From: Bacillota bacterium
GTDB lineage: Bacteria; Bacillota; UBA4882; UBA8346
Assembly: GCA_029776205.1 (NCBI GenBank)
Contig: JAKOTQ010000023.1
Span: forward strand, 1 to 64,000
DNA length: 64,000 nt
Direction of reading: 5' to 3'
The notes below the pieces were generated by a model. It did no database searches. It had not been told where the DNA came from and saw only the letters and a program-made list of their open reading frames with translations. Both the position numbers and the translations under genes were made by a program. Of the stretch, positions 1 through 64,000 are shown piece by piece. How positions within the stretch are numbered: position 1 is the first letter of the stretch; each line of letters begins with the position of its first letter.

Positions 1-201
1 GAAATGGAGATTTCGATGCAGTTGATGGAGATGGGGCTGAATTCGGTGCGGTTTATCACGAGAAATGGCTCCAAGAAGCGAATTATATACCTGGATCGGG
101 AACGGTATCACATATTGATGCTTTTCAACCCGGAAAAGAAGTACGATTTCCCTCCGGATTTATGGCCGATTATGGCGAAGCAGTATTGGAGAGTTGAATA
201 A
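1..201 (+). CDS. C-terminal end or small ORF at window edge, unknown
   Basis: This reading frame is open from the first base of the window (gaa precedes the ATG at 4), so the gene may begin upstream. The visible peptide of about 66 residues ends in WPIMAKQYWRVE and is basic and aromatic, with no signal peptide or membrane segment. No ribosome-binding site can be judged for the ATG at 4. I do not recognise a family. It may be the tail of a longer protein or a small independent protein. Confidence 0.4.
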   Translation, partial: EMEISMQLMEMGLNSVRFITRNGSKKRIIYLDRERYHILMLFNPEKKYDFPPDLWPIMAKQYWRVE

Positions 202-327
202 TAGTACTGGGGTTTCTATTTGCTCGCTTCGATTTTACGGGGTGAGCTTTTATTTTTGCTTATCTAGGATTCCAAAAAACATGACTATTTGTAAAAACTT
301 CCTCTACGACTGCATTGTGATTTTTGG

Positions 328-353
328 TATAATAAATATCGAACATATGTTTG
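328..353 (+). promoter_or_regulatory. umuDC promoter -10 with LexA (Cheo) box
   Basis: TATAAT lies at 328-333 and is followed at 340-353 by CGAACATATGTTTG, which fits the Firmicutes LexA box (CGAAC-N4-GTTYG). The box sits where transcription should start, so bound LexA would block RNA polymerase. No good -35 is seen 17 bases upstream. LexA control of the downstream umuDC pair is inferred; lexA itself is not in the window. Confidence 0.8.
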
Positions 354-378
354 GATTGAAAAAGGAGCCCGATTCATC

Positions 379-804
379 ATGACGATTCAGTTAATTGCTG
401 CCGAAACCTTTACCGAACTGCAGTTGGCTTATGCCGGTGCCCAGATTATAGCCGGGTTTCCGTCTCCAGCCGAAGATTATTTGGAATCCGGTCTTGATCT
501 CAATCAAGCGCTGATTAAACATCCCAGCGCTACGTTTTATGGCCGGGTAAAAGGTGAATCAATGCAGGAAGCCGGGGTTGAGGACGGGGATCTCTTAATT
601 ATCGATAAATCTCTCAATTATAAGGATCAGGCGCTGGCTGTATGTTGTTTAAATGGGGAATTTACCTTAAAGCGGATTAAAAAAGGGCCGGACGGAATTT
701 GGCTGGTACCGGCCAACCGGGATTATCCGCCGATTCCTGTGGGAGAAGAAGACGATTTTACGGTTTGGGGAATTGTTACATATATCATCAAGAAGGTGTA
801 TTGA
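379..804 (+). CDS. umuD: UmuD-like S24 self-processing protein
   Basis: This 141-residue protein has the LexA/UmuD S24 peptidase fold and no N-terminal DNA-binding domain. The cleavage site is visible as [11 protein letters not shown] (Ala25-Gly26). The catalytic Ser is in GESM (Ser61) and the Lys in FTLKR (Lys98), each one residue from E. coli UmuD numbering. RecA-driven self-cleavage would yield the UmuD' subunit of translesion polymerase V. The start ATG follows AAAGGAG by 11 bases. The stop codon overlaps the umuC start by one base, so the two are translationally coupled. A LexA box upstream points to SOS control. Confidence 0.92.
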
Positions 805-2063
805 TGTTCGCGCTGGTGGATTGTAATAATTTTTATGTTTCGTGTGAACGGGTGTTTAATCCGGCTTTGGCGGGGCGCCCGGTGGTGGTACTTTCTAACA
901 ATGATGGCTGCGTTGTTGCCCGATCGCCGGAAGCGAAAGCATTAGGCATTAAGATGGGGGAGCCGGCTTTTAAGCTAGACTCATTGTTTCATCAACACCA
1001 GGTAGCCGTTTGCTCGTCTAACTACCAGTTGTACGGCGATATGTCCCAACGGGTAATGAATACTTTAAGTCAATTTGCTCCGGAAATTGAGGTTTATTCT
1101 ATTGATGAGGCTTTTCTCAATTGGGAAGGTGTTCCGGTGGATCTGGAATCCTTAGGCCACCAGATCCGGACTACGGTCAGAAAACATACCGGTATCCCGG
1201 TGAGTGTGGGGGTGGGTCCAACCAAAGTATTGGCGAAGATCGCCAATGATTATGCCAAAAAGGTCCCGGAAAATAACGGCGTATTTTTATTGGATAATCG
1301 GGAGAAAGTTGAAAAGTTATTGGCTCGTTTGGAGATCGGCGAAATTTGGGGAGTTGGTAGGAAACATGCAGCCCTTCTCAATCGATATGGCATCCAAACG
1401 GCCGCTGAATTTGTTAAGATGCCGGATAGTTGGATTCGTAAACATCTGACTATTGTAGGCTTGCGGCTCAAAGAAGAGCTCCAGGGAATTTCCTGTCTGC
1501 CGCTGGAATTAATGGCCCCTGCGAAAAAAGCCATCTGTACGTCGCGTTCTTTTGGAGAGTTCCAGACTGAATTGGAACCCCTTCGGGAGGCTGTGGCCAC
1601 GTTTGCGGCTAAGTGCGGGTATAAACTTCGGAAGCAAAGAACTTGCGCCGGAGCTTTGATGGTGTTTTTGCAGACCAACCGGTTTAATTCGGATGAACCA
1701 CAGTATAATCCCCATAATACGATGACTCTTCCGGTGGCCACTCACAGCGATTTGGAGTTGATTCACTATGCATTAGAGGCTTTGCAAAAGATTTATCGTC
1801 CAGGATATCGATATAAAAAAGCGGGTGTAATCGTTTCTGCCATCGTTCCTGAAGGGGAAGTTCAAGGCTCTCTCTTTGATACAGTGGATCGTTCCAAACA
1901 TCGTCTATTAATGCAAACGATGGATCGGCTCAATGCCCGATACGGCCTTACTACTGTGAAGTCGGCGGCACAAGGCGGAGATAGCGGATGGGAGTTGCGT
2001 CGGGAAAAGCTGTCGCCTTGTTACACCACCCGGTGGAGCGATATTATTACGGTAAGAGTGTAG
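804..2063 (+). CDS. umuC: Translesion DNA polymerase V catalytic subunit UmuC (Y family)
   Basis: The product is a Y-family DNA polymerase of 419 residues that copies past DNA lesions with UmuD'. The catalytic acidic residues are visible: Asp6 in ALVDCNNF, and Asp101-Glu102 in YSIDEAFL. The helix-hairpin-helix region ([20 protein letters not shown]) and a C-terminal little-finger region with the UmuC-type DUF4113 tail ([10 protein letters not shown]) follow. The ORF track starts at 699, but the ATG at 804 overlaps the umuD stop and gives the family N-terminus [15 protein letters not shown]. It is expressed with umuD and therefore probably damage-induced. Confidence 0.95.
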
Positions 2064-2091
2064 AAACAGGCTTATAGGAGGTCAAAGCTAA

Positions 2092-2169
2092 ATGGAAGGT
2101 GAAGGAATGGAAGAGAATAAAGAGTATAACAAAGAGGGTTTAAATTTTTTAAAAAATAGAAATAAATAG
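2092..2169 (+). CDS. Possible 25-aa charged small protein after umuC
   Basis: An ATG at 2092 follows AGGAGGT by about ten bases and opens a 25-codon frame, MEGEGMEENKEYNKEGLNFLKNRNK, rich in Glu, Lys and Asn. It is too short for the ORF track and lies 28 bases after umuC on the same strand. The strong ribosome-binding site is the only support. I know no family for it, and it could be chance in an A-rich gap. Confidence 0.3.
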   Translation: MEGEGMEENKEYNKEGLNFLKNRNK

Positions 2170-2258
2170 AATTTTCGACAAATTATTGTATGGCACTGAT
2201 GTAAAATGAAAATAGCGTTTAACTTGGTGAAATCTCTTTATTCAAAGGAGTGATGAAG

Positions 2259-2453
2259 ATGATTGAACGAAAATCGCTAGAGGCTACGGTGCCGGATTCA
2301 GCCATTAAGGTGATGGAGCAAAAGGAATGGATGATTTACCGGTCACCGGATGGGGAAAATATTTATATTTATCCCGCCAGTTATCATCCGGGGATATTAT
2401 GTTTGACGCGCAACGACTTGAAAAATTTGTTGGAAATGACCAACGTTAAATAG
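2259..2453 (+). CDS. Hypothetical 64-aa protein
   Basis: A small soluble protein with no recognised domain. It begins MIERKSLEATVPDSAIKVMEQ and contains a beta-rich middle (EWMIYRSPDGENIYIYPASYHPG). The start at 2259 is preferred because AAAGGAG at 2244-2250 is eight bases upstream; the track's GTG at 2250 lies inside that site. It is followed by flgM on the opposite strand and stands as a single-gene unit. Function unknown. Confidence 0.6.
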   Translation: MIERKSLEATVPDSAIKVMEQKEWMIYRSPDGENIYIYPASYHPGILCLTRNDLKNLLEMTNVK

Positions 2454-2461
2454 AGGATGAT

Positions 2462-2767
2462 TTATGTATCATCATCCGCAAGAATACTATCGACTAAAAT
2501 GCGGTTTATCATTTTATCGGCAACCTCAGAACCGGAAATGGGATAATTCCCTTTCGCAATCTTATATTTAATAATAGCAACTTTATCCGGTCGTATATCG
2601 GTTTCCTGAAGAACAGCCCTTTTGACTTTATTGACCATTTGGCGTTCGTCGAAAGATTCTGATCGATCGGTTGTAGATGAACACTCCTTTGCATCAGGGG
2701 TGTTCATTGTTTGTTCGAGATTTCGTGCTTTTAACACAGCATTGACTTGTGATGATGAAATAATCAA
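2462..2767 (-). CDS. flgM: FlgM-like anti-sigma-28 factor
   Basis: This 101-residue protein resembles FlgM, which binds the flagellar sigma factor SigD/FliA and holds it inactive until the hook is complete. The N-terminus IISSSQVNAVLKA and the C-terminal helical pair VNKVKRAVLQ...DKVAIIKYKIAKGNYPISGSEVADKMI fit the family. The start is TTG at 2767 with AGAAGGGA upstream. FlgM usually sits beside flgK, flgL or other flagellar genes, but here the neighbours are a hypothetical and a spermidine-synthase fusion and no flagellar gene is in the window. Confidence 0.8.
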   Translation of the reverse strand: MIISSSQVNAVLKARNLEQTMNTPDAKECSSTTDRSESFDERQMVNKVKRAVLQETDIRPDKVAIIKYKIAKGNYPISGSEVADKMINRILVDSILADDDT

Positions 2768-2874
2768 AGTAGTCCCTTCTTCGTCGTTGATTTTGGAAAA
2801 TTAAAGGTTGAGAAGTTTTCATTATAATCATCGGCGAAGGTTAAGGGTGGATAAATGGTACTTTTGTCCTGTTT

Positions 2875-4467
2875 TTATCTTTGAATATGTTGCAGAATAT
2901 CCACTGGAGCATAGTCGTCGGTTAAAATTGGAACGTCCTGGTAATAAACGTCGTTTCGCACCCGAGGGTCATCGACCAAGTCCTGGGCATAGGCGACGAT
3001 GTTTTCAGTAACGATACCCTCTTCGGTTAGCTGCTTAGCTTGTTTTTTCCACCAGTCAGCCGACCGGTATTGGGAATCTTGGGTGGCGATGACGATGATA
3101 TTGCGTTGAAAGGACTCATCGCCTCCGGACCATCCGTTAATCGGGAAGAGATAAACCTGGGGAAAGACTTGGTTCAAGGTTCGGGTAAATGCCCGTAAAA
3201 AACGGCTTTGGGGGCCGGAGACAGCACCGATAACATTGGAAATAACCACTCCGTCGGGGCTGAGCGTCTTTTTCACCTGACTTAAAAATTCCAGTGTGGT
3301 CAGATGGTAAGGGATGGCGTCCGAGTTATAAGCATCGATGACGATCATGTCGTAAGGGCGGCTTTTGCCTGCGGCGATAGCTTTGGCTTTCTCCCGGATA
3401 AACAACCGGCCATCCTGGGCCAGCGTTTTTAACCGTGGTGAACGGGGCAATTGAAAATAGCGATAAGCCACCTGGATAACTTCCGGATCGATCTCCACCG
3501 CATCCAATTGTTTAATGGAAGGATAATCGTTAAGAAAACGGCTGGGCGCAGAACCTCCTCCCAGTCCGATAAAGAGAACGGATTGAGGATCCGGTTTGGG
3601 GATTAACCCCAGGTGAAGGTAAGAGGTATATTCAAAGACCATTTCTAACGGATTGTCCAGGTCGATACCGCTTTGATAGGAGTTATCAAAATGAAGATAA
3701 CGAATGGAACCCATTTGACGGACTGCCACATGATGGTACAATGTATCCCGTTCATAAAGGGTGGTTTCGCCAATATCTGTTGGACGGGGGAGTGAGCTCC
3801 ACCACCAGCTGCCAACGAGAGTGGCTGTTAGTATGAGGGTAATGCCGAGCAATATCAGGAGAGTCTTTCGAATTGCCGGGGAAACAGTCGGTTGTTTGGA
3901 TGAATATTGACTCCAGAAGGATAGGAAGGCCAATATAAAAAGAAGAGTACCCAGCATATGAAAGAGATGGCGGATGCCCATGGCCGGAATAAGAAAAAAT
4001 GAGGTGGCCAGTGTGCCGATGATACTTCCAGCACTGGATATGGCGGATAACCGTCCGGCGGTATTTCCTAAAGTCGTTAAATTATTGCCGGCAAGCTTAA
4101 TGCCATAGGGTGAAACCATCGCCAAAAGGACTCCGGGCAGGAAAAAGAAGCACCAAGCTGCCAGTAAGGAACCGGTACGCAAATCGTAACTGCTTAAATA
4201 TTGGTTGGCTGCATTGGACCATAGCGGCAGGAACCCTACAGCGCAACCGGCAAGAAGCAGAATGATTCCCAAAGAGCCGATATAAGGGTATCGGTCGGCA
4301 GTTCTGCCGCCAAGATAATATCCTAATGTTAAGGCGGCCATGACAATGGTGATCAATGCACCCCACACATAGATCGAATTCCCGAATGCCGGAGCCATCA
4401 CACGGCTGCCGGCCATCTCCATCGACATAAGTATTGCTCCGCTCAAGAAAACGATGAAATATAACAT
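2875..4467 (-). CDS. Membrane-domain/spermidine synthase fusion protein
   Basis: The 530-residue product has an N-terminal half (about 1-210) of roughly seven hydrophobic segments, beginning MLYFIVFLSGAILMSMEMAGSRVMAP, and a C-terminal spermidine-synthase-like domain with the nucleotide-binding loop VLFIGLGGGSAPS and the acidic motif DAVEIDPEVI. IVIDAYNSDAIPYHLTT is the gate-keeping Asp region. This is the widespread fused MFS/spermidine synthase type. The real substrate of these fusions is not well established, so polyamine synthesis is inferred from the domain alone. GGGAGG precedes the ATG. It is divergent from the metal-resistance pair. Confidence 0.85.
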   Translation of the reverse strand: MLYFIVFLSGAILMSMEMAGSRVMAPAFGNSIYVWGALITIVMAALTLGYYLGGRTADRYPYIGSLGIILLLAGCAVGFLPLWSNAANQYLSSYDLRTGSLLAAWCFFFLPGVLLAMVSPYGIKLAGNNLTTLGNTAGRLSAISSAGSIIGTLATSFFLIPAMGIRHLFHMLGTLLFILAFLSFWSQYSSKQPTVSPAIRKTLLILLGITLILTATLVGSWWWSSLPRPTDIGETTLYERDTLYHHVAVRQMGSIRYLHFDNSYQSGIDLDNPLEMVFEYTSYLHLGLIPKPDPQSVLFIGLGGGSAPSRFLNDYPSIKQLDAVEIDPEVIQVAYRYFQLPRSPRLKTLAQDGRLFIREKAKAIAAGKSRPYDMIVIDAYNSDAIPYHLTTLEFLSQVKKTLSPDGVVISNVIGAVSGPQSRFLRAFTRTLNQVFPQVYLFPINGWSGGDESFQRNIIVIATQDSQYRSADWWKKQAKQLTEEGIVTENIVAYAQDLVDDPRVRNDVYYQDVPILTDDYAPVDILQHIQR

Positions 4468-4630
4468 ATAAAAAAACCTCCCTTTTATAAAAATTCCCGA
4501 TTTTCCTTATTAAATCCTTTCGGTTGACGAAAGATTGTATCGAATAATCAGAAATTTGGCAACGATGATGTCTATTGTAAACAGAAGATTAAATACTTAT
4601 CAATACTTTACAACGATGTGGTGAAATGTA

Positions 4631-4663
4631 TATAATACAATTAAACAATTACTTAATTGTTTA
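4631..4663 (+). promoter_or_regulatory. Promoter and ArsR-family operator of the metal-efflux pair
   Basis: TATAAT at 4631-4636 is followed by a perfect inverted repeat TAAACAATT-actt-AATTGTTTA (4642-4650 and 4655-4663). Its position between the -10 and the regulator start, and its layout, match CadC/SmtB-type operators. The regulator just downstream probably represses its own operon here until metal binds. Confidence 0.75.
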
Positions 4664-4672
4664 TGAGGTGCA

Positions 4673-5041
4673 ATGATGGTTAATCGAAGGAAAAATAACG
4701 ATCTATGTGATGAGATTTGTACGAGTCCATCCGTTTATGTCGAAGAATTAAGGGATCGATTGGCGGATGTGTTTGGGTTGTCGGAGATTTTTAAGGTCCT
4801 TGGAGATGAAACCCGGGTGAAAATTTTATACTTACTGGCTCATCAAGAGTTATGCGTCTGTGATATTGGAGCAGTGCTGGAGATGAGTCTCCCGGCGGTC
4901 TCCCACCATTTGCGGTTGCTTCGGGCCTTGCGCCTGGTGAAGTACAGACGTGAGGGCAAAATGGTTTATTATTCCTTGGATGATGACCATATTGTCCATA
5001 TGATCCGGGAAGCCCAGGCTCACTTTGCAGAAGACCGATAA
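4673..5041 (+). CDS. ArsR/SmtB metal-sensing repressor (CadC-like)
   Basis: The 122-residue product has a winged helix with the recognition region LEMSLPAVSHHLRLLRALRLVKYRREGKMVYYSL. The ELCVCD motif is the alpha-3 metal-binding site of CadC/ArsR-type sensors, and the N-terminal Cys residues (LCDEICTSP) fit a CadC-like thiolate site for Cd, Pb or Zn. A palindromic operator overlaps its promoter, and a P1B-type ATPase follows. Two start codons, 4673 and 4676, are possible; GAGGTG favours the second. The operon is probably derepressed by soft metals; which one is not decided by sequence. Confidence 0.9.
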   Translation: MMVNRRKNNDLCDEICTSPSVYVEELRDRLADVFGLSEIFKVLGDETRVKILYLLAHQELCVCDIGAVLEMSLPAVSHHLRLLRALRLVKYRREGKMVYYSLDDDHIVHMIREAQAHFAEDR

Positions 5042-5046
5042 AGAGG

Positions 5047-5103
5047 CTAATCTGTAACGGCTAACTGTGAACTGTGTACTATGTACTATGTACTGTGAAC
5101 CCG
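5047..5103. repeat. Heptamer repeat array R1 (ACTGTGA type)
   Basis: The gap between the ArsR gene and the ATPase reads ...actgtga actgtgt actatgt actatgt actgtga ac, five tandem seven-base units that vary at their last two positions. It is the first of a window-wide family of such arrays (R2-R8). It lies within an apparent two-gene operon and would be transcribed. Confidence 0.8.
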
Positions 5104-5139
5104 GTTGTGTCTTGAATTTAGAGAGAAAGAAGGCATTCT

Positions 5140-7233
5140 ATGATGCGTTACAAATTGGAAGGGTTGGATTGTGCCAATTGTGCCGCAAAAATTGAGAGGG
5201 AACTTCGGAAGATAAAAGGTTTAGAAGAAATTTCAGTGAATATGGCAACTCAGATTATTGATATACCCTCGGAAATGGTGGAGCAAATTACGGCGGTGAT
5301 CGATCGGGTTGACCCGGGGGTAACGTTAAAACCGGTTGATCGGTCTGAAATTTCAGAGGACGATGAAAAGGCGCCGCCGCTGGCTGCGTTGATTGCTGCA
5401 GGAGTTATTTTTGTAATCGGCCTGATTTATCATGACGTATTACACCAAACGTCCAATTCCTGGCTGGAATATGCACTTCTGCTTCCGGCCTATTTGGTGG
5501 TCGGATGGCCGGTTATTCATGGCGCCTATGATAACATTCGCCGGCGGCAATGGTTTGATGAGAACTTTTTGATGACGGTGGCTACTTTTGGGGCTATAGC
5601 GCTACATCAGTTGACTGAAGCCGTCGGGGTGATGTTGTTTTATGCGATAGGGCTTTACTTGGAGGATAAAGCGGTCAATCGTTCCCGGCGTTCGATCGCT
5701 GCGTTGTTGGATATTCAACCGGATGTTGCCCATTTGTTGGAAGATGGAGAAATGCGGCAGGTAAGACCGGAAGAGGTTGCTGTCGGAGATACGATCATCG
5801 TCAAACCGGGAGAGAAAGTGCCGCTGGACGGGGAGGTTTTAGACGGGGAGTCTTACGTAGACACATCGGCTTTGACCGGAGAATCCACGCCTCGGAAGAT
5901 TAAGTCCGGAGAACGGGTATTAGCCGGAATGATTAACGGGCAAGGCTTACTAACGATCAAAGTGACGAAGCCCTATGAACAGTCAGCCATTGCCCGGATC
6001 CTCCATTTGGTGGAGAAAGCCCAGGAACGTAAAGCGCCTACAGAGCAGTTTATTACGGCTTTTGCCAAATATTACTCGCCGCTGGTGGTTGGATTGGCCG
6101 TGTTGATTGCGGTTATTCCGCCGCTGGTTCTGCCCGAAGCTTCGTTTAAGGCTTGGGTGTATCGCGCGTTGGTTCTTTTGGTGATCTCATGTCCATGTGC
6201 TTTGATGGTTTCCATTCCATTGGGGTACTTTGGCGGTATCGGCGGGGCTTCGCGCCGAGGACTGTTGGTGAAAGGCGCTAATTACCTCGATGTGTTGGCC
6301 AAATTGCATACTGTGGTTTTTGACAAGACCGGTACGCTAACTCATGGGGTATTTCGTGTCGCCGAGGTTGTACCTGAAAGAGGTTGGACGGAAAAGGAAT
6401 TGCTTTCGGCGGTTGTCGCTGCGGAACGCTATTCAAACCATCCGATTGCGGATTCCATTCGTGAAGCTTATGGCGATGCATTCCCGGTGGAAACGGTTGA
6501 AGACTATCGGGAAATACCGGCCCATGGGATTACAGCCACCGTTAATGGAAAACGAGTATTGGCCGGAAATGCCCGTTTAATGCAGCAGGAACAGATCCCT
6601 TATTCCCAACCGGCCGGAGTCGGCACTATTGTCCATGTGGCGATTGACGGGCAGTATGCCGGATATCTGGCAATCGCGGACCAACTGAAGTCCGATGCGG
6701 TGAATGCCATTCACCGGCTGCGTTCTCTGGGGATTCGGCGGATATATATGCTAACCGGCGATGCAGAGGAGGTGGCGGCCCGGGTAGCGACCGAATTGGG
6801 TTTGGATGGATATTATGCCGGATTGCTGCCTGAGGAGAAAGTGGAACGCCTTGAAATGCTGCTCGCCGATCTTTCCCAGCCGGAAAAGCAGAAGCTGGCT
6901 TTTGTGGGTGACGGTGTCAACGATGCGCCAGTCATTGCCCGGGCGGACCTGGGGGTTGCAATGGGAGGTTTGGGCAGTGACGCGGCAATTGAAGCTGCGG
7001 ATCTGGTCCTGATGGAAGACCATCCGTCCAGGCTGGCGGCAGCTGTCTCCATTGCCCAGCGGACCCGAAGGATCGTTTGGCAAAATATCTATCTGGCGTT
7101 AGGGATTAAAATGATCTTTATTCTTCTGGGAACGGTTGGTGAAACCGGCATTTGGGAGGCTGTTTTTGCCGACGTTGGAGTCACTTTGATAGCCATCCTC
7201 AATGCCATGCGGGCGCAACGGGTGAATGTATAG
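5140..7233 (+). CDS. cadA: P1B-type Cd/Zn/Pb-exporting ATPase
   Basis: The 697-residue ATPase pumps divalent soft metal ions out of the cell. In order: an HMA metal-binding domain with GLDCANC (Cys11, Cys14), an actuator domain with DTSALTGEST, the transmembrane CPC motif (ISCPCALM, Cys351 and Cys353), phosphorylation site Asp395 in DKTGTLT, the HP motif (SNHPIA), and GDGVNDAPVIA. The C-terminal helix with ADVGVTLIAILNAMR fits the Zn/Cd/Pb group rather than copper pumps. It follows the ArsR sensor by about 100 bases that carry repeat R1, so it is probably co-expressed and metal-induced. Confidence 0.93.
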   Translation: MMRYKLEGLDCANCAAKIERELRKIKGLEEISVNMATQIIDIPSEMVEQITAVIDRVDPGVTLKPVDRSEISEDDEKAPPLAALIAAGVIFVIGLIYHDVLHQTSNSWLEYALLLPAYLVVGWPVIHGAYDNIRRRQWFDENFLMTVATFGAIALHQLTEAVGVMLFYAIGLYLEDKAVNRSRRSIAALLDIQPDVAHLLEDGEMRQVRPEEVAVGDTIIVKPGEKVPLDGEVLDGESYVDTSALTGESTPRKIKSGERVLAGMINGQGLLTIKVTKPYEQSAIARILHLVEKAQERKAPTEQFITAFAKYYSPLVVGLAVLIAVIPPLVLPEASFKAWVYRALVLLVISCPCALMVSIPLGYFGGIGGASRRGLLVKGANYLDVLAKLHTVVFDKTGTLTHGVFRVAEVVPERGWTEKELLSAVVAAERYSNHPIADSIREAYGDAFPVETVEDYREIPAHGITATVNGKRVLAGNARLMQQEQIPYSQPAGVGTIVHVAIDGQYAGYLAIADQLKSDAVNAIHRLRSLGIRRIYMLTGDAEEVAARVATELGLDGYYAGLLPEEKVERLEMLLADLSQPEKQKLAFVGDGVNDAPVIARADLGVAMGGLGSDAAIEAADLVLMEDHPSRLAAAVSIAQRTRRIVWQNIYLALGIKMIFILLGTVGETGIWEAVFADVGVTLIAILNAMRAQRVNV

Positions 7234-7566
7234 GAGACAGTAGACAGGAGTCAGGAGACAGTTTCGGAAGATTTAAGGTCACTGTATACGTTTACAGCGC
7301 ACAAGACACGGTTTAGACATGAGGCATGAGTGAGATTTCAGGGTTTTCGGAGTCAGCCGTCAGGAGACAGAAGACAGGAGAAAATGAAATCACGTGAGTA
7401 GACTTTTGTTCTCTTCTGAATTCTGTCTTTTTGCATTCTGTCTTCTAAATAGGATACTGTCAACTGACTAAAGCTGTACTCCGTATTTTCTCTTCTAACC
7501 TCTCAATTACTGACTCCCGTCTCCTAAATCTTAACTCCTAATTCCTAACTCCTGTCTCCTGACCTG
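7234..7566. repeat. Heptamer repeat region R2, converging arrays
   Basis: This 330-base gene-free stretch begins with ggagaca gtagaca ggagtca ggagaca gt, continues with a second copy near 7350 (gtcaggagacagaagacagg), and ends with the complement (actcctgtctcctgacc) at about 7500-7566. The two halves could pair as a long imperfect hairpin. The inner part also has the word acggtttagacatgaggca, whose complement recurs in R3. ORFs on the track here are not convincing. Confidence 0.8.
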
Positions 7567-7652
7567 ATTATTGTCAAATTTTCGTGACAAAGTCCTTTGT
7601 TTTAAATACAATGGATTTTTAGAGAAAACTTTTGAAAAGGGGTGTGGGGAGT

Positions 7653-8081
7653 ATGCCGATTCCGGCATGGGTGTATTATGCGATTGGTTCGGCGTTTTTT
7701 GCAGGGTTGACTGCGTTATTCGGCAAGATTGGAGTCAGTGGTATCAATTCCAATTTAGCCACATTTTTACGAACGATTGTGGTTTTGCTTTTTTCCGGCG
7801 GTATAGTCTGGGGGACCGGAGCGTGGCAAAATCCAAGCAAACTTCCATCCAAGACTTTAATTTTTTTAGTATTGTCGGCTTTAGCTACCGGTGCTTCTTG
7901 GCTCTGCTATTATCGGGCGTTGCAGTTGGGTCCTGCTTCCAAAGTGGCTCCCATTGATAAACTGGGGGTTGTCTTTGCGATGGTTTTGGCTTTTATTTTC
8001 TTAGGAGAAAAAGCCGACCTGAAGACGGTCGGAGGAGGCTTGTTGATCGTTGCCGGAGCGCTAGTTATCGCCTTAAAATAA
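7653..8081 (+). CDS. Half-size EamA-family (DMT) membrane transporter
   Basis: The 142-residue protein has four to five hydrophobic segments and one EamA repeat, half the usual length, so it probably acts as a dimer. It begins MPIPAWVYYAIGSAFFAGLTALFGKIGV and ends KTVGGGLLIVAGALVIALK; GPASKVAPIDKLGVVFAMVLAFIFLGEK is the typical second half of the repeat. Substrate unknown. The ATG at 7653 lies just after GGGGAG; the track's TTG at 7632 has no good site. A terminator follows at once, so it is probably a single-gene unit. Confidence 0.85.
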   Translation: MPIPAWVYYAIGSAFFAGLTALFGKIGVSGINSNLATFLRTIVVLLFSGGIVWGTGAWQNPSKLPSKTLIFLVLSALATGASWLCYYRALQLGPASKVAPIDKLGVVFAMVLAFIFLGEKADLKTVGGGLLIVAGALVIALK

Positions 8082-8117
8082 TACTGTACAAAACGAAATA
8101 AAAAACTTAGAATGACG

Positions 8118-8150
8118 AACGATCCAGAGGCGAACTGGGTCGTTTGTTTT
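8118..8150 (+). terminator. Terminator after the EamA gene
   Basis: AACGATCCAG pairs with CTGGGTCGTT across a seven-base loop and is followed by tgtttt. Confidence 0.75.
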
Positions 8151-8177
8151 ATAGGGTACAATCTCGGGAAGGGTTGC

Positions 8178-8210
8178 TAAAAAAGACGCCGAGCACTGAA
8201 GCGGCGTCTT
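8178..8210 (-). terminator. Minus-strand terminator for the 52-aa ORF
   Basis: AAGACGCC and GGCGTCTT (8183-8190, 8203-8210) form a stem. On the minus strand it is followed by TTTTTT, so it ends transcripts from the small minus-strand ORF at 8299-8457. Confidence 0.8.
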
Positions 8211-8298
8211 AGTGAGCGGATGAAACGAAATACGAAGGTCCGAGCATTGAGTATTTGGAAAGGGAAAATATGCGTTTCGATAAAGTGAAAGATATACG

Positions 8299-8457
8299 CT
8301 ATTCTTCCTGAATTCTAAAGGATTCACCTGAGGAGGCGGATCTGAGGAAACGTCGGGGTTCCCCGTTTATCAATAAAAGAAGCAACAGGAAGAATAGTAC
8401 GGCCTGATTTGAACCGCAACCCGGTTTTTTATGTTTTTTGCAGCGGCATGACGACAT
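8299..8457 (-). CDS. Small Cys-rich protein with hydrophobic run, 52 aa
   Basis: This ORF is below the track's length limit. It reads MSSCRCKKHKKPGCGSNQ, then AVLFFLLLLLLING, then a polar basic tail ending FRIQEE. The ATG follows a near-perfect AAAGGAGG by eight bases, and an intrinsic terminator lies about 90 bases past the stop, which together make it a likely gene. The three N-terminal cysteines (C-x-C...C) before a short hydrophobic stretch recall small sporulation-related peptides of Firmicutes, but the hydrophobic run is only about 12 residues. Function unknown. Confidence 0.6.
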   Translation of the reverse strand: MSSCRCKKHKKPGCGSNQAVLFFLLLLLLINGEPRRFLRSASSGESFRIQEE

Positions 8458-8638
8458 ATCTTGAGCCTCCTTTGGATTGGTTTTTTGGAAGTGGTATACT
8501 TTATCCTATTCAACAAAAGGAGGCCTGGGACTGTTCCGTTGGCACAAGTCTCAGAGTGATTCTTCAGTGTACATTTTAAGTCCAGCAGTATATTTTTCCA
8601 AGAGCGGGTTAACCTACCCATAAAAGAAGGTGGGATTG

Positions 8639-9190
8639 GTGAAAAAAATCAAATTAAAACCGATATTTTGGATTCGACTCGGGGTCATCACCCTGATCGT
8701 TGGGGTGACAATTGGAATAGGATATCGATACCCGGAAGTAACCCGGGAAATTCAAAAAATTTTTTCAGCGGTTTCGATACAACAGTCTGAATTATGGACT
8801 TTGGAAAAAATAACCGTTTTCAAGAAATGTCGGCATCAAACTGTAGAACAATCAACATTTGCATCAATCAAAGCTTTAAAAGATTTTGTGATGAAACATC
8901 CTCAGTGGGAAACGGTTGGAAGCGGCCCCACTAAATTTCAAACCAAAATTGAGGTTCACGATTTTTGCTCCGATTGTCAGCAGTATCAATTTTTAGGGAT
9001 TAAGTCCGGAAAGGTTGTAATTATGCGGGGAACGCCGGCGAAACCGGGTCCAGTCATTCAGGCTATTTCCATGGATGTTCAGCTTTTACCTGAGGCTGAA
9101 CGGGAGGATTTGCAGAGAGGCATTCCGTTTAAAGATGAAAAAGAGAAGCTTCAATTGATCGAAGGGTTAAACGGTTTAATCCTCAATTAA
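8639..9190 (+). CDS. BofC C-terminal-domain protein, probable sporulation factor
   Basis: The 183-residue protein has an N-terminal membrane anchor (IFWIRLGVITLIVGVTIGIGY) and an exported domain. Its C-terminal half, QYQFLGIKSGKVVIMRGTPAKPGPVIQAISMDVQLLPEAEREDLQRGIPFKDEKEKLQLIEGL, matches the BofC C-terminal domain. BofC in Bacillus restrains the SpoIVB signal between forespore and mother cell. The N-terminal half is not recognisably BofC, and it carries CSDC and an isolated Cys that may form a disulfide. The GTG at 8639 is chosen because GAAGGTGG lies five bases upstream. The role is inferred from the domain only. Confidence 0.65.
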   Translation: MKKIKLKPIFWIRLGVITLIVGVTIGIGYRYPEVTREIQKIFSAVSIQQSELWTLEKITVFKKCRHQTVEQSTFASIKALKDFVMKHPQWETVGSGPTKFQTKIEVHDFCSDCQQYQFLGIKSGKVVIMRGTPAKPGPVIQAISMDVQLLPEAEREDLQRGIPFKDEKEKLQLIEGLNGLILN

Positions 9191-9195
9191 AATTC

Positions 9196-9538
9196 GGGCC
9201 CGTCCGCGTGAAGCGTGACGGGCGATGAGCTACCTAATTGACCTCGCTCTTTACGAGTATAGACTAATGATTGAGACTAAGTAACAAATGCCGAAAGGGA
9301 AACTTCAAAAGGGAACGTTGCATCATCTTCTGATGAGCGTTTTGGCATTTGTCAGCTTAAAGCTCGATCATTTCCGCCGGCCAGAATGGAGCTTATGGTG
9401 ATGGCACCGCCGCTTTTCTGACCTTTGTCCGACCGGATTTTACCGGAGGAGCCTAGAGGAGCTCGGGGTAAATTCCGATCTGGGTCCCGGCCAATCGGTT
9501 TGCTCACTAATAGTATGTCGCAAGCTATTTTTTTTATA
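9196..9538 (+). ncRNA. Candidate structured RNA of about 340 nt
   Basis: The gap between the BofC-like gene and the EF-G paralogue has no convincing ORF but many helices: GCCCGTC/GACGGGC (9198-9223); ACAAATGCC/GGCATTTGT (9284-9292, 9344-9352) enclosing AACG/CGTT and CATCA/TGATG; and AAGCTC-CATT/AATG-GAGCTT (9360-9394). It ends with AATAG...CTATT plus eight T, a weak terminator. I do not recognise tmRNA, RNase P, SRP, 6S or a known riboswitch. It could be a leader of the EF-G gene or a free RNA. Confidence 0.4.
9509..9536 (+). terminator. Weak intrinsic terminator after the RNA candidate
   Basis: AATAG (9509-9513) pairs with CTATT (9525-9529), followed by a run of T. Confidence 0.5.
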
Positions 9539-9674
9539 CTTTAATGGTTGGGTAATATCTACACATATCCTACAAAACCCCGTCATACTTTAGATTGGGC
9601 TTATATTGTAAAAAATTTAGAAATCAGGAGGAAATAACGGAGCCAACGCGAATTAAACCAAAAGTAACATAAAT

Positions 9675-9699
9675 GTTAAGATTTTTTAATAATCTTAAC
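9675..9699. promoter_or_regulatory. Inverted repeat just upstream of the EF-G paralogue
   Basis: GTTAAGATT-ttttaat-AATCTTAAC is a perfect nine-base inverted repeat ending about 20 bases before the TTG start, next to the GGAGGGGG ribosome-binding site. It could be an operator or an RNA hairpin affecting translation. Confidence 0.5.
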
Positions 9700-9719
9700 G
9701 TGACGGAGGGGGTTATCCA

Positions 9720-11789
9720 TTGAAAAAGCATACTGTTGAAACCATGCGGAATTTAGTCCTGTTGGGACATGGTGGTTCCGGTAAAACCACACTGGCTGAG
9801 GCTATGTTGTACAGTGCGAAGGCCATCGAACGTTTTGGTAAAGTAGATGACGGAAACTCCACAATGGATTATGATCCTGAAGAAATCAAGCGGAAAATCA
9901 GTATTTCAACGTCTATTGCTCCGCTTGAGTATAAAGAGGATAAAGTCAATATCATTGATACCCCTGGTTTTTTTGATTTTGTCGGAGAAGTTAAGGGGGC
10001 GGTGCGGGCTGCAGACGTCGCTTGTATTGTGGTGTGCGCTGTTTCCGGTGTTGAGGTGGGTACCGATAAAGCCTGGGGTTATGCTGATGAGCAAAATTTG
10101 CCCCGGGTATTTTTTATAAATAAGATGGATCGCGAAAATGCTAATTTTGACAAAGTACTTACGGATTTACGCGATAAATATGGTAAAAATGTTATACCGA
10201 TTCGAATTCCGGTGGGTGCGGCTGAAACCTTCCAGGGAGTTATCGACATTTTAGAGCATAAAATGTATCTCTTGGAAGGCGGAAAAATGGTGGAAAAACC
10301 GATCCCTGCCGAATATGAAGAAAAGGTTGCGGAGTACCATCAGATGCTGACAGAAGCAGTGGTGGAAACTGACGATGAACTTCTCACCAAGTATCTGGAA
10401 GGGGAAACTATCGGTCGTGAAGAGTTGATGGCTGGTGCTCGAAAAGCTATCACCAATGAACAAGTGATTCCGGTTTTGGTCGGTTCATCCCTGAAGTTAA
10501 TCGGAATCATCAGTCTCTTGGATGCGGTCGTGGATTATATCCCGTCACCGGTGGATCGGGGCGCTATCGTCGGTGTAGACGGAACCAAACGGCTACCCAG
10601 CGAAGATGAACCTTTCTCGGCATTGGTCTTTAAAACAATGGCCGATCCTTTTGTGGGTAAGTTAACGCTGTTCAGGGTGTTTTCGGGTGTGGTCAAATCT
10701 GATTCACAGGTGTACAATTCCAGCCGAGAGGCGATGGAACGCATTGGCCAATTGTTCCTGATCAAGGGAAAAACGCAGGAACCTGTCGATCAACTGTGTG
10801 CCGGAGATTTGGGGGCTGTTGCTAAGCTGCAGTATACTTTCACCGGAGATACTTTGTGTGATAAGGATAAAGTCATCGTTTATCCGCCTATTCAATTCCC
10901 GGATGCTAAATTGTCGCTGGCAGTTGAACCAAAAGCTAAAGGCGATGAAGAAAAGATCAGCGCCGGGCTTAGCCGGTTGGTGGAAGAAGATCCCACCTTT
11001 AAGGTTGAAAAGAATTCGATCACCCATGAATTGGTGGCTTCCGGCATGGGAGATCTCCATATTGAGGTCATCACCAGTAAATTGCAGAAGAAATTCGGTG
11101 TGAGCGTTAACTTAAAAGAGCCGAAAATTTCCTATAAAGAGACTATTAAAGGTACGGTGAAAGCTGAAGGGAAACATAAGAAGCAAAGCGGCGGCCGGGG
11201 TCAATACGGCCATGTATGGATCGAAATGAGCCCGTTACCGGCTGGCGGCGGATTTGAGTTTGTCGACAATATTTTTGGAGGCGCTGTTCCGAAAAACTAT
11301 ATCCCGGCCGTTGAAAAAGGGATTCGGGAAACCATGGAACGCGGTGTTTTAGCCGGTTATCCGGTCGTTGACGTCCGAGTGTCCCTTTTTGACGGCTCCT
11401 ATCACAGCGTGGATTCTTCGGAAATGGCGTTTAAAATTGCAGCTTCGATGGCTTTCAAAAAAGGTTTTATGGAAGCCAAACCTATCTTGCTGGAGCCGAT
11501 TATGCGGCTGGAAGTCACAGTTCCCGAAGAATACATGGGCGATATTATTGGCGACCTCAATAAAAAACGCGGAAAAATCCTGGGAATGGAACCCGACGGC
11601 AAAAATCAGATTGTTAAAGCGTTGGTGCCCCAAGCTGAACTCGCTAAATATGCGATTGACCTGCGTTCGATGACGCAAGGACGGGCTGATTTCGAAATGG
11701 CTTTTGACCATTATGAAGAGGTTCCGTCACACTTGGCAGAACATATCATTGCTGAAGCCAAAAAACATATGGTGGAAGAGGAAGAATAA
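9720..11789 (+). CDS. Elongation factor G-like GTPase (EF-G paralogue)
   Basis: The 689-residue protein has the full EF-G layout: a G domain with P-loop GHGGSGKTTL and INKMD, domain II, and domains III-V through QGRADFEMAFDHYEEVP. It differs from translocating EF-G in two G-domain motifs: the P-loop is GHGGSGKTT instead of (A/G)HIDAGKTT, and G3 is DTPGFFDF instead of DTPGHVDF, so the catalytic His is replaced by Phe. Such EF-G-like proteins usually accompany a standard fusA elsewhere; its role is uncertain. The start is TTG after GGAGGGGG. It is a single-gene unit, with an inverted repeat upstream and a terminator downstream. Confidence 0.9.
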   Translation: MKKHTVETMRNLVLLGHGGSGKTTLAEAMLYSAKAIERFGKVDDGNSTMDYDPEEIKRKISISTSIAPLEYKEDKVNIIDTPGFFDFVGEVKGAVRAADVACIVVCAVSGVEVGTDKAWGYADEQNLPRVFFINKMDRENANFDKVLTDLRDKYGKNVIPIRIPVGAAETFQGVIDILEHKMYLLEGGKMVEKPIPAEYEEKVAEYHQMLTEAVVETDDELLTKYLEGETIGREELMAGARKAITNEQVIPVLVGSSLKLIGIISLLDAVVDYIPSPVDRGAIVGVDGTKRLPSEDEPFSALVFKTMADPFVGKLTLFRVFSGVVKSDSQVYNSSREAMERIGQLFLIKGKTQEPVDQLCAGDLGAVAKLQYTFTGDTLCDKDKVIVYPPIQFPDAKLSLAVEPKAKGDEEKISAGLSRLVEEDPTFKVEKNSITHELVASGMGDLHIEVITSKLQKKFGVSVNLKEPKISYKETIKGTVKAEGKHKKQSGGRGQYGHVWIEMSPLPAGGGFEFVDNIFGGAVPKNYIPAVEKGIRETMERGVLAGYPVVDVRVSLFDGSYHSVDSSEMAFKIAASMAFKKGFMEAKPILLEPIMRLEVTVPEEYMGDIIGDLNKKRGKILGMEPDGKNQIVKALVPQAELAKYAIDLRSMTQGRADFEMAFDHYEEVPSHLAEHIIAEAKKHMVEEEE

Positions 11790-11801
11790 TTCCAAGTGTA
11801 T

Positions 11802-11827
11802 GCCGGAGAAATTCTCCGGCTTTTTTA
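11802..11827 (+). terminator. Terminator after the EF-G-like gene
   Basis: GCCGGAG-aaatt-CTCCGGC followed by TTTTTT. Confidence 0.9.
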
Positions 11828-11841
11828 TTACTTTAAAAGTA

Positions 11842-11870
11842 TTGCGTTACCATAAGCCTTGTGATAATCT
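11842..11870 (+). promoter_or_regulatory. Possible promoter for the zinc-ribbon gene
   Basis: TTGCGT and TAATCT are separated by 17 bases. They lie about 140 bases upstream of the zinc-ribbon gene, leaving a long leader that includes a GCCC-atc-GGGC hairpin near 11977-11990. Confidence 0.45.
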
Positions 11871-12008
11871 ATAGTAAGAGCCTTAATCTTTAGGATTACT
11901 TGGAGTAGTCGGTTAATTTTCAATCAGTCTCAGAATTGCCCTCCAGTTCTAGTCCGAAGAAAGGCCCAATACCACAGCCCATCGGGCTAGTTAACGGGAG
12001 GTTTTTTT

Positions 12009-12290
12009 ATGTACCAAGATAAGACCCTTACGTGTAAAGATTGCGGTCAGGAGTTCGTTTTCACTGCTAATGAGCAAGAGTTTTATGCTTCAAAAGGCTT
12101 TGAAAATGAGCCGGGTCGTTGCCCCAGTTGCCGTGCTGCCCGCAAACAGCAACGCAACGGTGTTCAACGGGAACGTCAAATGTATCCGGCAGTTTGCTCC
12201 GAATGCGGCGTCGAAACCACAGTTCCGTTCCAACCTACCGGTGATCGTCCGGTATACTGCCGGGATTGCTTTCAAGCCAAACGCGGTTAA
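12009..12290 (+). CDS. Zinc-ribbon CxxC-x17-CxxC protein
   Basis: The 93-residue protein has two zinc-binding units: CKDCGQEF...CPSCRAAR at the N-terminus and CSECGVET...CRDCFQAKRG at the C-terminus. Small proteins of this type are common in Firmicutes and other bacteria, with no settled function; nucleic-acid or ribosome contact is possible given the basic linker (ARKQQRNGVQRERQ). GGGAGG precedes the ATG. It is a single-gene unit closed by a strong terminator. Confidence 0.85.
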   Translation: MYQDKTLTCKDCGQEFVFTANEQEFYASKGFENEPGRCPSCRAARKQQRNGVQRERQMYPAVCSECGVETTVPFQPTGDRPVYCRDCFQAKRG

Positions 12291-12316
12291 TTTACTTTGA
12301 ACTTAACGTAAAGTTA

Positions 12317-12349
12317 AACCCCGACTTTCTAAAGGAGTCGGGGTTTTTT
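12317..12349 (+). terminator. Terminator after the zinc-ribbon gene
   Basis: AACCCCGACT pairs with AGTCGGGGTT, followed by TTTT. Confidence 0.9.
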
Positions 12350-12472
12350 GGTGGATTGGACACGTTGATCGTAATACGTTTAAGCCTTTACAAATGGCAG
12401 GTAAGCGGCAAGAAACAGCGAATAATTACATGAAAAGGGAGCCGGATTTGCCGGTATAATACGAGGTTAATC

Positions 12473-15400
12473 ATGACTCAATTTGTTCATTTGCATGTAC
12501 ATACCCAATATTCGTTATTGGACGGGGCGGCCGATTTGGAACGTTTGCTGAAAACCGTAGCCGACTATGGTATGCCGGCAGTCGCCATGACGGACCATGG
12601 GGTGATGTATGGCAGTTTAAAATTTTATCAGCAGGCCAAAAAGATGGGCGTTCACCCCGTTTTAGGCTGCGAAGTATATTTGGCGCCTCGAAGTCACCGG
12701 GATAAAGCGCCGAAGGTCGATGATAATCTGTCTCACCTGGTCCTTTTAGCTGAATCTAATGAAGGATATCGGAACCTGATGAAATTGGTTTCTATTGCCC
12801 ATTTGGATGGCTTTTATTATAAACCCCGAGTGGATCTGGAATTATTGCGGAAATATTCGAAAGGGTTAATTGCCCTTTCGGCGTGTATGTCCGGGGAGAT
12901 CCCCCGGTTAATTTTGAATGACCGTTATGAGACAGCCAAAGAGCGGGTAGGCCTATATCAGGAGATTTTCGGAAGGGACTCATTTTATTTAGAATTACAG
13001 ATGCAGCATCTTCAAGGTCAACGGATGCTTAATCACCAATTGATGCGGCTGGCAGCGGAATGCGGAGCACCGCTGGTGGCTACCAATGATGTTCACTATA
13101 TTTATAAAGAAGATGCCCAAGTTCATGATGTCTTACTCTGTATTCAAACTGGTAAGACAGTGGATGAACCCAATCGGTTAAAATTTCCCAATGCGGAGTT
13201 TTACCTTAAAACTGCCGATGAAATGGCTGAACTGTTTTTGGATTGTCCGGTTGCCATCGAAAATACGGTTCGGATCGCCGAACGGTGTCAGGTGGAACTG
13301 GAATTGGGCAAGTTTCATATGCCGAAGTTTGAGGTTCCGGAGGAAAGTACGGCAGGCCGTTATTTGGAGCAACTCTGCCGGGAAGGGATATCCAACCGGA
13401 AACTGGCGTGGAATGAAACCTATGAGAAACGGTTGGTCTATGAGCTTCAAACCATTGAACAGATGGGTTTTGCCGGCTATTTCTTGGTTGTCTGGGATTT
13501 TGTCCATTATGCCAAAAACCACAATATTATGGTAGGGCCGGGGCGGGGATCGGCTGCCGGAAGCTTGGTTGCTTATTTGTTGGGGATCACGGATCTGGAT
13601 CCATTGGCCAATGGATTGCTGTTTGAACGGTTTCTCAATCCGGAGCGGGTTTCCATGCCTGATATTGATATTGATTTCTGTTATGAGCGCCGCTCCGAGG
13701 TCATTGATTATGTGCGAAAACGATACGGGGCAGAGCGGGTTGCCCAAATCATTACTTTTGGAACGATGGCTGCCAGAGCAGCAGTTCGTGATGTAGGGAG
13801 AGTTTTGGGAATTCCCTATGGAGAAGTGGATAAGCTCGCCAAATTGATCCCTCACGAGTTGGGCATTTCATTGCGGGAAGCAATCGAGCAATCGGCTGAA
13901 CTTAGGGCGATGATCGAAGGAAATCCCCGGTTGCAACGGTTGATAGCGATTGCGTCCCGGGTGGAGGGTTTTCCACGGCATGCGTCGACCCATGCGGCCG
14001 GGGTGGTGATCGCGGCGGATCCGTTAACCGAATATCTGCCGTTAACCCGGTCGACTGAAGATGAAATTTTAACTCAATTTCCGATGGAAGATATCGAAGC
14101 TTTAGGCCTTTTAAAAATGGATTTCCTGGGTCTTCGCACCTTAACGGTTCTCCGGGATACCCTGCGTTGGATCGAACGAAACCGCCATCAGTCGCTGGAA
14201 TTATCCAGGATTCCATTGGATGATCCCGCGACTTACCGGCTGCTGCAGTCCGGTAGCACGCTGGGCGTATTTCAACTGGAAAGCCGTGGAATCCGAAGCC
14301 TGATGATTCGGTTGAAACCTGAAAACCTGTCGGATATTACCGCATTAGTTGCCCTCTACCGGCCCGGCCCATTGGGCAGCGGCATGGTGGATGATTTTAT
14401 CCGGGCAAAACATGGAGAGCAGAAGTTGAATTATCTCCATCCGGGGCTGGAACCGATTTTGCGGGAGACTAACGGAGTGATTCTCTATCAGGAACAGGTG
14501 ATGCGGATTGCCAGTGAAATTGGCGGATTTAGCCTAGGAGAGGCCGATTTGGTCCGGCGGGCTATGGGTAAGAAGAAGCCGGAAGTTCTGGCGGCGATGC
14601 GGGCTCAATTTGTCAAAGGTGCCGCTGAACGGGGAGTAACGGAGGCAATTGCTAATGAACTCTTTGACTTGATGGAATATTTCTCAGGCTATGGTTTTAA
14701 TAAATCCCATTCGGCCGCATATGGCCTGGTAGCGTATGAGACGGCCTATTTTAAAGCCAATTATCCTCAAGAATTTATGGCTGCTTTGCTAACCAGCGTG
14801 ATGGGTAACGGGGATAAAGTCGGTTTATATGTTGAGGAATGTCGACGGATGGGTCTGACGATTCTGCATCCGGATATCAACCGAAGTTATGCGGCCTTTA
14901 CTCCGGAAGGAGATCACATTCGTTTTGGATTAATGGGAATTAAGAACGTGGGCTTAGGCGCAATTGAACGTATTGTTGCAGAACGGGAGGCCCAAGGCGA
15001 ATTCCGTTCCCTTTATGATTTTTGCCGGAGAGTCACGCATCAATTGGTTAATAAACGGGTGATTGAAAGTTTGGTTTATGCCGGTGCCTTTGATTTTACC
15101 GGGATGCACCGGAAACAGTTGTTGGTAATGCTCGAGAACTATTTTGAGCAGAACCCGCGCCTCAGTCATCAACGCAATCAACTGAATTTACTAGAACCTA
15201 TCTTTGAGGAGGAACTTGCCCCAACTCCGGTGGTCGGGGGATTTACCAAAAAAGAGCTTTTGGAGCAGGAAAAAGAGTATTTGGGCGTTTATCTTTCCGG
15301 CCATCCATTGGATGAATGGATGGATAAATTCCGTCAAAATCAAGTGATGACCATCGCTGAGTTGGAAGAGGAAGCGGATGGGAAGGAAGTGCTTATCGGT

Positions 15401-15631
15401 GGCGTGGTTATTGGCTGGCGGACTCTGACCACCAAAGCGGGGGCCGTGATGGCTGCATTTCGATTGGAGGATCTGACGGGTGCGGTGGAAGTCGTGGTTT
15501 TCCCGAAATTATTTGAAAAGGTGGGTGCCGGTTTCCATCCGGAACGGATCGCCCTTGTGAAAGGACGGCTCCAGGAGGAGGAACAGGGGCTAAAAGTATT
15601 GGCTTCTCAGCTGCGCTGGTTAGGCGAATAG
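12473..15631 (+). CDS. dnaE: DNA polymerase III alpha subunit DnaE
   Basis: The 1052-residue protein belongs to the C-family replicative polymerases. The N-terminal PHP domain starts FVHLHVHTQYSLLDGAADLERLL. The palm has the acidic pair in VSMPDIDIDF near residue 400. Then come the finger region (PLGSGMVDDFI, GFNKSHSAAYGLVAYETAY), helix-hairpin-helix elements (GLMGIKNVGLGAIERIV) and a C-terminal OB domain (VLIGGVVIGWRTLTTKAGAVMAAFRLEDLTGAVEVVVFP). At this size it is a compact DnaE rather than PolC, which has an embedded exonuclease. In species with PolC, DnaE extends lagging-strand primers; whether PolC is present cannot be told here. Confidence 0.95.
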   Translation: MTQFVHLHVHTQYSLLDGAADLERLLKTVADYGMPAVAMTDHGVMYGSLKFYQQAKKMGVHPVLGCEVYLAPRSHRDKAPKVDDNLSHLVLLAESNEGYRNLMKLVSIAHLDGFYYKPRVDLELLRKYSKGLIALSACMSGEIPRLILNDRYETAKERVGLYQEIFGRDSFYLELQMQHLQGQRMLNHQLMRLAAECGAPLVATNDVHYIYKEDAQVHDVLLCIQTGKTVDEPNRLKFPNAEFYLKTADEMAELFLDCPVAIENTVRIAERCQVELELGKFHMPKFEVPEESTAGRYLEQLCREGISNRKLAWNETYEKRLVYELQTIEQMGFAGYFLVVWDFVHYAKNHNIMVGPGRGSAAGSLVAYLLGITDLDPLANGLLFERFLNPERVSMPDIDIDFCYERRSEVIDYVRKRYGAERVAQIITFGTMAARAAVRDVGRVLGIPYGEVDKLAKLIPHELGISLREAIEQSAELRAMIEGNPRLQRLIAIASRVEGFPRHASTHAAGVVIAADPLTEYLPLTRSTEDEILTQFPMEDIEALGLLKMDFLGLRTLTVLRDTLRWIERNRHQSLELSRIPLDDPATYRLLQSGSTLGVFQLESRGIRSLMIRLKPENLSDITALVALYRPGPLGSGMVDDFIRAKHGEQKLNYLHPGLEPILRETNGVILYQEQVMRIASEIGGFSLGEADLVRRAMGKKKPEVLAAMRAQFVKGAAERGVTEAIANELFDLMEYFSGYGFNKSHSAAYGLVAYETAYFKANYPQEFMAALLTSVMGNGDKVGLYVEECRRMGLTILHPDINRSYAAFTPEGDHIRFGLMGIKNVGLGAIERIVAEREAQGEFRSLYDFCRRVTHQLVNKRVIESLVYAGAFDFTGMHRKQLLVMLENYFEQNPRLSHQRNQLNLLEPIFEEELAPTPVVGGFTKKELLEQEKEYLGVYLSGHPLDEWMDKFRQNQVMTIAELEEEADGKEVLIGGVVIGWRTLTTKAGAVMAAFRLEDLTGAVEVVVFPKLFEKVGAGFHPERIALVKGRLQEEEQGLKVLASQLRWLGE

Positions 15632-15716
15632 CTTTACGTTTCTCCCTCTATGCTTGCCGGAATCGGCGAATTCGGGTACAATGGGGAATGGATATTTTTA
15701 ACGCTGGGAGGCCATC

Positions 15717-16946
15717 ATGGGCTTAAGAGAAGATGCATTGGCATTACATCGAAATCATCAGGGAAAATTGGCGGTTACCAGTAAGGTGAAGGTCAACACG
15801 CCTCAGGAACTGAGTCTGGCGTATACGCCGGGCGTTGCGGAACCTTGCAAGGAGATCGCCGCTCATCCCGAATTGAGTTATGAATATACCAACCGCGGCA
15901 ATATGGTGGCTGTGGTTTCCGATGGTACAGCCGTATTGGGGCTTGGCGATATCGGTCCGGAAGCCGGAATGCCGGTGATGGAAGGCAAAGCCATCTTATT
16001 CAAGGAATTTGCCGATGTGGATGCTGTACCGATCTGCTTAGGAACGAAAGATCCGGCGGAGATTATCCAGGCGGTTAAATGGTTGGAGCCAACTTTTGGC
16101 GGGATCAATCTGGAGGATATCGCCGGAACTCATTGTTTCGAAGTAGAAGAAGGCCTTAAAAAGATCATGGATATTCCGGTGTTTCATGACGATCAGCATG
16201 GAACTGCCGTAGTTTGCTGTGCCGGGGTGATCAATGCTTTAAAACTCGTGAAGAAAGAGTTCACTCAGGCGCGGGTAGTGGTAAACGGGGATGGAGCGGC
16301 TGGATTGGCTATCTCCCGGTTTTTATTGTCTGCCGGAATTCAACCGGACCATTTAACCATCTGTGGGATCAATGGGATACTGACTCCGGGTAGTCATGCC
16401 AATCATGCAATGCGGGAGTCTCTCGCCCGATTGACCAATCCGTCAGGGAGAACCGGAACATTGTCGGATGCGCTAAAAGGAGCCGATGTGTTTATCGGGG
16501 TATCGGTCGGGAATATCGTGGACCGGGCGATGATCGCATCGATGGCGCCCAATCCGGTCGTCTTTGCCATGGCCAATCCCCAACCGGAGATCCTGCCTGA
16601 CGAAGCCAAGGCCGGAGGGGCTGCTGTGGTTGGAACCGGCCGTTCGGATTATCCCAATCAAATCAATAATTTGCTGGGATTCCCTGGAATTTTCCGAGGA
16701 GCACTGGATGTTCGGGCGAGAGATATCACTGAAGCAATGAAAGTGGCTGCAGCCCGGGCTATTGCTGATTTGATCCCGGAGGAAGAGTTAACGCCCGATT
16801 ATGTCATTCCAAAACCTTTTGATCGCCGCGTCGTTCCTGCTGTTGCGTTGGCCGTCGCTCAGGCAGCGATGGAAAGCGGTGTAGCCCGGGAACCGAAGAC
16901 CAGGGAACAGTTGGAGGAAGGCCTGCGGCAACGGGGATTGCTTTGA
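15717..16946 (+). CDS. NAD-dependent malic enzyme
   Basis: The 409-residue short-type malic enzyme converts malate to pyruvate and CO2 in the cytosol. The N-terminal catalytic region shows SLAYTPGVAEPCKEIA and GNMVAVVSDGTAVLGLGDIGPEAGMPVMEGKA. The metal-binding part is INLEDIAGTHCFEVEEGL and PVFHDDQHGTAVV. The NAD-binding domain has VVNGDGAAGLAISRFL, and PLIP-type ends follow. GGGAGG lies five bases before the ATG. It follows dnaE by 85 bases and is followed by a repeat-rich gap, so it may be read from the dnaE transcript. Confidence 0.93.
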   Translation: MGLREDALALHRNHQGKLAVTSKVKVNTPQELSLAYTPGVAEPCKEIAAHPELSYEYTNRGNMVAVVSDGTAVLGLGDIGPEAGMPVMEGKAILFKEFADVDAVPICLGTKDPAEIIQAVKWLEPTFGGINLEDIAGTHCFEVEEGLKKIMDIPVFHDDQHGTAVVCCAGVINALKLVKKEFTQARVVVNGDGAAGLAISRFLLSAGIQPDHLTICGINGILTPGSHANHAMRESLARLTNPSGRTGTLSDALKGADVFIGVSVGNIVDRAMIASMAPNPVVFAMANPQPEILPDEAKAGGAAVVGTGRSDYPNQINNLLGFPGIFRGALDVRARDITEAMKVAAARAIADLIPEEELTPDYVIPKPFDRRVVPAVALAVAQAAMESGVAREPKTREQLEEGLRQRGLL

Positions 16947-16949
16947 CCA

Positions 16950-17060
16950 GTTCGCAGTTGACAGTGTACAGTGGACAGCTAATTAATCAAGGGTGCAACA
17001 GTGCACAGTACACCGTGCATAGTGACGAGCGAGAATACGGAATGGACAGAAGATAGTAGG
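16950..17060. repeat. Heptamer repeat array R3a
   Basis: Tandem seven-base units such as gcagttgacagtgtacagtggacagc and gtgcacagtacaccgtgcatagtgac follow the malic enzyme. They vary mainly at two positions per unit and belong to the same family as R1. Confidence 0.75.
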
Positions 17061-17097
17061 CGAAAGTAAACGCTTAAAAAACTAGAAGTTTCGGGCC

Positions 17098-17140
17098 AGG
17101 TCTCTTTCTCCTTTTTTGGAGAGAGCCGGGGTGAGGTTTT
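17098..17140. repeat. Palindromic CTCTTTCTCC/GGAGAGAG element
   Basis: The stretch ggtctctttctccttttttggagagagccggggtgaggttt contains a hairpin, TCTCC-ttttt-GGAGA, followed by ccggggtgagg. It recalls the dispersed 'ctctccc...gggagaggg...gtgaggg' palindromes seen in many bacterial genomes. Only one copy is seen here. Confidence 0.4.
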
Positions 17141-17275
17141 AAATAGGAATGTGGAGCATTATCACCATCACCCAGAACTCAGGGTCTTGTACCCCAGAAT
17201 TGTACTGTGAACTTACATTTGAAAATCATGATCCTAACTCGAATAATTGTACGGAACGCACATATGCGTTCCCTA

Positions 17276-17327
17276 CTTGTGCCTCATGCCTAAACCGTGA
17301 ACCGTGCACCGTGAACTGTGAACCAAT
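17276..17327. repeat. Heptamer repeat array R3b
   Basis: The units accgtga accgtgc accgtga actgtga acc form four seven-base repeats just upstream of the EndoQ-like gene. The preceding gtgcctcatgcctaaaccgtg is the complement of a word in R2. Confidence 0.8.
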
Positions 17328-17369
17328 ATTTATCGATATTATTTGCTTAAGCAATATGGAGGGTTTAAA

Positions 17370-18626
17370 CTGGCTTGGATTGCGGATCTTCATATACATT
17401 CCCATTTTTCGATGGCCACGAGTAAATTGTGCGATCCGGTGAACCTGCACCGGTGGGCCGGATTGAAAGGGATCACGTTGGTCGGAACCGGTGACTTTAC
17501 CCATGGGGGATGGCGCCGGGAACTCCGGGAAAACCTGGTGGAAGCGGAACCGGGTTTTTATCGTTTGCGGAAGGAACATCAACCGGAAATCCCGGATCAA
17601 CCGGATGCCCGCTTTGTGATCAGCGGGGAAATCAGCAGTATTTATAAGAAGAACGGGCGTACCCGTAAAGTCCATAATTTGATCTTATTGCCTTCATTGG
17701 AAGCCGCTGATGCACTTAGTGCCAAATTGGAGAGCCTGGGAATGAATCTCCATTCTGACGGGCGTCCGATTTTGGGATTGGACAGTTACCGGCTGTTTCA
17801 AATGACGTTGGACGTATGTCCTGAAGCGATTTTCATTCCGGCTCATATCTGGACTCCCCATTTTTCGGTGTTTGGCTCCAATTCCGGGTTTGATCTTATC
17901 GAGGAGTGTTATGAAGATTTGACCCCTTGCATCAGTGCATTGGAAACCGGGCTTTCGTCGGATCCGGCCATGAATTGGCAATGGTCGGCTCTGGATCGGT
18001 TTCGGCTAATTTCCAATTCCGATGCTCATAACCCGCAAAACCTGGGAAGGGAAGCTACGGTTTTTGAGGCGGAATTATCATATCAAGGGTTGAGAAAAGC
18101 TTTGCAGGGTGATGCAACGGACCGCCTGGCTGGGACCGTCGAATTTTTTCCTGAGGAAGGAAAGTACCACTATGATGGGCATCGGAATTGCGGCATTTCA
18201 TTTACTCCGGAACAGACTGCCCAGCATAACGGATTATGCCCCGTGTGCGGGAAAAAAGTGACTGTCGGTGTATTTAACCGGATTACTGCTTTAGCTGATC
18301 GCCCTTTGGGTTTCCAACCGGAAGGAGCTCAGCCTTTTCAGCGGCTGATCCCGCTTAAAGAGATTATCGGGGACGTTTACAATGTCGGGGTCAATACCCG
18401 TAAAGTTGATACGGTCTATTGGGCCTTATTACGCGAATTTGGCCCGGAATTGGTCATTTTAAGAGATACCGATATTGAACGGCTCACTCAGTTTGATTCA
18501 GCGATCGGGATGGCTATTTCCCGGTTGCGAAACGGGCAAGTAAGCATTATACCGGGATATGATGGGCAATACGGTGTCATCTCCGTTATTAGCGAAGAAG
18601 AGCGAAAACAATTTAGGATAAAGTAA
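17370..18626 (+). CDS. Endonuclease Q-like PHP-domain nuclease, apparent CTG start
   Basis: The protein of about 418 residues resembles EndoQ, which nicks DNA 5' of deaminated bases and abasic sites. The PHP domain begins IADLHIHSHFSMATSK, with further metal ligands in GTGDFTHGGW, ISGEIS, FIPAHIWTPHFSVFGS and ISNSDAHNP. A zinc-finger-like part (NCGIS...HNGLCPVCGKK) precedes a C-terminal region with VNTRKVDTVYW. The only good ribosome-binding site, GGAGGG at 17358-17363, points to CTG at 17370 and gives MAWIADLHIHS. The track's TTG at 17343 has no such site and adds nine unlikely residues. EndoQ is best known from Thermococcales and a few Bacillus, so its role here is inferred. Confidence 0.85.
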   Translation: MAWIADLHIHSHFSMATSKLCDPVNLHRWAGLKGITLVGTGDFTHGGWRRELRENLVEAEPGFYRLRKEHQPEIPDQPDARFVISGEISSIYKKNGRTRKVHNLILLPSLEAADALSAKLESLGMNLHSDGRPILGLDSYRLFQMTLDVCPEAIFIPAHIWTPHFSVFGSNSGFDLIEECYEDLTPCISALETGLSSDPAMNWQWSALDRFRLISNSDAHNPQNLGREATVFEAELSYQGLRKALQGDATDRLAGTVEFFPEEGKYHYDGHRNCGISFTPEQTAQHNGLCPVCGKKVTVGVFNRITALADRPLGFQPEGAQPFQRLIPLKEIIGDVYNVGVNTRKVDTVYWALLREFGPELVILRDTDIERLTQFDSAIGMAISRLRNGQVSIIPGYDGQYGVISVISEEERKQFRIK

Positions 18627-18650
18627 TGATAAGGAGAGGGGTTTAAAACG

Positions 18651-19499
18651 ATGACGGCGCAGATTATCGATGGAAAAGCAGTAGCAGCCCGGTTGCGGGA
18701 AAGTTTGCGGGAGCGGATTGCCCGCTTGACAGAACGGGGCAATCAACCGGGATTGGCGGTGATTCTGGTCGGAGACGATCCGGCCTCCCGGGTTTATGTC
18801 AATTCCAAGCGTAAGACCTGTGCAGCATTAGGCATTTATTCGGAGGAACATACGTTGCCGGGGGATGTTGCGGAAAAAGAGTTGTTGGATCTGATTGACC
18901 GATTGAATGCTGATCCTAAAATTCATGGTATTTTACTGCAATTGCCCCTTCCAGCCCACTTGGATGAAGATAAAATGTTGGAACGGATCGTTCCGAATAA
19001 GGATGTGGATGGTTTTCACCCGGTGAATGTCGGAAAAATGGTTATCGGCTTGGAAGGTTTTCTTCCCTGTACTCCGGCGGGAGTGATGGAACTTATTAAA
19101 GAAACCGGGATTTCCATCAGCGGAAAAGAATGCGTAGTTGTGGGGCGAAGCAACATTGTAGGAAAACCACAGGCTATTTTGCTACTTCGAGAACATGGAA
19201 CTGTCACCATCTGTCATTCGCGGACTGCCAATTTACGAGAGGTTTGCCGGCGAGCCGATATTTTAGTGGCGGCAGTGGGGAAAGCGGAGATGATCACTGC
19301 TGACTATGTTAAACCAGGGGCAGTAGTGATCGATGTGGGGATCAACCGGACGGCTGACGGGAAATTAGTTGGAGATGTTCATTATGAGTCCGTTGCCGAA
19401 GTCGCAGGTTGGATCACTCCAGTACCGGGCGGTGTCGGGCCGATGACGATCGCTAAATTGATGGAAAATACAGTGATCAGCGCAGAACGGGTGAAATAG
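18651..19499 (+). CDS. folD: Methylenetetrahydrofolate dehydrogenase/cyclohydrolase FolD
   Basis: The 282-residue bifunctional enzyme interconverts methylene-, methenyl- and formyl-tetrahydrofolate with NADP. Visible marks are [17 protein letters not shown] with the catalytic Lys, [14 protein letters not shown], the signature [34 protein letters not shown] in the nucleotide-binding domain, and the C-terminal [26 protein letters not shown] lies about 12 bases before the ATG. It is 24 bases after the EndoQ-like gene and its stop is two bases before the peptidase start, so the three probably form one operon. Confidence 0.96.
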
Positions 19500-19501
19500 G
19501 A

Positions 19502-20629
19502 TTGGAATGGCATGTATTTCTGATCCGTTTGGGTTTTATCGTTGGTGCGTGTTTTTTCCTGTCTTTCATCCGCCGGGGGATGGTTTGGCTATATAAGCGA
19601 AGCGGGATCGGAATATACCCGCTTTCTTTGATGTATAAAGGGGTTCATCTTGGGGTGCTTGCCGGTCTTGCGGCCCTGGTCGCTTTGGTTTTCCTTCGGG
19701 GTGAGCCGTTGAACCAGCCTTTGTCGGAACTTTTGGTTGAAGACGGGTTTAACTTCGTCTTGTTTGCGGTGTACCTTGCTTGGTACCTTTTTCAGTCTTA
19801 CCAATGGGAACGGCAAACGGGGCGGTTCCGAAGCGGATATGGTGAATATTTAAAGCAATATGCTTTTTTTCAGATTTTGCTTTTAGATATTCTGCTTCTG
19901 CTTCGATTGGATGAACGGTATTTACCCTGGATGCTCCTGCACTATCCGGAGGTCGAACGGTTTTACCTGGAAGCGATAGCGGTATTGTTCTTCGTCGGGA
20001 TTCAAGGGATTGCGGTATTGGTCAGAAGTTTGAAGATGGAAGAAGCTCCCCGGGAAATCTGTCAATTGGTTAAGGACGTGGCTGCGGTCTTTGGGGTTCA
20101 GATCCGACGGGTCCGGGTCTGGCAGTTGGAGTTGGTGGGTAATGCGTTTGCAACTGGTCTTATCCGGCGAAGTATTTTTTTGACTGGTTCTCTGGTGGCC
20201 TATACAGCTCCGGACGATTTGCGAATGATTGTCGGCCATGAATGTGCCCATTTTAAGCTGCATCATCTGGAAGTCCGGATGGCCTATGTGGCTTCCTGGG
20301 TTTGGCTGGGTTCTTTCCTCTTAGAACGGTATCCGGAAATTCATTGGATTTATGTAGTTTTCTATGGTTTTGCAGGTTATTTGCTCTTTAACGTCATGGC
20401 CCGGCGTCAGGAGATTCAAGCGGATCAGATGGCAGCGGCCAAATTAGGTGGAGGAGCAAAGATGGCTGAAGCTTTAGTGCGAACTTTCGGAATGGGTTCG
20501 GCTTCAACGGGTTTTTCCCGATTATTCCGGTGGTTCATCACTCATCCGGAGATGGAGATGCGGGTAAACCATTTAATGGCAATGGATTCTATTTCCGGTG
20601 GAAAATCCGAAGGCTCGTCCTCCGTATAG
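19502..20629 (+). CDS. M48-family membrane metallopeptidase
   Basis: The 375-residue protein has several N-terminal membrane segments (about 1-180), then the zinc protease motif GHECAHFKLHHLEV, further membrane segments, and the third ligand region QEIQADQMAAAKLGG. It belongs to the M48 (HtpX/Ste24-like) group that cleaves membrane or cytosolic-face substrates. The long N-terminal membrane part is unlike compact HtpX; the exact subfamily is not clear. The TTG start lies directly after folD with only two bases between. A long perfect hairpin ends the unit. Confidence 0.8.
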   Translation: MEWHVFLIRLGFIVGACFFLSFIRRGMVWLYKRSGIGIYPLSLMYKGVHLGVLAGLAALVALVFLRGEPLNQPLSELLVEDGFNFVLFAVYLAWYLFQSYQWERQTGRFRSGYGEYLKQYAFFQILLLDILLLLRLDERYLPWMLLHYPEVERFYLEAIAVLFFVGIQGIAVLVRSLKMEEAPREICQLVKDVAAVFGVQIRRVRVWQLELVGNAFATGLIRRSIFLTGSLVAYTAPDDLRMIVGHECAHFKLHHLEVRMAYVASWVWLGSFLLERYPEIHWIYVVFYGFAGYLLFNVMARRQEIQADQMAAAKLGGGAKMAEALVRTFGMGSASTGFSRLFRWFITHPEMEMRVNHLMAMDSISGGKSEGSSSV

Positions 20630-20630
20630 G

Positions 20631-20690
20631 CATACATAAAGGACATGAAGTAAACACTTCATGTCCTTTATGTATGAGGTTTGTCTTTAT
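20631..20690. terminator. Bidirectional terminator with 20-bp stem
   Basis: CATACATAAAGGACATGAAG pairs perfectly with its complement at 20657-20676 across a six-base loop, between two converging genes. The downstream T-run on the plus strand is interrupted (gtttgtcttt). Confidence 0.85.
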
Positions 20691-20693
20691 GAC

Positions 20694-21593
20694 TTAGGCC
20701 TTATTGGGGTCTTTAAAACTTACTCCGGCAAGTTTTTGATAGAATAAGGCCACACTACTGTTGTCCAGGTCAGCATAGTCAGTTTTGGCTTGACCAAAAA
20801 TTTGATCCACCAAAGCGGTGACCAACAGCGGCACATTGAGATCCCGTGCGGTTTTCATGATTAAGCCCAGATCTTTGTGGTTCAGTGCCAGGCGGAATCC
20901 GGGGTTATAATTTTCGTTGATTATTGCCGGAGCCTTGGCGTTCAACATCCGGCTGTCAGCTGTTGCTGTTTTTAAGACTTGATAGAGAGTGGACGGGTTG
21001 ACGCCGGCCTTCACGGCAAGGGCAAATGCTTCAGAGATGGCCACTAGTTCGGCGGAGATAATCAGGTTGTTAGCCAGTTTGGCTGCCTGGCCCAGGCCGC
21101 TTTCACCGACATAGGTAATATGGGCTGCAACTTTTTGCAAAATAGGGAGGACACGCTCGAATATTTCCCGATCGCCTCCGATCATCATTCCCAGGCTGGC
21201 TTCTTCAGCCCCTTTCGGCCCGCCGCTGATGGGAGCATCCAAATAAGCGATGCCGTAATCTTTGAGACGTTGGTAAAAGGATCGTACCGAGGCGATATCA
21301 TGGGTGCTGCAATCGATGACGATCGGTTGTTTTTTACAATGAACCAGGCCATTCTCGCCAAATAGTAAACCTTCGACGTCAGCTGCAGTAGGGACGCAAA
21401 TAAATATATATGATGCTTGTTCGCCAATGGCTGCGGGAGAGGAGACTAGTTCACCGCCGGCTGCCGATATTTCGGCGGCAACGTTTTTGTTCCGGTGGAC
21501 CATGGTGATTAACGGTGTGCCTGATTTTAAAATATTAAGGGCCATTGGTTTTCCCATAGCGCCTAGTCCTATAAAACCCACTTTTTCGTTCAT
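20694..21593 (-). CDS. Beta-hydroxyacid dehydrogenase (tartronate semialdehyde reductase-like)
   Basis: The 299-residue NAD(P)-dependent dehydrogenase is of the 3-hydroxyisobutyrate/2-hydroxy-3-oxopropionate reductase family. The N-terminal fold shows VGFIGLGAMGKPMALNIL; the substrate signature is YLDAPISGGPKGAEEASLGMMIGG; and the catalytic Lys is in GQAAKLANNLI. The track begins 36 residues too early; the ATG at 21593 follows AAAGGAGG. The precise substrate cannot be assigned because no glyoxylate or glucarate genes are adjacent. Confidence 0.9.
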   Translation of the reverse strand: MNEKVGFIGLGAMGKPMALNILKSGTPLITMVHRNKNVAAEISAAGGELVSSPAAIGEQASYIFICVPTAADVEGLLFGENGLVHCKKQPIVIDCSTHDIASVRSFYQRLKDYGIAYLDAPISGGPKGAEEASLGMMIGGDREIFERVLPILQKVAAHITYVGESGLGQAAKLANNLIISAELVAISEAFALAVKAGVNPSTLYQVLKTATADSRMLNAKAPAIINENYNPGFRLALNHKDLGLIMKTARDLNVPLLVTALVDQIFGQAKTDYADLDNSSVALFYQKLAGVSFKDPNKA

Positions 21594-21736
21594 GATGATG
21601 TCCTCCTTTGGTTCAATAGATTCCAATGGATTCTTTCGAAAAGACGTTTCGGGATTCCTGCCAGCTTCGGAATTTTTTATGGCTCTTCGCATAACCTCCA
21701 AATATTAGGTAATAATAGAAACCGGAGGTGGTAAGG

Positions 21737-21928
21737 ATGAACCGTATTAATTGCAGCGTTTCTTCGTGTAAATACAACGAAGCAGGCCAAAAATGCAATG
21801 CTGCAGAAATTAAAGTGGAGAATAATTTCAATTTGTCCCACAATATGGAAATAGGATCGCTGGATAATCAAAATAAGAATGCGACGACATCCATGGAAAC
21901 CTGTTGTCAAACATTTACCCCTAAATGA
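21737..21928 (+). CDS. DUF1540 protein, 63 aa
   Basis: The small protein begins MNRINCSVSSCKYNEAGQKCNAAEIKV and ends METCCQTFTPK, which fits DUF1540: four conserved Cys (C-x4-C-x7-C ... CC/CxxF) that probably bind metal. These proteins are common in spore-forming Firmicutes and of unknown function. GGAGGTGG lies before the ATG at 21737; the track's GTG at 21728 lies within that site. Confidence 0.85.
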   Translation: MNRINCSVSSCKYNEAGQKCNAAEIKVENNFNLSHNMEIGSLDNQNKNATTSMETCCQTFTPK

Positions 21929-21977
21929 ACCAACGTTAGTTATGTGGAGTATCTAAGAGAATAACTGACTGAGAAAA

Positions 21978-22027
21978 GACTTGCAATACAAAACCGTCTA
22001 TCGGCTAACGGTTGCAAGTCATTTTTC
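21978..22027 (+). terminator. Terminator after the DUF1540 gene
   Basis: GACTTGCAA pairs with TTGCAAGTC, with an inner AACCG/CGGTT helix, followed by atttttc. Confidence 0.75.
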
Positions 22028-22186
22028 ATATTTAAACCAATTTTGGCTTGCTGGTTTTATATAACAATTTTGTTAGATACGAATGTCGGTAAATGGCAGG
22101 ATTACCTCATTCTTTTGATTAATATATTAAAAAAAGGCGTCCATTTGCCGATAATTCTAGTAGAAACCTTGAAGGGGGTAGGTTAC

Positions 22187-22714
22187 ATGAAAATTACCGT
22201 AACAGGCAAGAACATTGAAGTAACCGATGCACTGAGAGACTACGCTGAGAAAAAGGTCGCGAAGATCGTCAAGTTTTTTGAAAAAAGTCCGCTTTCGTCC
22301 CAGGTCAGTCTTCGTACCGAACGAGGATTACATATTGTGGAGATTACCGTACATATTGACGGCTTACTCTTGCGGGGAGAAGAAAAAACCAGTGATATGT
22401 ATGCTTCGATTGACGGGGCTATTGATAAAATCGAGCGTCAGGTTCATAAGTTTAAAACCCGGATTAATCGGAAATTGCGGGAAGAGAACCGGGTGGTGTT
22501 AGAGGAGCTTCCCAATCAAAAAGAACAATCCGAACCTCAGATCGTACGCACCAAGCGGTTTGCAGTCAAACCCATGTCTGTTGAAGAAGCGGTCATGCAA
22601 ATGGATTTGTTAGGCCATGATTTCTTTGTTTTCTCCAACAGCGAAACGGAAGAGGTCAACGTGGTGTATCGTCGGAAAGATGGTAATTATGGCTTGATTG
22701 AGCCAGAATTTTAA
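22187..22714 (+). CDS. hpf: Long-form ribosome hibernation promoting factor HPF
   Basis: The 175-residue protein has an N-terminal RaiA/HPF domain (MKITVTGKNIEVTDALRDYAEKKVAKIVKFF...SLRTERGLHIVEITVHIDG) that binds the decoding region of idle 30S subunits, and a C-terminal dimerisation domain (IVRTKRFAVKPMSVEEAVMQMDLLGHDFFVFSNSETEEVNVVYRRKDGNYGLIEPE) that joins 70S into 100S particles. The ATG at 22187 follows GAAGGGGG; the track start at 22043 is too early. The gene is a single unit, probably induced on starvation. Confidence 0.95.
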   Translation: MKITVTGKNIEVTDALRDYAEKKVAKIVKFFEKSPLSSQVSLRTERGLHIVEITVHIDGLLLRGEEKTSDMYASIDGAIDKIERQVHKFKTRINRKLREENRVVLEELPNQKEQSEPQIVRTKRFAVKPMSVEEAVMQMDLLGHDFFVFSNSETEEVNVVYRRKDGNYGLIEPEF

Positions 22715-22725
22715 AATGAGAATAG

Positions 22726-22758
22726 AAAAGCTTGAGCGGAATGCTCAAGCTTTTTTTG
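22726..22758. terminator. Terminator between hpf and plsC
   Basis: AAAAGCTTGAGC pairs with GCTCAAGCTTTT, followed by T on the plus strand and preceded by A, so it can serve both directions. It overlaps the last codons of the minus-strand gene. Confidence 0.9.
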
Positions 22759-23347
22759 TTGGCCTTAAGCTTTCAATGGCATCAGCGATTTCCTGGGTGG
22801 CTTTTGCATAAAGCTCTTTCTTTTCAAGAGCAGGATCATTGGTGAGATAAATTGGTTTACCGAAGATGACTTTGACTTTTTTAAAACTTTTTCCGATGGT
22901 CTGGGTATTGAGGAGTAAAGTAGGTACTACCGGTGCATTATTTTTGAGGGCAAACATGGCCGGACCGGAATGGAGTTTGCCTAATTTATCAGGATTTTCC
23001 CGATTACGGGTTCCTTCGATGAAAATACCCAGAACTTTTCCGTCGGACAGGATTTCCATGGATTTGGAGATGGCTTCGCGATCGCCGCGGCCACGTTTAA
23101 TCGGGACAGCTCCCCAGGCCGGCAGGAGGAAATTGAGTACTGGTATTCTGAAAAGTTCTTCTTTCGCCAGGAAGCAGACTTGACGGTTGGCGGCCGCACC
23201 CAAAACCGGCGGATCCCAGTTGCTGACGTGGTTGGCTACTAAAAGGGCAGGGCCATTGGTTGGAATGTTTTCTACACCGATGATCTCCAAACGATTTAAA
23301 ACCTTAAACATTATTTTAAAAAGGTTTTTAAATATGAAATATAGCAT
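22745..23347 (-). CDS. plsC: 1-acyl-sn-glycerol-3-phosphate acyltransferase PlsC
   Basis: The 200-residue membrane-associated enzyme adds the second acyl chain in phosphatidic acid synthesis. It has the acyltransferase motifs NHVSNWDPP (block I, H-x4-D), PIKRGRGD (block II) and IFIEGTRNRE (block III), and PVVPTLL (block IV). The N-terminal amphipathic stretch MLYFIFKNLFKIMFKVL would anchor it. The start ATG at 23347 follows GAAGGAGA; the longer track start has no support. Confidence 0.93.
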   Translation of the reverse strand: MLYFIFKNLFKIMFKVLNRLEIIGVENIPTNGPALLVANHVSNWDPPVLGAAANRQVCFLAKEELFRIPVLNFLLPAWGAVPIKRGRGDREAISKSMEILSDGKVLGIFIEGTRNRENPDKLGKLHSGPAMFALKNNAPVVPTLLLNTQTIGKSFKKVKVIFGKPIYLTNDPALEKKELYAKATQEIADAIESLRPTKKA

Positions 23348-23603
23348 CGTCAATTCTCCTTCAGACAGACTCATGCGTATATTCTGCACAAAAAAGGTTT
23401 TTCCTGTTATTATCTTTACAATTATATGGATTGACGCGTAGAAACGCTAGTAGGATAGAATTTGAAAATTAAGGTGCATAGTGGTATGAATATCCTATTT
23501 CGTTGGTCGGCATGAACAGTTATTGAGGCACGAAATGAAGTCTTGTCCACCGGAGGCGGTCGTGAGATAATGAATAAAATGGATTTCTGACGGAGGGATT
23601 CGT

Positions 23604-24476
23604 ATGATTTATGATATTGCGATAGTCGGGGGAGGGCCGGCGGGACTTGCGGCAGCATTAAATGCCCGCCGGCGTAATCTCCAGACAGTGGTTATCGGGA
23701 AGGAAGAATTTAGTTCAAAATTAACTCAAGCCCATCGTATTGACAATTATCCCGGATTGCCATCCATCACCGGTGAAGAGCTGGCCCGAAAGTTACGGAC
23801 TCATGCTGAAACCAACGGAATGGTTTTTGTAAGGGATGAAATTCAAAATATTTATCCTGAAGAGGATTTGTTTAATTTATATGGACGGGAACATCATTTC
23901 CAGGCCAAAACCATTATACTGGCTACCGGTATTACCTTGGGTGCAGAGATTGAGGGGGAGGCCGATTTTGTCGGTCGTGGCGTCAGTTATTGTGCCACTT
24001 GCGACGGAATGTTCTTTCGGCAAAAACCTGTGGCGATGGTGGGGTACATCCGGGAAGCTGAGGCGGAAGTCAGGTTTTTAGCTGAAGTCTGTAGTCAAGT
24101 GTATTATTTACCTCTATATAAAAATCCGGGGCCGGTGGATCCGCGGGTAACATTGATTGAAGGGAAACCGGTAGCTATATCCGGAAACGGCCAGGTGGAG
24201 CGGTTTTCGACCACAGCAGGTACTTGGGAGGTCAGTGGGGTGTTCATCGAAAGGGCAGGTCGTCCTGCCAGTCAATTGATGGATGATTTGGCTATCGATG
24301 AGGAGAAGTTTATCATCACCGATGGGATGCAGGCTACCAGCATTCCAGGGATTTTTGCGGCTGGTGATTGTACCGGAAAACCATGGCAGATTTCCCGCGC
24401 TGTCGGGCAAGGCCAGGTGGCTGCGCTCAGTGCTGTTCGTTATTTGGATGTTTTATCAAAACGCCAAAAAGTATAA
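23604..24476 (+). CDS. Thioredoxin reductase-like flavoprotein, ferredoxin-dependent (FFTR) type
   Basis: The 290-residue protein has a TrxB fold: an FAD site (YDIAIVGGGPAGLAAAL) and ATGDCTGKPWQ-type second FAD motif (AAGDCTGKPWQISRAVGQGQVAAL), and the redox pair Cys130-Cys133 in SYCATCDGMFF. The NADPH-binding GxGxxA motif after the Cys pair is missing; the position reads MVGYIREAEAEVRFLAEV. That replacement is the mark of clostridial FFTR enzymes that take electrons from ferredoxin instead of NADPH. It would reduce thioredoxin in an anaerobe. GGAGGG precedes the ATG. No thioredoxin gene is adjacent. Assignment to FFTR is from memory of the Clostridium acetobutylicum enzyme. Confidence 0.85.
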   Translation: MIYDIAIVGGGPAGLAAALNARRRNLQTVVIGKEEFSSKLTQAHRIDNYPGLPSITGEELARKLRTHAETNGMVFVRDEIQNIYPEEDLFNLYGREHHFQAKTIILATGITLGAEIEGEADFVGRGVSYCATCDGMFFRQKPVAMVGYIREAEAEVRFLAEVCSQVYYLPLYKNPGPVDPRVTLIEGKPVAISGNGQVERFSTTAGTWEVSGVFIERAGRPASQLMDDLAIDEEKFIITDGMQATSIPGIFAAGDCTGKPWQISRAVGQGQVAALSAVRYLDVLSKRQKV

Positions 24477-24562
24477 AGTTCCTATGCCATTGGAAAAGAC
24501 AGTGGCTCTGAATTTTAGTTGCGTTAAATATTATTTTTAGAATGTGCAAATATATTTAATGG

Positions 24563-24600
24563 GTTCGCCATTCCATCGTGGAGGCGAACTTTTTATTTTT
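24563..24600 (+). terminator. Terminator after the flavoprotein gene
   Basis: GTTCGCC and GGCGAAC (24563-24569, 24583-24589) form a stem followed by TTTTTATTTTT. Confidence 0.9.
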
Positions 24601-24913
24601 CGGAAAGCCAAAGTGTCCATAGAAAGTTTTTCCGAAATACCATTTTATGCGAGACGCTTCGATAGTTTGATTTCAGATAAACCTATATAAAGCATTAAAG
24701 GAAATGAGATACTCCTGTTTTTGCAGGCGGATCATCTGTTATTGATAATGCCAGTTTAACCGGGATTTACCGCTTGTTTGAAACGGGATAGCCAGTTAAT
24801 ATAAAGGAGTATCGTTATGTAACATTATGATAAGTTATTACACATTTCAAATTTGGAGAATTGCCCCGGCGATTCTCTCATTTACATTTATTTTTAGAAA
24901 GAGGTGATATGGT
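24601..24913. other. Gene-free stretch with start-stop site and small hairpin
   Basis: Between the terminator and the GH13 gene I see no ORF of note. At 24803-24822 a good AAAGGAG is followed seven bases later by ATG TAA, a start codon directly followed by stop. At about 24855-24877 GAGAAT/ATTCTC forms a hairpin followed by a T-rich stretch (tcatttacatttattttt), a possible weak terminator or attenuator ahead of the glycosidase. Confidence 0.4.
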
Positions 24914-26332
24914 GTGAATCAAGCGGGATTGAAATATCAACCGGAACCTTTCAACGTCCCGTCTTTGCCTCCGCAATGGGCCTCTCGATCGATATTTTAT
25001 CAGATCTTCCCGGATCGTTTTGCAAACGGTGATTCGAGTAACGACCCAGTTGGGACTGTGGCCTGGGATTCGCAACCAACATATGACAATTTCTTTGGCG
25101 GCGATTTGCAGGGAATTATTCAAAAGATCCCTTATTTGAAACAGTTGGGCGTTACGGCGCTGTATTTGAATCCGATCTTTGAATCGCCCTCCAATCACAA
25201 ATATAATGCAACCGATTATCTGAAAATTGCGCCGGAGTTTGGGGAACTGTGGACGTTTAAGAAACTCATTGCCGAATTGCACCAGGCCGGGATGAAAGTG
25301 ATTATCGACGGAGTATTTAATCACACCGGTGACTCTTTCTGGGCGTTTCAGGATGTCTTACGGCGAGGCGAGGAGTCTCGATTTAAAGATTGGTATTATT
25401 TCAAGGAGTTTCCGGTTCGTCAGGGCGAAAACCCGAATTACGAATGTTGGTGGGGTTTTGGTACTTTGCCGAAGTTGAATCATCAAAATCCCGAGGTTAT
25501 CCGATATTTGCTGAAGGTGGTTGCTTTCTGGACGAGTATCGGAATTGACGGTTGGCGCTTGGATGTGCCGAATGAAGTTCCCATGCAGTTTTGGCGTTAC
25601 TTTCGGAAACTGGTGAAGTCGATTAATCCCGAAGCTTTCATTGTCGGAGAAATTTGGGATGATGCCCATGTTTGGCTTGCCGGGGATACTTTCGATGCTG
25701 TGATGAATTATCGGTGGCGGGATGCCGTCATCCAATATTTTGCCCAGGGCAGTATTTCGGTTGAGCAATTTCGGGGGCAATTGGCATCTAATCGGCATAA
25801 TCTTCCCTGGGAATATATCTTGAGTGCTTACAATCTTTTGGGAAGCCATGATACGCCCCGTTTTTTGACCCTTTGCGGCGGAGATCGGCGTAAATTGTTG
25901 GCAGCATTGGCGTTTCAGTTTACGTATCCTGGGATTCCGGCATTGTATTATGGTGATGAGATCGGTTTAGAGGGCAATAAGGATCCGGATTGCCGGAAAA
26001 CGATGAAATGGAATGAATCGGACCAAGATCAGGTGATATTGGAGGCTAATCGAACTTTAGCCAAATTGCGTCATGATCATGAAGCATTGCAAACCGGTTC
26101 CTATTATGAACTCTATGCCGGGGATGAGATCTTCGGGTTTGTCCGGAGCAGTCAGACGGAGCAATTCCTAGTATGTATCAATATGAGTTCCGATTCCCGC
26201 TGTATCCGGTTGTCCAGTGAATGGGAAACCGGTTGGGAGCCGGTGTATGCCGTGAGTGCAGGTTTGGTAGGGCTTCATTGCCCGGAACTTCCGTCACTGG
26301 GCGTAAGAATCTTTAAACGGGATCGCAGATGA
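24914..26332 (+). CDS. GH13 glycosidase (neopullulanase/cyclomaltodextrinase-like)
   Basis: The 472-residue alpha-amylase-family enzyme hydrolyses alpha-glucans in the cytosol; no signal peptide is present. The four GH13 regions are visible: DGVFNHTGD (I), GWRLDVPNE with nucleophile Asp217 (II), GEIWDD with acid Glu246 (III) and GSHDTPR with Asp313 (IV). The entry SIFYQIFPDRFANGD is typical of neopullulanase, maltogenic amylase and cyclomaltodextrinase. The family's extra N-terminal dimerisation domain seems absent. GTG start after AAAGAGGTG. It stands alone, so the natural substrate is unclear. Confidence 0.9.
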   Translation: MNQAGLKYQPEPFNVPSLPPQWASRSIFYQIFPDRFANGDSSNDPVGTVAWDSQPTYDNFFGGDLQGIIQKIPYLKQLGVTALYLNPIFESPSNHKYNATDYLKIAPEFGELWTFKKLIAELHQAGMKVIIDGVFNHTGDSFWAFQDVLRRGEESRFKDWYYFKEFPVRQGENPNYECWWGFGTLPKLNHQNPEVIRYLLKVVAFWTSIGIDGWRLDVPNEVPMQFWRYFRKLVKSINPEAFIVGEIWDDAHVWLAGDTFDAVMNYRWRDAVIQYFAQGSISVEQFRGQLASNRHNLPWEYILSAYNLLGSHDTPRFLTLCGGDRRKLLAALAFQFTYPGIPALYYGDEIGLEGNKDPDCRKTMKWNESDQDQVILEANRTLAKLRHDHEALQTGSYYELYAGDEIFGFVRSSQTEQFLVCINMSSDSRCIRLSSEWETGWEPVYAVSAGLVGLHCPELPSLGVRIFKRDRR

Positions 26333-26339
26333 TGAATTA

Positions 26340-26372
26340 AACAGTCAATCCATCCGGGTTGGCTGTTTTTTC
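26340..26372 (+). terminator. Terminator after the GH13 gene
   Basis: AACAGTCAA pairs with TTGGCTGTT (one G-T), followed by TTTTTTC. Confidence 0.8.
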
Positions 26373-26388
26373 ATAATTCCTGAGTCCC

Positions 26389-26425
26389 ATAGTACACAGT
26401 TCACAGTGCACAGTTGATAGTACAT
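26389..26425. repeat. Heptamer repeat array R4
   Basis: The units gtacaca gttcaca gtgcaca gttgata gtaca are five seven-base repeats with variable bases two and three, in the gap between the GH13 gene and tRNA-His. The rest of the gap (26426-26700) shows no gene; it includes loosely related words (gacttctgtattctgcgtgtct). Confidence 0.75.
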
Positions 26426-26701
26426 GTTTTAGGCAGGACCAGCAACATAAGCTTTCGTGTTGCACATTTTGAATTCCACTTTCCCGGCTGACCGGAACTC
26501 AAGATCCGGATTTCCGACTTCTGTATTCTGCGTGTCTTGTTTTCCCAAGACTGATTAGTGTCTTTAATATCCGGATTTCTCGACGTGCCGTGTATGGTGT
26601 ATCTTTGAGTCATTAACTTCCTAACTTTACTTCTAGACCTTCCGGAGTTTGCATAGAAATGAAAATGGGTAAAAATACTAATAAACAATTATTTTATTTC
26701 A

Positions 26702-26731
26702 TTGACAAGTCCCAATAATCTGTGGTATCAT
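26702..26731 (+). promoter_or_regulatory. Promoter of tRNA-His
   Basis: TTGACA (26702-26707), 18 bases, TATCAT (26726-26731), 16 bases before the tRNA. Confidence 0.8.
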
Positions 26732-26746
26732 AACCTGTGCACGGAT

Positions 26747-26824
26747 GGTGGGCGTAGCTCAGCTGGTTAGAGTGCCAGGTTGTGGCCCTGGAGGTCGTGG
26801 GTTCGAACCCCATCGCTCACCCCA
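26747..26824 (+). tRNA. tRNA-His (GTG)
   Basis: Cloverleaf with acceptor GTGGGCG/CGCTCAC, anticodon arm CCAGG-TTGTGGC-CCTGG (anticodon GTG) and T arm GTGGG-TTCGAAC-CCCAT. The extra 5' G pairing with C73 is encoded, as expected for tRNA-His, and CCA is encoded. Confidence 0.97.
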
Positions 26825-26840
26825 TCTTAAGTAATACAAT

Positions 26841-26864
26841 AGGGACATTACGTCCCTTTTTTTA
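26841..26864 (+). terminator. Terminator after tRNA-His
   Basis: AGGGAC-attac-GTCCCT followed by TTTTTT. Confidence 0.9.
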
Positions 26865-26907
26865 TTATCCGGATGGGTGAGGAGTGGTGGTATTACGGAG
26901 GGAATGA

Positions 26908-27207
26908 ATGAGCAATCTGTTGAACTGGCACATTATTGTGTTGGCTTTTACCACTTTATTCTTCGCAGAAATGGGAGATAAAACCCAACTGGCAGTTATT
27001 ACTCTGGTCGCGGATTCGAAAGCTCCGCTATCGGTGTTTATCGGAGCCAGTGCTGCTTTGACCGTAGTGTCTTTAATTGGGGTAGTATTCGGGTGCGCGG
27101 TAACCAAGTTGGTACCAACCCACTTCCTGAAGTTCGGAGCAGGTATCCTTTTCGTCGGGATTGGCCTTTATACGCTATGGGAAACGTTCACCGGAATGGT
27201 GCGGTAG
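26908..27207 (+). CDS. GDT1/TMEM165 (UPF0016) half-size cation exporter
   Basis: The 99-residue protein has three hydrophobic segments and one copy of the family motif, FAEMGDKTQLAVITL (E-x-G-D-K-T). Full-length family members have two copies, so this one should work as a dimer. GDT1-family proteins export Mn2+ or Ca2+ and several bacterial members lie under the yybP-ykoY manganese riboswitch. None is visible directly upstream here, but one controls a Ca/Mn ATPase 3.5 kb away. GGAGG lies near 26898-26902 before the ATG. It is followed by repeat region R5. Confidence 0.88.
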   Translation: MSNLLNWHIIVLAFTTLFFAEMGDKTQLAVITLVADSKAPLSVFIGASAALTVVSLIGVVFGCAVTKLVPTHFLKFGAGILFVGIGLYTLWETFTGMVR

Positions 27208-27480
27208 TAGATAGTAGCTAGGAGACAGGAGATAGAAGACAGGAACTTTAAATAGTTGACAGTTGACAGTGGGACAATGGACAGTTTATAAGACGAAGTG
27301 TAAAGGAAAAACTGTTAAATTTATAAGACAGATAATACAAGAAGATAGAAGAAAAGAAACAGTCTCTTGTGCCTAAAGCCTAACGCGATACTGCGTATTG
27401 TGAACTGCGCACTGCGTATCAGAAAGAAAGAACTGTCAACTGTAAACTGTCCACTATCAACTAGAATTAGTCTCTCGCCT
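27206..27480. repeat. Heptamer repeat region R5, converging arrays
   Basis: The left part has ggagacaggagatagaagacagg and gttgacagttgacagtgggacaatggacag. The right part has the complement, actgtcaactgtaaactgtccactatcaact. The middle includes actgcgtattgtgaactgcgcactgcgta. The arrangement, two converging arrays around a unique core, is as in R2, R7 and R8. Confidence 0.8.
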
Positions 27481-27607
27481 TATGCTTAAAAAAGTACTTC
27501 GAACTATTAAGTTTAGCCGCCCCTTGTGATTGCCGCGATGCTTTGGAGACGTGGTTCCAAAACTCAGGACAATTGCATATGATCTTCTTGTAAGGGGGCG
27601 AAAAGGA

Positions 27608-27886
27608 TTGTTGACGAAGACTTCAGAACTTCGCGAACGGGAAGTTGTCAATATATTGGACGGACGCCGGCTTGGTCTCGCCAGTGACTTGGAGATCGAA
27701 GCGGAAACCGGGCGGATCAAGGCGATTGTGGTGCCCGGGCCCGGAAAGTTTTTGTGGCTTTTTGGAAAAAGCGAGGATTTTGTTATCCCGTGGGAACGGA
27801 TTAAAAAGATCGGGGTGGATGTTATTTTAGTTGAAGCTCCAAATTATGTGGAGGATAAATCGAATATTATCTCGTTGAATAATTAA
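27608..27886 (+). CDS. YlmC/YmxH-type PRC-barrel sporulation protein
   Basis: The protein of about 92 residues is a PRC-barrel of the YlmC/YmxH family, common in spore formers. The core is TSELREREVVNILDGRRLGLASDLEIEAETGRIKAIVVPGPGKFLWLFGKSEDFVIPWERIKKIGVDVILVE. The biochemical role of the family is unsettled; its genes are often linked with sporulation regulation. The TTG at 27608 is preferred, nine bases after AAGGGGG. The track start at 27530 would add an unrelated basic extension. Confidence 0.8.
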   Translation: MLTKTSELREREVVNILDGRRLGLASDLEIEAETGRIKAIVVPGPGKFLWLFGKSEDFVIPWERIKKIGVDVILVEAPNYVEDKSNIISLNN

Positions 27887-27916
27887 TGGTTATTTTAAAA
27901 ACCAATATCTATAACG

Positions 27917-27942
27917 ATCAGCCGGAAGGTTGATTTTTGTTT
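27917..27942 (+). terminator. Terminator after the PRC-barrel gene
   Basis: ATCAGCC-ggaa-GGTTGAT followed by TTTTGTTTT. Confidence 0.8.
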
Positions 27943-28020
27943 TACTGTGAACTGTGTACCAGTTACCCGGGAACCAAAGCCAGACTTCTAAGCTTCTATT
28001 TCCTGACTTCTGACTCCTGA
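27943..28020. repeat. Heptamer repeat array R6
   Basis: It begins actgtgaactgtgtacc and ends with cttctatttcctgacttctgactcctga, combining both word types of the family in 80 bases directly upstream of the HAD gene. Confidence 0.7.
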
Positions 28021-28041
28021 TGGATATACGGAGGAATGATA

Positions 28042-28872
28042 ATGGATTTTTCAACCTTCAAATTGTTGGTCTTCGATTTAGACGGAACTTTGGTGCCTTA
28101 TGGCTCGGACGAGCTTTCGCTGAAAACCATCGAGGCCTTGCGGGCATTTTCCCAAACCCATCGGAAGTTTACGATTGCTACCGGCCGCAGCTTTTATCAA
28201 AGCAAATCCATCATTGATAAGCTTGGGATTACGGTTCCGGTGATCGTTCAAACCGGAGCGCTGATTGTAGATCCGGTTTCGGGAAAGATTTTAAGGTCAC
28301 AACCTTTGAATCCGGTATTACACCGGCAGTTGCAGGATATTGCCGGGCGGGTGTCGGCTGATCATTTGATTCTGGGTGAAGATGGGGTTTATTATCCGAC
28401 CCGGTCCGGTGTACAATGCCGAAACTGGTTGTTGCAAAGCGGAGAGCGGTGTTCCGTTGTAGGGTGTTCTTCGGAATTGCCGGTGGCGATAAAACATTTA
28501 TTTGTCGGTTCGGAAGAGCAGATTCGGGAAGTCGCTGAGTTGGTGAAAACACAGGCTGATTTTTGTCCCCATCTGATATTATGGCCTCCTGACCAGGGAT
28601 TTTCGGATTGGTTTTTAGAAGTTTTTGATTCTTCCGCCTCCAAGGGACAAGCTTTGGTCTGGCTTGCTGAAAAGCTGGGTATCAAGATGGAAGCAGTAAT
28701 GGCTTTTGGTGATGGGTACAACGATATGGATATGTTGTGCCGGGCCGGACTGGGAATCGCCATGGAGAAGGCTGTTTCGGAGGTTCGGGCGGCCGCTGGG
28801 TTGACGATTCCCGGACCGGAGAATGATGGAATCGCTGATTTTGTGACGGGTTTGATCGAACGGATCGCGTGA
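28042..28872 (+). CDS. Cof-type HAD-IIB phosphatase
   Basis: The 276-residue HAD hydrolase probably dephosphorylates sugar phosphates or flavin or pyridoxal phosphates. Motif I is VFDLDGTLVPYG with the two Asp. Motif II is FTIATGRSF. The C2B cap lies in the middle, and KGQALVWL and motif IV VMAFGDGYNDMDML follow. The ATG at 28042 is six bases after GGAGGA; the one at 28036 is too close. It is followed by the T-box leader, which has its own promoter. Confidence 0.9.
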   Translation: MDFSTFKLLVFDLDGTLVPYGSDELSLKTIEALRAFSQTHRKFTIATGRSFYQSKSIIDKLGITVPVIVQTGALIVDPVSGKILRSQPLNPVLHRQLQDIAGRVSADHLILGEDGVYYPTRSGVQCRNWLLQSGERCSVVGCSSELPVAIKHLFVGSEEQIREVAELVKTQADFCPHLILWPPDQGFSDWFLEVFDSSASKGQALVWLAEKLGIKMEAVMAFGDGYNDMDMLCRAGLGIAMEKAVSEVRAAAGLTIPGPENDGIADFVTGLIERIA

Positions 28873-28895
28873 TTGGAAATAATTGACGATGGGGC

Positions 28896-28925
28896 TTGAC
28901 AACGTTCTTGTCCGAGAGTTAAAAT
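28896..28925 (+). promoter_or_regulatory. Promoter of the T-box-aroF unit
   Basis: TTGACA (28896-28901), 18 bases, TAAAAT (28920-28925). Confidence 0.75.
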
Positions 28926-28957
28926 GTATTACAATAAAACAATAATCGAAAAACGAT

Positions 28958-29267
28958 GATTAAGGAAAGTACCTTACGGAATGCCCTACAGAGAGAACGG
29001 GCCATCGGCTGGAAGCCTGTTTGGGAGATACGTTAGGGAAGTTCCCTTAGGAGTTGGCCGCTGAAATTCAGGTGACAGATGACAAACTGTTCACTGGAAA
29101 ATAGGTTGGTCCGGGAGCCCGCCGTTAATGGGATGGGGTATCGAGAAATATAAAAATTTCTCCGTACCTGAATGAGTGAGTCTTGTATAAGGCTAAAATG
29201 GGTGGTACCGCGGAATAGGCCCACGTTTCGTCCCATAAGAAGGGGAGAACGTGGGCTAATTTATTTT
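28958..29267 (+). promoter_or_regulatory. T-box leader controlling aroF
   Basis: The leader has the T-box sequence TGGGTGGTACCGCGG (about 29199-29213), stem I with AGAGAGA, and a terminator GCCCACGTT/AACGTGGGC (29219-29227, 29248-29256) followed by a T-rich run. The specifier loop is bounded by AGTA (28968-28971) and GAA (29038-29040). The codon after GAA reads UUC, which would make this a Phe-sensing leader. UAC at 29029-29031 is an alternative. Uncharged tRNA would stabilise the antiterminator and switch on DAHP synthase. Confidence 0.93.
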
Positions 29268-29281
29268 GTGGAGGAATGGCG

Positions 29282-30298
29282 ATGATTATTGTGACTAATC
29301 AGGACATTACCGAGGCACAATGGGAAAATCTTTGTAAAAATCTAGAAGAGTGGGGTTTTCAGATTCATGTCATCCAGGGAGTGGAAAAGCGAGTCCTTGG
29401 GGCCGTGGGCGACAAACGCCGGGTTGATTTTAGATATTTAGAGAGTATTCCTGGCGTGGAAAAGGTCATTCCCATTCTTAGCCCCTATAAACTGGCTGCC
29501 CGGGATGTTCGGCCGGAAGGTACTGTGGTTCAAGTCGGCGATCTAAAAATTGGCGGTGGTCATTTCGGAGTGATCGCCGGGCCGTGTGCTGTAGAAAGCG
29601 AATCCCAAATGATGGAAATTGCTGAGGGGCTGAAGGAGGCCGGTGCCAACGGCTTGCGAGGCGGCGCTTTCAAACCGAGAACTTCCCCATACAGTTTCCA
29701 GGGATTGGAGGAGACCGGACTAAAGTTATTAGCCCAAGCCCGTGCAAAAACCGGTTTGCCGGTGATCACCGAATTGATGAATTTGACTGAATTGGATTTG
29801 GTCGTAGAATATGCGGATATAATTCAGATTGGTGCCAGGAACATGCAGAATTTCGGTTTGCTCCGGGCTGTCGGCCGTCAATCCAAACCGGTGCTTTTAA
29901 AACGGGGGCTGTCGGCGACAGTGGAAGAATGGCTTATGGCAGCAGAGTACATTTTGGCCGAGGGCAACGAAAAGGTGATCCTTTGTGAGCGGGGGATCCG
30001 AACCTTTGAAACAGCGACCCGCAATACGTTGGATTTGAGCGCCGTTCCGTTAGTTAAGAGTTTATCTCATTTACCGGTTGTAGTGGATCCCAGTCACGGA
30101 ACAGGAAAACGGAAATTGGTGATTCCTATGGCTAAAGCAGCGGTGGCTGCCGGTGCCGATGGATTGCTGGTCGAGGTTCATACGGATCCGGTAAATGCCT
30201 GGAGTGACGGGGAGCAATCCTTGGATTTAAACGAGTTCCGCCAACTAATGAAGGAAGTTCAAAAGATCCTGGTAGTTGAGGGAAAGCAATTCGGATAA
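29282..30298 (+). CDS. aroF: 3-deoxy-7-phosphoheptulonate synthase (DAHP synthase)
   Basis: The 338-residue enzyme condenses phosphoenolpyruvate with erythrose 4-phosphate, the first step of aromatic amino acid synthesis. A ferredoxin-like N-terminal domain of about 70 residues ([16 protein letters not shown]...[15 protein letters not shown]) precedes the barrel, as in the Thermotoga-type enzymes. [47 protein letters not shown] and [11 protein letters not shown] are the conserved active-site strands. The ATG at 29282 follows GGAGG by seven bases. It is controlled by a T-box; the N-terminal domain may also give feedback inhibition. Confidence 0.96.
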
Positions 30299-30338
30299 AT
30301 GGAGTTTGTGTATACATTCTCAAAGTTGTTAATTTTTG

Positions 30339-30367
30339 TTGACATGTTTTTTAAAGTTTAATATAAT
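30339..30367 (+). promoter_or_regulatory. Consensus promoter of the Mn-riboswitch operon
   Basis: TTGACA (30339-30344), 17 bases, TATAAT (30362-30367): a perfect sigma-A consensus. Confidence 0.95.
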
Positions 30368-30389
30368 AAAAGCACAAATTGAATATAAA

Positions 30390-30490
30390 CTAAAGGGGAG
30401 TAGCTGAGGCATTTGCCTGAGGTATGGCCAACAGCACACGGTAGTAATACCTGGCCATCCGCTTGAAGTTCTCAAGTAGCCAGACCTTTA
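30390..30490 (+). promoter_or_regulatory. yybP-ykoY manganese riboswitch
   Basis: The RNA begins with AAAGGGGAGTAGCTG, the family's L1 signature, and has a GGCATTTGCC hairpin and the second arm ATGGCCAACAGCAC...CTGGCCAT. The closing helix pairs TAAAGG (30391-30396) with CCTTTA (30485-30490). This 3' strand is also the 5' arm of the terminator that follows, so Mn2+ binding would prevent terminator formation and turn expression on. The operon downstream encodes a Ca/Mn-type P-type ATPase, as known for this class. Confidence 0.92.
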
Positions 30491-30523
30491 ACAATAAGTT
30501 TTTATTGTTAAAGGTCTTTTTTA
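30482..30523 (+). terminator. Riboswitch-controlled terminator
   Basis: AGACCTTTAACAATAA pairs perfectly over 16 bases with TTATTGTTAAAGGTCT across a four-base loop, followed by a T-rich run. It shares CCTTTA with the riboswitch closing helix. The rest of the leader (30524-30657) shows no gene. Confidence 0.95.
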
Positions 30524-30657
30524 TTTGTCAAATTTTGAAAATGGTCTGTTCGCGAAAGGGGGGCTTACTAAAGAAACAACAGTAGATCATCGGGTGGAGG
30601 CCCGGCGCGAGTAAACCAAAAATAAGCGACCCATACTAGGACAAGGGAGAGGTGACG

Positions 30658-31062
30658 ATGTGGAAGACGATTTCGGTTACAACTGGAGCACGGGTTCAAT
30701 TTTTAGATATCACAGCTCAAGTTAGGGCTGAGGTAGCGCAGAGCGGAGTGAAAAACGGCATTTGCTATGTATTTGTTCCCCATACGACTGCCGGGATCAC
30801 CATTAATGAAAATGCCGATCCGGATGTGGTTCGGGATTTGACCGTTGCTTTGGCGCGGATAGTGCCGGAGCATGGGGATTATCATCATTCTGAGGGTAAT
30901 TCGGATGCGCATCTTAAAGCATCGTTCATGGGATTTCACATAGCTATTCCGGTCATCGACGGAAGGTTGGCCCTTGGAACATGGCAGGGAATTTATTTTT
31001 GCGAGTTTGATGGCCCGCGCCGCCGCAACATGAAAGTGGGAGTTATAGGAGACAAGGAGTGA
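30658..31062 (+). CDS. YjbQ-family (UPF0047) protein
   Basis: The 134-residue beta-rich protein is of the YjbQ family (secondary thiamine-phosphate synthase-like, UPF0047). It shows the conserved YVFVPHTTAGITINENADPDV and HYHHSEGNSDAHLKASFMG, with the His/Glu/Asp pattern of the active-site face, and LGTWQGIYFCEFDGPRRR. In E. coli, YjbQ can form thiamine phosphate weakly; the true function is open. The ATG at 30658 follows GGGAGAGG. It shares the Mn-riboswitch leader with the ATPase, and their ORFs abut, so it may have a metal-linked role. Confidence 0.88.
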   Translation: MWKTISVTTGARVQFLDITAQVRAEVAQSGVKNGICYVFVPHTTAGITINENADPDVVRDLTVALARIVPEHGDYHHSEGNSDAHLKASFMGFHIAIPVIDGRLALGTWQGIYFCEFDGPRRRNMKVGVIGDKE

Positions 31063-31067
31063 GTAAC

Positions 31068-33815
31068 ATGAGTCAGCATCTATGGTATCGTACAGAAATT
31101 TCCGAAGCCGCTCAGAAGTTAAACTCCAATTTGGAAAAAGGCTTGACCGATACGCAGGTTGAAGCCAAACGATTGGAGTACGGGTTGAATGAGCTGGCGG
31201 AAGAAGCGGGCAAGTCCATCTGGGCCATGTTAATGGACCAGTTTAAAGAATTTTTAGTCGTTTTATTATTTATCGCAGCTGTTATTTCCGGTTTCTTGGG
31301 TGAATGGGTTGATTCCATCGTTATTTTGATCATTGTGGGTCTTAATGCATTTTTAGGAGTATTTCAAGAGTTCAAAGCTGAAAAGGCATTGTCCGCCCTG
31401 AAAAAGCTGGCGGCTCCCCATGCCAAAGTATTGCGCAATGGGCATGTGCGAGAAGTTTCCGCTTCGGAATTGGTACCGGGCGATATTGTTATTTTGGAAG
31501 CCGGTGATTTTGTTCCGGCTGACTGTCGTCTGATCGAGGCCGTTAATCTTAAGGTTGAAGAGTCTGCCTTAACCGGGGAATCGGTTCCGGTGGATAAGGT
31601 AACTCAGACCTTCTCGGAAGAACTGCCTTTAGCAGACCGTAAAAATCTCGTTTATATGGGTACGATCGTTACATATGGCCGGGCCAAGGCCATTGTTACC
31701 CAAACAGGAATGCAGACTGAAATTGGTCAAATTGCCAAGATGATTCAACAGACGGAGCCGGAGACGACCCCGCTTCAGGAAAAGTTGGCCGAATTTGGCA
31801 AGTATCTTGGGGTATTGGCTTTAGGCATTTGCGGGTTGATCTTTGTGATTGGTTGGATGCGGGGCGAGCCTCCGGTCTGGATGTTTTTAACCTCTGTCAG
31901 TTTGGCGGTTGCAGCCATTCCGGAAGGATTGCCGGCCATTGTCACCATTGTATTGGCTTTGGGCGTGCAGCGGATGGCCAAACAACGGGCGATTATCCGG
32001 AAACTGCCGGCTGTTGAAACTTTGGGAGCTGCTACTGTGATTTGCTCCGATAAAACCGGTACGTTAACCCAAAACCAGATGACTGTCCGTAAAATATATG
32101 CAGCCGGTGAAATGGTCGATGTCAGCGGCCAGGGGTATTCTCCGGAAGGCCAGTTCTCACAAAACGGGCAAACGCTGGCGGTACCAGCCGAAGGAGCCCT
32201 AAAGACGTTGTTGTTGGCCGGGGCCCTTTGTAATGATGCGAATTTAACTCGGGAAAAGAATGAAGACAATGAAGTCTGGAAAATCATTGGCGATCCGACA
32301 GAAGGGGCTCTGGTGGTTGCGGCCGCCAAAGCCGGTGTCCAACGGGAAAAGATCGGCTCTGAATTTCCGAGGGTTTTGGAACTTCCCTTTGATTCGGATC
32401 GAAAATTGATGACCACTATTCATCGGGGAAGCCTTCCCGAGAAGTATCTGCGCCAGATAGAGGCGGAACAACCGAAGGGTTTATGGTCCATTACCAAAGG
32501 GGCGCCGGATATGGTCCTCAACCGTTGTGTGGCTTATCTTAGCCCGCAGGGAATCCGGGAAATGACGCCCGAAATCTGCGAAAAACTGTTGGAAATCAAT
32601 GAGTCCATGGCTAAAGATGCTTTGCGGGTCCTTGGCGTGGCGGTACGGCGGATGCCTCCGGCTGAAGAGGTACATCTTGATCACGTGGAAGAAGAGATGA
32701 TCTTTATCGGGTTCTGGGGCATGATCGACCCGCCACGGCTGGAAGTTCGCGATGCGATTGCCGAATGCCGGGCTGCTGGAATTAAGCCGGTGATGATCAC
32801 CGGGGACCATCGGGTGACTGCGACAGCGATCGCCAAAGAACTGGGTCTTTTGACCGAAGGGCAATCGGTAGTGAACGGCCAGGAATTGGACCAGATGTCC
32901 GATGAAGAGTTGGCGGAGAAAGGTGAACACATTGCCGTGTATGCCCGGGTGTCACCTGAGCATAAAGTGCGGATCGTGGATATGTTCCGTAAAAAGGGCC
33001 ATGTGGTCGCCATGACCGGAGACGGGGTCAATGATGCCCCGGCTTTAAAACGGGCAGATATCGGCGCGGCGATGGGCATCGCCGGGACGGACGTAGCCAA
33101 AGGCGCTGCCGAAATGGTGTTGGCCGATGATAATTTTGCGACCATTGTCGGTGCGGTTCGAGAAGGCCGGGTTATCTTTGAAAATATCAAAAAAGCTGTT
33201 TACTTCCTGTTATCCTGTAATATTGGTGAAATTTTCTCCATCTTTTTCGCTATTTTACTCCAATTGCCAGTACCTCTGGTCGCTATCCAGATTCTGTGGG
33301 TAAACCTGGTAACGCACAGTTTGCCGGCGTTGGCCTTAGGCATGGAACCGGCTGAGCCGGGAATTATGAAGCGGCAACCCCGGCGAAAAGAGCAAGGAAT
33401 CTTTACCAAAGGGATGAAGCGGACGATCTTCCTTCAGGGATTGTTCATTGGCTGTATTACTTTGATTGCTTTTGACATCGGGTACAAAATTGAACATAAT
33501 GTGGATATGGGACGGACCTTAGCTTTTGCTACTTTGAGTTTTTCCCAGTTGATTCATGTGTTTAATTTCCGGTCAATTCGGGAATCCATATTTAAGTCTG
33601 GCGCTAAAATCAATCCTTATTTGATTGGTGCCAGCGTCATCTCAGGGTTGATTCAGTTGATCGTGATGGAAATCCCTTATTTCCGGAGTATCTTTAAAAT
33701 CGTCTACTTGGATTTGGTTCATTGGGGATATGTGATCGGTTTGTCCTTATTGACCATTCCTGTTGTGGAATTATGGAAAGCCATATTTATACGTAAGCAC
33801 TGTAAAGATTGCTAA
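31068..33815 (+). CDS. P-type Ca2+/Mn2+ transporting ATPase (P2A)
   Basis: The 915-residue pump has the SERCA-like P2A layout. It has a cation-ATPase N-domain (LWYRTEISEAAQKLNSNLEKGLTDTQVEAKRLEYGLNEL), the actuator loop ESALTGESVPVDK, the M4 motif AAIPEGLPAIV, phosphorylation site Asp328 in SDKTGTLTQ, MTGDGVNDAPALKRADIG, and M5/M6 with FLLSCNIGEIFSIF and LWVNLVTHSLPALALGMEP. The manganese riboswitch upstream suggests Mn2+ as a physiological load, besides Ca2+. The ATG at 31068 lies eight bases after AAGGAG. The operon ends in a strong terminator. Confidence 0.94.
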   Translation: MSQHLWYRTEISEAAQKLNSNLEKGLTDTQVEAKRLEYGLNELAEEAGKSIWAMLMDQFKEFLVVLLFIAAVISGFLGEWVDSIVILIIVGLNAFLGVFQEFKAEKALSALKKLAAPHAKVLRNGHVREVSASELVPGDIVILEAGDFVPADCRLIEAVNLKVEESALTGESVPVDKVTQTFSEELPLADRKNLVYMGTIVTYGRAKAIVTQTGMQTEIGQIAKMIQQTEPETTPLQEKLAEFGKYLGVLALGICGLIFVIGWMRGEPPVWMFLTSVSLAVAAIPEGLPAIVTIVLALGVQRMAKQRAIIRKLPAVETLGAATVICSDKTGTLTQNQMTVRKIYAAGEMVDVSGQGYSPEGQFSQNGQTLAVPAEGALKTLLLAGALCNDANLTREKNEDNEVWKIIGDPTEGALVVAAAKAGVQREKIGSEFPRVLELPFDSDRKLMTTIHRGSLPEKYLRQIEAEQPKGLWSITKGAPDMVLNRCVAYLSPQGIREMTPEICEKLLEINESMAKDALRVLGVAVRRMPPAEEVHLDHVEEEMIFIGFWGMIDPPRLEVRDAIAECRAAGIKPVMITGDHRVTATAIAKELGLLTEGQSVVNGQELDQMSDEELAEKGEHIAVYARVSPEHKVRIVDMFRKKGHVVAMTGDGVNDAPALKRADIGAAMGIAGTDVAKGAAEMVLADDNFATIVGAVREGRVIFENIKKAVYFLLSCNIGEIFSIFFAILLQLPVPLVAIQILWVNLVTHSLPALALGMEPAEPGIMKRQPRRKEQGIFTKGMKRTIFLQGLFIGCITLIAFDIGYKIEHNVDMGRTLAFATLSFSQLIHVFNFRSIRESIFKSGAKINPYLIGASVISGLIQLIVMEIPYFRSIFKIVYLDLVHWGYVIGLSLLTIPVVELWKAIFIRKHCKDC

Positions 33816-33816
33816 A

Positions 33817-33846
33817 AAAGGACTGCCGCAAGGCAGTCCTTTTTTA
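33817..33846 (+). terminator. Terminator of the yjbQ-ATPase operon
   Basis: AAAGGACTGCC-gcaa-GGCAGTCCTTT followed by T. Confidence 0.95.
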
Positions 33847-33908
33847 TAGGCATGAGGCATGGAGAGCTTGGGATAATCAGTCTATTCAGACCTCATCCAT
33901 CCTGCACT

Positions 33909-34433
33909 TTAGAGCGGAGTTTCTGCTTTTAAGCAAAGGATTCGTTCGGCAGCTTCGCCTAAATGGGTGCAGGTTATTTCTGCATAGGGGTCAGGATCAC
34001 CTAATTTTATGGTGCGGCATCCGGCAGCTTTTCCGGCCATACTGTCGGTTTCGCGGTCGCCAATCATCCAACAAAGTGCAGGGTCCAGATGGTATTTGTC
34101 GATCAATGTTTGGAGCATTCCGGGTTTGGGCTTACGGCAGTTGCAAGGATGATGAAAGTGGGGGCAATAGACGATCTCGTCAATCTCAGCGTTTTCGGCG
34201 GCCAGAAGTAACCGGAGTTGGCTGTGGATGGCCTCCAGTTGGCGGTGGGTAAGAAAGCCAAGTTCGATTCCACCTTGATTGGTGACGATAAAGACGTAGT
34301 AGCCAGCTTCTTTCAGTTGCCGGATGGCACTAGAGACCCAGGGGTATAGCACCAAATCCCGGGGGTGATTGACATGACGGGTATTGTCGTTAATGACGCC
34401 GTCCCGGTCCAGAAAAATCGCAGCATTGGGCAT
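33909..34433 (-). CDS. HAD-IIIA phosphatase, GmhB-like
   Basis: The 174-residue protein resembles D-glycero-D-manno-heptose 1,7-bisphosphate 7-phosphatase. Motif I is AIFLDRDGVINDN, motif II FIVTNQGGI, the zinc site CPHFHHPCNCRKPKPGML, and motif IV MIGDRETDSMAGKAAGC. A heptose role would fit S-layer or spore-surface glycans, but no other heptose gene is near, and histidinol phosphatases share the fold. The ATG at 34433 follows AGGAGTG; the track start adds 39 residues from the neighbouring gap. It lies 76 bases downstream of the exonuclease gene's stop in the same direction. Confidence 0.88.
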   Translation of the reverse strand: MPNAAIFLDRDGVINDNTRHVNHPRDLVLYPWVSSAIRQLKEAGYYVFIVTNQGGIELGFLTHRQLEAIHSQLRLLLAAENAEIDEIVYCPHFHHPCNCRKPKPGMLQTLIDKYHLDPALCWMIGDRETDSMAGKAAGCRTIKLGDPDPYAEITCTHLGEAAERILCLKAETPL

Positions 34434-34509
34434 AATTGACACTCCTATGGCGCTTTTTGGAGTTATTATTCCCAGGAACCTGCCGTTGGCCGGTGGGAGC
34501 GAATGGTTG

Positions 34510-35106
34510 TTATCCGGATTGTTCTTTGGCAGCAGGCTGTAATCTTTCAATCAGCTCCAAAAGGTAGGACTTTCCTTCCGGATTTTGATGGGACAATAAC
34601 AGCAGGCAGGCACGGACATCGGCATCAGCCCGGTGAGCGGTTTCCACTTGAATGTCATGAGCAGTCAACAAGTTTTGCAAACCCCGGGACCGGTATCCTT
34701 TACGGTACCAGTTAATACCGGTCATTGAACAGAGCCACGGTTTGGACGCAGCTTCCGGAAATAGACGTTTAACGAAACTCAGATCAAATTGGGCGTTGTG
34801 GGCGATAATAAATTCCGCTTGGTTGATCATGGTTTCGATGCGGCTATGATCAAGGATTTTGCCCTGAACCGCTTTTTTACTGATGCGGTGAACCCGGTAG
34901 GCCCCGGGAGAAATGGGGCAGGATGGTTCCCTGAGTCCCACGTATTGGTCAATGGTTTCCAGGATTTTTCCCGTTTGCCGATGGTAAGAAAATAAAACGA
35001 TGGCCATTTCAATGATTTCTTCAACTGCCGGGTTTAAGCCGGTCGTTTCTACGTCGATAAAGGCAGCTTTCCCAATAAGGGGATCTTGAATATGTAAGTT
35101 GGTCAT
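34510..35106 (-). CDS. DnaQ-like 3'-5' exonuclease
   Basis: The 198-residue DEDDh exonuclease has Exo I in AAFIDVETTGLNP, Exo II in FIIAHNAQFDLSFV and Exo III in HRADADVRA. RVHRISKKAV is the typical linker after strand 3. Free-standing proteins like this may proofread for DnaE or act in repair or RNA trimming. dnaE in this window lacks an embedded exonuclease but lies 20 kb away. The start ATG follows AAGGAAA. Probably co-transcribed with the HAD gene downstream. Confidence 0.9.
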   Translation of the reverse strand: MTNLHIQDPLIGKAAFIDVETTGLNPAVEEIIEMAIVLFSYHRQTGKILETIDQYVGLREPSCPISPGAYRVHRISKKAVQGKILDHSRIETMINQAEFIIAHNAQFDLSFVKRLFPEAASKPWLCSMTGINWYRKGYRSRGLQNLLTAHDIQVETAHRADADVRACLLLLSHQNPEGKSYLLELIERLQPAAKEQSG

Positions 35107-35315
35107 GTTTTTCCTTTCTTGGAATATTTTAGGTATATCGATAAAACTTTTTCGTTCAGAATTAATTCTTGTTTAATTCTTGGAAAGGCAAGAATATCCT
35201 GCTGTTTTTATATAACAGAAAATTTAATCAAAATGTAACAGGCGATGGTGAATCAGGACCGAATTGCTTCAATATTAGAGTCAATAAGTATACTGTTGAG
35301 AAAAGAGGAAAAATC

Positions 35316-36206
35316 ATGAAACAGTTGAAAAGGCGGGGACTGCCCTTTGTGGCGATTATTGCAACGGTCTTGTTTTGGGGATTGTCGTATATCAGTACGA
35401 AAAGCCTGTTGGAAACGATGACGCCCTTTCAAATTGCCGCTTGCCGTTATGGATTGACCGTTATCATTCTCCTTGGGATAGGATTTGGGATGCGTTGGTT
35501 GAAACCGTTGCCGTTTCGGGAATTGCCCCGGTTAATGCTGGCAGCGTTCATCGGTATCGGGGTTTATTTTGTTTGTGAAAATTCTGGACTGAAGCTAACG
35601 ACGGCCGGAATGGGTTCTTTAATCATCGCGACAATTCCGGTGATTAATACGATAGTGACGGCGTTTTGGATGAAAAAACCCACCTCTAGTATGGTGTGGG
35701 TTGGCGTCTTGCTCTCGGTGGCGGGCGTTTTTATCATTCTCCAAGGCGGGGCCGACTTTTCCTTCCAATCTCTCTGGGGAAATCTGTTGGTGCTCGGAGC
35801 TGCTTTTTCCTGGGTTGCTTATACATTGCTTAATCAGCCGTTGAGCCGAGCCTATGATGTCTTTTCGCTCAATGCTTATCAGGCTGTATTTGGGGCTATA
35901 TTCCTGATTATTTTGGCTTGGATGGAAGGGGTGGACATGCCACGGTTTACCCCGGGGATTGCCGTTAATCTGGTGTTTTTAGCCTTTTGTTGTTCCGCGT
36001 TAGGTTATTTCTTTTACAATTATGCCTTGCGTCATTTAGGTTCCACTGTGGTGACAACTTTTATTAACTTCATTCCGGTTGTCGGCGTTTTGGGCGGAGT
36101 ATTTATTTTAGGAGAGAGTTTGGGTATTTCCCAAATTGTCGGTGGAGTCATTATTTTAACCGGCGTATTTTTGGTCAGTATGGGCGAGAGTCGAGTAACG
36201 GCGTGA
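35316..36206 (+). CDS. EamA-family (DMT) transporter, ten-helix
   Basis: The 296-residue membrane protein has two EamA repeats with about ten hydrophobic segments. The first repeat begins FVAIIATVLFWGLSYISTKSLLETMTPFQIAACRY, and the second ALGYFFYNYALRHLGSTVVTTFINFIPVVGVLGGVFILGESL. It probably exports a metabolite or amino acid; the substrate is not visible. The ATG at 35316 follows AAAGAGGA; the track's long start at 35169 has no such site. The stop is followed directly by repeat R7. Confidence 0.9.
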   Translation: MKQLKRRGLPFVAIIATVLFWGLSYISTKSLLETMTPFQIAACRYGLTVIILLGIGFGMRWLKPLPFRELPRLMLAAFIGIGVYFVCENSGLKLTTAGMGSLIIATIPVINTIVTAFWMKKPTSSMVWVGVLLSVAGVFIILQGGADFSFQSLWGNLLVLGAAFSWVAYTLLNQPLSRAYDVFSLNAYQAVFGAIFLIILAWMEGVDMPRFTPGIAVNLVFLAFCCSALGYFFYNYALRHLGSTVVTTFINFIPVVGVLGGVFILGESLGISQIVGGVIILTGVFLVSMGESRVTA

Positions 36207-36207
36207 G

Positions 36208-36303
36208 CCGTTGATAGTTGACAGTGTACAGTAGACAGTTATTAATTCTGTTGGTTTGATGGATGCCTTTTCAAACTGTTAACTGTAAACTGTCAACTCA
36301 CTG
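36208..36303. repeat. Heptamer repeat element R7, near-perfect converging pair
   Basis: The left array GTTGACAGTGTACAGTAGACAGTT (36217-36240) and right array AACTGTTAACTGTAAACTGTCAAC (36275-36298) match as complements at 21 of 24 positions, and the three mismatches fall on the variable bases of the heptamers. A 34-base core separates them. It lies between two converging genes and could serve as a terminator, though no T-run follows. Confidence 0.85.
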
Positions 36304-36307
36304 AACG

Positions 36308-36886
36308 TTATCCGTTCGCCCATTTTTCGGGGAGGGGTTCGGGCCGGTAATGGTCGATATAGTCCAGACAGGCTTCAATGTTGTCTGTGACGAAGTAGAG
36401 TTGTTGCGAATCGGGTCTGGCAAAATGCTGGTCGATGACTTCGTCGAATTGACGTAACAACGGGTCGTAATAGCCATTGATATTCAGGATGACAATGGCT
36501 TTTTGATGGTAACCGAGCTGCTTGAGAGTGATGATCTCCAAAAGTTCTTCCAGGGTACCATATCCGCCGGGTAAGGCGATGAATGCATCGGAGCGTTCGT
36601 CCATAACCGCTTCACGGGTACGTAAATCTTTGGTGACGATGAACTCGTCGCAATTTTCATAAGCGACACCTTTAATATTTAATGCTTCAGGAATAACTCC
36701 GATGACTTTACCGTGATGTTCATGCACAGCGCGTGCGGTAGCTCCCATCAGTCCGCGCATACCGCCACCGAAAAGTAGAATATCTCCGTGCTTGGCGATA
36801 GATGCTCCCAGTTGGGCAGCAGTTTCAAAGTAGATTGGGTCCAGTTCGTTACTGGACGAACTATAGACACAGATTGTACGATTCAT
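36308..36886 (-). CDS. LOG-family (TIGR00730) Rossmann protein
   Basis: The 192-residue protein is of the LOG (cytokinin riboside 5'-monophosphate phosphoribohydrolase) family, which releases a base from a nucleoside monophosphate. The signatures are LLFGGGMRGLMGATARA and the PGGxGTxxE site, LPGGYGTLEELLEI, with the paired basic and acidic residues DLRTREAVMDERSDA upstream. In bacteria lacking cytokinin, the substrate may be another purine or pyrimidine nucleotide. The ATG at 36886 is chosen over 36895 for spacing from AAAAGGA. Confidence 0.92.
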   Translation of the reverse strand: MNRTICVYSSSSNELDPIYFETAAQLGASIAKHGDILLFGGGMRGLMGATARAVHEHHGKVIGVIPEALNIKGVAYENCDEFIVTKDLRTREAVMDERSDAFIALPGGYGTLEELLEIITLKQLGYHQKAIVILNINGYYDPLLRQFDEVIDQHFARPDSQQLYFVTDNIEACLDYIDHYRPEPLPEKWANG

Positions 36887-37020
36887 CGTGATCATCCTTT
36901 TGTTTTTGAATTATTATATCATATCTTATCCTGATATTTAGTATGACTCCAATAGGTATCTGGCCATAGCGGTATTGGTTAGTTTCATCATGGGGTTGCA
37001 ATTGGAGTGTAAATCGATAT

Positions 37021-37107
37021 AAATCCTGTTAAAAACGGTTTTTTGAAAAAATTTATCATCGGAAAACCGTTGGCATTAAAGGATTTTTAGCGGTTTTACC
37101 AGGATTT
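37021..37107. repeat. Nested inverted repeats upstream of the tRNA cluster
   Basis: AAATCCTGTTAAAAACGG (37021-37038) is complementary to CGGTTTTACCAGGATTT (37091-37107) apart from a few positions, and the overlapping AACGGTTTT (37034-37042) is perfectly complementary to AAAACCGTT (37063-37071). The two pairings exclude each other. No gene is seen in 36890-37192 otherwise. Confidence 0.7.
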
Positions 37108-37132
37108 TGAATGAAATTTTTTAAATTTACTA

Positions 37133-37161
37133 TTTACAGATCGGGGTATTTTAGGTATACT
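37133..37161 (+). promoter_or_regulatory. Promoter of the tRNA cluster
   Basis: TTTACA (37133-37138), 17 bases, TATACT (37156-37161), 31 bases before tRNA-Val. Confidence 0.75.
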
Positions 37162-37192
37162 AATAAATGCGCCGCCGAGAGGTGGTAAAAAC

Positions 37193-37269
37193 GGGCGATT
37201 AGCTCAGTTGGTGAGAGCACCTGCCTTACAAGCAGGGGGCCGTAGGTTCGAGTCCTACATTGCCCACCA
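37193..37269 (+). tRNA. tRNA-Val (TAC)
   Basis: Acceptor GGGCGAT/ATTGCCC, anticodon arm CCTGC-CTTACAA-GCAGG, T arm GTAGG-TTCGAGT-CCTAC, encoded CCA. Confidence 0.97.
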
Positions 37270-37276
37270 TATTTAC

Positions 37277-37354
37277 GGAGCCGTGGTGTAGTCGGTCTAA
37301 CATGCCAGCCTGTCACGCTGGAGATCGCGGGTTCGAGTCCCGTCGGCTCCGCCA
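37277..37354 (+). tRNA. tRNA-Asp (GTC)
   Basis: Acceptor GGAGCCG/CGGCTCC with G73, anticodon arm CCAGC-CTGTCAC-GCTGG, encoded CCA. Seven bases after tRNA-Val. Confidence 0.97.
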
Positions 37355-37384
37355 TCAAAAACAAAAAGTAAAAATAAAAATAGC

Positions 37385-37413
37385 TTGACAAATAGTTGAA
37401 AACAGAATATAAT
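37385..37413 (+). promoter_or_regulatory. Internal promoter before tRNA-Phe
   Basis: TTGACA (37385-37390), 17 bases, TATAAT (37408-37413): perfect consensus within the cluster. Confidence 0.9.
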
Positions 37414-37429
37414 AGTAGTTGTCTCAAGC

Positions 37430-37505
<76 letters not shown>

Positions 37506-37525
37506 TAAAATACTTCACAAAAGAT

Positions 37526-37600
37526 GCGGAAGTAGCTCAGCGGTAGAGCATCGCCTTGCCAAGGCGAGGGTCGCGGGTTCAAATCCCGTTTTCCGCTCCA
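37526..37600 (+). tRNA. tRNA-Gly (GCC)
   Basis: Acceptor GCGGAAG with TTTCCGC, anticodon arm TCGCC-TTGCCAA-GGCGA, T arm GCGGG-TTCAAAT-CCCGT, encoded CCA. Confidence 0.96.
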
Positions 37601-37613
37601 AAAAGTTTACAAC

Positions 37614-37642
37614 GTATAGACAGGTATTTTACCTGTCTATAC
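37614..37642. terminator. Perfect 13-bp hairpin between tRNA-Gly and tRNA-Cys
   Basis: GTATAGACAGGTA-ttt-TACCTGTCTATAC. A T6 run follows only about 13 bases later, so it may be a terminator or an RNA-processing hairpin. Confidence 0.6.
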
Positions 37643-37681
37643 TTAACAGATAAGGTTTTTTAGCATAATATAAAATTATAC

Positions 37682-37756
<75 letters not shown>

Positions 37757-37774
37757 AAAAAGTTTATACGGTTT

Positions 37775-37862
37775 GCCGAAGTGGCGGAACTGGCAGACGC
37801 AAGGGACTTAAAATCCCTCGGTCCAAAAGACCGTACCGGTTCGATTCCGGTCTTCGGCACCA
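37775..37862 (+). tRNA. tRNA-Leu (TAA)
   Basis: A long tRNA with a variable arm (CGGTCCAAAAGACCG), acceptor GCCGAAG/CTTCGGC, anticodon arm AGGGA-CTTAAAA-TCCCT, encoded CCA. Pieces of its 3' end recur downstream. Confidence 0.97.
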
Positions 37863-38010
37863 ATTTTGGAAACCAGCGTATAGCGCTGGTTTTCGTGTTT
37901 TACGAAGACCGGAATCAGAACCGATGTTGCGAGCCAGGGATGGCGAGCACACCGGTACGTTCCCACGACGGGATTTCGACCGGAGGGAGAACTTCCGGTC
38001 TTCGGCACCA
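37845..38010. repeat. Direct and inverted copies of the tRNA-Leu 3' end
   Basis: TTCCGGTCTTCGGCACCA occurs at 37845-37862 (the tRNA 3' end) and again at 37993-38010. An inverted copy of the T-arm region, CGAAGACCGGAATC-a-GAACCG, lies at 37903-37923. The direct copies flank about 130 bases with no convincing gene, as would a tiny integrated element or a partial tRNA duplication. Confidence 0.8.
37871..37897 (+). terminator. Terminator of the tRNA cluster
   Basis: AACCAGCG-tatag-CGCTGGTT followed by tttcgtgtttt. Confidence 0.75.
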
Positions 38011-38020
38011 TTTATAAATT

Positions 38021-38056
38021 AAAGGTTTTAAAAGTTATATTACTTTTAAGACCTTT
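38021..38056. terminator. Hairpin, possible terminator
   Basis: AAAGGTTTTAAAAGT pairs with ACTTTTAAGACCTTT (one G-T), then cattttaacc; no clean T-run. Confidence 0.5.
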
Positions 38057-38129
38057 CATTTTAACCATAACTCATTTCGTTGTATACTTATTTCTCTTGA
38101 AAAACATTAAACTGAGATAAAACATGAAT

Positions 38130-38152
38130 GCCGCCTAAATGGGCGGTTTTTT
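38130..38152 (+). terminator. Terminator of an unidentified transcript
   Basis: CCGCC-taaatg-GGCGG followed by TTTTTT. The left arm lies in atgaatgccgcctaa, a four-codon frame. What it terminates is unclear; no gene is seen in 38011-38304. Confidence 0.65.
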
Positions 38153-38304
38153 ATTGTCTTTTTACGGGAGATTATTTTTTCTCCGGTTTTAAAACGGAAT
38201 TGATGATTATAATCAGATATCATACATTCGCCAAAAAAAGTAATTCCTAAAATTGCCCAAATAGGATAATATTATCTTTAAGAAATAAGTAAAGGCGTGA
38301 AAGA

Positions 38305-38565
38305 ATGTACGATATTGTGATAGTCGGAGGGCCGCAGGTTCAACTTTGGCACGATCAATATAAAGTATTGCTTATAGAAAAACGTACTTTTCAGGAATCG
38401 TTGTATGGAGGTTTGCAAAAATGTTGCGGCGGCCTTTTAGATCCTGATATTATTTATAAAAATATGAAAAAACCTTTTATGTATAATAAAGTTTTGCGAA
38501 AATATATTATGCAATCGGGTATTCAAAGCATAAAACAGCGGAGGTTATACGGCAGTGAGTATTGA
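38305..38565 (+). pseudogene. Remnant of geranylgeranyl reductase-family oxidoreductase
   Basis: The 86-residue frame starts MYDIVIVGG and continues YKVLLIEKRTF...GLQKCCGGLLDPD, which matches the N-terminus of FAD-dependent geranylgeranyl-reductase-like enzymes. The dinucleotide-binding GxGPAGxxxA part has been deleted (VGG-PQVQLWHDQ), and after CCGGLLDPD the frame becomes an AT-rich, unrelated tail. About 300 residues of the normal protein are missing, so it cannot work as an oxidoreductase. The tail overlaps the start of the next gene. Confidence 0.75.
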
Positions 38566-39046
38566 AAGCGTTAAACGGGAGTTTGAAGCCAATGGCTGGG
38601 ATTTGGAAGTAATTGAATTTGATGAAAGCAGTGCTACGGTAGATTTAGCTGCCAGGGTATTGGGTGTTGAGCCGGGGCGGATCGCCAAAAGCATGGTCTT
38701 TCGTTTGAAAGACCGGGATATCATGATTTTATTTAAAGGCGATGCCCGGATTGACAATCGAAAGTTCCGGGAGTGTTTTGGGGAAAAGGCCAGTCTGCTA
38801 AAGCCGGAGTTGGTGTTGGAAGTCACGGGCCATCCGGTGGGCGGAGTCTGTCCATTCGGGCTAAAACAACCGCTTACGGTTTATCTGGACCAATCACTCC
38901 AGGATTTTGACTATGTTTATCCTGCAGGCGGAACGCCCAATTCGGCGGTGAAAATCAGCGTGGATCGTTTGGCAGAACTTACCAGAGGACATTGGGTTGA
39001 TGTGTCCAAAGAATCCGAACGGCCGCAGCAGGCGGTGAATATGTGA
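38555..39046 (+). CDS. YbaK/EbsC-family aminoacyl-tRNA deacylase
   Basis: The 163-residue protein has the YbaK/ProX fold, which removes mischarged amino acids from tRNA. The core shows ARVLGVEPGRIAKSMVFRLKDRDIMILFKGDARIDNRKFRE, TGHPVGGVCPFGLKQPLTVYLDQSL and FDYVYPAGGTPNSAVKISVDRLAELT, typical of the EbsC-like group. The substrate tRNA is not determined. The start is GTG at 38555, ten bases after GGAGG, inside the tail of the oxidoreductase remnant. Confidence 0.92.
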   Translation: MSIESVKREFEANGWDLEVIEFDESSATVDLAARVLGVEPGRIAKSMVFRLKDRDIMILFKGDARIDNRKFRECFGEKASLLKPELVLEVTGHPVGGVCPFGLKQPLTVYLDQSLQDFDYVYPAGGTPNSAVKISVDRLAELTRGHWVDVSKESERPQQAVNM

Positions 39047-39053
39047 AGAACGT

Positions 39054-39365
39054 TTAGTCCATAAATTGCACGGTTTCCATATATCGCGCATAGGCCACGT
39101 TTTTTTCGACCTTAACCACCACATAGTGTTTGTTGTCATCGGTGATCAATTCGTCTCCCTTGGTGACCGGAGCGGATGAGACGGTCATTAGAAGTTTCCC
39201 CGTCTTTTCTTCGACGATTCGGTAATAGGCGTATTGCCGGGGGACGGTCCGGCTGGGTGCCGGCCGGGTATGGTCTTGATCTTTCCGAAGCAACAGCCCG
39301 GTGATGAAGAATAAGGCCGTTAATCCGATAAGCAGATAAATCAGAATTTTGCGCGGCTTGGTCAA
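39054..39365 (-). CDS. Hypothetical membrane-anchored protein, 103 aa
   Basis: The protein has one N-terminal membrane segment (ILIYLLIGLTALFFITGLLL), a Pro/Arg-rich linker (RPAPSRTVPRQ), and an extracellular domain, YYRIVEEKTGKLLMTVSSAPVTKGDELITDDNKHYVVVKVEKNVAYAR. I do not recognise the domain. The TTG at 39365 is chosen because GGGAG lies eight bases upstream; the track start is 35 residues earlier. It converges with the YbaK-like gene. Confidence 0.65.
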   Translation of the reverse strand: MTKPRKILIYLLIGLTALFFITGLLLRKDQDHTRPAPSRTVPRQYAYYRIVEEKTGKLLMTVSSAPVTKGDELITDDNKHYVVVKVEKNVAYARYMETVQFMD

Positions 39366-39639
39366 GTTGATCACTCCCGCTTTAGTTTGCCCAATCCCGG
39401 ATGTTTGATGAGGAAAATTCGGTGAAACTCTTGCTGGACCGCTGTTCGGTTTTTCTACCGTTGTCAACATCTGGAGATATCCGGCCGTATTGGATGCTTA
39501 TCACATACTGACGGCCGTCTTTTAATAGGAAGTTAATGTCTTGGCGGAAGGAGTTCGTCATTTGGTTTTGAATTGTTAAAAAAATACGTGATCCCGGGCG
39601 AAGAGGAAACGTGCCAGGGGATTGGTTGGAGGAACGGCG

Positions 39640-40221
39640 ATGAAATGGCAACAGGTTTTTGCGTGCTATAATTATCAAGGCAATACCGGTATCGGAAAAT
39701 TGCGGTACTGCCCTATTTGTGGCACGGAATGCGAACTTCAGCCCGAAAACGATCGCCTGCGTCCGGCCTGTCCCAAGTGCGGTTTTATCCAATACCGCAA
39801 TCCCAGTCCGGCGGTTTCCGTATTAATCGTCGATGACGGAAAAATCCTGTTGGGGAAGAGGGCAGGTTGGAATTTTGAAGGAGGGAAATGGTGTTTTCCC
39901 TGCGGATATATTGAATATGACGAAGATTTTCTGACGGCGGGCCGCCGTGAGGTCCGGGAAGAAACCGGCCTGGACGTGGCGATTACCGGGATAATCAATG
40001 TTGTCCACAATTTTTTTAATGAAGGATTACACACCTTGGTGGTAGTTTTGGCAGCACAGGTAAGGGGTGGAGTTCTTCAACCCAATGACGATCTTACTGA
40101 ATTGCGTTGGTTTGGTCCGGATGAACAGTTGCCGGATTTGGCATTTGAAGCGGACCGTATATTGATTGATTATTACCGCCAGGGAAAACTGACAAGGTTT
40201 ATTGACGTATATCTGGAGTGA
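39640..40221 (+). CDS. Nudix hydrolase with zinc ribbon (NudC-like)
   Basis: The 193-residue protein has an N-terminal zinc ribbon (YCPICGTE...PACPKCGFIQYRNPSPAV) and a Nudix domain with box GYIEYDEDFLTAGRREVREETGLD, which binds Mg2+ and cleaves a nucleoside diphosphate bond. Zinc-ribbon Nudix proteins include NADH and deNADding pyrophosphatases, but the NudC signature after the box is not clear, so the substrate is open. The ATG at 39640 follows GGAGG. Confidence 0.9.
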   Translation: MKWQQVFACYNYQGNTGIGKLRYCPICGTECELQPENDRLRPACPKCGFIQYRNPSPAVSVLIVDDGKILLGKRAGWNFEGGKWCFPCGYIEYDEDFLTAGRREVREETGLDVAITGIINVVHNFFNEGLHTLVVVLAAQVRGGVLQPNDDLTELRWFGPDEQLPDLAFEADRILIDYYRQGKLTRFIDVYLE

Positions 40222-40476
40222 TTCTATATTTTTCCTTGTTTTTCAGCAGTTAATCCTTTACAATTGAAACTAATGGTAAAAAATTATGCAACGCAATTAT
40301 TAAATAAAATTCAGAATATATCCAGGGTGAAATCATCTCTAGATCCCATGTCATAGACAAACGTGTGCGAGATGGGACTGTCAATAGATCCGTTAAAATT
40401 AACAGAGTTCAATTATAAGATTTATAAATTACATAATAATAACGAACATTCAGCGAAACATTGGGTAGGTGAAGTG

Positions 40477-41463
40477 ATGAAACTAAAGGGTCAACGGGTT
40501 TTAGTTACCGGCGCTGCCGGATTTATCGGATCCCATTTAGCGGAGGAACTGGTGAAGGAAGGATGTGAGGTCCGGGCTTTCGTCAGGTATAATTCAAAAA
40601 ATGATTGGGGCTGGTTGGAAACATCTGAATTGAAAAAAGAGATGGAGATTGTCGCTGGCGATATTCGTGATTATGATTCCGTTGCCAAGGCGGTCCGGGG
40701 ATGCGGTGCAGTAATGCACCTGGCAGCTCTGATTGGCATTCCTTATTCCTATGAGTCGCCATTGGCTTACATTCGTACCAATATTGAGGGAACGTATAAT
40801 GTTTTGCAAGCGTCTTTGGCAAATGAGGTTAACCGAGTAGTGGTCACCTCTACCAGTGAAACCTATGGAACTGCTCAAATAGTTCCCATTCGTGAAGATC
40901 ATCCTTTGGTTGGACAATCTCCCTATTCTGCCACTAAGATCGGGGCAGATCAGTTATCCATCAGTTATTACCGGAGCTTCGATCTGCCGGTGGCCATTAT
41001 CCGGCCCTTTAATACTTATGGGCCCCGTCAATCGGCCCGGGCAATCATTCCGACGGTGATCACTCAGATACTCAGCGGATACCCTCAGATTAGACTGGGA
41101 AATCTCAGTCCAACCCGGGATTTTAATTATGTGTTGGATACGGTGAACGGTTTTCTGAAAGTTGCTGAGAGCGACGCTGCGTTGGGACAGGTTATTAATA
41201 TCGGTTCCGGGGTGGAAACCGGATTAAGAGATGTGATTGAGACCATTGCTGCAATCATCGGTACCGGGGTTGAGATTGTCCAAGAACAGCAGCGGATGCG
41301 TCCGGATAAAAGCGAAGTAGAACGGCTGTGGTGTGACAATTCCCGGGCTTTTGAGCTGACGGGATGGAAACCACGCTATACTTTAAAAGAAGGTTTGCAG
41401 GAGACGATTGAATGGTTTCGGCAAAATCTAGGTCGATATAAAGCGGGAGTTTATAATCTCTAG
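40477..41463 (+). CDS. legB: Nucleotide-sugar 4,6-dehydratase, LegB-type
   Basis: The 328-residue extended SDR enzyme has the NAD site VLVTGAAGFIGSHLAEEL and catalytic Tyr-x3-Lys in SPYSATKIGADQL, with STSETYGTA. It matches LegB, the dehydratase that opens the legionaminic acid pathway from a GDP- or UDP-linked GlcNAc. It is the first gene of a run of overlapping genes for that pathway; ptmE downstream points to the GDP route. The ATG at 40477 follows TAGGTGA; the track start is 38 residues early. Confidence 0.88.
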   Translation: MKLKGQRVLVTGAAGFIGSHLAEELVKEGCEVRAFVRYNSKNDWGWLETSELKKEMEIVAGDIRDYDSVAKAVRGCGAVMHLAALIGIPYSYESPLAYIRTNIEGTYNVLQASLANEVNRVVVTSTSETYGTAQIVPIREDHPLVGQSPYSATKIGADQLSISYYRSFDLPVAIIRPFNTYGPRQSARAIIPTVITQILSGYPQIRLGNLSPTRDFNYVLDTVNGFLKVAESDAALGQVINIGSGVETGLRDVIETIAAIIGTGVEIVQEQQRMRPDKSEVERLWCDNSRAFELTGWKPRYTLKEGLQETIEWFRQNLGRYKAGVYNL

Positions 41464-41475
41464 GAGGCCGGACAA

Positions 41476-42615
41476 ATGATTCCTTTGAGTGTCCCTCATT
41501 TTTCAGGGAATGAATGGACTTATGTTAAAGAATGTATCGATACTAACTGGGTATCATCGGCAGGACGCTTTGTGGATCTTTTTGAAGAACGGATGGCCGA
41601 TTATCTGGGGATTGAGTATGGGGTCGCCGTGGTGAACGGTACGGCTGCAATCCATTTGGCTTTGAAGCTTACAGGGGTTGAGCCCGGAGACCGGGTGCTG
41701 GTTCCCTCGTTGACGTTTATTGCGTCGGTTAATCCGATCAAATACTGTGGTGCAGAACCGGTGTTTGTTGAGGTCAACCGGGAAACCTGGGGGATGGATC
41801 CGGCAGCAGCTGCTGCCAAGGTTGAGGAGTTGGAAGCGAAGGGTCAGAAAGTGAAAGCCATGATCGTGGTCCATCTGTTCGGGCATCCGGTGGATTTGGA
41901 TCCTTTGGTAGAATTATGCCGCCGCCATAATATATGGTTGATTGAGGATGCTACCGAAGCGCTTGGATCTGAGTATCGGGGCAAAAAAGCGGGGACTATC
42001 GGGGATATTGGTTGTTTTTCCTTTAACGGAAATAAATTGATTACAACCGGTGGCGGTGGGATGCTAGTAACCCGGGAGCAGAGTCTGGCAGAGAAAGCCC
42101 GTTATCTGTCCCAACAGGCCAAGGATGACCCTGAAAACTTTATCCACCGGGAAATCGGGTACAATTACCGTTTGACCAATATTCAAGCGGCGCTTGGCGT
42201 CGCTCAATTGGAACAGATCAATGGTTTTTTAAAGAAGAAGAAAGCCATTGCTGCTTGGTATAGCCAGGAGCTGGCTTCATTGGACGGGATTACTTTAACT
42301 CCGGAACAGCCATGGGCCAATAATTCATTTTGGTTGTATTCTATCTTGGTTGATCCCTTAAAGTTTGGCATGGGTTCTCGAGAGTTGATTCAGTATTTAC
42401 GCCGTAACGGAGTTCAATCCCGGCCGTTTTTCTATCCGGTGCACCGGTTGCCCATGTACGAGGCGTGTGACCGGACAGAAATGAAAGAAACCATGCTATT
42501 GTGGGAAGAAGGCGTTAATTTGCCCTCCAGTGTTTCCTTGACGGAAGAGGATCTTCATCGGGTTGTTGAAGTGATTCGGCAGGCCCACCTGGAAAGCATA
42601 GGAGCGGTTAGATGA
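41476..42615 (+). CDS. legC: PLP-dependent sugar aminotransferase, LegC-type
   Basis: The 379-residue DegT/DnrJ/EryC1 enzyme transfers an amino group to the 4-keto sugar made by LegB. The family marks are VVNGTAAIHLAL, PSLTFIASVNPIKYCGAEPVFVEV, the PLP Asp in WLIEDATEALGSEY, and Lys in CFSFNGNKLITTGGGGM. TAGGAGG precedes the ATG. Its stop overlaps the next start by ATGA. Confidence 0.92.
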   Translation: MIPLSVPHFSGNEWTYVKECIDTNWVSSAGRFVDLFEERMADYLGIEYGVAVVNGTAAIHLALKLTGVEPGDRVLVPSLTFIASVNPIKYCGAEPVFVEVNRETWGMDPAAAAAKVEELEAKGQKVKAMIVVHLFGHPVDLDPLVELCRRHNIWLIEDATEALGSEYRGKKAGTIGDIGCFSFNGNKLITTGGGGMLVTREQSLAEKARYLSQQAKDDPENFIHREIGYNYRLTNIQAALGVAQLEQINGFLKKKKAIAAWYSQELASLDGITLTPEQPWANNSFWLYSILVDPLKFGMGSRELIQYLRRNGVQSRPFFYPVHRLPMYEACDRTEMKETMLLWEEGVNLPSSVSLTEEDLHRVVEVIRQAHLESIGAVR

Positions 42616-43274
42616 AACCGGTAATTATTATTGGCGGTGGTGGACATGCCCGTTCAATACGGGCTTTATTGAACGGGCTGCCTAATTATGAACCGGTTGG
42701 CTATACGGCAATGTCTCCTGGTGATATGGGAGATCTGCCATATCTTGGCGACGACCGGGTTTTACCCCGTTTGTTTGCCGATGGAATTCGTACTGCAGTT
42801 CTTGGTGTAGGCTCTATCCAACCCGGTCGGTTGCGGCGGAGATTGCTTACAGATTTAATGGCTATCGGTTTCGAACTGCCGGTGATTAAGGCTGTCTCGG
42901 CAGTGGTGGCTGATGATGTCCAAATTGGGGCGGGTACGGTTCTTTTTGAACGGGCAGTGGTTAATGCCAGGACGAGATTGGGGGAAGGCGTGATTATCAA
43001 TACTGGGGCTGTAGTTGAACATGACTGTGTAGTGGGGGACTTTACTCATCTGGCGCCGGCATCGGTGTTGGGCGGGGGAGTCCGGCTAGACGCTGATGTT
43101 CATGTAGGATTGAATGCGACGGTTATTGAAAACCGGGTGATTAGTTCCAGGATATTGATTGGCGCCGGTGCGGTGGTCTGTGAGGATTGTCTTCAGCCGG
43201 GAGTATATGTCGGTGTCCCTGCCCGAAGGTTGCGGGGATGGAATGATGATGAAACGGGATGGGATAGTCGATGA
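42612..43274 (+). CDS. Sugar O/N-acetyltransferase, PglD/NeuD-like (LegH)
   Basis: The 220-residue protein has the PglD/NeuD layout: an N-terminal Rossmann-like part (VIIIGGGGHARSIRALL) and a left-handed beta-helix of hexapeptide repeats (VQIGAGTVLFERAVVNARTRLGEGVIINTGAVVEHDCVVGD), with catalytic His in VVEHDC. In context it should acetylate the 4-amino sugar from LegC. It overlaps both neighbours by four bases, so the operon is translationally coupled. Confidence 0.88.
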   Translation: MKPVIIIGGGGHARSIRALLNGLPNYEPVGYTAMSPGDMGDLPYLGDDRVLPRLFADGIRTAVLGVGSIQPGRLRRRLLTDLMAIGFELPVIKAVSAVVADDVQIGAGTVLFERAVVNARTRLGEGVIINTGAVVEHDCVVGDFTHLAPASVLGGGVRLDADVHVGLNATVIENRVISSRILIGAGAVVCEDCLQPGVYVGVPARRLRGWNDDETGWDSR

Positions 43275-44296
43275 AAGTTCATTCAGAACCGGTTTTCATT
43301 ATTGCGGAAGCCGGGGTAAATCATAATGGCCATCTGGATACGGCCCTTCGGCTGGTGGAGGCAGCCAAAGAAGCCGGCGCAGATGCCGTTAAGTTTCAAA
43401 CCTTTCGGGCGGACCGGATCGTCGGGATGGCTGCAGAAAAAGCGGCTTACCAAAAACGCCATACTTCAGCCGATGAAACCCAATATCACATGTTAAAACG
43501 GTTGGAATTATCGGAGGAAGCTCACTATCGGTTGCTAGAACACTGCCGGAATTGTCAAATTGAGTTTTTATCGACGCCCTTTGATTATGAAAGTGCGGAC
43601 TTTTTGGATAAATTGGGGATCAGCCGGTTTAAAATACCGTCCGGGGAGATTACCAATATTCCTTTTCTGAAATATATTGCTGAAAAAGGCCGTCCGGTGA
43701 TCCTGTCGACCGGTGCCTCGGATATAGGAGAAGTTGCTACTGCAATCACTGCTCTAGAGGACGGAGGAGCGGCCGGGATCAGTTTGCTCCATTGTGTGTC
43801 TCAATATCCGGCGCCTTTTGAAGATATCAATCTTAAGGCCATGAACACCTTGGCTAATGTCTTTCAGGTGCCGGTAGGATATTCCGATCATACGTTGGGA
43901 ATCGAAATTGCCATTGCAGCTGTTGCCTTAGGGGCCCGGATCATTGAAAAGCATTTCACGCTAGACCGGAAGATGCCGGGTCCTGATCATCAGGCTTCGA
44001 TTGAACCTCCGGAATTTCAGAGGATGGTTCTTTCCATTCGCCATGTGGAGGCAGCATTGGGTGATGGGGTGAAACGGCCGGCTGCTTCGGAACGGGAGAT
44101 TCAGCAGATTATTCGTAAAAGTCTGGTGGCCTCCGTTGATCTGCGAAAAGGTGAGGTTATCACCCCGGAAATGCTTCTGACGAAACGGCCGGGGACGGGT
44201 ATTCCTCCTTCCTTCTATAATGAAGTTATCGGGCTAAAGTTAATCCGGCCTGTTAAGCAAGATACAGTCTTGAAGTGGGAGGATTTTAAGGAGTGA
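43271..44296 (+). CDS. legI: N,N'-diacetyllegionaminic acid synthase, NeuB family
   Basis: The 341-residue enzyme condenses a six-carbon sugar with phosphoenolpyruvate to make the nine-carbon nonulosonic acid. The NeuB barrel shows IIAEAGVNHNGHLDTALRLVEAAKEAGADAVKFQTFRA, FLSTPFDYESADFLDKLGISRFKIPSGEITN and YSDHTLGIEIAIAAVALGARIIEKHFTLD. The C-terminal SAF domain includes RKSLVASVDLRKGEVITPEMLLTKRPGTGI. Product identity as legionaminic rather than sialic acid is inferred from the LegB/LegC/ptmE context. Confidence 0.93.
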   Translation: MKVHSEPVFIIAEAGVNHNGHLDTALRLVEAAKEAGADAVKFQTFRADRIVGMAAEKAAYQKRHTSADETQYHMLKRLELSEEAHYRLLEHCRNCQIEFLSTPFDYESADFLDKLGISRFKIPSGEITNIPFLKYIAEKGRPVILSTGASDIGEVATAITALEDGGAAGISLLHCVSQYPAPFEDINLKAMNTLANVFQVPVGYSDHTLGIEIAIAAVALGARIIEKHFTLDRKMPGPDHQASIEPPEFQRMVLSIRHVEAALGDGVKRPAASEREIQQIIRKSLVASVDLRKGEVITPEMLLTKRPGTGIPPSFYNEVIGLKLIRPVKQDTVLKWEDFKE

Positions 44297-45465
44297 GGCA
44301 ACGGAAAATTGCTGTGGTCACCGGAACCCGGGCTGAATACGGGTTATTGCATTCGTTGATCAAAGCGGTCCATGAGGATGAAGCATTGCAATTGGAATTA
44401 ATCGTCACCGGAATGCATCTTTCGCCGGAGTTCGGATTCACCGTAAGCGAGATCGAAAAAGACGGGTTTCCGATTGCTAAACGTATAGAGATGCTGCTTT
44501 CATCGGATTCACCAACCGGTGTTGTCAAATCCGTCGGCTTAGGATGTATTGGCTTCGCTGATGCCTTAGCGGAAATCCGGCCGGATATTATGGTGGTACT
44601 GGGAGACCGGTTTGAGGCTCTGGCTGCGGCGGTTTCAGCGTTAATCCTGGGGATCCCTATTGCTCATATTCACGGCGGAGAGATTACTGCCGGAGCAGTG
44701 GATGACAGTATCCGCCATAGTATCACCAAGATGAGTTCGTTTCATTTTACTGCAACCGAAGTATACCGAAAACGGATTATCCGGATGGGAGAAGCGCCGG
44801 AGCGGGTTTTTGTGACCGGTGCACCGGGGTTGGACCGGCTGCGGGAAATGACCTTTTTGACACGGGAGCAATTGGAACGGGAGTTGGATTGGGAGATCCG
44901 GCACCCAGTGGCTTTGGTGACTTTTCATCCGGTTACGCTGGAACAGGGACATGCAGCGGCTCAGGTTGGATGTTTATTGGGGGCGATCCGGGAAGCCGGG
45001 ATATCTGCAATTTTCACCGGGGCTAATGCAGATACTGAAGGAAGGTTGATTACAACTTTACTGACGGAGTTTTGCCAGGAAAACCCCAGCCGGTATCTTT
45101 TTTTCCCCAGCTTGGGGCAGTTACGCTATTTGAGTCTGTTGCAAGTGGCGGATCTGATGATTGGCAATTCGTCCAGTGGTATCATCGAAGCGCCTTCTTT
45201 TGGTCTTCCGGTGGTGAATATGGGGTCTCGGCAGGCTGGGCGAATGACTGGAAAAAATGTCATTCAGGTTCCGGTGGATCGGGAGAAGATCGTCGAAGGG
45301 ATTCGTCTGGCTTTATCCGATGCATTTCGGAGTCAGGCTGGGCAGGCGGATAACCCGTATGCCCGGGACTACCGTGCTGGGTGGAATATTAAGGAGATTT
45401 TGAAAAATTCTGAACTGACGCCCAAAACAGTGATCAAAGGTTTTTACGAGGGGCCAATTGATTGA
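44293..45465 (+). CDS. legG: Hydrolysing sugar-nucleotide 2-epimerase, NeuC/LegG-type
   Basis: The 390-residue enzyme inverts C2 of the nucleotide sugar and releases the free 2,4-diacetamido sugar for LegI. The family marks are VVTGTRAEYGLL, GDRFEALAAAVSALILGIPIAHIHGGEITAGAVDDSIRHSITKMSSFHF, RVFVTGAPGLD and MIGNSSSGIIEAPSFGLPVVNMGSRQAGR. The GTG start overlaps the legI stop; GGGAGG at 44278 gives the spacing. In the pathway it acts before legI although it lies after it. Confidence 0.93.
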   Translation: MRQRKIAVVTGTRAEYGLLHSLIKAVHEDEALQLELIVTGMHLSPEFGFTVSEIEKDGFPIAKRIEMLLSSDSPTGVVKSVGLGCIGFADALAEIRPDIMVVLGDRFEALAAAVSALILGIPIAHIHGGEITAGAVDDSIRHSITKMSSFHFTATEVYRKRIIRMGEAPERVFVTGAPGLDRLREMTFLTREQLERELDWEIRHPVALVTFHPVTLEQGHAAAQVGCLLGAIREAGISAIFTGANADTEGRLITTLLTEFCQENPSRYLFFPSLGQLRYLSLLQVADLMIGNSSSGIIEAPSFGLPVVNMGSRQAGRMTGKNVIQVPVDREKIVEGIRLALSDAFRSQAGQADNPYARDYRAGWNIKEILKNSELTPKTVIKGFYEGPID

Positions 45466-45477
45466 AGGAGCAGTCAA

Positions 45478-46526
45478 ATGAAAGATTTTCGACAAACATT
45501 GATCGCGCCGGAAACCACTTTGAGAGGTGCAATGGAGATTATGGATCGGGCCGCCCAGGGGCTCGTGATGGTCGTTGATTCGGAGGGCCGTTTGTTGGGG
45601 GTACTCACCGACGGTGATATGCGGCGGGCTATTTTAAAAGGCGTACCTTTTGAAGCGACCGTGGATGGCTTAATGTCCAGGGAACCCATCGTAGCTTATC
45701 CTCATATGACGGATGGTGAAATCCGCCGTTTAATGCGGGAGAAGTCCATCCGGCAAGTTCCGGTGGTTGATGATTCCAGAAAAGTGGTGGGATTGAAGCT
45801 CGTGGAGCAGTGTTTTGCGCCGGAGCGGCCCAATTGGGTGGTGTTGATGGGGGCGGTTTTGGAAAACGGTTACTGCCGCTGACTTTGGAAACGCCTAAAC
45901 CATTGTTGAAGGTGGGAAACCGGCCCATTCTGGAAACCATTATTGAACAGTTTAAAAGTTATGGCTTTGTTCAGTTTATTATCAGTCTGAACTATTTATC
46001 GGATAAAATTAAAAATCACCTCGGTGACGGCCGGAAACTGGGGGTGACCATTGAATATATTGAAGAGAAGAAACCTTTGGGTACGGCCGGGGCGTTGAGC
46101 CTGATTCGGGTGCCCAGCGAGGAACCCATATTTGTGATGAATGGGGATGTACTCACTACTGTGAATTTTGACAGCTTCCAGGCCTATCATCAGGCAAAGA
46201 AGAATGATTTGACGATTGGAGTCCGGAATTTTTCGTGGACAATCCCTTACGGGGTAGTGGAGATGAAACAAGAATTGGTTCGGGAGATTCAGGAGAAACC
46301 GACCTATCATTTTTTAGTTAACGGTGGTATTTATTTGCTTAATGCTCAGCTGATCCGGAGGATTCCTAAAAATACCTATTATGATATGACTCAATTGGCT
46401 AATGATCTGATCAAAGCCGGTGATCGAGTAGGTTGTTTTCCCATTACGGAGTATTGGATGGATATTGGCCGTCCGGATGATTTAATAAAAGCTAATCAGG
46501 ATTATGCGAATATCTTTCAGAATTAA
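45478..46526 (+). pseudogene. ptmE: ptmE-like glucosamine-1-phosphate guanylyltransferase, frameshifted
   Basis: Two frames make up one PtmE-like protein. 45478-45882 gives two CBS domains (DFRQTLIAPETTLRGAMEIMDRAAQGLVMVVD...VDGLMSREPIVAYP) up to NWVVLM. 45810-46526 gives the nucleotidyltransferase from GFGKRLLPLTLETPKPLLKVGNRPILETI to WMDIGRPDDLIKANQDY. The frame is lost at ATGGGGGCGG (45847-45856), one base short of the expected M-A-G-G-F-G-K-R. The rest of both parts looks intact, so this may be a recent mutation, a sequencing error in a G run, or -1 slippage. PtmE feeds GDP-GlcNAc synthesis. Confidence 0.82.
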
Positions 46527-46549
46527 TATGGTGATCTGAGGCGGTTGAT

Positions 46550-47263
46550 GTGAAACAATCATTTTTGGCGATTATTCCAGCTCGGAGCGGCTCAAAGGGC
46601 ATTCCGGGAAAAAATATTAAAGACCTTTATGGTAAGCCGTTAATTGGGTACACAGTGGAGGCGGCTTTGCAGTCCCCTTATTTCACAGCAGAAGATGTGA
46701 TCTGCTCGACGGATTCTCCGGAGATTGCTCAAGTTGCCCGTTCCTATGGAGCGGCAGTTCCCTGGCTACGGCCGCCGGAATTGGCGCGGGATGATACCAA
46801 TTCTGCTGCAGTGGTTGAAGATGTGGTCACTAGATTGGCTTCTTGTGGCCGATATTACCAACATTTGGTGTTATTACAGCCCACCTCGCCACTGCGCACG
46901 GTGTCGCATATTAACCATGCCATCGAATTTTATCTGGAGAAAAAGGCAGATGCGGTAATATCCGTAGCTCCGGTCCGGGAATCGCCTTTTTGGATGAAGA
47001 CCATGAATGAAGCTGGAGTTCTCAATAATCTTATTTCGCCTTCGGGAGAATACCTGCAGCGTCAACAGTTGCCCCAAGTATATCGACCCAATGGTGCTAT
47101 TTATATTATACGGACGGAAGTTTTTCTGAGAGAGCGGAGTTTTTACCCTGCGGGAAGTTATGGCTTTGTGATGGATCGTCACAGCAGTGTGGATATAGAT
47201 GAGGAATTAGACTGGATCATTGCCGAGAGGTTGGTGAAAGCTTCCGATGACAGTAGAAAATAA
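46550..47263 (+). CDS. legF: CMP-nonulosonic acid synthetase, NeuA/LegF-type
   Basis: The 237-residue cytidylyltransferase activates the nonulosonic acid with CMP. The NeuA marks are LAIIPARSGSKGIPGKNIKDLYGKPLIGYTVEAAL, LLQPTSPLRTVSHINHAIE, RPNGAIYIIRTEVFLRE and the C-terminal metal-binding VDIDEELDWIIAERL. The start is GTG at 46550. The last 17 bases overlap the next gene. Confidence 0.93.
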   Translation: MKQSFLAIIPARSGSKGIPGKNIKDLYGKPLIGYTVEAALQSPYFTAEDVICSTDSPEIAQVARSYGAAVPWLRPPELARDDTNSAAVVEDVVTRLASCGRYYQHLVLLQPTSPLRTVSHINHAIEFYLEKKADAVISVAPVRESPFWMKTMNEAGVLNNLISPSGEYLQRQQLPQVYRPNGAIYIIRTEVFLRERSFYPAGSYGFVMDRHSSVDIDEELDWIIAERLVKASDDSRK

Positions 47264-48317
47264 GATTTGCTTTGTGGTGCATACGTCGTTTCAGTTGATG
47301 TTTGCCACGATAATGCGTAAAAAGATTCAAGGAAAGTCTCAGCTGATCTGGGAAGATGACGGGCGGAATCAGCTCGATCATCTTCAATCTTTTATTGAGC
47401 AAAATTGGGAGCATCATTGGAGGCTTTCGACTCGAGAAAAAAAAGATCCGTCCCAGTGGCGGGAAATTAAGAAGGCCGCCTGCGACCAACTGAAACATTG
47501 TTGGATCTTATGTCTTTGGTCCCTTCATTCCAAAGTCAATCAGGCGATGATGGAAGCAGCCAAGGAAAAAGGAATCACTGTATACGTTTTTCCGGAGGGC
47601 TTGATCATCTATGATTATTTTAAATCCGGGTTTGACCATTGGATCAAAACTATATCAGGCCGGTATATCTATTCCTTTGATTATTTTTTCACCTATTTTG
47701 GACAGGAGAGGTTTAACCATCCCCGGATTCGGCCGATGCCCTTTTTATTTACATCTTCCAATTTAGCTCAGCTGACATTGCCGGATGAAATAGGCTATCC
47801 TAATTTAGACTTCAATTCGTTTCAAGGGATATATCTAGGGCAACCCTTAAGCGAAGGGGGAATCTTAAGTGTGGATGAAGAAAACGGGTATCTAGAGGCA
47901 GTGTTTGCGGCGTTGCCGGCAACGGACAGAATTTTAGTTTTGCTACATCCCTGGGAACGGCCCGATAAATACCGGCGGTTTGGGAATGTTTTTCCTTTTT
48001 TCAATAATCATTTTCCTAACGAAATATGGCTCCATCATTGCAATCCACGTTATGTATTGACGGCTTATTCTACGATTTTAATCAATTCAGCCTTGATCTT
48101 TCCGGCGGTTCCCCATGTGATGCTTTATCGGGCGGTAGGGCCTTTGAGGCGCCGGCGCCGCTTGCAATCTCTGGCAACAGCTTTTGAAGATATCCCTAAT
48201 ATTCGGCTACTTGATGCCATCTCAGATATTCCTGCAGCCATATCCCAACCGGTGACCCGGTTTTCAGTAGAGCCGGCTCTGGATGAAGCGGAATTTTTCA
48301 AACGGTATTTTACATAA
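47247..48317 (+). CDS. Candidate CMP-nonulosonic acid glycosyltransferase
   Basis: The 356-residue protein is not one I can name with certainty. It has the three features of bacterial sialyl- and polysialyltransferases (GT52/GT38-like): an acidic-Gly motif in YVFPEGLIIYDYF, an HP motif in ILVLLHPWERPDKY, and a Ser/Thr motif in LTAYSTILINSAL. It begins NKICFVVHTSFQLMFATIM, also usual for such enzymes. It overlaps legF by 17 bases and ends the operon, where a transferase using CMP-legionaminic acid would be expected. No signal or membrane segment, so it acts in the cytosol. Confidence 0.6.
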   Translation: MTVENKICFVVHTSFQLMFATIMRKKIQGKSQLIWEDDGRNQLDHLQSFIEQNWEHHWRLSTREKKDPSQWREIKKAACDQLKHCWILCLWSLHSKVNQAMMEAAKEKGITVYVFPEGLIIYDYFKSGFDHWIKTISGRYIYSFDYFFTYFGQERFNHPRIRPMPFLFTSSNLAQLTLPDEIGYPNLDFNSFQGIYLGQPLSEGGILSVDEENGYLEAVFAALPATDRILVLLHPWERPDKYRRFGNVFPFFNNHFPNEIWLHHCNPRYVLTAYSTILINSALIFPAVPHVMLYRAVGPLRRRRRLQSLATAFEDIPNIRLLDAISDIPAAISQPVTRFSVEPALDEAEFFKRYFT

Positions 48318-49382
48318 TTAACAGGATAATACGGATTCTTTCCAATGGAAAACGCCGTTTCCGGATGGAAATTCGCTGAGAAACTTTTCTCTTAAAAAAC
48401 GCCATTCGATCCGATGTTCCAATTTTCTCACGAAACGTTGAGTTGGCCACGGCAGCTTTTCATAGTAATATTGAAGTCCGACTTGCCAAAAATCCTCCGG
48501 CCAGCTTAATAAGACATACATCACTTCCATTTCATCGGCGCTAAGTTTGGATACTTGATGGTATTTACGGAGGATAAACCGGCAGACATCTATGCTCCAT
48601 TCCTGGTGGCGCAGATTGCGAAGGAGCAGGTTCATAATATCGTGGATCCGGATATCGCGGAGGCAATAGTCAAAATCAATTAATGCCAGTTGCCCTTGGG
48701 AATTCCTTAAGATATTCCGGCTGGAATAATCGTGATGGCACAAGCTTTTTTGTTGGTACCCTTCAGAGGCTACAAACGGGTAAAAGGATTGGAGCAAACG
48801 TTCATAACTGCGGATGGCCTGACGGTAAAAAGGTTCAAAGTGTCGCAGATATAAACGGCTAAATACGGAAGTTTCCTTTTCGGCCAGAGCCAGACGGCGA
48901 AAATCGTTCAATTCCCGGATCCGCCGTTCCCATTTGGCAGGCCAGCTATACCAGGCAGTCCGCTGATTGGGAAAGGCAGGTTCAAATCCCTGCCCATAGC
49001 GGTGAAATTCGGCAAGATACCGACAGGCATCAGCTAAATCATTGAAGTTGTTAAAATCGAGTTCATTACCATCAAACCAATCGGTAAGGATATAGATCCC
49101 GTCCGGCCCGTTGGCAAAGGGTTCTCCGGCTTGGCCCAACCATAAGCGGGGTGCCGTTCGGAAGCCTTTGACATGAAGGTATTCCAGGACTTCATAGATA
49201 AACTGAAGGTCAGCCGGAGCCAGTTTGGATTGTTTTAAATATTTCGTTCCTTCAGAGGTTTCGATTTTCCAAACTTTACGGCAGTTTTCCGCCTGATATA
49301 GTTTTAAACCATAGCTTTCAGTTACTTTCCGAAGGACCTCAAATTGATCCGGCGGATGAATAACAGCTTGAATGGTGGACAT
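48318..49382 (-). CDS. CotS-like spore coat protein (kinase fold), copy 1
   Basis: The 354-residue protein has the aminoglycoside-phosphotransferase/kinase fold of the CotS/YsxE/YutH spore-coat family. The catalytic loop is LCHHDYSSRNIL (H-x-D-x4-N) and the metal loop is LIDFDYC, so the active site looks complete. The family signature LSWPEDFWQVGLQYYYEKLPWP is near the C-terminus. CotS is a coat component in Bacillus; whether any member phosphorylates a substrate is not known. It converges with the transferase gene with no gap, and is the first of four related genes. Confidence 0.88.
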   Translation of the reverse strand: MSTIQAVIHPPDQFEVLRKVTESYGLKLYQAENCRKVWKIETSEGTKYLKQSKLAPADLQFIYEVLEYLHVKGFRTAPRLWLGQAGEPFANGPDGIYILTDWFDGNELDFNNFNDLADACRYLAEFHRYGQGFEPAFPNQRTAWYSWPAKWERRIRELNDFRRLALAEKETSVFSRLYLRHFEPFYRQAIRSYERLLQSFYPFVASEGYQQKSLCHHDYSSRNILRNSQGQLALIDFDYCLRDIRIHDIMNLLLRNLRHQEWSIDVCRFILRKYHQVSKLSADEMEVMYVLLSWPEDFWQVGLQYYYEKLPWPTQRFVRKLEHRIEWRFLREKFLSEFPSGNGVFHWKESVLSC

Positions 49383-49412
49383 GGTATACTCCTTTGAGCC
49401 AATGGTTTCATC

Positions 49413-50438
49413 TTAATTCGGATATCTGGTGCTGTCAAAATAATGATCAAACTGAACTTGAAAATCGGCCATATTCTGTTGCTTTTCGAGTAGTTTTTGA
49501 AATTTCAGCACTTCCCGTTCGGGGGAGTAGTGGTTATGGCGATGAAAATGGCGGATGGACATTCGCCAGAATTTTTGGGGGAAGTAAAAGGTGGCGCGCA
49601 TCACATCCAGTTCTTCAGGAGATAAGGGAATCACTTCCTGATAAGCATCAATGATGAGCCGGGCGGTTTCAAAATTCCAATCGTGTTTTTTCATCACCCT
49701 GCGGGTGAATTTTATCAGATCCATAATCGGCAGATCCAAGCGGGTGCTGTCAAAATCGATCATGAAGATGTTCCCCTGAGGGGTAAGGATAAAATTACGG
49801 GCAGCCGGATCGCCGTGGCAAAAGGTTTGATTGAACTTGGCTTGTTGGACCAGTTGAGTGTAGTTGCTGGCTTTCAGTTTGACAATGGCCGTTTCGGCCA
49901 TAGGCAGAAAGAAATCGACGTTTTCCAGATAAAGCCGAGCGAATTCATCGTGTTGGATGTGTCGTGCCTGTTTTTTAAAATCCACCAAATTTTGATAACG
50001 TTCTTCAAAATGCCTCAGGCATTTTCCCAAAAGGTCCCGCATATTGGAACCCGGTGGCGGGGTAAATCCGGCTGAACATTGATGAAACTCCGCAAGTGCC
50101 CGGGTGGACTCCTTTAATTCCTCAGGATAACTGAAATCTGCTTGCCGTCCTTCGATCCAGTCAAATAGGGAGAAAGCGTAGCCGTGGCTACTGACATAGG
50201 TATCGCCGGAAAGGGTAGGGATCAACGGAACCATGCGGGTAAATCCCCGGAGAATCAGATGTTGTACTGCGCCATGGACAAAAGCCAACCGTTCCGGATT
50301 GAAGGGAGAAATTTTTAAATTTTTCGTTCCGTTATCGGTTTCCACCCGGAAAACGTCTTTAATTTTTTCCCAGCGAAAGGCGGTCAAACCCCAACGGCTC
50401 ATTAAAGCCGGTACTTCCAAGAATAATCGATCCATCAT
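49413..50438 (-). CDS. CotS-like spore coat protein, copy 2
   Basis: The 341-residue paralogue of the preceding gene has catalytic loop FCHGDPAARNFIL and metal loop FMIDFDSTRL, and the family end FYFPQKFWRMSIRHFHRHNHYSPE. The start ATG at 50438 follows GGAGG by six bases; the track start at 50597 adds 53 residues that overlap the next gene. It follows copy 3 by 16 bases, so copies 3 and 2, and probably 1, form one operon. Confidence 0.88.
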   Translation of the reverse strand: MMDRLFLEVPALMSRWGLTAFRWEKIKDVFRVETDNGTKNLKISPFNPERLAFVHGAVQHLILRGFTRMVPLIPTLSGDTYVSSHGYAFSLFDWIEGRQADFSYPEELKESTRALAEFHQCSAGFTPPPGSNMRDLLGKCLRHFEERYQNLVDFKKQARHIQHDEFARLYLENVDFFLPMAETAIVKLKASNYTQLVQQAKFNQTFCHGDPAARNFILTPQGNIFMIDFDSTRLDLPIMDLIKFTRRVMKKHDWNFETARLIIDAYQEVIPLSPEELDVMRATFYFPQKFWRMSIRHFHRHNHYSPEREVLKFQKLLEKQQNMADFQVQFDHYFDSTRYPN

Positions 50439-50454
50439 CAGTAACCTCCGCGTT

Positions 50455-51459
50455 TTAGTTATTTTTTGCCCCGACTGACGGTAATGGCATCGTCGGGAAC
50501 CAGCTTTGCAATAATTGAGCTCGCCGGGGCTCTTCGTCAAAAAGATGCCAAAATTTGCGTTGAAAGTGCCCTTCTGTCCAGGGAAGCTTCTCTTCAAAAC
50601 GCTGGCTGCATAATCTCCAGAAACGGTGGGGGAAGCAAAGTGAGATGCGGATGAAAGATACGGCTTCCTCTGTCAGAGGGCGTTCCCGATGATACGTTTC
50701 ACAGATCGAATTGAAACAATCGGGTTGCCAATCATTGGCGGCCATGGCCCGTTGGATAAGGGTGGCCAGTTCAACCGGAAACCAATCGATGGCCGATAAC
50801 TCATAATCAATCAACACCCATTGGTTGTTTTGGATGATGATATTCCGGGGTGCTGGATCTTTGTGACAAAAGCCCACTTCCGAATAAAGCCGGGGTTCTT
50901 TGGTGAAAGGATGAGTTTCGAGGATTTTCAATGCTGTGTCGGCCTGAATGAGGAAATGATCGCTCCAGCGTAAGATACCGCGGTCGATCCGGTTTAAGTG
51001 ATTTTCCCTTTTCAATCGGGCGATTAATGTTTGGAGGAATTGCCGCTTTTGCTGATAAACTTCCATTAGATCCGGAAAAGGCGGTACCGAAGGTAACGCC
51101 GTTTGGGCAATACGGTGAAGGTTGGCTAGCAAAGCGGCAGTCCGTTTCCAATGGTTCGGATTGGAAAAGGAAGGATGGGCTCCGTTGACCCACGGCATGA
51201 CAATATAGCGTCCGGTAGGCAGCTCACAATAGGGCTGACGGGACCGGGTTCTTAGCAAAGGAATTAGTCCTTTAAAACCTGCTTGGCACAGCGATTCGAT
51301 ACTGTCTGCCAACCAAAGCAATTGTTGGGGAGAACGGGTGGTTTTTTTCAGTAAAAAGACCCCTGAATGGGTATGGATTTTCCAGGCTGGCCCCTGAGGT
51401 TGGCAAAGCGTACATTCAAGGCCGTAGTGGCGTTTAAGCTCCGTTAACCACGGATGCAT
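50455..51459 (-). CDS. CotS-like spore coat protein, copy 3, altered active site
   Basis: The 334-residue paralogue has GFCHKDPAPRNIII in place of the catalytic loop and WVLIDYELS in place of DFD, so the metal loop is altered (IDYE) while the loop Asp and Asn are kept. The family end CFPHRFWRLCSQRFEEKLPW is present. It may be a weak or inactive kinase with a structural role. The ATG at 51459 is chosen after GGAGGTG; the track's GTG at 51471 overlaps that site. Confidence 0.85.
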   Translation of the reverse strand: MHPWLTELKRHYGLECTLCQPQGPAWKIHTHSGVFLLKKTTRSPQQLLWLADSIESLCQAGFKGLIPLLRTRSRQPYCELPTGRYIVMPWVNGAHPSFSNPNHWKRTAALLANLHRIAQTALPSVPPFPDLMEVYQQKRQFLQTLIARLKRENHLNRIDRGILRWSDHFLIQADTALKILETHPFTKEPRLYSEVGFCHKDPAPRNIIIQNNQWVLIDYELSAIDWFPVELATLIQRAMAANDWQPDCFNSICETYHRERPLTEEAVSFIRISLCFPHRFWRLCSQRFEEKLPWTEGHFQRKFWHLFDEEPRRAQLLQSWFPTMPLPSVGAKNN

Positions 51460-51633
51460 GATGGTTATCACCTCCGCTGTGCTTTCGTCCTATACTATGT
51501 TAAATGGTGAATTTTTGTTAGCGCCTGCAGAGAAAATGCTGAAACGATGTATGAAACAGGGGTTAACTGAACAGGGGAACATGGTTCCCCTTTTAATGCT
51601 TTATGCATAGGATAGTGGCGGAGGTGTATTCCG

Positions 51634-51801
51634 ATGTCGAATCCCTTCAAGCACTTGTGGAAATTGGACCAGAAGATTTTCCTCGGTGTGATTGGGTTGG
51701 AATTGCTCAAAACATTGATTGTTCCGAATCCTATCGATGTACTGATCCTCACGGGTTTGATTGTGATTTTTTTAGGGTGGTACTCCGATGGTTTCAAATG
51801 A
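51634..51801 (+). CDS. Small membrane protein, 55 aa, upstream of cotS-like gene
   Basis: This ORF is below the track limit. It reads MSNPFKHLWKLDQKIFLGVIGLELLKTLI, VPNPIDVL, ILTGLIVIFLGWYSDGFK, with two hydrophobic stretches. GGAGGTG lies seven bases before the ATG, and its last 14 bases overlap the next gene (ATG at 51788), so the two are coupled. It may anchor or partner the CotS-like product. No family is recognised. Confidence 0.7.
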   Translation: MSNPFKHLWKLDQKIFLGVIGLELLKTLIVPNPIDVLILTGLIVIFLGWYSDGFK

Positions 51802-52753
51802 GTTGCAGGGGGTGCTTGAGGGTTATCGGTTAAGTCCCCGGGCTGAGTTGGAACCGCATCGCAGCGTATGGTTGGTCGATGACGGTCAAAGCCTTAAAGT
51901 GCTGAAACCATTGAAAACCGGAGCAGTCCGCTCTTTTTTAATTGGCGAATTATTAAAAGAAATCAATGAAGGAAGGCGGGTTCCGGATTTGATCCCTACC
52001 GAAAGGGGCCATAACTATCTTTGGTTTCGAGGAAACCGTTATTTTCTGACTCGATGGTTGGACGGAAGGGAAGCGGACTACTACCGGGATGAGGATCTGG
52101 CAGCGGCGATTGGGGCGATGCGGTGGTTTCATGAAAGTACGGGACGGTTAGTTGAAGCCTCATCTTGTTGGGAGTATTTCAGGTTTCAACCGGGCCGGGA
52201 ATGGAACTGTTATCTCCGGGAAATGGAAGCTTGCAGGCGTTTGGCAATCCGGCGGGGAGACGGCTGGTGCAGGCAATACCTCCGGCTTTGGCCGGCCTAT
52301 TATGAACAGGCGTATCATGCCATTGACGCATATCGCAGTATGGTGAAGCAAGCCGGAAAGTGCCTTTGTTACCACGACTGGGCCCATCATAATGTGGTGA
52401 TCCGGGAAGGAAAGGCTTGTCTTTTTGATTTTGATTATTTGCTGATGGACAACGCGGTGCACGATAAAGCCAATTTAATTTCCAGGTATGCCCGTTTGCA
52501 TCATTGGGATTATCGATACCTGTTGAAAATCCTGTGGTTATTTGATAAACACTATCCCTGGAAAAAGGGAGAATTGCGTCTGTTACATGTTTATCTGACC
52601 TTTCCTTATGATTATTGGATGTTTGGCAGGCAATTTCTCATCGAGCAACTGCCCTGGAGCCGACGTTATCTGGAGGAACAATGGCAGCGGAAAGCGGCTT
52701 GGATAAGTCGACGAAACCGTGCGTTGGAGATTCTGGAAGCATTAGAGGCTTAG
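51788..52753 (+). CDS. CotS-like spore coat protein, copy 4
   Basis: The 321-residue protein is transcribed away from the other three. The catalytic loop is LCYHDWAHHNVVI and the metal loop CLFDFDYLL, both complete; the family end is TFPYDYWMFGRQFLIEQLPWSRRYLEEQW. Its start lies inside the 55-aa membrane ORF, and no ribosome-binding site is clear, which supports coupled translation. A terminator follows before the mraZ region. Confidence 0.87.
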   Translation: MVSNELQGVLEGYRLSPRAELEPHRSVWLVDDGQSLKVLKPLKTGAVRSFLIGELLKEINEGRRVPDLIPTERGHNYLWFRGNRYFLTRWLDGREADYYRDEDLAAAIGAMRWFHESTGRLVEASSCWEYFRFQPGREWNCYLREMEACRRLAIRRGDGWCRQYLRLWPAYYEQAYHAIDAYRSMVKQAGKCLCYHDWAHHNVVIREGKACLFDFDYLLMDNAVHDKANLISRYARLHHWDYRYLLKILWLFDKHYPWKKGELRLLHVYLTFPYDYWMFGRQFLIEQLPWSRRYLEEQWQRKAAWISRRNRALEILEALEA

Positions 52754-52813
52754 TTCACATTTCACCGGGTACGGTGGCGGTTCCGGATTGCGGGGTTACA
52801 ATCTTGTTTGTAT

Positions 52814-52841
52814 GAAACCCAAGATATAGGGGTTTCTTTTT
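52814..52841 (+). terminator. Terminator after the cotS-like gene
   Basis: GAAACCC and GGGTTTC form a stem followed by TTTTTG. Confidence 0.85.
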
Positions 52842-52925
52842 GTTTGGAGCCATATATGGTAGTGGCTGCGGATTTTCCAAAAAAATTCAAAAAAATGCTA
52901 ATGGAAAAGAGGAAATGGGTCGATT

Positions 52926-52972
52926 GTGGAGAATAGGGAATACAAAGTGGGTCCAAGTGGAGTGAAGTGGAG
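52926..52972 (+). promoter_or_regulatory. MraZ operator repeats
   Basis: GTGGGT, GTGGAG and GTGGAG start at 52947, 52957 and 52967, an exact ten-base spacing, 12-37 bases before mraZ. This is the known MraZ-binding layout (direct repeats with four-base spacers). A further GTGGAG at 52926 is out of phase. Confidence 0.85.
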
Positions 52973-52983
52973 TAAATTAGACC

Positions 52984-53415
52984 ATGTTTATGGGTGAATA
53001 CCAACATGCCATGGATGAAAAAGGCCGGTTGATTATACCGGCTAAATTCCGCGAAGGCCTGGGCGAGAAATTTGTGATCACCCGGGGCTTGGATAACTGT
53101 TTGTTTGTTTACCCCATGGAACAGTGGAAACAGCTGGAAGATAAGATTAAAGAACTCCCTACCTCCCACGCTGATACCCGTGCCTTTGTCCGGATGTTTT
53201 TCTCCGGTGCCGTGGAGGCTGAGTTGGATAAACAGGGGCGGGTGGTTATTCCGGCCCATTTGAGAGAACATGCCCGGATTGAACGGGATTTATATGTCAT
53301 CGGTGTTTCGACAAAAGTGGAGATTTGGGCGAAAGAGACTTGGGAAAGCTATTCAAGTCAGGCTCAACAATCTTATGAAAGCATTGCTGAGAAAATTATC
53401 GATATCGGAATTTAG
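52984..53415 (+). CDS. mraZ: Transcriptional regulator MraZ
   Basis: The 143-residue protein has two AbrB-like halves with the DxKGR motif: MDEKGRLIIPAKFRE at the N-terminus and LDKQGRVVIPAHLRE in the middle. MraZ forms a ring that binds direct repeats in its own promoter and represses the division and wall cluster; the repeats are visible just upstream. It is the first gene of the cluster. Confidence 0.97.
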   Translation: MFMGEYQHAMDEKGRLIIPAKFREGLGEKFVITRGLDNCLFVYPMEQWKQLEDKIKELPTSHADTRAFVRMFFSGAVEAELDKQGRVVIPAHLREHARIERDLYVIGVSTKVEIWAKETWESYSSQAQQSYESIAEKIIDIGI

Positions 53416-53456
53416 TGTGTTGGATAGAAGACGGAGGTAAACCTCCGAGGTGAGTG

Positions 53457-54404
53457 ATGAAGTCAGAATTTCAACATCAACCGGTTCTTTTAAAAGAGGC
53501 CATTGATTATCTCAATATTAACCCTTCCGGGATTTATGTAGATGGGACCGTTGGAGGTGCGGGCCATTCCCGGGAGATTGCCCGGCGGTTGGACGATTCC
53601 GGCATGTTAATCGGCATCGATCAGGATCAAACGGCGATAGATGCTGCTTATGAACGGCTGCAAAATTTTCAGCCTGCGATCAGGTTGTTTCATCGAAATT
53701 TTGCTTATTTACGCGATATTTTGGCAGAGATCGGCGTTCCGGCCATTGACGGGATTCTTTTGGACTTAGGGGTGTCGTCGCCCCAATTGGATGAGGAAGA
53801 GCGGGGATTTAGCTATAAACATGATGCTCCTTTAGATATGCGGATGGATCGGACGCAACCGTTCTCAGCGGCTCATCTGGTCAATACGGCTTCGGCTCAA
53901 GAACTGGCATCGATTTTCTGGAATTACGGTGAAGAACGCTGGAGTAAAAGGATCGCCGGATTTATCGAGGAATACCGGCGTGAAAAACCCATCGAGACTA
54001 CCGGAGAGTTGGCTGATTTGATTAAACGGGCGATTCCTGCTGCAGCCCGGCGTAACGGTCCTCATCCTGCGCGGCGGGTTTTTCAGGCGCTCCGAATCGC
54101 TGTGAATAAAGAATTGGACGTGCTTCAAAGCGTGCTGAATCAAGCGGTGTCCGTGTTAAAACCCGGAGGCCGGGTGGTGGTCATCTCCTTCCATTCATTG
54201 GAGGATCGGATCGTTAAAACTACCTTTGCCGAAAAAGCCAAAGGGTGTGTTTGCCCTAAAAGTTTACCCATATGTCAATGCGGTATAAAACCTGAATTGA
54301 AAATCATTACCCGTAAACCGGTGATTCCTTCGGCGGCTGAGATTAAAGAAAATCCCCGAGCCAGGAGTTCAAAGCTAAGAGCGGCAGAGAAGACGGAGGG
54401 CTAG
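53457..54404 (+). CDS. rsmH: 16S rRNA m4C1402 methyltransferase RsmH
   Basis: The 315-residue SAM-dependent enzyme methylates N4 of C1402 in the 30S decoding centre. It shows HQPVLLKEAIDYL, YVDGTVGGAGHSREIARRL, DGILLDLGVSSPQLDEEERGFSYKHDAPLDMRMD, and ARRVFQALRIAVNKEL with FHSLEDRIVK. A Cys group (GCVCPKSLPICQC) is also typical. The ATG at 53457 follows GAGGTGA. A GGAGGT/ACCTCC hairpin just upstream could mask its ribosome-binding site. Confidence 0.97.
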   Translation: MKSEFQHQPVLLKEAIDYLNINPSGIYVDGTVGGAGHSREIARRLDDSGMLIGIDQDQTAIDAAYERLQNFQPAIRLFHRNFAYLRDILAEIGVPAIDGILLDLGVSSPQLDEEERGFSYKHDAPLDMRMDRTQPFSAAHLVNTASAQELASIFWNYGEERWSKRIAGFIEEYRREKPIETTGELADLIKRAIPAAARRNGPHPARRVFQALRIAVNKELDVLQSVLNQAVSVLKPGGRVVVISFHSLEDRIVKTTFAEKAKGCVCPKSLPICQCGIKPELKIITRKPVIPSAAEIKENPRARSSKLRAAEKTEG

Positions 54405-54509
54405 CGTTTCTTAAATCGAGGTCGGAAAGGTTTAAAAAATGTTACGAACTAAGAGTCTACCAGGGGAATTTAAGAACGCTATACTAGGCTCATATGGAGG
54501 TGCATAATA

Positions 54510-54986
54510 TTGTTAGTAGCAGAGAAACTCCCGGTATCTACTATGGATACGCAAAACGATATTATCCGGCAAAGGCAGACAGCGCGCCGGGTTAACGTAC
54601 GAAATGCCAAAATAGTTATCTTGGTCGGAATTCTTTTAGCATTGGTCGTTTGTAACGTGGTGGTTCATGCGTGTGTGATTCGGCAGGACCATCAACTTAA
54701 ATATTGGCAAAAAATGATTGATGAAAAAGAGCGTGAACTGGTAAAATTGCGAATAGAGATCGCTCAATTGGAATCCTTTGACCGGATTCAGCGGATCGCT
54801 CAAAACGAATTGGGCATGCGGGATGCAGGCCCGATGGATTGTTATTTGATCAAATCCGCTCCGGAGTTAAAGAAAGAAGTGTTTAAGAGCGATTATGTGG
54901 CAAAGACTCCGACTAATACCGGTCTTTGGAATAAAGTATCCGGATGGCTGGGAGGCTTGGGCCGGACCATGGCCAAAAATCCCTGA
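54510..54986 (+). CDS. ftsL: Cell division protein FtsL
   Basis: The 158-residue protein has one membrane segment (NAKIVILVGILLALVVCNVVVHACV) and an extracytoplasmic coiled coil (QLKYWQKMIDEKERELVKLRIEIAQLESFDRIQRIAQNELGM), the FtsL pattern. It partners DivIC/FtsB and the septal synthase. The start is TTG, seven bases after GGAGGTG. The C-terminal tail of about 45 residues is longer than usual. Position between rsmH and the PBP gene is the standard one. Confidence 0.9.
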   Translation: MLVAEKLPVSTMDTQNDIIRQRQTARRVNVRNAKIVILVGILLALVVCNVVVHACVIRQDHQLKYWQKMIDEKERELVKLRIEIAQLESFDRIQRIAQNELGMRDAGPMDCYLIKSAPELKKEVFKSDYVAKTPTNTGLWNKVSGWLGGLGRTMAKNP

Positions 54987-55040
54987 GAAATGGCCGTCCC
55001 ATTCTCGGGGTGAGATGGGATGTTTGCGGAGGAATGAATA

Positions 55041-57212
55041 GTGGATTACTCAGTCACTTCGTCCAAAAAACGGATTGCAGTGTTGCTTGTCGGAACTCTG
55101 GTTTTGCTGGCATTATTGATCCTCAGAGTGACTTATATCCAGGTTTTTATGGCGGGGTGGTTGAAAAAAGGCGCTGAAGATCAGCGCTTTCGTGCCGTTT
55201 CCATCTTACCGCGCCGGGGGACGATCTATGATCGTCAAGGATTTGAACTGGCTATCAGTATTGATGCGGAATCGGTTTTTGCTATTCCCAAAGAAATTGG
55301 AATAGAAGATACGGTCATTAACAATCGGGGCCGAAAAGTTTCATATATCAACAAAGGGAAATCTCAAAAAGCAAAGGTTGCCCAGATCGTTGGAGGCGTG
55401 TTAGGGCTGGATCCGGCTAAAATTGAACAAGCCATCAGCAAACAGGCTTCTTTTGTTTGGATTAAACGGCGGGCAACATTGGAAGAAATCGAACTACTGC
55501 GGAAAGTATTAAAAGAAGAAAAGATCCATGGTATCGAGATCAGTCAGAGCCCGCGGCGGTTTTATCCTCAAAATACATTGGCTGCCCAATTGTTGGGAAT
55601 TGCCGGCATTGACAATCAGGGATTGGAAGGTTTAGAAAAACACCTGGATTCGTACTTGCGGGGCATTCCCGGCAGTGATCGGGCTGAGTTTGATACCTTG
55701 GGTCATCATATCCCCCAGGGGGAACGTCGGTATCAACCTCCGGTGGCCGGCGATTCGGTTTATTTGACCATCGATCGCAACATACAGTTTATTGTTGAAC
55801 GGGAACTGGAGAAAGCGGTCAATGACACTAAGTCCAAGCGGGGAATGTCCATCGTGGTCAATCCCCAGACTGGCGAGATTTTGGCTATGGCCAGTTATCC
55901 GACGTTTGATCCGAATAAGTTTAATGAGTATCCGGCAGCCAATCGGCGAAATCCATTGGTGTCGGATATGTATGAGCCGGGTTCCACTTTTAAGGTGTTT
56001 ACAGCAGCGGCTGCTCTCGAAGAAGGGAAAGTGTCACCGGAGTCAACTTTTTTTGATCCGGGTTTCATCGTGGTTGATGATCGGCGATTAAAGTGCTGGA
56101 AGGCAGGCGGACACGGCAGCCAAAATTTTGTGGAAGCGTTGGAGAATTCCTGTAACCCTGTATTTGCCACTCTGGCGATGCGGCTGACTAAGGAACGGTT
56201 TTATGACTATATCAAAGCTTTCGGTTTCGGAACTCCAACCGGGGTCGATTTCCCCGGTGAATCGCCGGGAATGCTTAAGCATCTCAATCAAGTGAAAAAT
56301 GTGGAGTTGGCCAATATCGGTTTTGGCCAGGGGATTTCCGTGACTCCTTTACAGATGGTGATGGGGGTCTCGGCTATTGCCAATGGCGGATATTTGCTCA
56401 AACCCCAATTGGTCAAAGAAATTCGGGGTGAAGACGGCAAAGTTAAGATGAGTTTTAAGCGCCAGGTGGTACGGCAGGTTATTTCCAGTAAGACCTCGGC
56501 GTTAATGCGTCAAATGATGGAGTCGGTCGTCACCAACGGTTCCGGTAATAAGGCCTATCTACCCGGATTCCGGGTTGCCGGGAAAACCGGAACTGCCCAA
56601 AAGGTGGTGGCTGGTAAACGGGGATATAGTGAATTGATCGCTTCCTTTGTAGGATTTGCCCCGGCGGATAACCCCCAATTGTTGGCTATGGTTATTTTGG
56701 ATGAACCGGGGTCAAACATCAAATATGGCGGTGTTATTTCAGCGCCGGTGGTCGGAAATATTTTCCGCGATGCTTTACGGTATTTGGGAGTTAAACCTCA
56801 GTTAGAACCGGATACGGTTGCGAAGATTGAGGAAGAGACCGTAACCGTACCACAGGTCCTCAATCAACGGGTTGTCGAAGCGACCCAGCAACTTAAGCGG
56901 GTTGGATTGGATTACCGGATTATCGGTGAAGGAAACGTGGTTTTTGAACAGGTTCCCAAAGGGGGTACTAGTGCCCAGCGAGGGACCAAGGTGCTGTTGT
57001 ATCTCAATCCAGAAGCAAAATATACCAATCACCGAACGGATAAGGTTGTGGTTCCTGATTTGCAGGGCCTGTCGTCAGCTCAGTGTGAATCCATTCTGGG
57101 ACAATTGGGATTGCGAATGCAGGGGAGCGGTTCAGGTGTGGTGGTCAATCAGTCACCGGAGTCCGGAAAGCTGATCGATTACGGCGGAACCGTCACAGTA
57201 ACCTTCAGATAA
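55041..57212 (+). CDS. spoVD: Class B penicillin-binding protein SpoVD/FtsI with PASTA domains
   Basis: The 723-residue transpeptidase has an N-terminal membrane anchor (residues about 11-38), a PBP dimerisation domain (RRGTIYDRQGFELAIS), and the active site with Ser315 in GSTFK, SCN at 370-372 and KTGT at 515-518. Two PASTA domains follow (about 600-658 and 665-723). PASTA-bearing class B PBPs at this place are called SpoVD or PBP2B; it could serve cell division, spore cortex or both. The start GTG follows GCGGAGG. No second class B gene is adjacent, unlike Bacillus where pbpB and spoVD lie in tandem. Confidence 0.93.
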   Translation: MDYSVTSSKKRIAVLLVGTLVLLALLILRVTYIQVFMAGWLKKGAEDQRFRAVSILPRRGTIYDRQGFELAISIDAESVFAIPKEIGIEDTVINNRGRKVSYINKGKSQKAKVAQIVGGVLGLDPAKIEQAISKQASFVWIKRRATLEEIELLRKVLKEEKIHGIEISQSPRRFYPQNTLAAQLLGIAGIDNQGLEGLEKHLDSYLRGIPGSDRAEFDTLGHHIPQGERRYQPPVAGDSVYLTIDRNIQFIVERELEKAVNDTKSKRGMSIVVNPQTGEILAMASYPTFDPNKFNEYPAANRRNPLVSDMYEPGSTFKVFTAAAALEEGKVSPESTFFDPGFIVVDDRRLKCWKAGGHGSQNFVEALENSCNPVFATLAMRLTKERFYDYIKAFGFGTPTGVDFPGESPGMLKHLNQVKNVELANIGFGQGISVTPLQMVMGVSAIANGGYLLKPQLVKEIRGEDGKVKMSFKRQVVRQVISSKTSALMRQMMESVVTNGSGNKAYLPGFRVAGKTGTAQKVVAGKRGYSELIASFVGFAPADNPQLLAMVILDEPGSNIKYGGVISAPVVGNIFRDALRYLGVKPQLEPDTVAKIEEETVTVPQVLNQRVVEATQQLKRVGLDYRIIGEGNVVFEQVPKGGTSAQRGTKVLLYLNPEAKYTNHRTDKVVVPDLQGLSSAQCESILGQLGLRMQGSGSGVVVNQSPESGKLIDYGGTVTVTFR

Positions 57213-57344
57213 AAGTCTTTTATAAAGCGATACTGCATTGCCAAATGGTGGATAAAGACGATAATTTTTGGCAAAAATGGAGATGGCTTCAGATCATCGT
57301 GCCTTACTAAGATGATAAGTTCTATCGAAAAGAAGGTGGATTTT

Positions 57345-58838
57345 TTGAGATTATCGGAACTCATCGACGCTGTTGCAACATTACAGGTCATCGGCAGCAC
57401 GGAACGGGAGATAACGGGATTGAGCCAAGACTCCCGCAAAGTCCGGGCCGGTGATTTATTTTTTTGCATCCGGGGAGTCCAGGCGGATGGCCACCGTTAT
57501 TTGAAGGATGCTGTGGCAGCCGGTTGCGTGGCGGCTGTAGTTGAGTACATTCCCGATGATGTACCGGAGGGCATTACGTTGATTCAGGTTCAGAATGTAT
57601 CCAGTGCCCTCAAAGCCATTGCCGGGAAATTTTATGATTACCCCGATGGCAAATTGAAGATTATCGGAGTGATTGGAACCAATGGCAAAACAACCTCAAC
57701 TTTTTTGATGAAAAGTATTTTGGAAGCAGCCGGCCATCGGGTAGGGTTGATTGGCACCATCATCAATCTGGTGGGAGACGAGGAAATCACGATAAATGAC
57801 GGTTCAGTACATAATACGACCCCCGGAGCGCTGGAGCTGCAACAGTTGTTTGCCAAGATGGTGGAAGCCGGAGCAGAGTATGTGGTGATGGAGGTCTCTT
57901 CCCATTCGATTCATCAGGGCCGGGTGGACGGAATTCCATTCTGCGGCGGAATATTCACCAATATCACTCAGGATCATCTGGATTATCATGGGACTTTTGA
58001 AGAATATTTGCGGGTGAAAACCAAGTTTTTTGCAGATTTGCCTTCCACGTCCTGGGCCAGTATCAACGAAGATGATGAACATGCCGAATATATCCTTTCC
58101 CGAACTGCTGCAAAAGTTCTGACATATGGGATTCGACGGGATACCGATGTAAAGGCGGAGAATATTCGATTAACGCCCCAGGGGGCCATGTATCAGGCTA
58201 AAACTCCCCAGGGCATGATGGAGTTAAATCTCCATCTCACCGGCTATTTCAATGTCTATAACAGTTTAGGCGTTTTGACGGCAGCTTTGTCTCTGGGAAT
58301 TCCTTTAGATATTATCAAAGTTGGTTTGGAAAGGGTCACCGGCGTTCCGGGCCGGTTCCAACAGGTCACGGTACCCGGAGCGGATTTCAGTGTGATTGTG
58401 GATTATGCTCATACGCCGGATGGCTTGGAGAACATCTTACAGACCGGGCGAGGTCTCAATCCGCGGCGGTTAATTGTGGTATTTGGCTGCGGTGGCGATC
58501 GGGACCGGACCAAACGGCCGATTATGGGGAAAATTGCGGCGAAACTAGCAGATTATACGATTGTCACTTCGGATAATCCCCGAAATGAAGCACCGAATCG
58601 AATTATGGAAGATATTGAGGCTGGGATAAAAGAGGTTCAACCGCCTGTTCCGTATACCATGATCGTCGATCGGGAAGAGGCCATCCGAAAGGCTATCGAT
58701 ATGGCCGAAGCCGGAGATCTGATTCTGATTGCCGGGAAAGGCCATGAAAATTATCAGATCTTTGAAGGAAACCGAATTATTCATTTTGATGACCGGGAGA
58801 TCGCCAAAGCAGCTCTGGAGGAACGTTTCCATGGATAA
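57345..58838 (+). CDS. murE: UDP-MurNAc-tripeptide synthetase MurE, mDAP type
   Basis: The 497-residue Mur ligase adds the third amino acid of the peptidoglycan stem. The ATP loop is GVIGTNGKTTSTFLM. EVSSHSIHQGRVDGIPF follows, and the specificity motif is SDNPRNEAPNRI; DNPR denotes meso-diaminopimelate. The TTG at 57345 is preferred, six bases after AAGAAGGTGG, giving MRLSELIDAV; the ATG at 57312 has no such site. Its last eight bases overlap murF. Confidence 0.96.
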   Translation: MRLSELIDAVATLQVIGSTEREITGLSQDSRKVRAGDLFFCIRGVQADGHRYLKDAVAAGCVAAVVEYIPDDVPEGITLIQVQNVSSALKAIAGKFYDYPDGKLKIIGVIGTNGKTTSTFLMKSILEAAGHRVGLIGTIINLVGDEEITINDGSVHNTTPGALELQQLFAKMVEAGAEYVVMEVSSHSIHQGRVDGIPFCGGIFTNITQDHLDYHGTFEEYLRVKTKFFADLPSTSWASINEDDEHAEYILSRTAAKVLTYGIRRDTDVKAENIRLTPQGAMYQAKTPQGMMELNLHLTGYFNVYNSLGVLTAALSLGIPLDIIKVGLERVTGVPGRFQQVTVPGADFSVIVDYAHTPDGLENILQTGRGLNPRRLIVVFGCGGDRDRTKRPIMGKIAAKLADYTIVTSDNPRNEAPNRIMEDIEAGIKEVQPPVPYTMIVDREEAIRKAIDMAEAGDLILIAGKGHENYQIFEGNRIIHFDDREIAKAALEERFHG

Positions 58839-60213
58839 AATCTCTTTAACTAATCTTGTCGCTGCGATTGGCGGTCAGGTGATTGCTGGTACCGCTGAAC
58901 TTAGCATCGATGCCGTTACCATTGACTCCCGGCAGGTACCTTCCGGGGCCTTGTTTGTGGCGATCAAAGGGGAACGCTACGACGGCCATGATTTCATCGG
59001 GGATGCAGTCAGGAAAGGGGCTGCTGCCGTTGTCGTCCATGAGGAAAGGCCTATCGAAGCTGGCCAGGTTACAGTCATCCTTGTGGAGGATACCTTAACG
59101 GCGTTGGGGGATATTGCAGCCTATTATCGAAGCCGGTTTAAGATTCCGGTTATCGGTATTACCGGAAGCAATGGTAAGACAACCATTAAGGATTTATTGG
59201 CTTCCGTTTTGGAACAGCAATTTGCCATTGTGAAAACGGAAGGAAATTATAACAATGAGATTGGATTGCCGTTAACCTTATTCAAATTATCGCGGGATAC
59301 CCAAGCGGCTGTTGTCGAAATGGGCATGCGGGGCTTAGGCCAAATTCGGCGGTTAGCCCAGATTGCCCGGCCAACGATAGGGATCGTATCCAATGTGGGG
59401 CTGACCCATTTAGAGCTGTTGGGTTCCCAGGAGAATATTGCAAAAGCCAAGGGCGAATTGATTGAATCTTTGCCAGCCGACGGCTTGGCGGTGTTAAACG
59501 GAGATGATCCTTTCGTCCGGATGATGTATCCAAAAACAGCGGCCCGTACGATTTTTTACGGGATTGACGCAGCGGAGTTGGACCTCCGGGCGGTCGATAT
59601 TCAAATGACTGATCGGGGATCCCGGTTTCGGGTTCAGGCCAAAGATCTAAGCTTTGAGGTGACATTGCCCGTCCCGGGACGGCATAACATTCTCAATGCG
59701 TTGGCGGCCATGGCGGCAGCTTTGGAGATAGGCGTTACGGTTGAAGGGATCCAAAAGGGGTTGGCCCAGCCGCAACTGACCGGGAAACGTTTGAGAATAT
59801 ATGAAACCCGAGGATACTGGATTATCGATGATACTTACAATGCCAGCCCTTCATCGGTAACGGCCGCTTTGGATGTATTGGCCGATATGGCCATGGGGCA
59901 GCGGAAAATCGCTGTCTTAGCCGATATGCTCGAATTAGGGCCTGATTCCCGGCAAATCCATCGCGGACTCGGTGAATACGCCCGGAAAAAGGGCATCGAT
60001 CACTTATACGCCTATGGGGACCTGGGCCGGGAATATGTTGAAGGTTTCGGAGAACGGGAGGGCCGGTCCGGTTTTTTTAACACCAAGGCCGAGTTAATTA
60101 CTATGTTGCAAAAGAGGATTCAGCCGGGGGATGTCGTGTTGGTGAAAGGCTCCCGGGGCATGAAGATGGAAGAAGTTGTTGCTGCGCTGTCAGAGGAGGA
60201 GGCCAACGAGTGA
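58831..60213 (+). CDS. murF: UDP-MurNAc-pentapeptide synthetase MurF
   Basis: The 460-residue Mur ligase adds D-Ala-D-Ala to the tripeptide. It shows VIGITGSNGKTTIKDLLASVL, EGNYNNEIGLPLTLF, VVEMGMRGLGQIRRLAQIARPTIGIVSNVGLTHLE and IIDDTYNASPSSVTAALDVL. The ATG at 58831 follows TGGAGGAA and overlaps the murE stop; the track start at 58729 is in murE. Its stop overlaps the mraY start region. Confidence 0.96.
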   Translation: MDKISLTNLVAAIGGQVIAGTAELSIDAVTIDSRQVPSGALFVAIKGERYDGHDFIGDAVRKGAAAVVVHEERPIEAGQVTVILVEDTLTALGDIAAYYRSRFKIPVIGITGSNGKTTIKDLLASVLEQQFAIVKTEGNYNNEIGLPLTLFKLSRDTQAAVVEMGMRGLGQIRRLAQIARPTIGIVSNVGLTHLELLGSQENIAKAKGELIESLPADGLAVLNGDDPFVRMMYPKTAARTIFYGIDAAELDLRAVDIQMTDRGSRFRVQAKDLSFEVTLPVPGRHNILNALAAMAAALEIGVTVEGIQKGLAQPQLTGKRLRIYETRGYWIIDDTYNASPSSVTAALDVLADMAMGQRKIAVLADMLELGPDSRQIHRGLGEYARKKGIDHLYAYGDLGREYVEGFGEREGRSGFFNTKAELITMLQKRIQPGDVVLVKGSRGMKMEEVVAALSEEEANE

Positions 60214-61196
60214 TGGCAAATTACGTCGTACTTATATTCACCGCTTTAACTTCGTTCATTATTTCGCTCATTTTCGGACCGCCGATCATTCGCATTTTAC
60301 ACCAACTGAAGTTCGGGCAAAGCATTCGGGATGATGGCCCCAAATCTCATCAAAAAAAGGCCGGGACTCCGACCATGGGAGGCATTTTAATATTTATCGC
60401 CATGGTATCCGGATTGTTGGTGGCCCGTCCTTTTACCCAGGAAGTATTTTGGTTGCTCTTTGTGACCCTTGGATTTGGATTGGTCGGCTTTATCGATGAT
60501 ATGATCATTATTCTCACTAAAAAATCCTTGGGTTTAAAAGCACGTCAGAAGTTATTGGCTCAAATTGCGATTGCGGCCATCGCCTCAATTTTCATGTTGC
60601 AGGATTCACAGGTGATGACCCAATGGGTGCCTTTTTCCAAACTCAAATTATTTTTCCCGAGTTTTAACTGGGGTAATCCGTTGTTTGTGATTTATGCCAC
60701 GTTTATCATGGTGGCTGCTTCCAATGCGGTCAATCTGACCGACGGTTTAGACGGTTTGTCTGCCGGGACGACGGCCATCAGCCTTTTGGCCTTTGCAGTT
60801 TTGGCCTTTTTGCAAGGGTTTCATGAGATGGCGATTTTTGCTGTATCCCTGGCTGGTGCATGTGCCGGGTTTATCTGGTTTAACGGGCCGCCGGCCCAGG
60901 TTTTTATGGGAGATACCGGTTCATTGGCATTGGGCGCGGCGTTGGGCGCTTTAGCATTGTTTACACGGACTAGCTTGTTTTTGCCGATTATCGGCGGAGT
61001 TTTTGTGGCCGAAACCTTGTCAGTGATTATTCAGGTGGTTTCGTATAAAACCACCGGTAAACGGGTCTTCCGGATGAGTCCCCTGCATCATCACTTTGAA
61101 CTCGGAGGAATGTTGGAACCTCAGATCATGTTGAGGTTTTGGATGGTTGGAGCGGTTCTCGGAATTTTGGGAATTTTAAGTTTTGTCATCAAGTAA
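60213..61196 (+). CDS. mraY: Phospho-MurNAc-pentapeptide transferase MraY
   Basis: The 327-residue membrane enzyme makes lipid I from UDP-MurNAc-pentapeptide and undecaprenyl phosphate. It has about ten hydrophobic segments and the motifs DGPKSHQKKAGTPTMGGI, GFIDDMIII, NAVNLTDGLDGLSAG, FMGDTGSLALGAALG and MSPLHHHFELGG. The ATG at 60213 is three bases into the track's GTG start; AGGAGGAGG precedes it. Confidence 0.97.
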   Translation: MANYVVLIFTALTSFIISLIFGPPIIRILHQLKFGQSIRDDGPKSHQKKAGTPTMGGILIFIAMVSGLLVARPFTQEVFWLLFVTLGFGLVGFIDDMIIILTKKSLGLKARQKLLAQIAIAAIASIFMLQDSQVMTQWVPFSKLKLFFPSFNWGNPLFVIYATFIMVAASNAVNLTDGLDGLSAGTTAISLLAFAVLAFLQGFHEMAIFAVSLAGACAGFIWFNGPPAQVFMGDTGSLALGAALGALALFTRTSLFLPIIGGVFVAETLSVIIQVVSYKTTGKRVFRMSPLHHHFELGGMLEPQIMLRFWMVGAVLGILGILSFVIK

Positions 61197-61254
61197 AAAT
61201 CAGTTTGCTCATATTATTTGATGGATATTTTGGACAGGTGGAGGTTAAGGGTTA

Positions 61255-62346
61255 ATGAAGCGAAATCCTCCGGACTTATTTTTATTGCTGGTGACCTTGA
61301 CGTTATTGACCTTGGGATTGATTATCGTCTTCAGTGCCAGTGCGCCGGAATCCTTGCGCATTACCAAAGGGGCCAATGTTTTCCACTATGGCCTGCGCCA
61401 ATTGTTCTTTGCAGCCATTGGCGTCGTTTTTATGTTCATTGCCGCTAAATTCCCTTACAACAATTGGAGACGTTTGAGTCCGTTGATCCTCCTGACGTCC
61501 GTTGCTTTTTTGATTATTGTTTTATTCGTGTCAGAAGATATTAAAGGCTCCCATCGCTGGATTAATCTCGGCTTTTTCAATTTTCAGCCTTCGGAATATG
61601 CTAAACTGGCGATCATTTTAATTTTAGCCCATTATATTACCGAGATTAAAAAAGGTATCACTACGCTCATGGTGGGCGTGATCATTCCCTTTATTTTTGT
61701 CGGGTTTATTTGCCTGTTGATCCTGTTGGAACCGGATTTGGGTACGGCGATGGTGATCTTTGCAACGTTTATGATCCTGATCTTTGCAGGCGGTGCCAGG
61801 CTAAGCCATTTGGCCTTTTTGACTTTATTTGGAGTGACTGCCGCCATGGTGTTGGTCATCATCGAACCCTATCGGTTTAAACGGCTGATCGCTTTTCTGG
61901 ATCCCTGGAAAGACCCTCGCGGAGACGGTTGGCAAATCATTCAGTCATTATATGCTTTGGGATCCGGAGGCCCGTTGGGTATGGGTTTGGGGATGAGCCG
62001 CCAAAAGTTTAATTATTTACCGGAGGCTCATACGGACTATATTTTTTCCATTTTAGGCGAAGAGTTGGGCCTGTTGGGGACGGTTACCGTCATCATGCTC
62101 TTTTTCCTATTGGCCTGGCGGGGATATAAAATCGCCATTTCCGCAAAGGATACTTACGGTAAACTTTTAGCGACCGGGTTAACGTCATACCTGATATTTC
62201 AAGCCCTACTTAATATCGGCGTAGTGACCTCTTCGATTCCAGTCACTGGAATTACCCTTCCTTTTTTAAGTTACGGCGGATCGTCATTGATGGTTAGTTT
62301 ATTGAGTGTGGGAATCCTTTTGAATATTTCGAAGAGTTGTGAGTAA
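61255..62346 (+). CDS. ftsW: SEDS-family peptidoglycan polymerase FtsW
   Basis: The 363-residue protein has about ten membrane segments. SEDS marks: DLFLLLVTLTLLTLGLIIVFSAS, SHRWINLGFFNFQPSEYAKLA with the conserved Arg and the Glu/Lys, LLEPDLGTAMV, and the loop with catalytic Asp (SLYALGSGGPLGMGLGMSRQKFNYLPEAHTDYIFSILGEELGL), and LPFLSYGGSSL. Place next to the SpoVD gene pair and mraY supports FtsW/SpoVE rather than RodA. GGAGGTTAAGGGTTA precedes the ATG. murD, usually between mraY and ftsW, is not present. Confidence 0.94.
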   Translation: MKRNPPDLFLLLVTLTLLTLGLIIVFSASAPESLRITKGANVFHYGLRQLFFAAIGVVFMFIAAKFPYNNWRRLSPLILLTSVAFLIIVLFVSEDIKGSHRWINLGFFNFQPSEYAKLAIILILAHYITEIKKGITTLMVGVIIPFIFVGFICLLILLEPDLGTAMVIFATFMILIFAGGARLSHLAFLTLFGVTAAMVLVIIEPYRFKRLIAFLDPWKDPRGDGWQIIQSLYALGSGGPLGMGLGMSRQKFNYLPEAHTDYIFSILGEELGLLGTVTVIMLFFLLAWRGYKIAISAKDTYGKLLATGLTSYLIFQALLNIGVVTSSIPVTGITLPFLSYGGSSLMVSLLSVGILLNISKSCE

Positions 62347-62367
62347 AACGAATGGTTATGAGGATGT

Positions 62368-62512
62368 GGTGATAGGAGACAGCAGACAGGAGTGAGGAGG
62401 ACAGTAGTTTCGAGTTTGAATGGCAGAAGATACTGAGTACTAGGCTTGAAACCCAATATTACAGGAACTTTCTCCTGTCTTCTGACTCCTGACTACTATC
62501 TCCTTGGTTACT
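62368..62512. repeat. Heptamer repeat element R8, converging arrays
   Basis: The left array reads ggagaca gcagaca ggagtga ggaggaca (62373-62405) and the right one ctcctgt cttctga ctcctga ctactat ctcctt (62472-62505), its approximate complement, around a 65-base core. It separates ftsW from murA. Confidence 0.8.
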
Positions 62513-62599
62513 GGACAAGCTGATCTGGGATTTTGTCACACCCGGGAGTGGCAATGCATATGATGGCTATTGTTCGACTCATTTATAGGGGGCTTTACC

Positions 62600-63898
62600 A
62601 TGATTGATACTGAAGCAGTTCAAACCTTGACCAAAAAAGAGAATAAGTTAGAAATTATCGGTAGAAAACCATTGAACGGCGTGGTAAAAATCAGTGGGGC
62701 GAAAAATGCTGTTTTGAAGTTAATGGCGGCTGCTTTATTATCAAACAATCAATGCCTGATCCGCAATGTTCCCCGGATTCGCGATGTGGAAACGATGATC
62801 GGCGTCCTTAACGGTTTGGGCGCCGAAACCGTCTGGGAAGATGAATCCACCATTCGGATTCAAGTGAAAGACGGGTTAAGTTATGCAGCACCCGATCAAT
62901 ATGTGCGGGAGATGCGAGCTTCGGTGCAGGTCATGGGGCCGTTGTTGGCCAGGCTGGGTAAGGTGAAACTGTTTCAACCAGGAGGCTGTATTATCGGACA
63001 GCGTCCCATTGACTTGCATTTGAAGGGATTTCAAGCAATGGGAGCGGAAGTTATCGAAGAACACGGATATGTCTATGTGCAAGCCGATAAGCTAAAAGGT
63101 GCTGAGATACATTTGGATTTCCCAAGTGTAGGCGCTACGGAAAATATTATGTCTGCTGCGATCTTGGCAGAAGGAACGACGGTGATTCGTAATGCAGCCA
63201 AAGAACCGGAAATTATCGAGGAACAAAATTTTTACAATCGGCTGGGCGCAAAAATTCGGGGAGCGGGAACGGACACCATCCGGATCGAAGGTGTGGAACG
63301 GCTGAACAACCGGATGACGGATTATACGGTGATTCCCGACCGGATCGAAGCAGGTACGTTCATGATTGCCGCAGCAATTACCGGTGGAGATGTGGTTTTA
63401 GAGGATGTTATTCCTGAACATGTAGATGCTTTAGCATCCAAATTGCGGGAGATCGGGGTGAAGATCGAAACCAACGGGGAGAAACTCCGTGTCATTTCCG
63501 ATGGGCGGCTGAAGGCTGCTGATGTTACGGTGTTACCGTATCCGGGTTTTCCGACGGATCTGCAACCGCAGATCACTGCTCTTTTGTCAGTAGCCAACGG
63601 AACCAGCGTTATAACGGAAAACGTCTTTGGCAGCCGTTTCCGGTATGTGGATGAACTGATCCGCATGGGAGCGGCGATCCGGGTAGAGAGCCGGAGCGCC
63701 ATTGTCAAAGGCGTTAAGCGATTGAGCGGAGCTTCCGTATATGCCCCGGATCTTCGGGCTGGAGCGGCACTGGTGATTGCCGGGTTGGCAGCTGACGGAT
63801 TAACGACCATTGAAGGCCTGCAATATTTGGATCGCGGGTATGTGGCGCTGGAGAAAAAACTGGCTGCATTAGGCGCTGATATTCAGCGGGTGGAATAA
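62600..63898 (+). CDS. murA: UDP-GlcNAc 1-carboxyvinyltransferase MurA
   Basis: The 432-residue enzyme starts peptidoglycan synthesis by adding enolpyruvate to UDP-GlcNAc. SGAKNAVLKLMAAALL has the substrate Lys-Asn, Cys130 in QPGGCIIGQRPIDLHL is the fosfomycin-sensitive catalytic residue, and GATENIMSAAILAEG and the C-terminal AGAALVIAGLAADGLTTI are typical. The ATG at 62600 follows AGGGGGC; the track start at 62570 is too early. It is set off from ftsW by R8, so it may have its own promoter. A terminator follows. Confidence 0.97.
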   Translation: MIDTEAVQTLTKKENKLEIIGRKPLNGVVKISGAKNAVLKLMAAALLSNNQCLIRNVPRIRDVETMIGVLNGLGAETVWEDESTIRIQVKDGLSYAAPDQYVREMRASVQVMGPLLARLGKVKLFQPGGCIIGQRPIDLHLKGFQAMGAEVIEEHGYVYVQADKLKGAEIHLDFPSVGATENIMSAAILAEGTTVIRNAAKEPEIIEEQNFYNRLGAKIRGAGTDTIRIEGVERLNNRMTDYTVIPDRIEAGTFMIAAAITGGDVVLEDVIPEHVDALASKLREIGVKIETNGEKLRVISDGRLKAADVTVLPYPGFPTDLQPQITALLSVANGTSVITENVFGSRFRYVDELIRMGAAIRVESRSAIVKGVKRLSGASVYAPDLRAGAALVIAGLAADGLTTIEGLQYLDRGYVALEKKLAALGADIQRVE

Positions 63899-63943
63899 GA
63901 AGCATAATTGGTATAACTGGTACATAGGTACATCGATACGGAT

Positions 63944-63970
63944 AAAAGACCTGAATGAGGGTCTTTTTGT
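63944..63970 (+). terminator. Terminator after murA
   Basis: AAAAGACC and GGTCTTTT (63944-63951, 63960-63967) form a stem followed by T. Confidence 0.85.
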
Positions 63971-64000
63971 TTTGGAGAGTACTGTACAGCTTTGGATTTA

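Follow-up and report, generated by a model that had tools for sequence, protein, structure and literature searches.

A structured non-coding RNA gene with a predicted forespore promoter beside the EF-G paralogue of a Bacillota bacterium

Gene arrangement and strand

The window, by which we mean the whole stretch of 64,000 nucleotides that was analysed, carries a bofC-like gene and a paralogue of EF-G on its plus strand, and the DNA between them appears to encode a structured RNA on the minus strand (Table 1). Positions 9196-9538 are non-coding, the longest open stretch on either strand being 50 codons, and they fold better than dinucleotide shuffles on both strands (z -5.7 minus, z -3.1 plus). 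This bears out an earlier sequence-only reading, which had described the region as structured and free of open reading frames. The plus strand, to which that reading had assigned the RNA, is however not the one on which the homologues fold. Single-sequence folding of 11 loci of family f2 gave a mean z of -5.86 for the minus strand (opposite to EF-G) versus -1.08 for the plus strand (that of EF-G), and RNAalifold over the same 11 loci yielded -216 versus -144 kcal/mol. R2, a covariance model built from the f2 relatives in the window's class, matches the window on the minus strand only (9342-9495; 18.3 bits, E 0.0026 in 387 kb), and the gene order bofC / RNA / EF-G is common to the window and the f2 homologues. 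The congeneric genome G001 is 85% identical over the stretch, with ~9340-9530 almost identical and above the flanking coding DNA.

On this sequence evidence, minus-strand positions 9507-9187 constitute a standalone ncRNA gene with its own promoter and a terminator-like end, from which a transcript is predicted. The gene hardly overlaps the bofC reading frame. The tail behind its terminator-like hairpin contains just one TTTT in the window; the f2 counterpart, on the minus strand at the bofC-side end, reads CCTGGAGG..CCTCCAGG and then TTTT. The final U-run that had been taken for the end of the RNA (9529-9536) lies in the spacer beside the minus-strand -35 box. As the complement of an A-rich promoter spacer it is no terminator. 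Elsewhere in the window lie a T-box leader (28947-29238, plus strand) and a cluster of tRNA genes (37193-37859).

Table 1 Positions of the predicted RNA gene, its parts and the neighbouring features in the window.
Feature	Position	Strand	Remarks
bofC-like gene	8630-9190	+	Convergent with ncRNA; Pfam BofC_C, E 2.7e-10
ncRNA gene (predicted)	9187-9507	-	~320 nt; predicted start ~9503-9507, end ~9187-9195; fold z -6.2, R2 match, synteny with f2 homologues
Terminator-like GC hairpin	9198-9223	-	Followed by CCCGAATTTTAATT (9200-9187), an A+T-rich tail beside the bofC stop codon
P1, 3' strand	9225-9243	-	
Reduced arm P5	9244-9256	-	4-bp hairpin
Linker s4 AGUCUAUA	9258-9265	-	
Arm P4	9266-9372	-	Long in this genus; 9372-9344 with 9292-9266, inner hairpins
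Linker s3 GGCGGAAAT	9370-9378	-	
Arm P3	9379-9423	-	9423-9416 with 9386-9379, inner helices; homologous helices covary
Linker s2 GGACAAAGG	9422-9430	-	Family consensus GRXYAAAGG
Arm P2	9429-9483	-	9483-9467 with 9444-9429; inner hairpin 9464-9449; homologous helices covary
Linker s1 GGGACCCAGA	9479-9488	-	Contains AC, complementary to GU of s4
P1, 5' strand	9489-9507	-	17 bp with 9225-9243; P1 (helix 1) covaries across homologues
-10 element CATACTA	9511-9517	-	17 nt from -35
-35 element GTATA	9535-9539	-	Sigma-G/F-type promoter; from sequence, f1 genomes and homologues
EF-G paralogue promoter AGGAAAT-N14-GAAT	9629-9653	+	Not part of the ncRNA
EF-G paralogue	9720-11789	+	Divergent from ncRNA; Pfam EF-G domains

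Distribution among spore-forming Bacillota

A blastn search over the class matched the congeneric genome alone, and a two-sequence model (R1) brought in just one further member of the family. The first impression of an element confined to the genus was overturned by aligning syntenic intergenic regions. Across the window's class the EF-G paralogue is preceded by a bofC-like gene and a gap of ~370-1030 nt, and alignment of the bofC / EF-G gaps of f2 revealed strongly conserved, RNA-like sequence. Of 399 genomes of the phylum, no fewer than 42 carry the RNA by R2 (E <= 0.01, strict filters), a lower bound, since laxer filters bring in G141 and another copy in G060. When named genomes were scanned by pattern, 55 stretches emerged, nearly all of which score with R2, and the distinct copies number ~87 in all. 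Among the hosts are Desulfotruncus, Desulfoscipio geothermicus, Pelotomaculum, Sporotomaculum, Desulforudis and Thermincola, together with Carboxydocella, Fervidicola, Thermovorax, Tepidanaerobacter and Thermosediminibacter.

Outside the class the neighbours differ and include, as judged by eye, spoVT-like, spoIVA-like and groEL-like genes besides others. These copies still have a forespore promoter and, behind their closing helix, a U-run. At three loci outside the class (L090, L091 and L094) the copies adjoin genes that look by eye like the sporulation genes spoVT and spoIVA. SpoIVA is present in 41 of the 42 RNA-bearing genomes, the exception being 61% complete, and missing from 62 of the 357 RNA-negative ones (Fisher p 0.005), an association with sporulation that is modest because the sample holds few non-sporulators. 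The window's genome has two sigma-F/G-like factors.

Two copies of the RNA were observed in L036 (517-1339), L132 (698-1573), L115 (1343-4327) and G060; those in L036 and in Sporotomaculum syntrophicum (L132) are in tandem. Within family f1 (L025-L031) the RNA has shrunk to 216 nt in G007 and G009, compared with 320-374 nt in G000-G002. Near the new RNA, a TwoAYGGAY RNA motif was found in two genomes, above threshold in L117 (2924-3081) and just below it in L082 (2773-2930).

Covarying helices and linker pairing

An alignment of nine f2 sequences made without guidance shows double changes in 20 of the 102 predicted pairs. Larger alignments gave figures that lean, in absolute terms, towards R2, since alignments A5 and A6 were fitted to its structure: 45 sequences aligned to R2 pair in 94.4% of cells with compensatory changes in 83 of 95 pairs and a covariation score of 0.57 (at most 0.10 for slid controls, and reached by 0 of 500 shuffles), while 54 sequences outside the model training pair in 96.3% of cells, with compensatory changes in 69 of 95 pairs and a score of 0.458 (at most 0.093 for slid controls). 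Slid and shuffled controls lie far below the observed covariation despite the R2-fitted alignments.

The fold has P1 as its closing helix and as many as five arms (P2-P6); these are connected by six purine-rich linkers (s1-s6), nearly identical to one another, with the consensus GRXYNAAG. The XY dinucleotides of these linkers are complementary in specific combinations. For s2:s3, complementarity is 100% versus 51% in shuffles (CC/GG, GC/GC), for s1:s4 it is 98% versus 83% (GC/GC, AC/GU) and for s5:s6 94% versus 81%. No specific XY complementarity was found among the other twelve linker combinations, and the resulting three 2-bp linker stems are 100% paired in alignment A6. As predicted from these pairings, the linkers make two pseudo-symmetric four-way junctions, one formed by P1, s1:s4, P5 and s5:s6 and the other by s1:s4, P2, s2:s3 and P4. 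A helix between s3 and s6 proposed by RNAalifold pairs in just 65-71% of cells and was replaced by the three linker stems. The linkers also resemble kink-turns (GC-NAA-G .. GA-GC), the binding sites of L7Ae-type proteins, in which a three-nucleotide bulge precedes tandem sheared G.A pairs. Covariation, however, sets Watson-Crick pairs directly beside AAA/GGA, a register that would make a 3x3 loop of purines and that does not support canonical kink-turns at the arm bases.

The window's own copy is divergent, and R2 covers part of the RNA. It retains P1, P2, P3, a long P4 and s1:s4 (AC/GU), while s2:s3 (AC / GG) is just half complementary, and s5, P6 and s6 of the family are absent. P4 varies in length across homologues. 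Synteny, strand, promoter, arm order and the R2 match place this copy in the family, of which it is, as judged from these features, a reduced member that lost arm P6.

Forespore-type promoter, known RNAs and possible role

In all 8 family-f1 genomes the RNA is directly preceded, on the minus strand, by GHATW-N17/18-YATAMTA, which in G001 reads GCATA-N17-CATAATA. The consensus for sigma-F/G promoters is GHATR at -35, with GGnnAnAnT (sigma-F) or CATnMTA (sigma-G) at -10. Scored against this consensus, 70 of the 86 distinct copies with enough upstream sequence reach at least 9 of 10 points versus 8% of shuffled upstream regions, and 31 reach 10 of 10 versus 0.4% of shuffles. The -35 element lies 42-51 nt before the start of the R2 model in 80 of these 86 copies. 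With a sigma-F/sigma-G-type promoter of its own in 70/86 copies and in 8/8 f1 genomes, the RNA would by promoter type belong with the forespore ncRNAs under sigma-F/sigma-G, a kind rather than a homology family. In Clostridioides difficile, sigma-F and sigma-G promoters are reported to overlap in sequence (PMC7438776).

The families of Rfam 15 gave no match at curated score over the RNA in the window (9196-9538), in 10 class relatives or at 27 loci of other families; the sole overlapping matches, to SNORD26 (14.8 bits) and sucA-II (22.3 bits), are far below threshold. The sequence-only reading, too, could not match the region to tmRNA, RNase P, SRP, 6S, T-box or any riboswitch known to it. The same reading had asked for a homologue search with a covariance test, and would have given up a new RNA if covariation were lacking or a clear Rfam match appeared; both were checked and neither came out, the homologues showing the compensatory covariation described above. 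Its proposal of a new ncRNA is strongly supported by this covariation, by the lack of an Rfam match and by the wide distribution. Divergent forms of 6S, RNase P, T-box and other known RNAs were considered and set aside, as Rfam gave no match to them. 6S RNA (RF00013) is likewise an ncRNA of spore-formers and of similar size class, but the genome has two 6S RNAs elsewhere and the 6S model does not match at this locus.

A search of full-text literature on structured RNAs of the forespore and of Clostridia, a body in which few subscription papers are covered, returned nothing matching the RNA or its hosts. It did yield CsfG, Bvs196, raiA, OLE, ROOL and GOLLD. CsfG is a forespore ncRNA of Bacillus without identified mRNA targets, according to the work as cited in PMC9147052; the new RNA, which matches no Rfam family of any kind, occurs outside Bacillus. 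Bvs196 of Bacillus velezensis, a forespore RNA of 294 nt under sigma-F/G that reportedly binds mRNAs (PMC9147052), and its B. subtilis counterpart S547 are similar to the new RNA in size and promoter type. Bvs196, however, is described as base-pairing with mRNAs, whereas the new RNA has conserved junctions and unconserved loops. The raiA motif RNA is a structured Bacillota ncRNA of ~205 nt; going by the title of Soares et al. 2024 (cited in PMC12286853), sporulation is reported to be impaired when this RNA is disrupted. It differs in size and architecture, and the Rfam scans linked it to the new RNA neither by sequence nor by covariance. The large, highly structured bacterial RNAs OLE, ROOL and GOLLD have a conserved architecture with multi-arm junctions (PMC12286853). 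The new RNA shares such junctions, but it is smaller, has other sequences and helices and gave no Rfam match to them; these three form homo-oligomers, which the new RNA is not known to do. Forespore ncRNAs have been described before, as a broad kind; what appears to be new here, judged from the Rfam scans and the papers covered, is the RNA family with its predicted fold.

Taken together, we consider it likely that the minus strand encodes a standalone ncRNA of an undescribed family, made in the forespore and acting in trans by binding protein. As its promoter predicts, it would be transcribed by forespore RNA polymerase, with sigma-F and then sigma-G, during spore formation only. Less certainly, it may act in the forespore as a folded molecule that binds protein, putatively as an RNP scaffold or by drawing off an RNA-binding protein as its decoy, instead of base-pairing as an antisense RNA or serving EF-G as a leader. 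We propose the trans-acting, protein-binding reading because the linkers are the most conserved part of the RNA (1.59 bits of information per column, compared with 1.21 in helices) and the hairpin tips the least (0.68). Such a pattern would be expected of an architectural or protein-binding RNA more than of an sRNA that base-pairs. A broader proposal seems to us about as likely to be right as wrong: many anaerobic spore-former families (relatives of Desulfotomaculum, Thermincola, Carboxydocella, Thermosediminibacterales and others) would share an ancient, hitherto unknown class of large structured forespore-only RNAs built on two pseudo-symmetric four-way junctions, and spores would depend on it, as an RNP scaffold or protein decoy, for their quality or revival.

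Little is understood of how gene expression in the forespore is controlled after transcription, and the known cases, CsfG and Bvs196, come from Bacillus. Here, an RNA of ~300-400 nt, for which we found neither an Rfam family nor a matching paper, is well conserved over many spore-forming Bacillota families, and if expressed as its promoter predicts it would add a forespore RNA from outside Bacillus to those known. With a precise structural model and named hosts in culture, the question can be put to a direct test.

The main rival to a protein-binding RNA is a forespore sRNA that, like Bvs196, acts on mRNAs by base-pairing through its loops, a comparison that arises because Bvs196 is reported to bind mRNAs (PMC9147052). 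Size and promoter type resemble those of Bvs196. The arm tips, however, where seed sites would be expected, are the very parts that are least conserved, and their lengths vary freely among homologues, which makes this reading unlikely. A role in cis is highly improbable. The RNA could act on the convergent bofC as an antisense transcript or through terminator collision, or its transcription could insulate EF-G from bofC, and in the class the RNA does end at the bofC stop codon; yet the bofC frame is hardly overlapped, other genes adjoin the RNA in most families, and a covarying six-arm fold would be superfluous for a collision in cis. We give very little credence to a selfish or mobile non-coding element spreading as extra copies. 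Several genomes do have two copies, some of them in tandem (Sporotomaculum, G025), and the genomic place varies between families, but the RNA is usually single-copy, keeps its forespore promoter and terminator-like end throughout, holds a stable position in the window's class and travels with no protein gene.

Scarcely tenable is the other option of the sequence-only reading, a plus-strand leader or riboswitch controlling the EF-G paralogue: the RNA lies upstream of EF-G throughout the class and the window's plus strand also beats its shuffles, but the homologues fold on the minus strand, so that the RNA is not on the strand of EF-G and reads away from it, the supposed terminal U-run is part of the minus-strand promoter, the RNA stands away from EF-G beside unrelated genes outside the class, and EF-G has a promoter of its own downstream of the RNA. 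This promoter, AGGAAAT-N14-GAAT, is kept in 23 of the 26 bofC / EF-G intergenic regions of the class (L025-L050), and by its consensus we take it to be of sigma-H type. Having separate promoters, the RNA and EF-G form separate, divergent transcription units. The conserved sigma-H-like promoter suggests expression of the EF-G paralogue as sporulation begins.

What the first reader, a model, noticed from the sequence alone, without database searches (positions are those of the whole stretch)
36208..36303. Window-wide family of degenerate tandem heptamers
At least eight intergenic gaps (R1 5047, R2 7234, R3 16950/17276, R4 26389, R5 27206, R6 27943, R7 36208, R8 62368) hold seven-base tandem units. 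One group reads GACAGTN/NACTGTC, another GACAGGA/TCCTGTC; both fit GWCAGNN. Heptameric STRR repeats are known from filamentous cyanobacteria; I know of no described counterpart in spore-forming Firmicutes. Units, not whole arrays, are conserved, which suggests local expansion by slippage rather than transposition of one sequence.
Basis: partly seen in the sequence, partly recalled or inferred. Interest (0 to 1): 0.75.

Follow-up and report, generated by a model that had tools for sequence, protein, structure and literature searches.

The report
Dispersed palindromic repeats built from heptamers
The seven-base repeats are real and occur genome-wide, but they are the arms of about 160 palindromic intergenic repeat elements that are copied around the genome as whole pieces, keep their sites within a genus and have their contents replaced, rather than arrays that grew independently by slippage.

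Summary
All eight gaps carry period-7 arrays. In 1.12 Mb of the same genome, lag 7 gives 81 segments against at most 7 at any other lag except its harmonic 14. Runs occur 155 times in 126 kb of gaps and once in 843 kb inside genes. The slippage interpretation does not hold. The arrays are arms of composite elements of about 100-500 bp, built from several heptamer classes. G-type arms precede C-type arms in 33/33 mixed elements here and 18/18 in the congener, so each element is one large inverted repeat. Whole composites, non-heptamer spacers included, are dispersed copies: 82% identity over 204 bp here, and at least 11 copies at 76-86% in the congener. The two species amplified different subfamilies, yet occupy the same intergenic sites (20 shared, 9 unshared, 104 empty; odds ratio about 100) with largely unrelated contents. 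Against another genus the site association is gone and empty sites appear, one only 17 bp long. Best reading: BIME/MITE-like palindromic repeats whose new copies land in, or convert, older copies. The mobilising enzyme is unknown; no RAYT-type or reverse-transcriptase gene was found. Heptamer intergenic repeats are known elsewhere; this is a new variant.

The parts
5055..5100 (-). R1: C-type arm only, alpha class (NNACTGTGNACTGTG...), between a 369-bp ORF and a heavy-metal P-type ATPase gene
7232..7381 (+). R2 left: G-type gamma arms 7232-7261 and 7352-7381 (AGGAGACAGTAGACAGGAGTCAG)
7521..7561 (-). R2 right: C-type gamma arm (CTCCTAACTCCTGTCTCCTG)
16948..16978 (+). R3 left: G-type arm, beta/alpha
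17280..17323 (-). R3 right: C-type arm, zeta then alpha (TGCCTCATGCCTAAACCGTGAACC...)
26388..26421 (+). R4: G-type alpha arm; the orthologous gap in the congener holds a different composite
27205..27463 (.). R5: composite; gamma G-arm 27205-27242, beta G-arm 27254-27290, zeta/alpha C-arms about 27355-27415, beta C-arm 27431-27463; 71% identical over about 215 bp to another locus (L050); RNA fold z = -3.1
27945..28020 (-). R6: C-type alpha and gamma/delta arms; the congener's orthologous gap (439 bp) carries a copy of that species' own subfamily instead
36210..36239 (+). R7 left: beta G-arm GTTGATAGTTGACAGTGTACAGTAGACAGT
36273..36298 (-). R7 right: beta C-arm AAACTGTTAACTGTAAACTGTCAACT; with the left arm a 23-bp stem with two mismatches, one unit apart (-30.6 kcal/mol, z = -4.0) filling the gap between two convergent genes
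62368..62399 (+). R8 left: gamma G-arm
62467..62504 (-). R8 right: gamma/delta C-arm; hairpin z = -3.1; the orthologous gap in the congener carries alpha arms instead

Best explanation
A genus-level family of dispersed palindromic intergenic repeats (BIME/MITE-like), each a mosaic of heptamer-structured modules arranged as one inverted repeat (G-type modules left, C-type modules right). Whole composites spread by copying. New copies mostly enter or overwrite older ones, so within the genus the sites stay the same while their contents are replaced by each species' active subfamily. Shown: intergenic dispersal, inverted polarity, extended homology between loci, species-specific subfamilies, shared sites with differing contents, empty sites in another genus. 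Inferred: that entry is into the loop of an existing element (nested insertion) or by ectopic conversion, which would keep the polarity; that the heptamer period dates from an older tandem expansion of the modules; that the hairpins sometimes stand in for intrinsic terminators.
For: Runs: 155 in 126 kb of gaps, 1 in 843 kb of genes. Classified runs 154 against 12 in reversed sequence. Polarity G-first in 33/33 groups here, 18/18 in G001 and 5/5 in sampled loci of other genomes. Extended homology between loci including spacers: 82%/204 bp, 74%/219 bp, 71%/215 bp. G000-only subfamily with about 6 extended copies; G001-only subfamily with at least 11 copies at 76-86%, eight of them aligned around a central GGAACGCTAACGCGTTCC hairpin. 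Shared occupancy 20 both, 9 one only, 104 none, p = 2e-15, while aligned cores of orthologous elements are barely more alike than non-orthologous ones (14.7 vs 12.7, p = 0.048). Empty sites in G009, e.g. a 17-bp gap against 184 bp here.
Against: Subfamily copies have ragged ends; no terminal motif or target-site duplication was found. No RAYT/Y1 transposase (PF01797) and no reverse transcriptase (PF00078) in the genome, so no mover is known. Arms within an element are not more complementary than arms taken from different elements (12.9 vs 12.0, p = 0.13), so many elements are not intact palindromes. Some longer perfect tandems in other families of the phylum do look slippage-made. The site-sharing sample is partly biased: many G001 contigs were fetched because they held array hits.
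Confidence: 0.75

Rival explanations
1. Independent local expansion by replication slippage of seven-base seeds in intergenic DNA.
For: Tandem degenerate units; perfect long tandems of similar words in other families of the phylum; 7-nt indel steps are reported between two Cyanothece strains (PMC4679880).
Against: The same few word classes recur at dozens of loci in a fixed inverted order. Extended homology runs through non-heptamer spacers. No 7-nt indel excess among paralogues. Empty sites exist.
Confidence: 0.1
2. The elements are kept as functional RNA or DNA hairpins, for example non-canonical bidirectional terminators or transcript-end insulators, and the arms are free to change as long as they pair.
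For: R7, R5 and R8 fold better than shuffles, z = -4.0, -3.1, -3.1. Gaps with elements carry classical intrinsic terminators less often: 13/65 vs 110/271, p = 0.002; convergent gaps 3/13 vs 16/27, p = 0.046. R7 is nearly the whole gap between two convergent genes. Occupancy is higher in convergent (17%) than in divergent gaps (6%).
Against: No covariation of arms within elements beyond the shared lexicon. No T-tract follows the arms of R7 (direct reading). One element lies where another genus has a 17-bp gap between adjacent genes. Mobile palindromes would give the same folding.
Confidence: 0.25
3. A protein-binding array: heptamers are sites for a direct-repeat-reading regulator or nucleoid protein, so selection keeps the words.
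For: Words recur genome-wide with a 7-bp spacing; heptameric direct repeats bind SARP-LAL regulators in Streptomyces (PMC5930380 title and abstract).
Against: Several unrelated word classes share the same loci and replace each other at orthologous sites. Fewer arrays in divergent, promoter-bearing gaps.
Confidence: 0.05
4. Templated synthesis by a telomerase-like reverse transcriptase that adds heptamers to DNA ends.
For: Short unit, few word classes, fixed strand polarity.
Against: No PF00078 reverse transcriptase in a 99.4% complete genome; internal chromosomal positions; inverted pairs.
Confidence: 0.01

Closest known systems
REP / BIME / REPIN elements (repetitive extragenic palindromes of Enterobacteria and Pseudomonas)
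   Same: Intergenic, dispersed, palindromic mosaics of short modules joined by recurrent linkers; tens to hundreds of copies per genome.
   Different: Arms are arrays of seven-base units of several classes; no consistent GTAG/CGTC tag was seen; no RAYT-type (PF01797) transposase in the genome.
STRR heptanucleotide repeats of filamentous cyanobacteria and GGGNATC-type heptamers of Nostoc and Xanthomonas (PMC4692102)
   Same: Seven-base units, intergenic, genus-restricted, units vary; inverted pairs of arrays were noted in Xanthomonas.
   Different: Those are described as tandem arrays of one unit; here several classes are joined in ordered composites with strict inverted polarity and extended homology between loci.
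TAACTGA heptamer repeats of Beggiatoaceae, Cyanobacteria and Bacteroidetes (PMC4679880)
   Same: Heptamer, intergenic, patchy distribution; the word resembles beta-class TAACTGT; mixed heptamers are reported in Microcystis.
   Different: There mostly direct repeats just upstream of start codons, with one indirect repeat set in the genome studied; here paired inverted arms filling intergenic gaps.
MITEs / fold-back elements
   Same: Small non-coding inverted-repeat elements amplified as species-specific subfamilies and inserted between genes.
   Different: No defined ends or target-site duplications found; contents are replaced at fixed sites.

Membership tests
STRR / heptameric SSR | Tandem seven-base units, significant above other periods, mainly intergenic | tested here: met
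STRR / heptameric SSR | Array is the repeating entity; loci share units but not longer sequence | tested here: not met
   100-290 bp homology between loci with spacers
REP/BIME/REPIN | Dispersed palindromic extragenic repeats assembled as mosaics of modules | tested here: met
REP/BIME/REPIN | RAYT (Y1/HuH, PF01797) transposase in the genome | tested here: not met
   own genome, no match while 5 of 14 control genomes matched
REP/BIME/REPIN | GTAG or CGTC tag at one end of a 20-40 bp palindrome | tested here: inconclusive
   GTAG occurs inside gamma units, but the one subfamily aligned has ragged ends and no consistent tag; no systematic test made
MITE | Terminal inverted repeats with fixed ends and target-site duplication | tested here: inconclusive
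   Overall inverted repeat yes; ends ragged in 8 aligned copies; TSD not seen at the empty sites inspected
MITE | Insertion polymorphism between relatives | tested here: met
   Occupied/empty sites between G000 and G009, but only at genus distance
Intrinsic terminator | GC-rich hairpin followed directly by a T-tract | tested here: not met
   No T-tract after the arms of R7; element gaps have fewer classical terminators
Known structured RNA (Rfam) | Match to a covariance model at gathering score | tested here: not met
   only tRNAs and a T-box in the window

The most novel reading that the evidence does not exclude
A self-targeting palindromic repeat system: new copies go preferentially into the loop of existing copies (or convert them), which preserves the G-first polarity without exception, keeps sites constant for the life of a genus while contents turn over, and does so without a RAYT transposase or a reverse transcriptase, by a mechanism not yet described.
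Probability: 0.3. Interest if true: 0.72.

Novelty: new variant of a known kind. Interest (0 to 1): 0.52.

Why it matters
Heptameric intergenic repeats have been reported in several phyla as unexplained tandem repeats. This genome shows that at least in one lineage the heptamers are sub-structure of larger palindromic elements that are copied whole, with a polarity rule and a site-versus-content pattern that can be tested in other heptamer-rich genomes. It gives a testable alternative to slippage, and a practical warning that these intergenic gaps are not comparable by ordinary alignment even between congeners.

Tried and rejected
Naming the organism by a genome-contig scan: only a distant Oceanobacillus hit; the host is an unnamed spore-forming Bacillota species. 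Plasmid searches with a composite and with synthetic arms: no useful match. Three cyanobacterial plasmid stretches: one has TAAGTAA-type heptamers, none the words seen here. The reversed-sequence control is invalid for lag-7 segments (period is kept on reversal) and was ignored; the tool's reversed-pattern control is inflated because GACAGTT arrays also contain GACANNNGACA. Apical-hairpin covariation test: discarded because the motif filter admitted coding sequence and selected for pairing. RAYT and reverse-transcriptase mechanisms rejected. Five apparent polarity exceptions: on inspection four are mislabelled epsilon or degraded alpha runs; the fifth, L019, is two GC elements in tandem.

Full report
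OBSERVATION. Best 35-nt lag-7 scores in those gaps are 20-29; other lags stay at 20 or below, apart from one 1.66-kb gap with 23 (lag 6) and 21 (lag 9). Beyond the window, the own genome (2.73 Mb, 124 contigs, 99.4% complete) holds 50 matches of ACTGTNNACTGTNNACTGT against 1 for the reversed pattern and 54 of RGGAGWCAGGAGWCAGGAG against 0. In 1.12 Mb fetched as stretches, segments at lag 7 number 81 at threshold 12, other lags 0-7, the harmonic lag 14 26. Runs are intergenic: 155 in 126 kb of gaps, 1 in 843 kb inside genes (genes called by a simple hexamer model). From the unselected part (window and contig C35) 24 gaps with runs in 404 kb, about 160 per genome.

ANATOMY. There are several unit classes, here written in G orientation: alpha GTNCACR, beta GTNKACA, gamma GKAGWYA, delta GAAKWCA, epsilon GGTNCTR, zeta GCAYGAG. 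Classified runs number 154 against 12 in reversed sequence. In every mixed group the G-type runs lie left of the C-type runs: 33/33 here (75 ordered pairs, none reversed), 18/18 in the congener G001, 5/5 in sampled loci of other genomes. Because this reads the same on both strands, each element is one large inverted repeat. A further class in G009 (GTTCCGC...GGAACGC) appears to have its own, opposite but constant, polarity (two loci). R7 is a stem of 10+6+7 bp separated by single mismatches one unit apart, -30.6 kcal/mol, z = -4.0; R8 and R5 have z of -3.1.

NOT INDEPENDENT SLIPPAGE. An all-against-all comparison of gaps shows homology of whole composites, spacers included, in both orientations: L044 8088 gap vs L051 14659 gap 82% over 204 bp; L015 2204 gap vs L051 74% over 219 bp; window 27208 gap vs L050 4052 gap 71% over 215 bp. 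Genome-wide, one composite (L044 8430-8640) has about six extended copies in G000, five short matches in G001 and none in eight other family members. A composite of G001 (C137 13400-13690) has at least eleven extended copies at 76-86% in G001, only shorter matches in G000, and at most one weak match elsewhere. Eight of the copies align around a central GGAACGCTAACGCGTTCC hairpin with epsilon arms, then alpha, then beta, with ragged ends. Indel lengths among paralogues show no excess at 7.

SITES VERSUS CONTENTS. Across 133 orthologous gaps of G000 and G001, elements are in both at 20, in neither at 104, in one only at 9 (odds ratio about 100, p = 2e-15); several of the 'one only' cases hold sub-threshold remnants. 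The contents differ in class and order. Per-base alignment score is 0.23 for element gaps, 0.51 for element-free gaps, 0.10 for random pairs; element cores alone score 14.7 for orthologues and 12.7 for non-orthologues, p = 0.048. Copies of the G001 subfamily sit at sites that hold other composites in G000, e.g. R6 (G001:C216) and L015 18262 (G001:C137). At L015 18262 and its orthologue the outer edges look shared (a zeta module on the left, epsilon-type units on the right) while the interior differs (by eye). Against G009, of another genus (64% mean protein identity), the association is gone (1 both, 6 and 4 single, 28 neither), and there are near-empty sites: a 184-bp element gap here is 17 bp in G009; a 55-bp terminator gap here is a 129-bp element gap there.

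MECHANISM. The simplest account is a family of dispersed palindromic elements that spread by copying. Entry of a new palindrome into the loop of an old one, or conversion between copies, would retain the polarity and the sites and change the contents; tandem insertion would produce GC-GC order, seen clearly only once (L019). This step is inferred. No mover was identified: PF01797 and PF00078 have no match in the genome. Arms within an element pair no better than arms from different elements, so there is no sign of selection for exact pairing. A role as non-canonical terminator is possible: element gaps carry classical terminators less often (13/65 vs 110/271, p = 0.002; convergent gaps p = 0.046), and R7 almost fills a gap between convergent genes. 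The terminator scan was simple and gap lengths were not matched.

COMPARISON WITH THE KNOWN. Heptamer intergenic repeats are on record as GGGNATC-type in Xanthomonas and Nostoc, with inverted pairs noted (PMC4692102), and as TAACTGA in Beggiatoaceae, Cyanobacteria and some Bacteroidetes, with 7-nt indel steps between two Cyanothece strains and mixed heptamers in Microcystis (PMC4679880). No account for Bacillota turned up in the held library, but related words form arrays in scattered other Bacillota (22 of 349 sampled genomes match ACAGNNN-type four-unit arrays; examples). In behaviour the elements are nearest to BIME/REPIN and MITE families (general knowledge; REP and REPIN papers listed, abstracts only), without the RAYT gene and without proven ends. 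Filed as a new variant of a known kind.

LIMITS.

Noticed in passing
window 28947-29238: T-box leader (104 bits) upstream of the ORF at 29276-30298; ordinary regulation.
   Followed up: no
window 37193-37862: Cluster of six tRNA genes (Val, Asp, Phe, Gly, Cys, Leu).
   Followed up: no
L038 1197-2190, L065 1125-1683, L016 18756-19448, L055 14604-15343, L053, L054, L061: Other dispersed intergenic repeat families without heptamer structure, about 50-340 bp at 77-92% identity, e.g. TGCAGGAGGGCGAACAGCGCCTCCTGTCG and TTGGAGGGGTCTGGGGACACAATTGTCCCC.
   Followed up: no
L056 about 4070-4105: A normal intrinsic terminator, GGGACAGTTCAACGAACTGTCC followed by a T-run, uses the beta word GACAGTT/AACTGTC at a site where genus g7 has an element; a possible seed for the beta class.
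   Followed up: partly
L180 12185-12393, L185 8550-8682, L187 2355-2656 (G009): Another heptamer class, GTTCCGC/GGAACGC, in a different genus of the family, with GTTCC-type arms first at the two loci that have both; the same GGAACGC/GCGTTCC word forms the central hairpin of the G001 subfamily.
   Followed up: partly
L107-L119 (G066, G186, G085): Perfect or near-perfect long tandems of TCAACTA/TCAACTGT-type heptamers, some beside tRNA genes, in unrelated families of the phylum; these look slippage-driven.
   Followed up: partly
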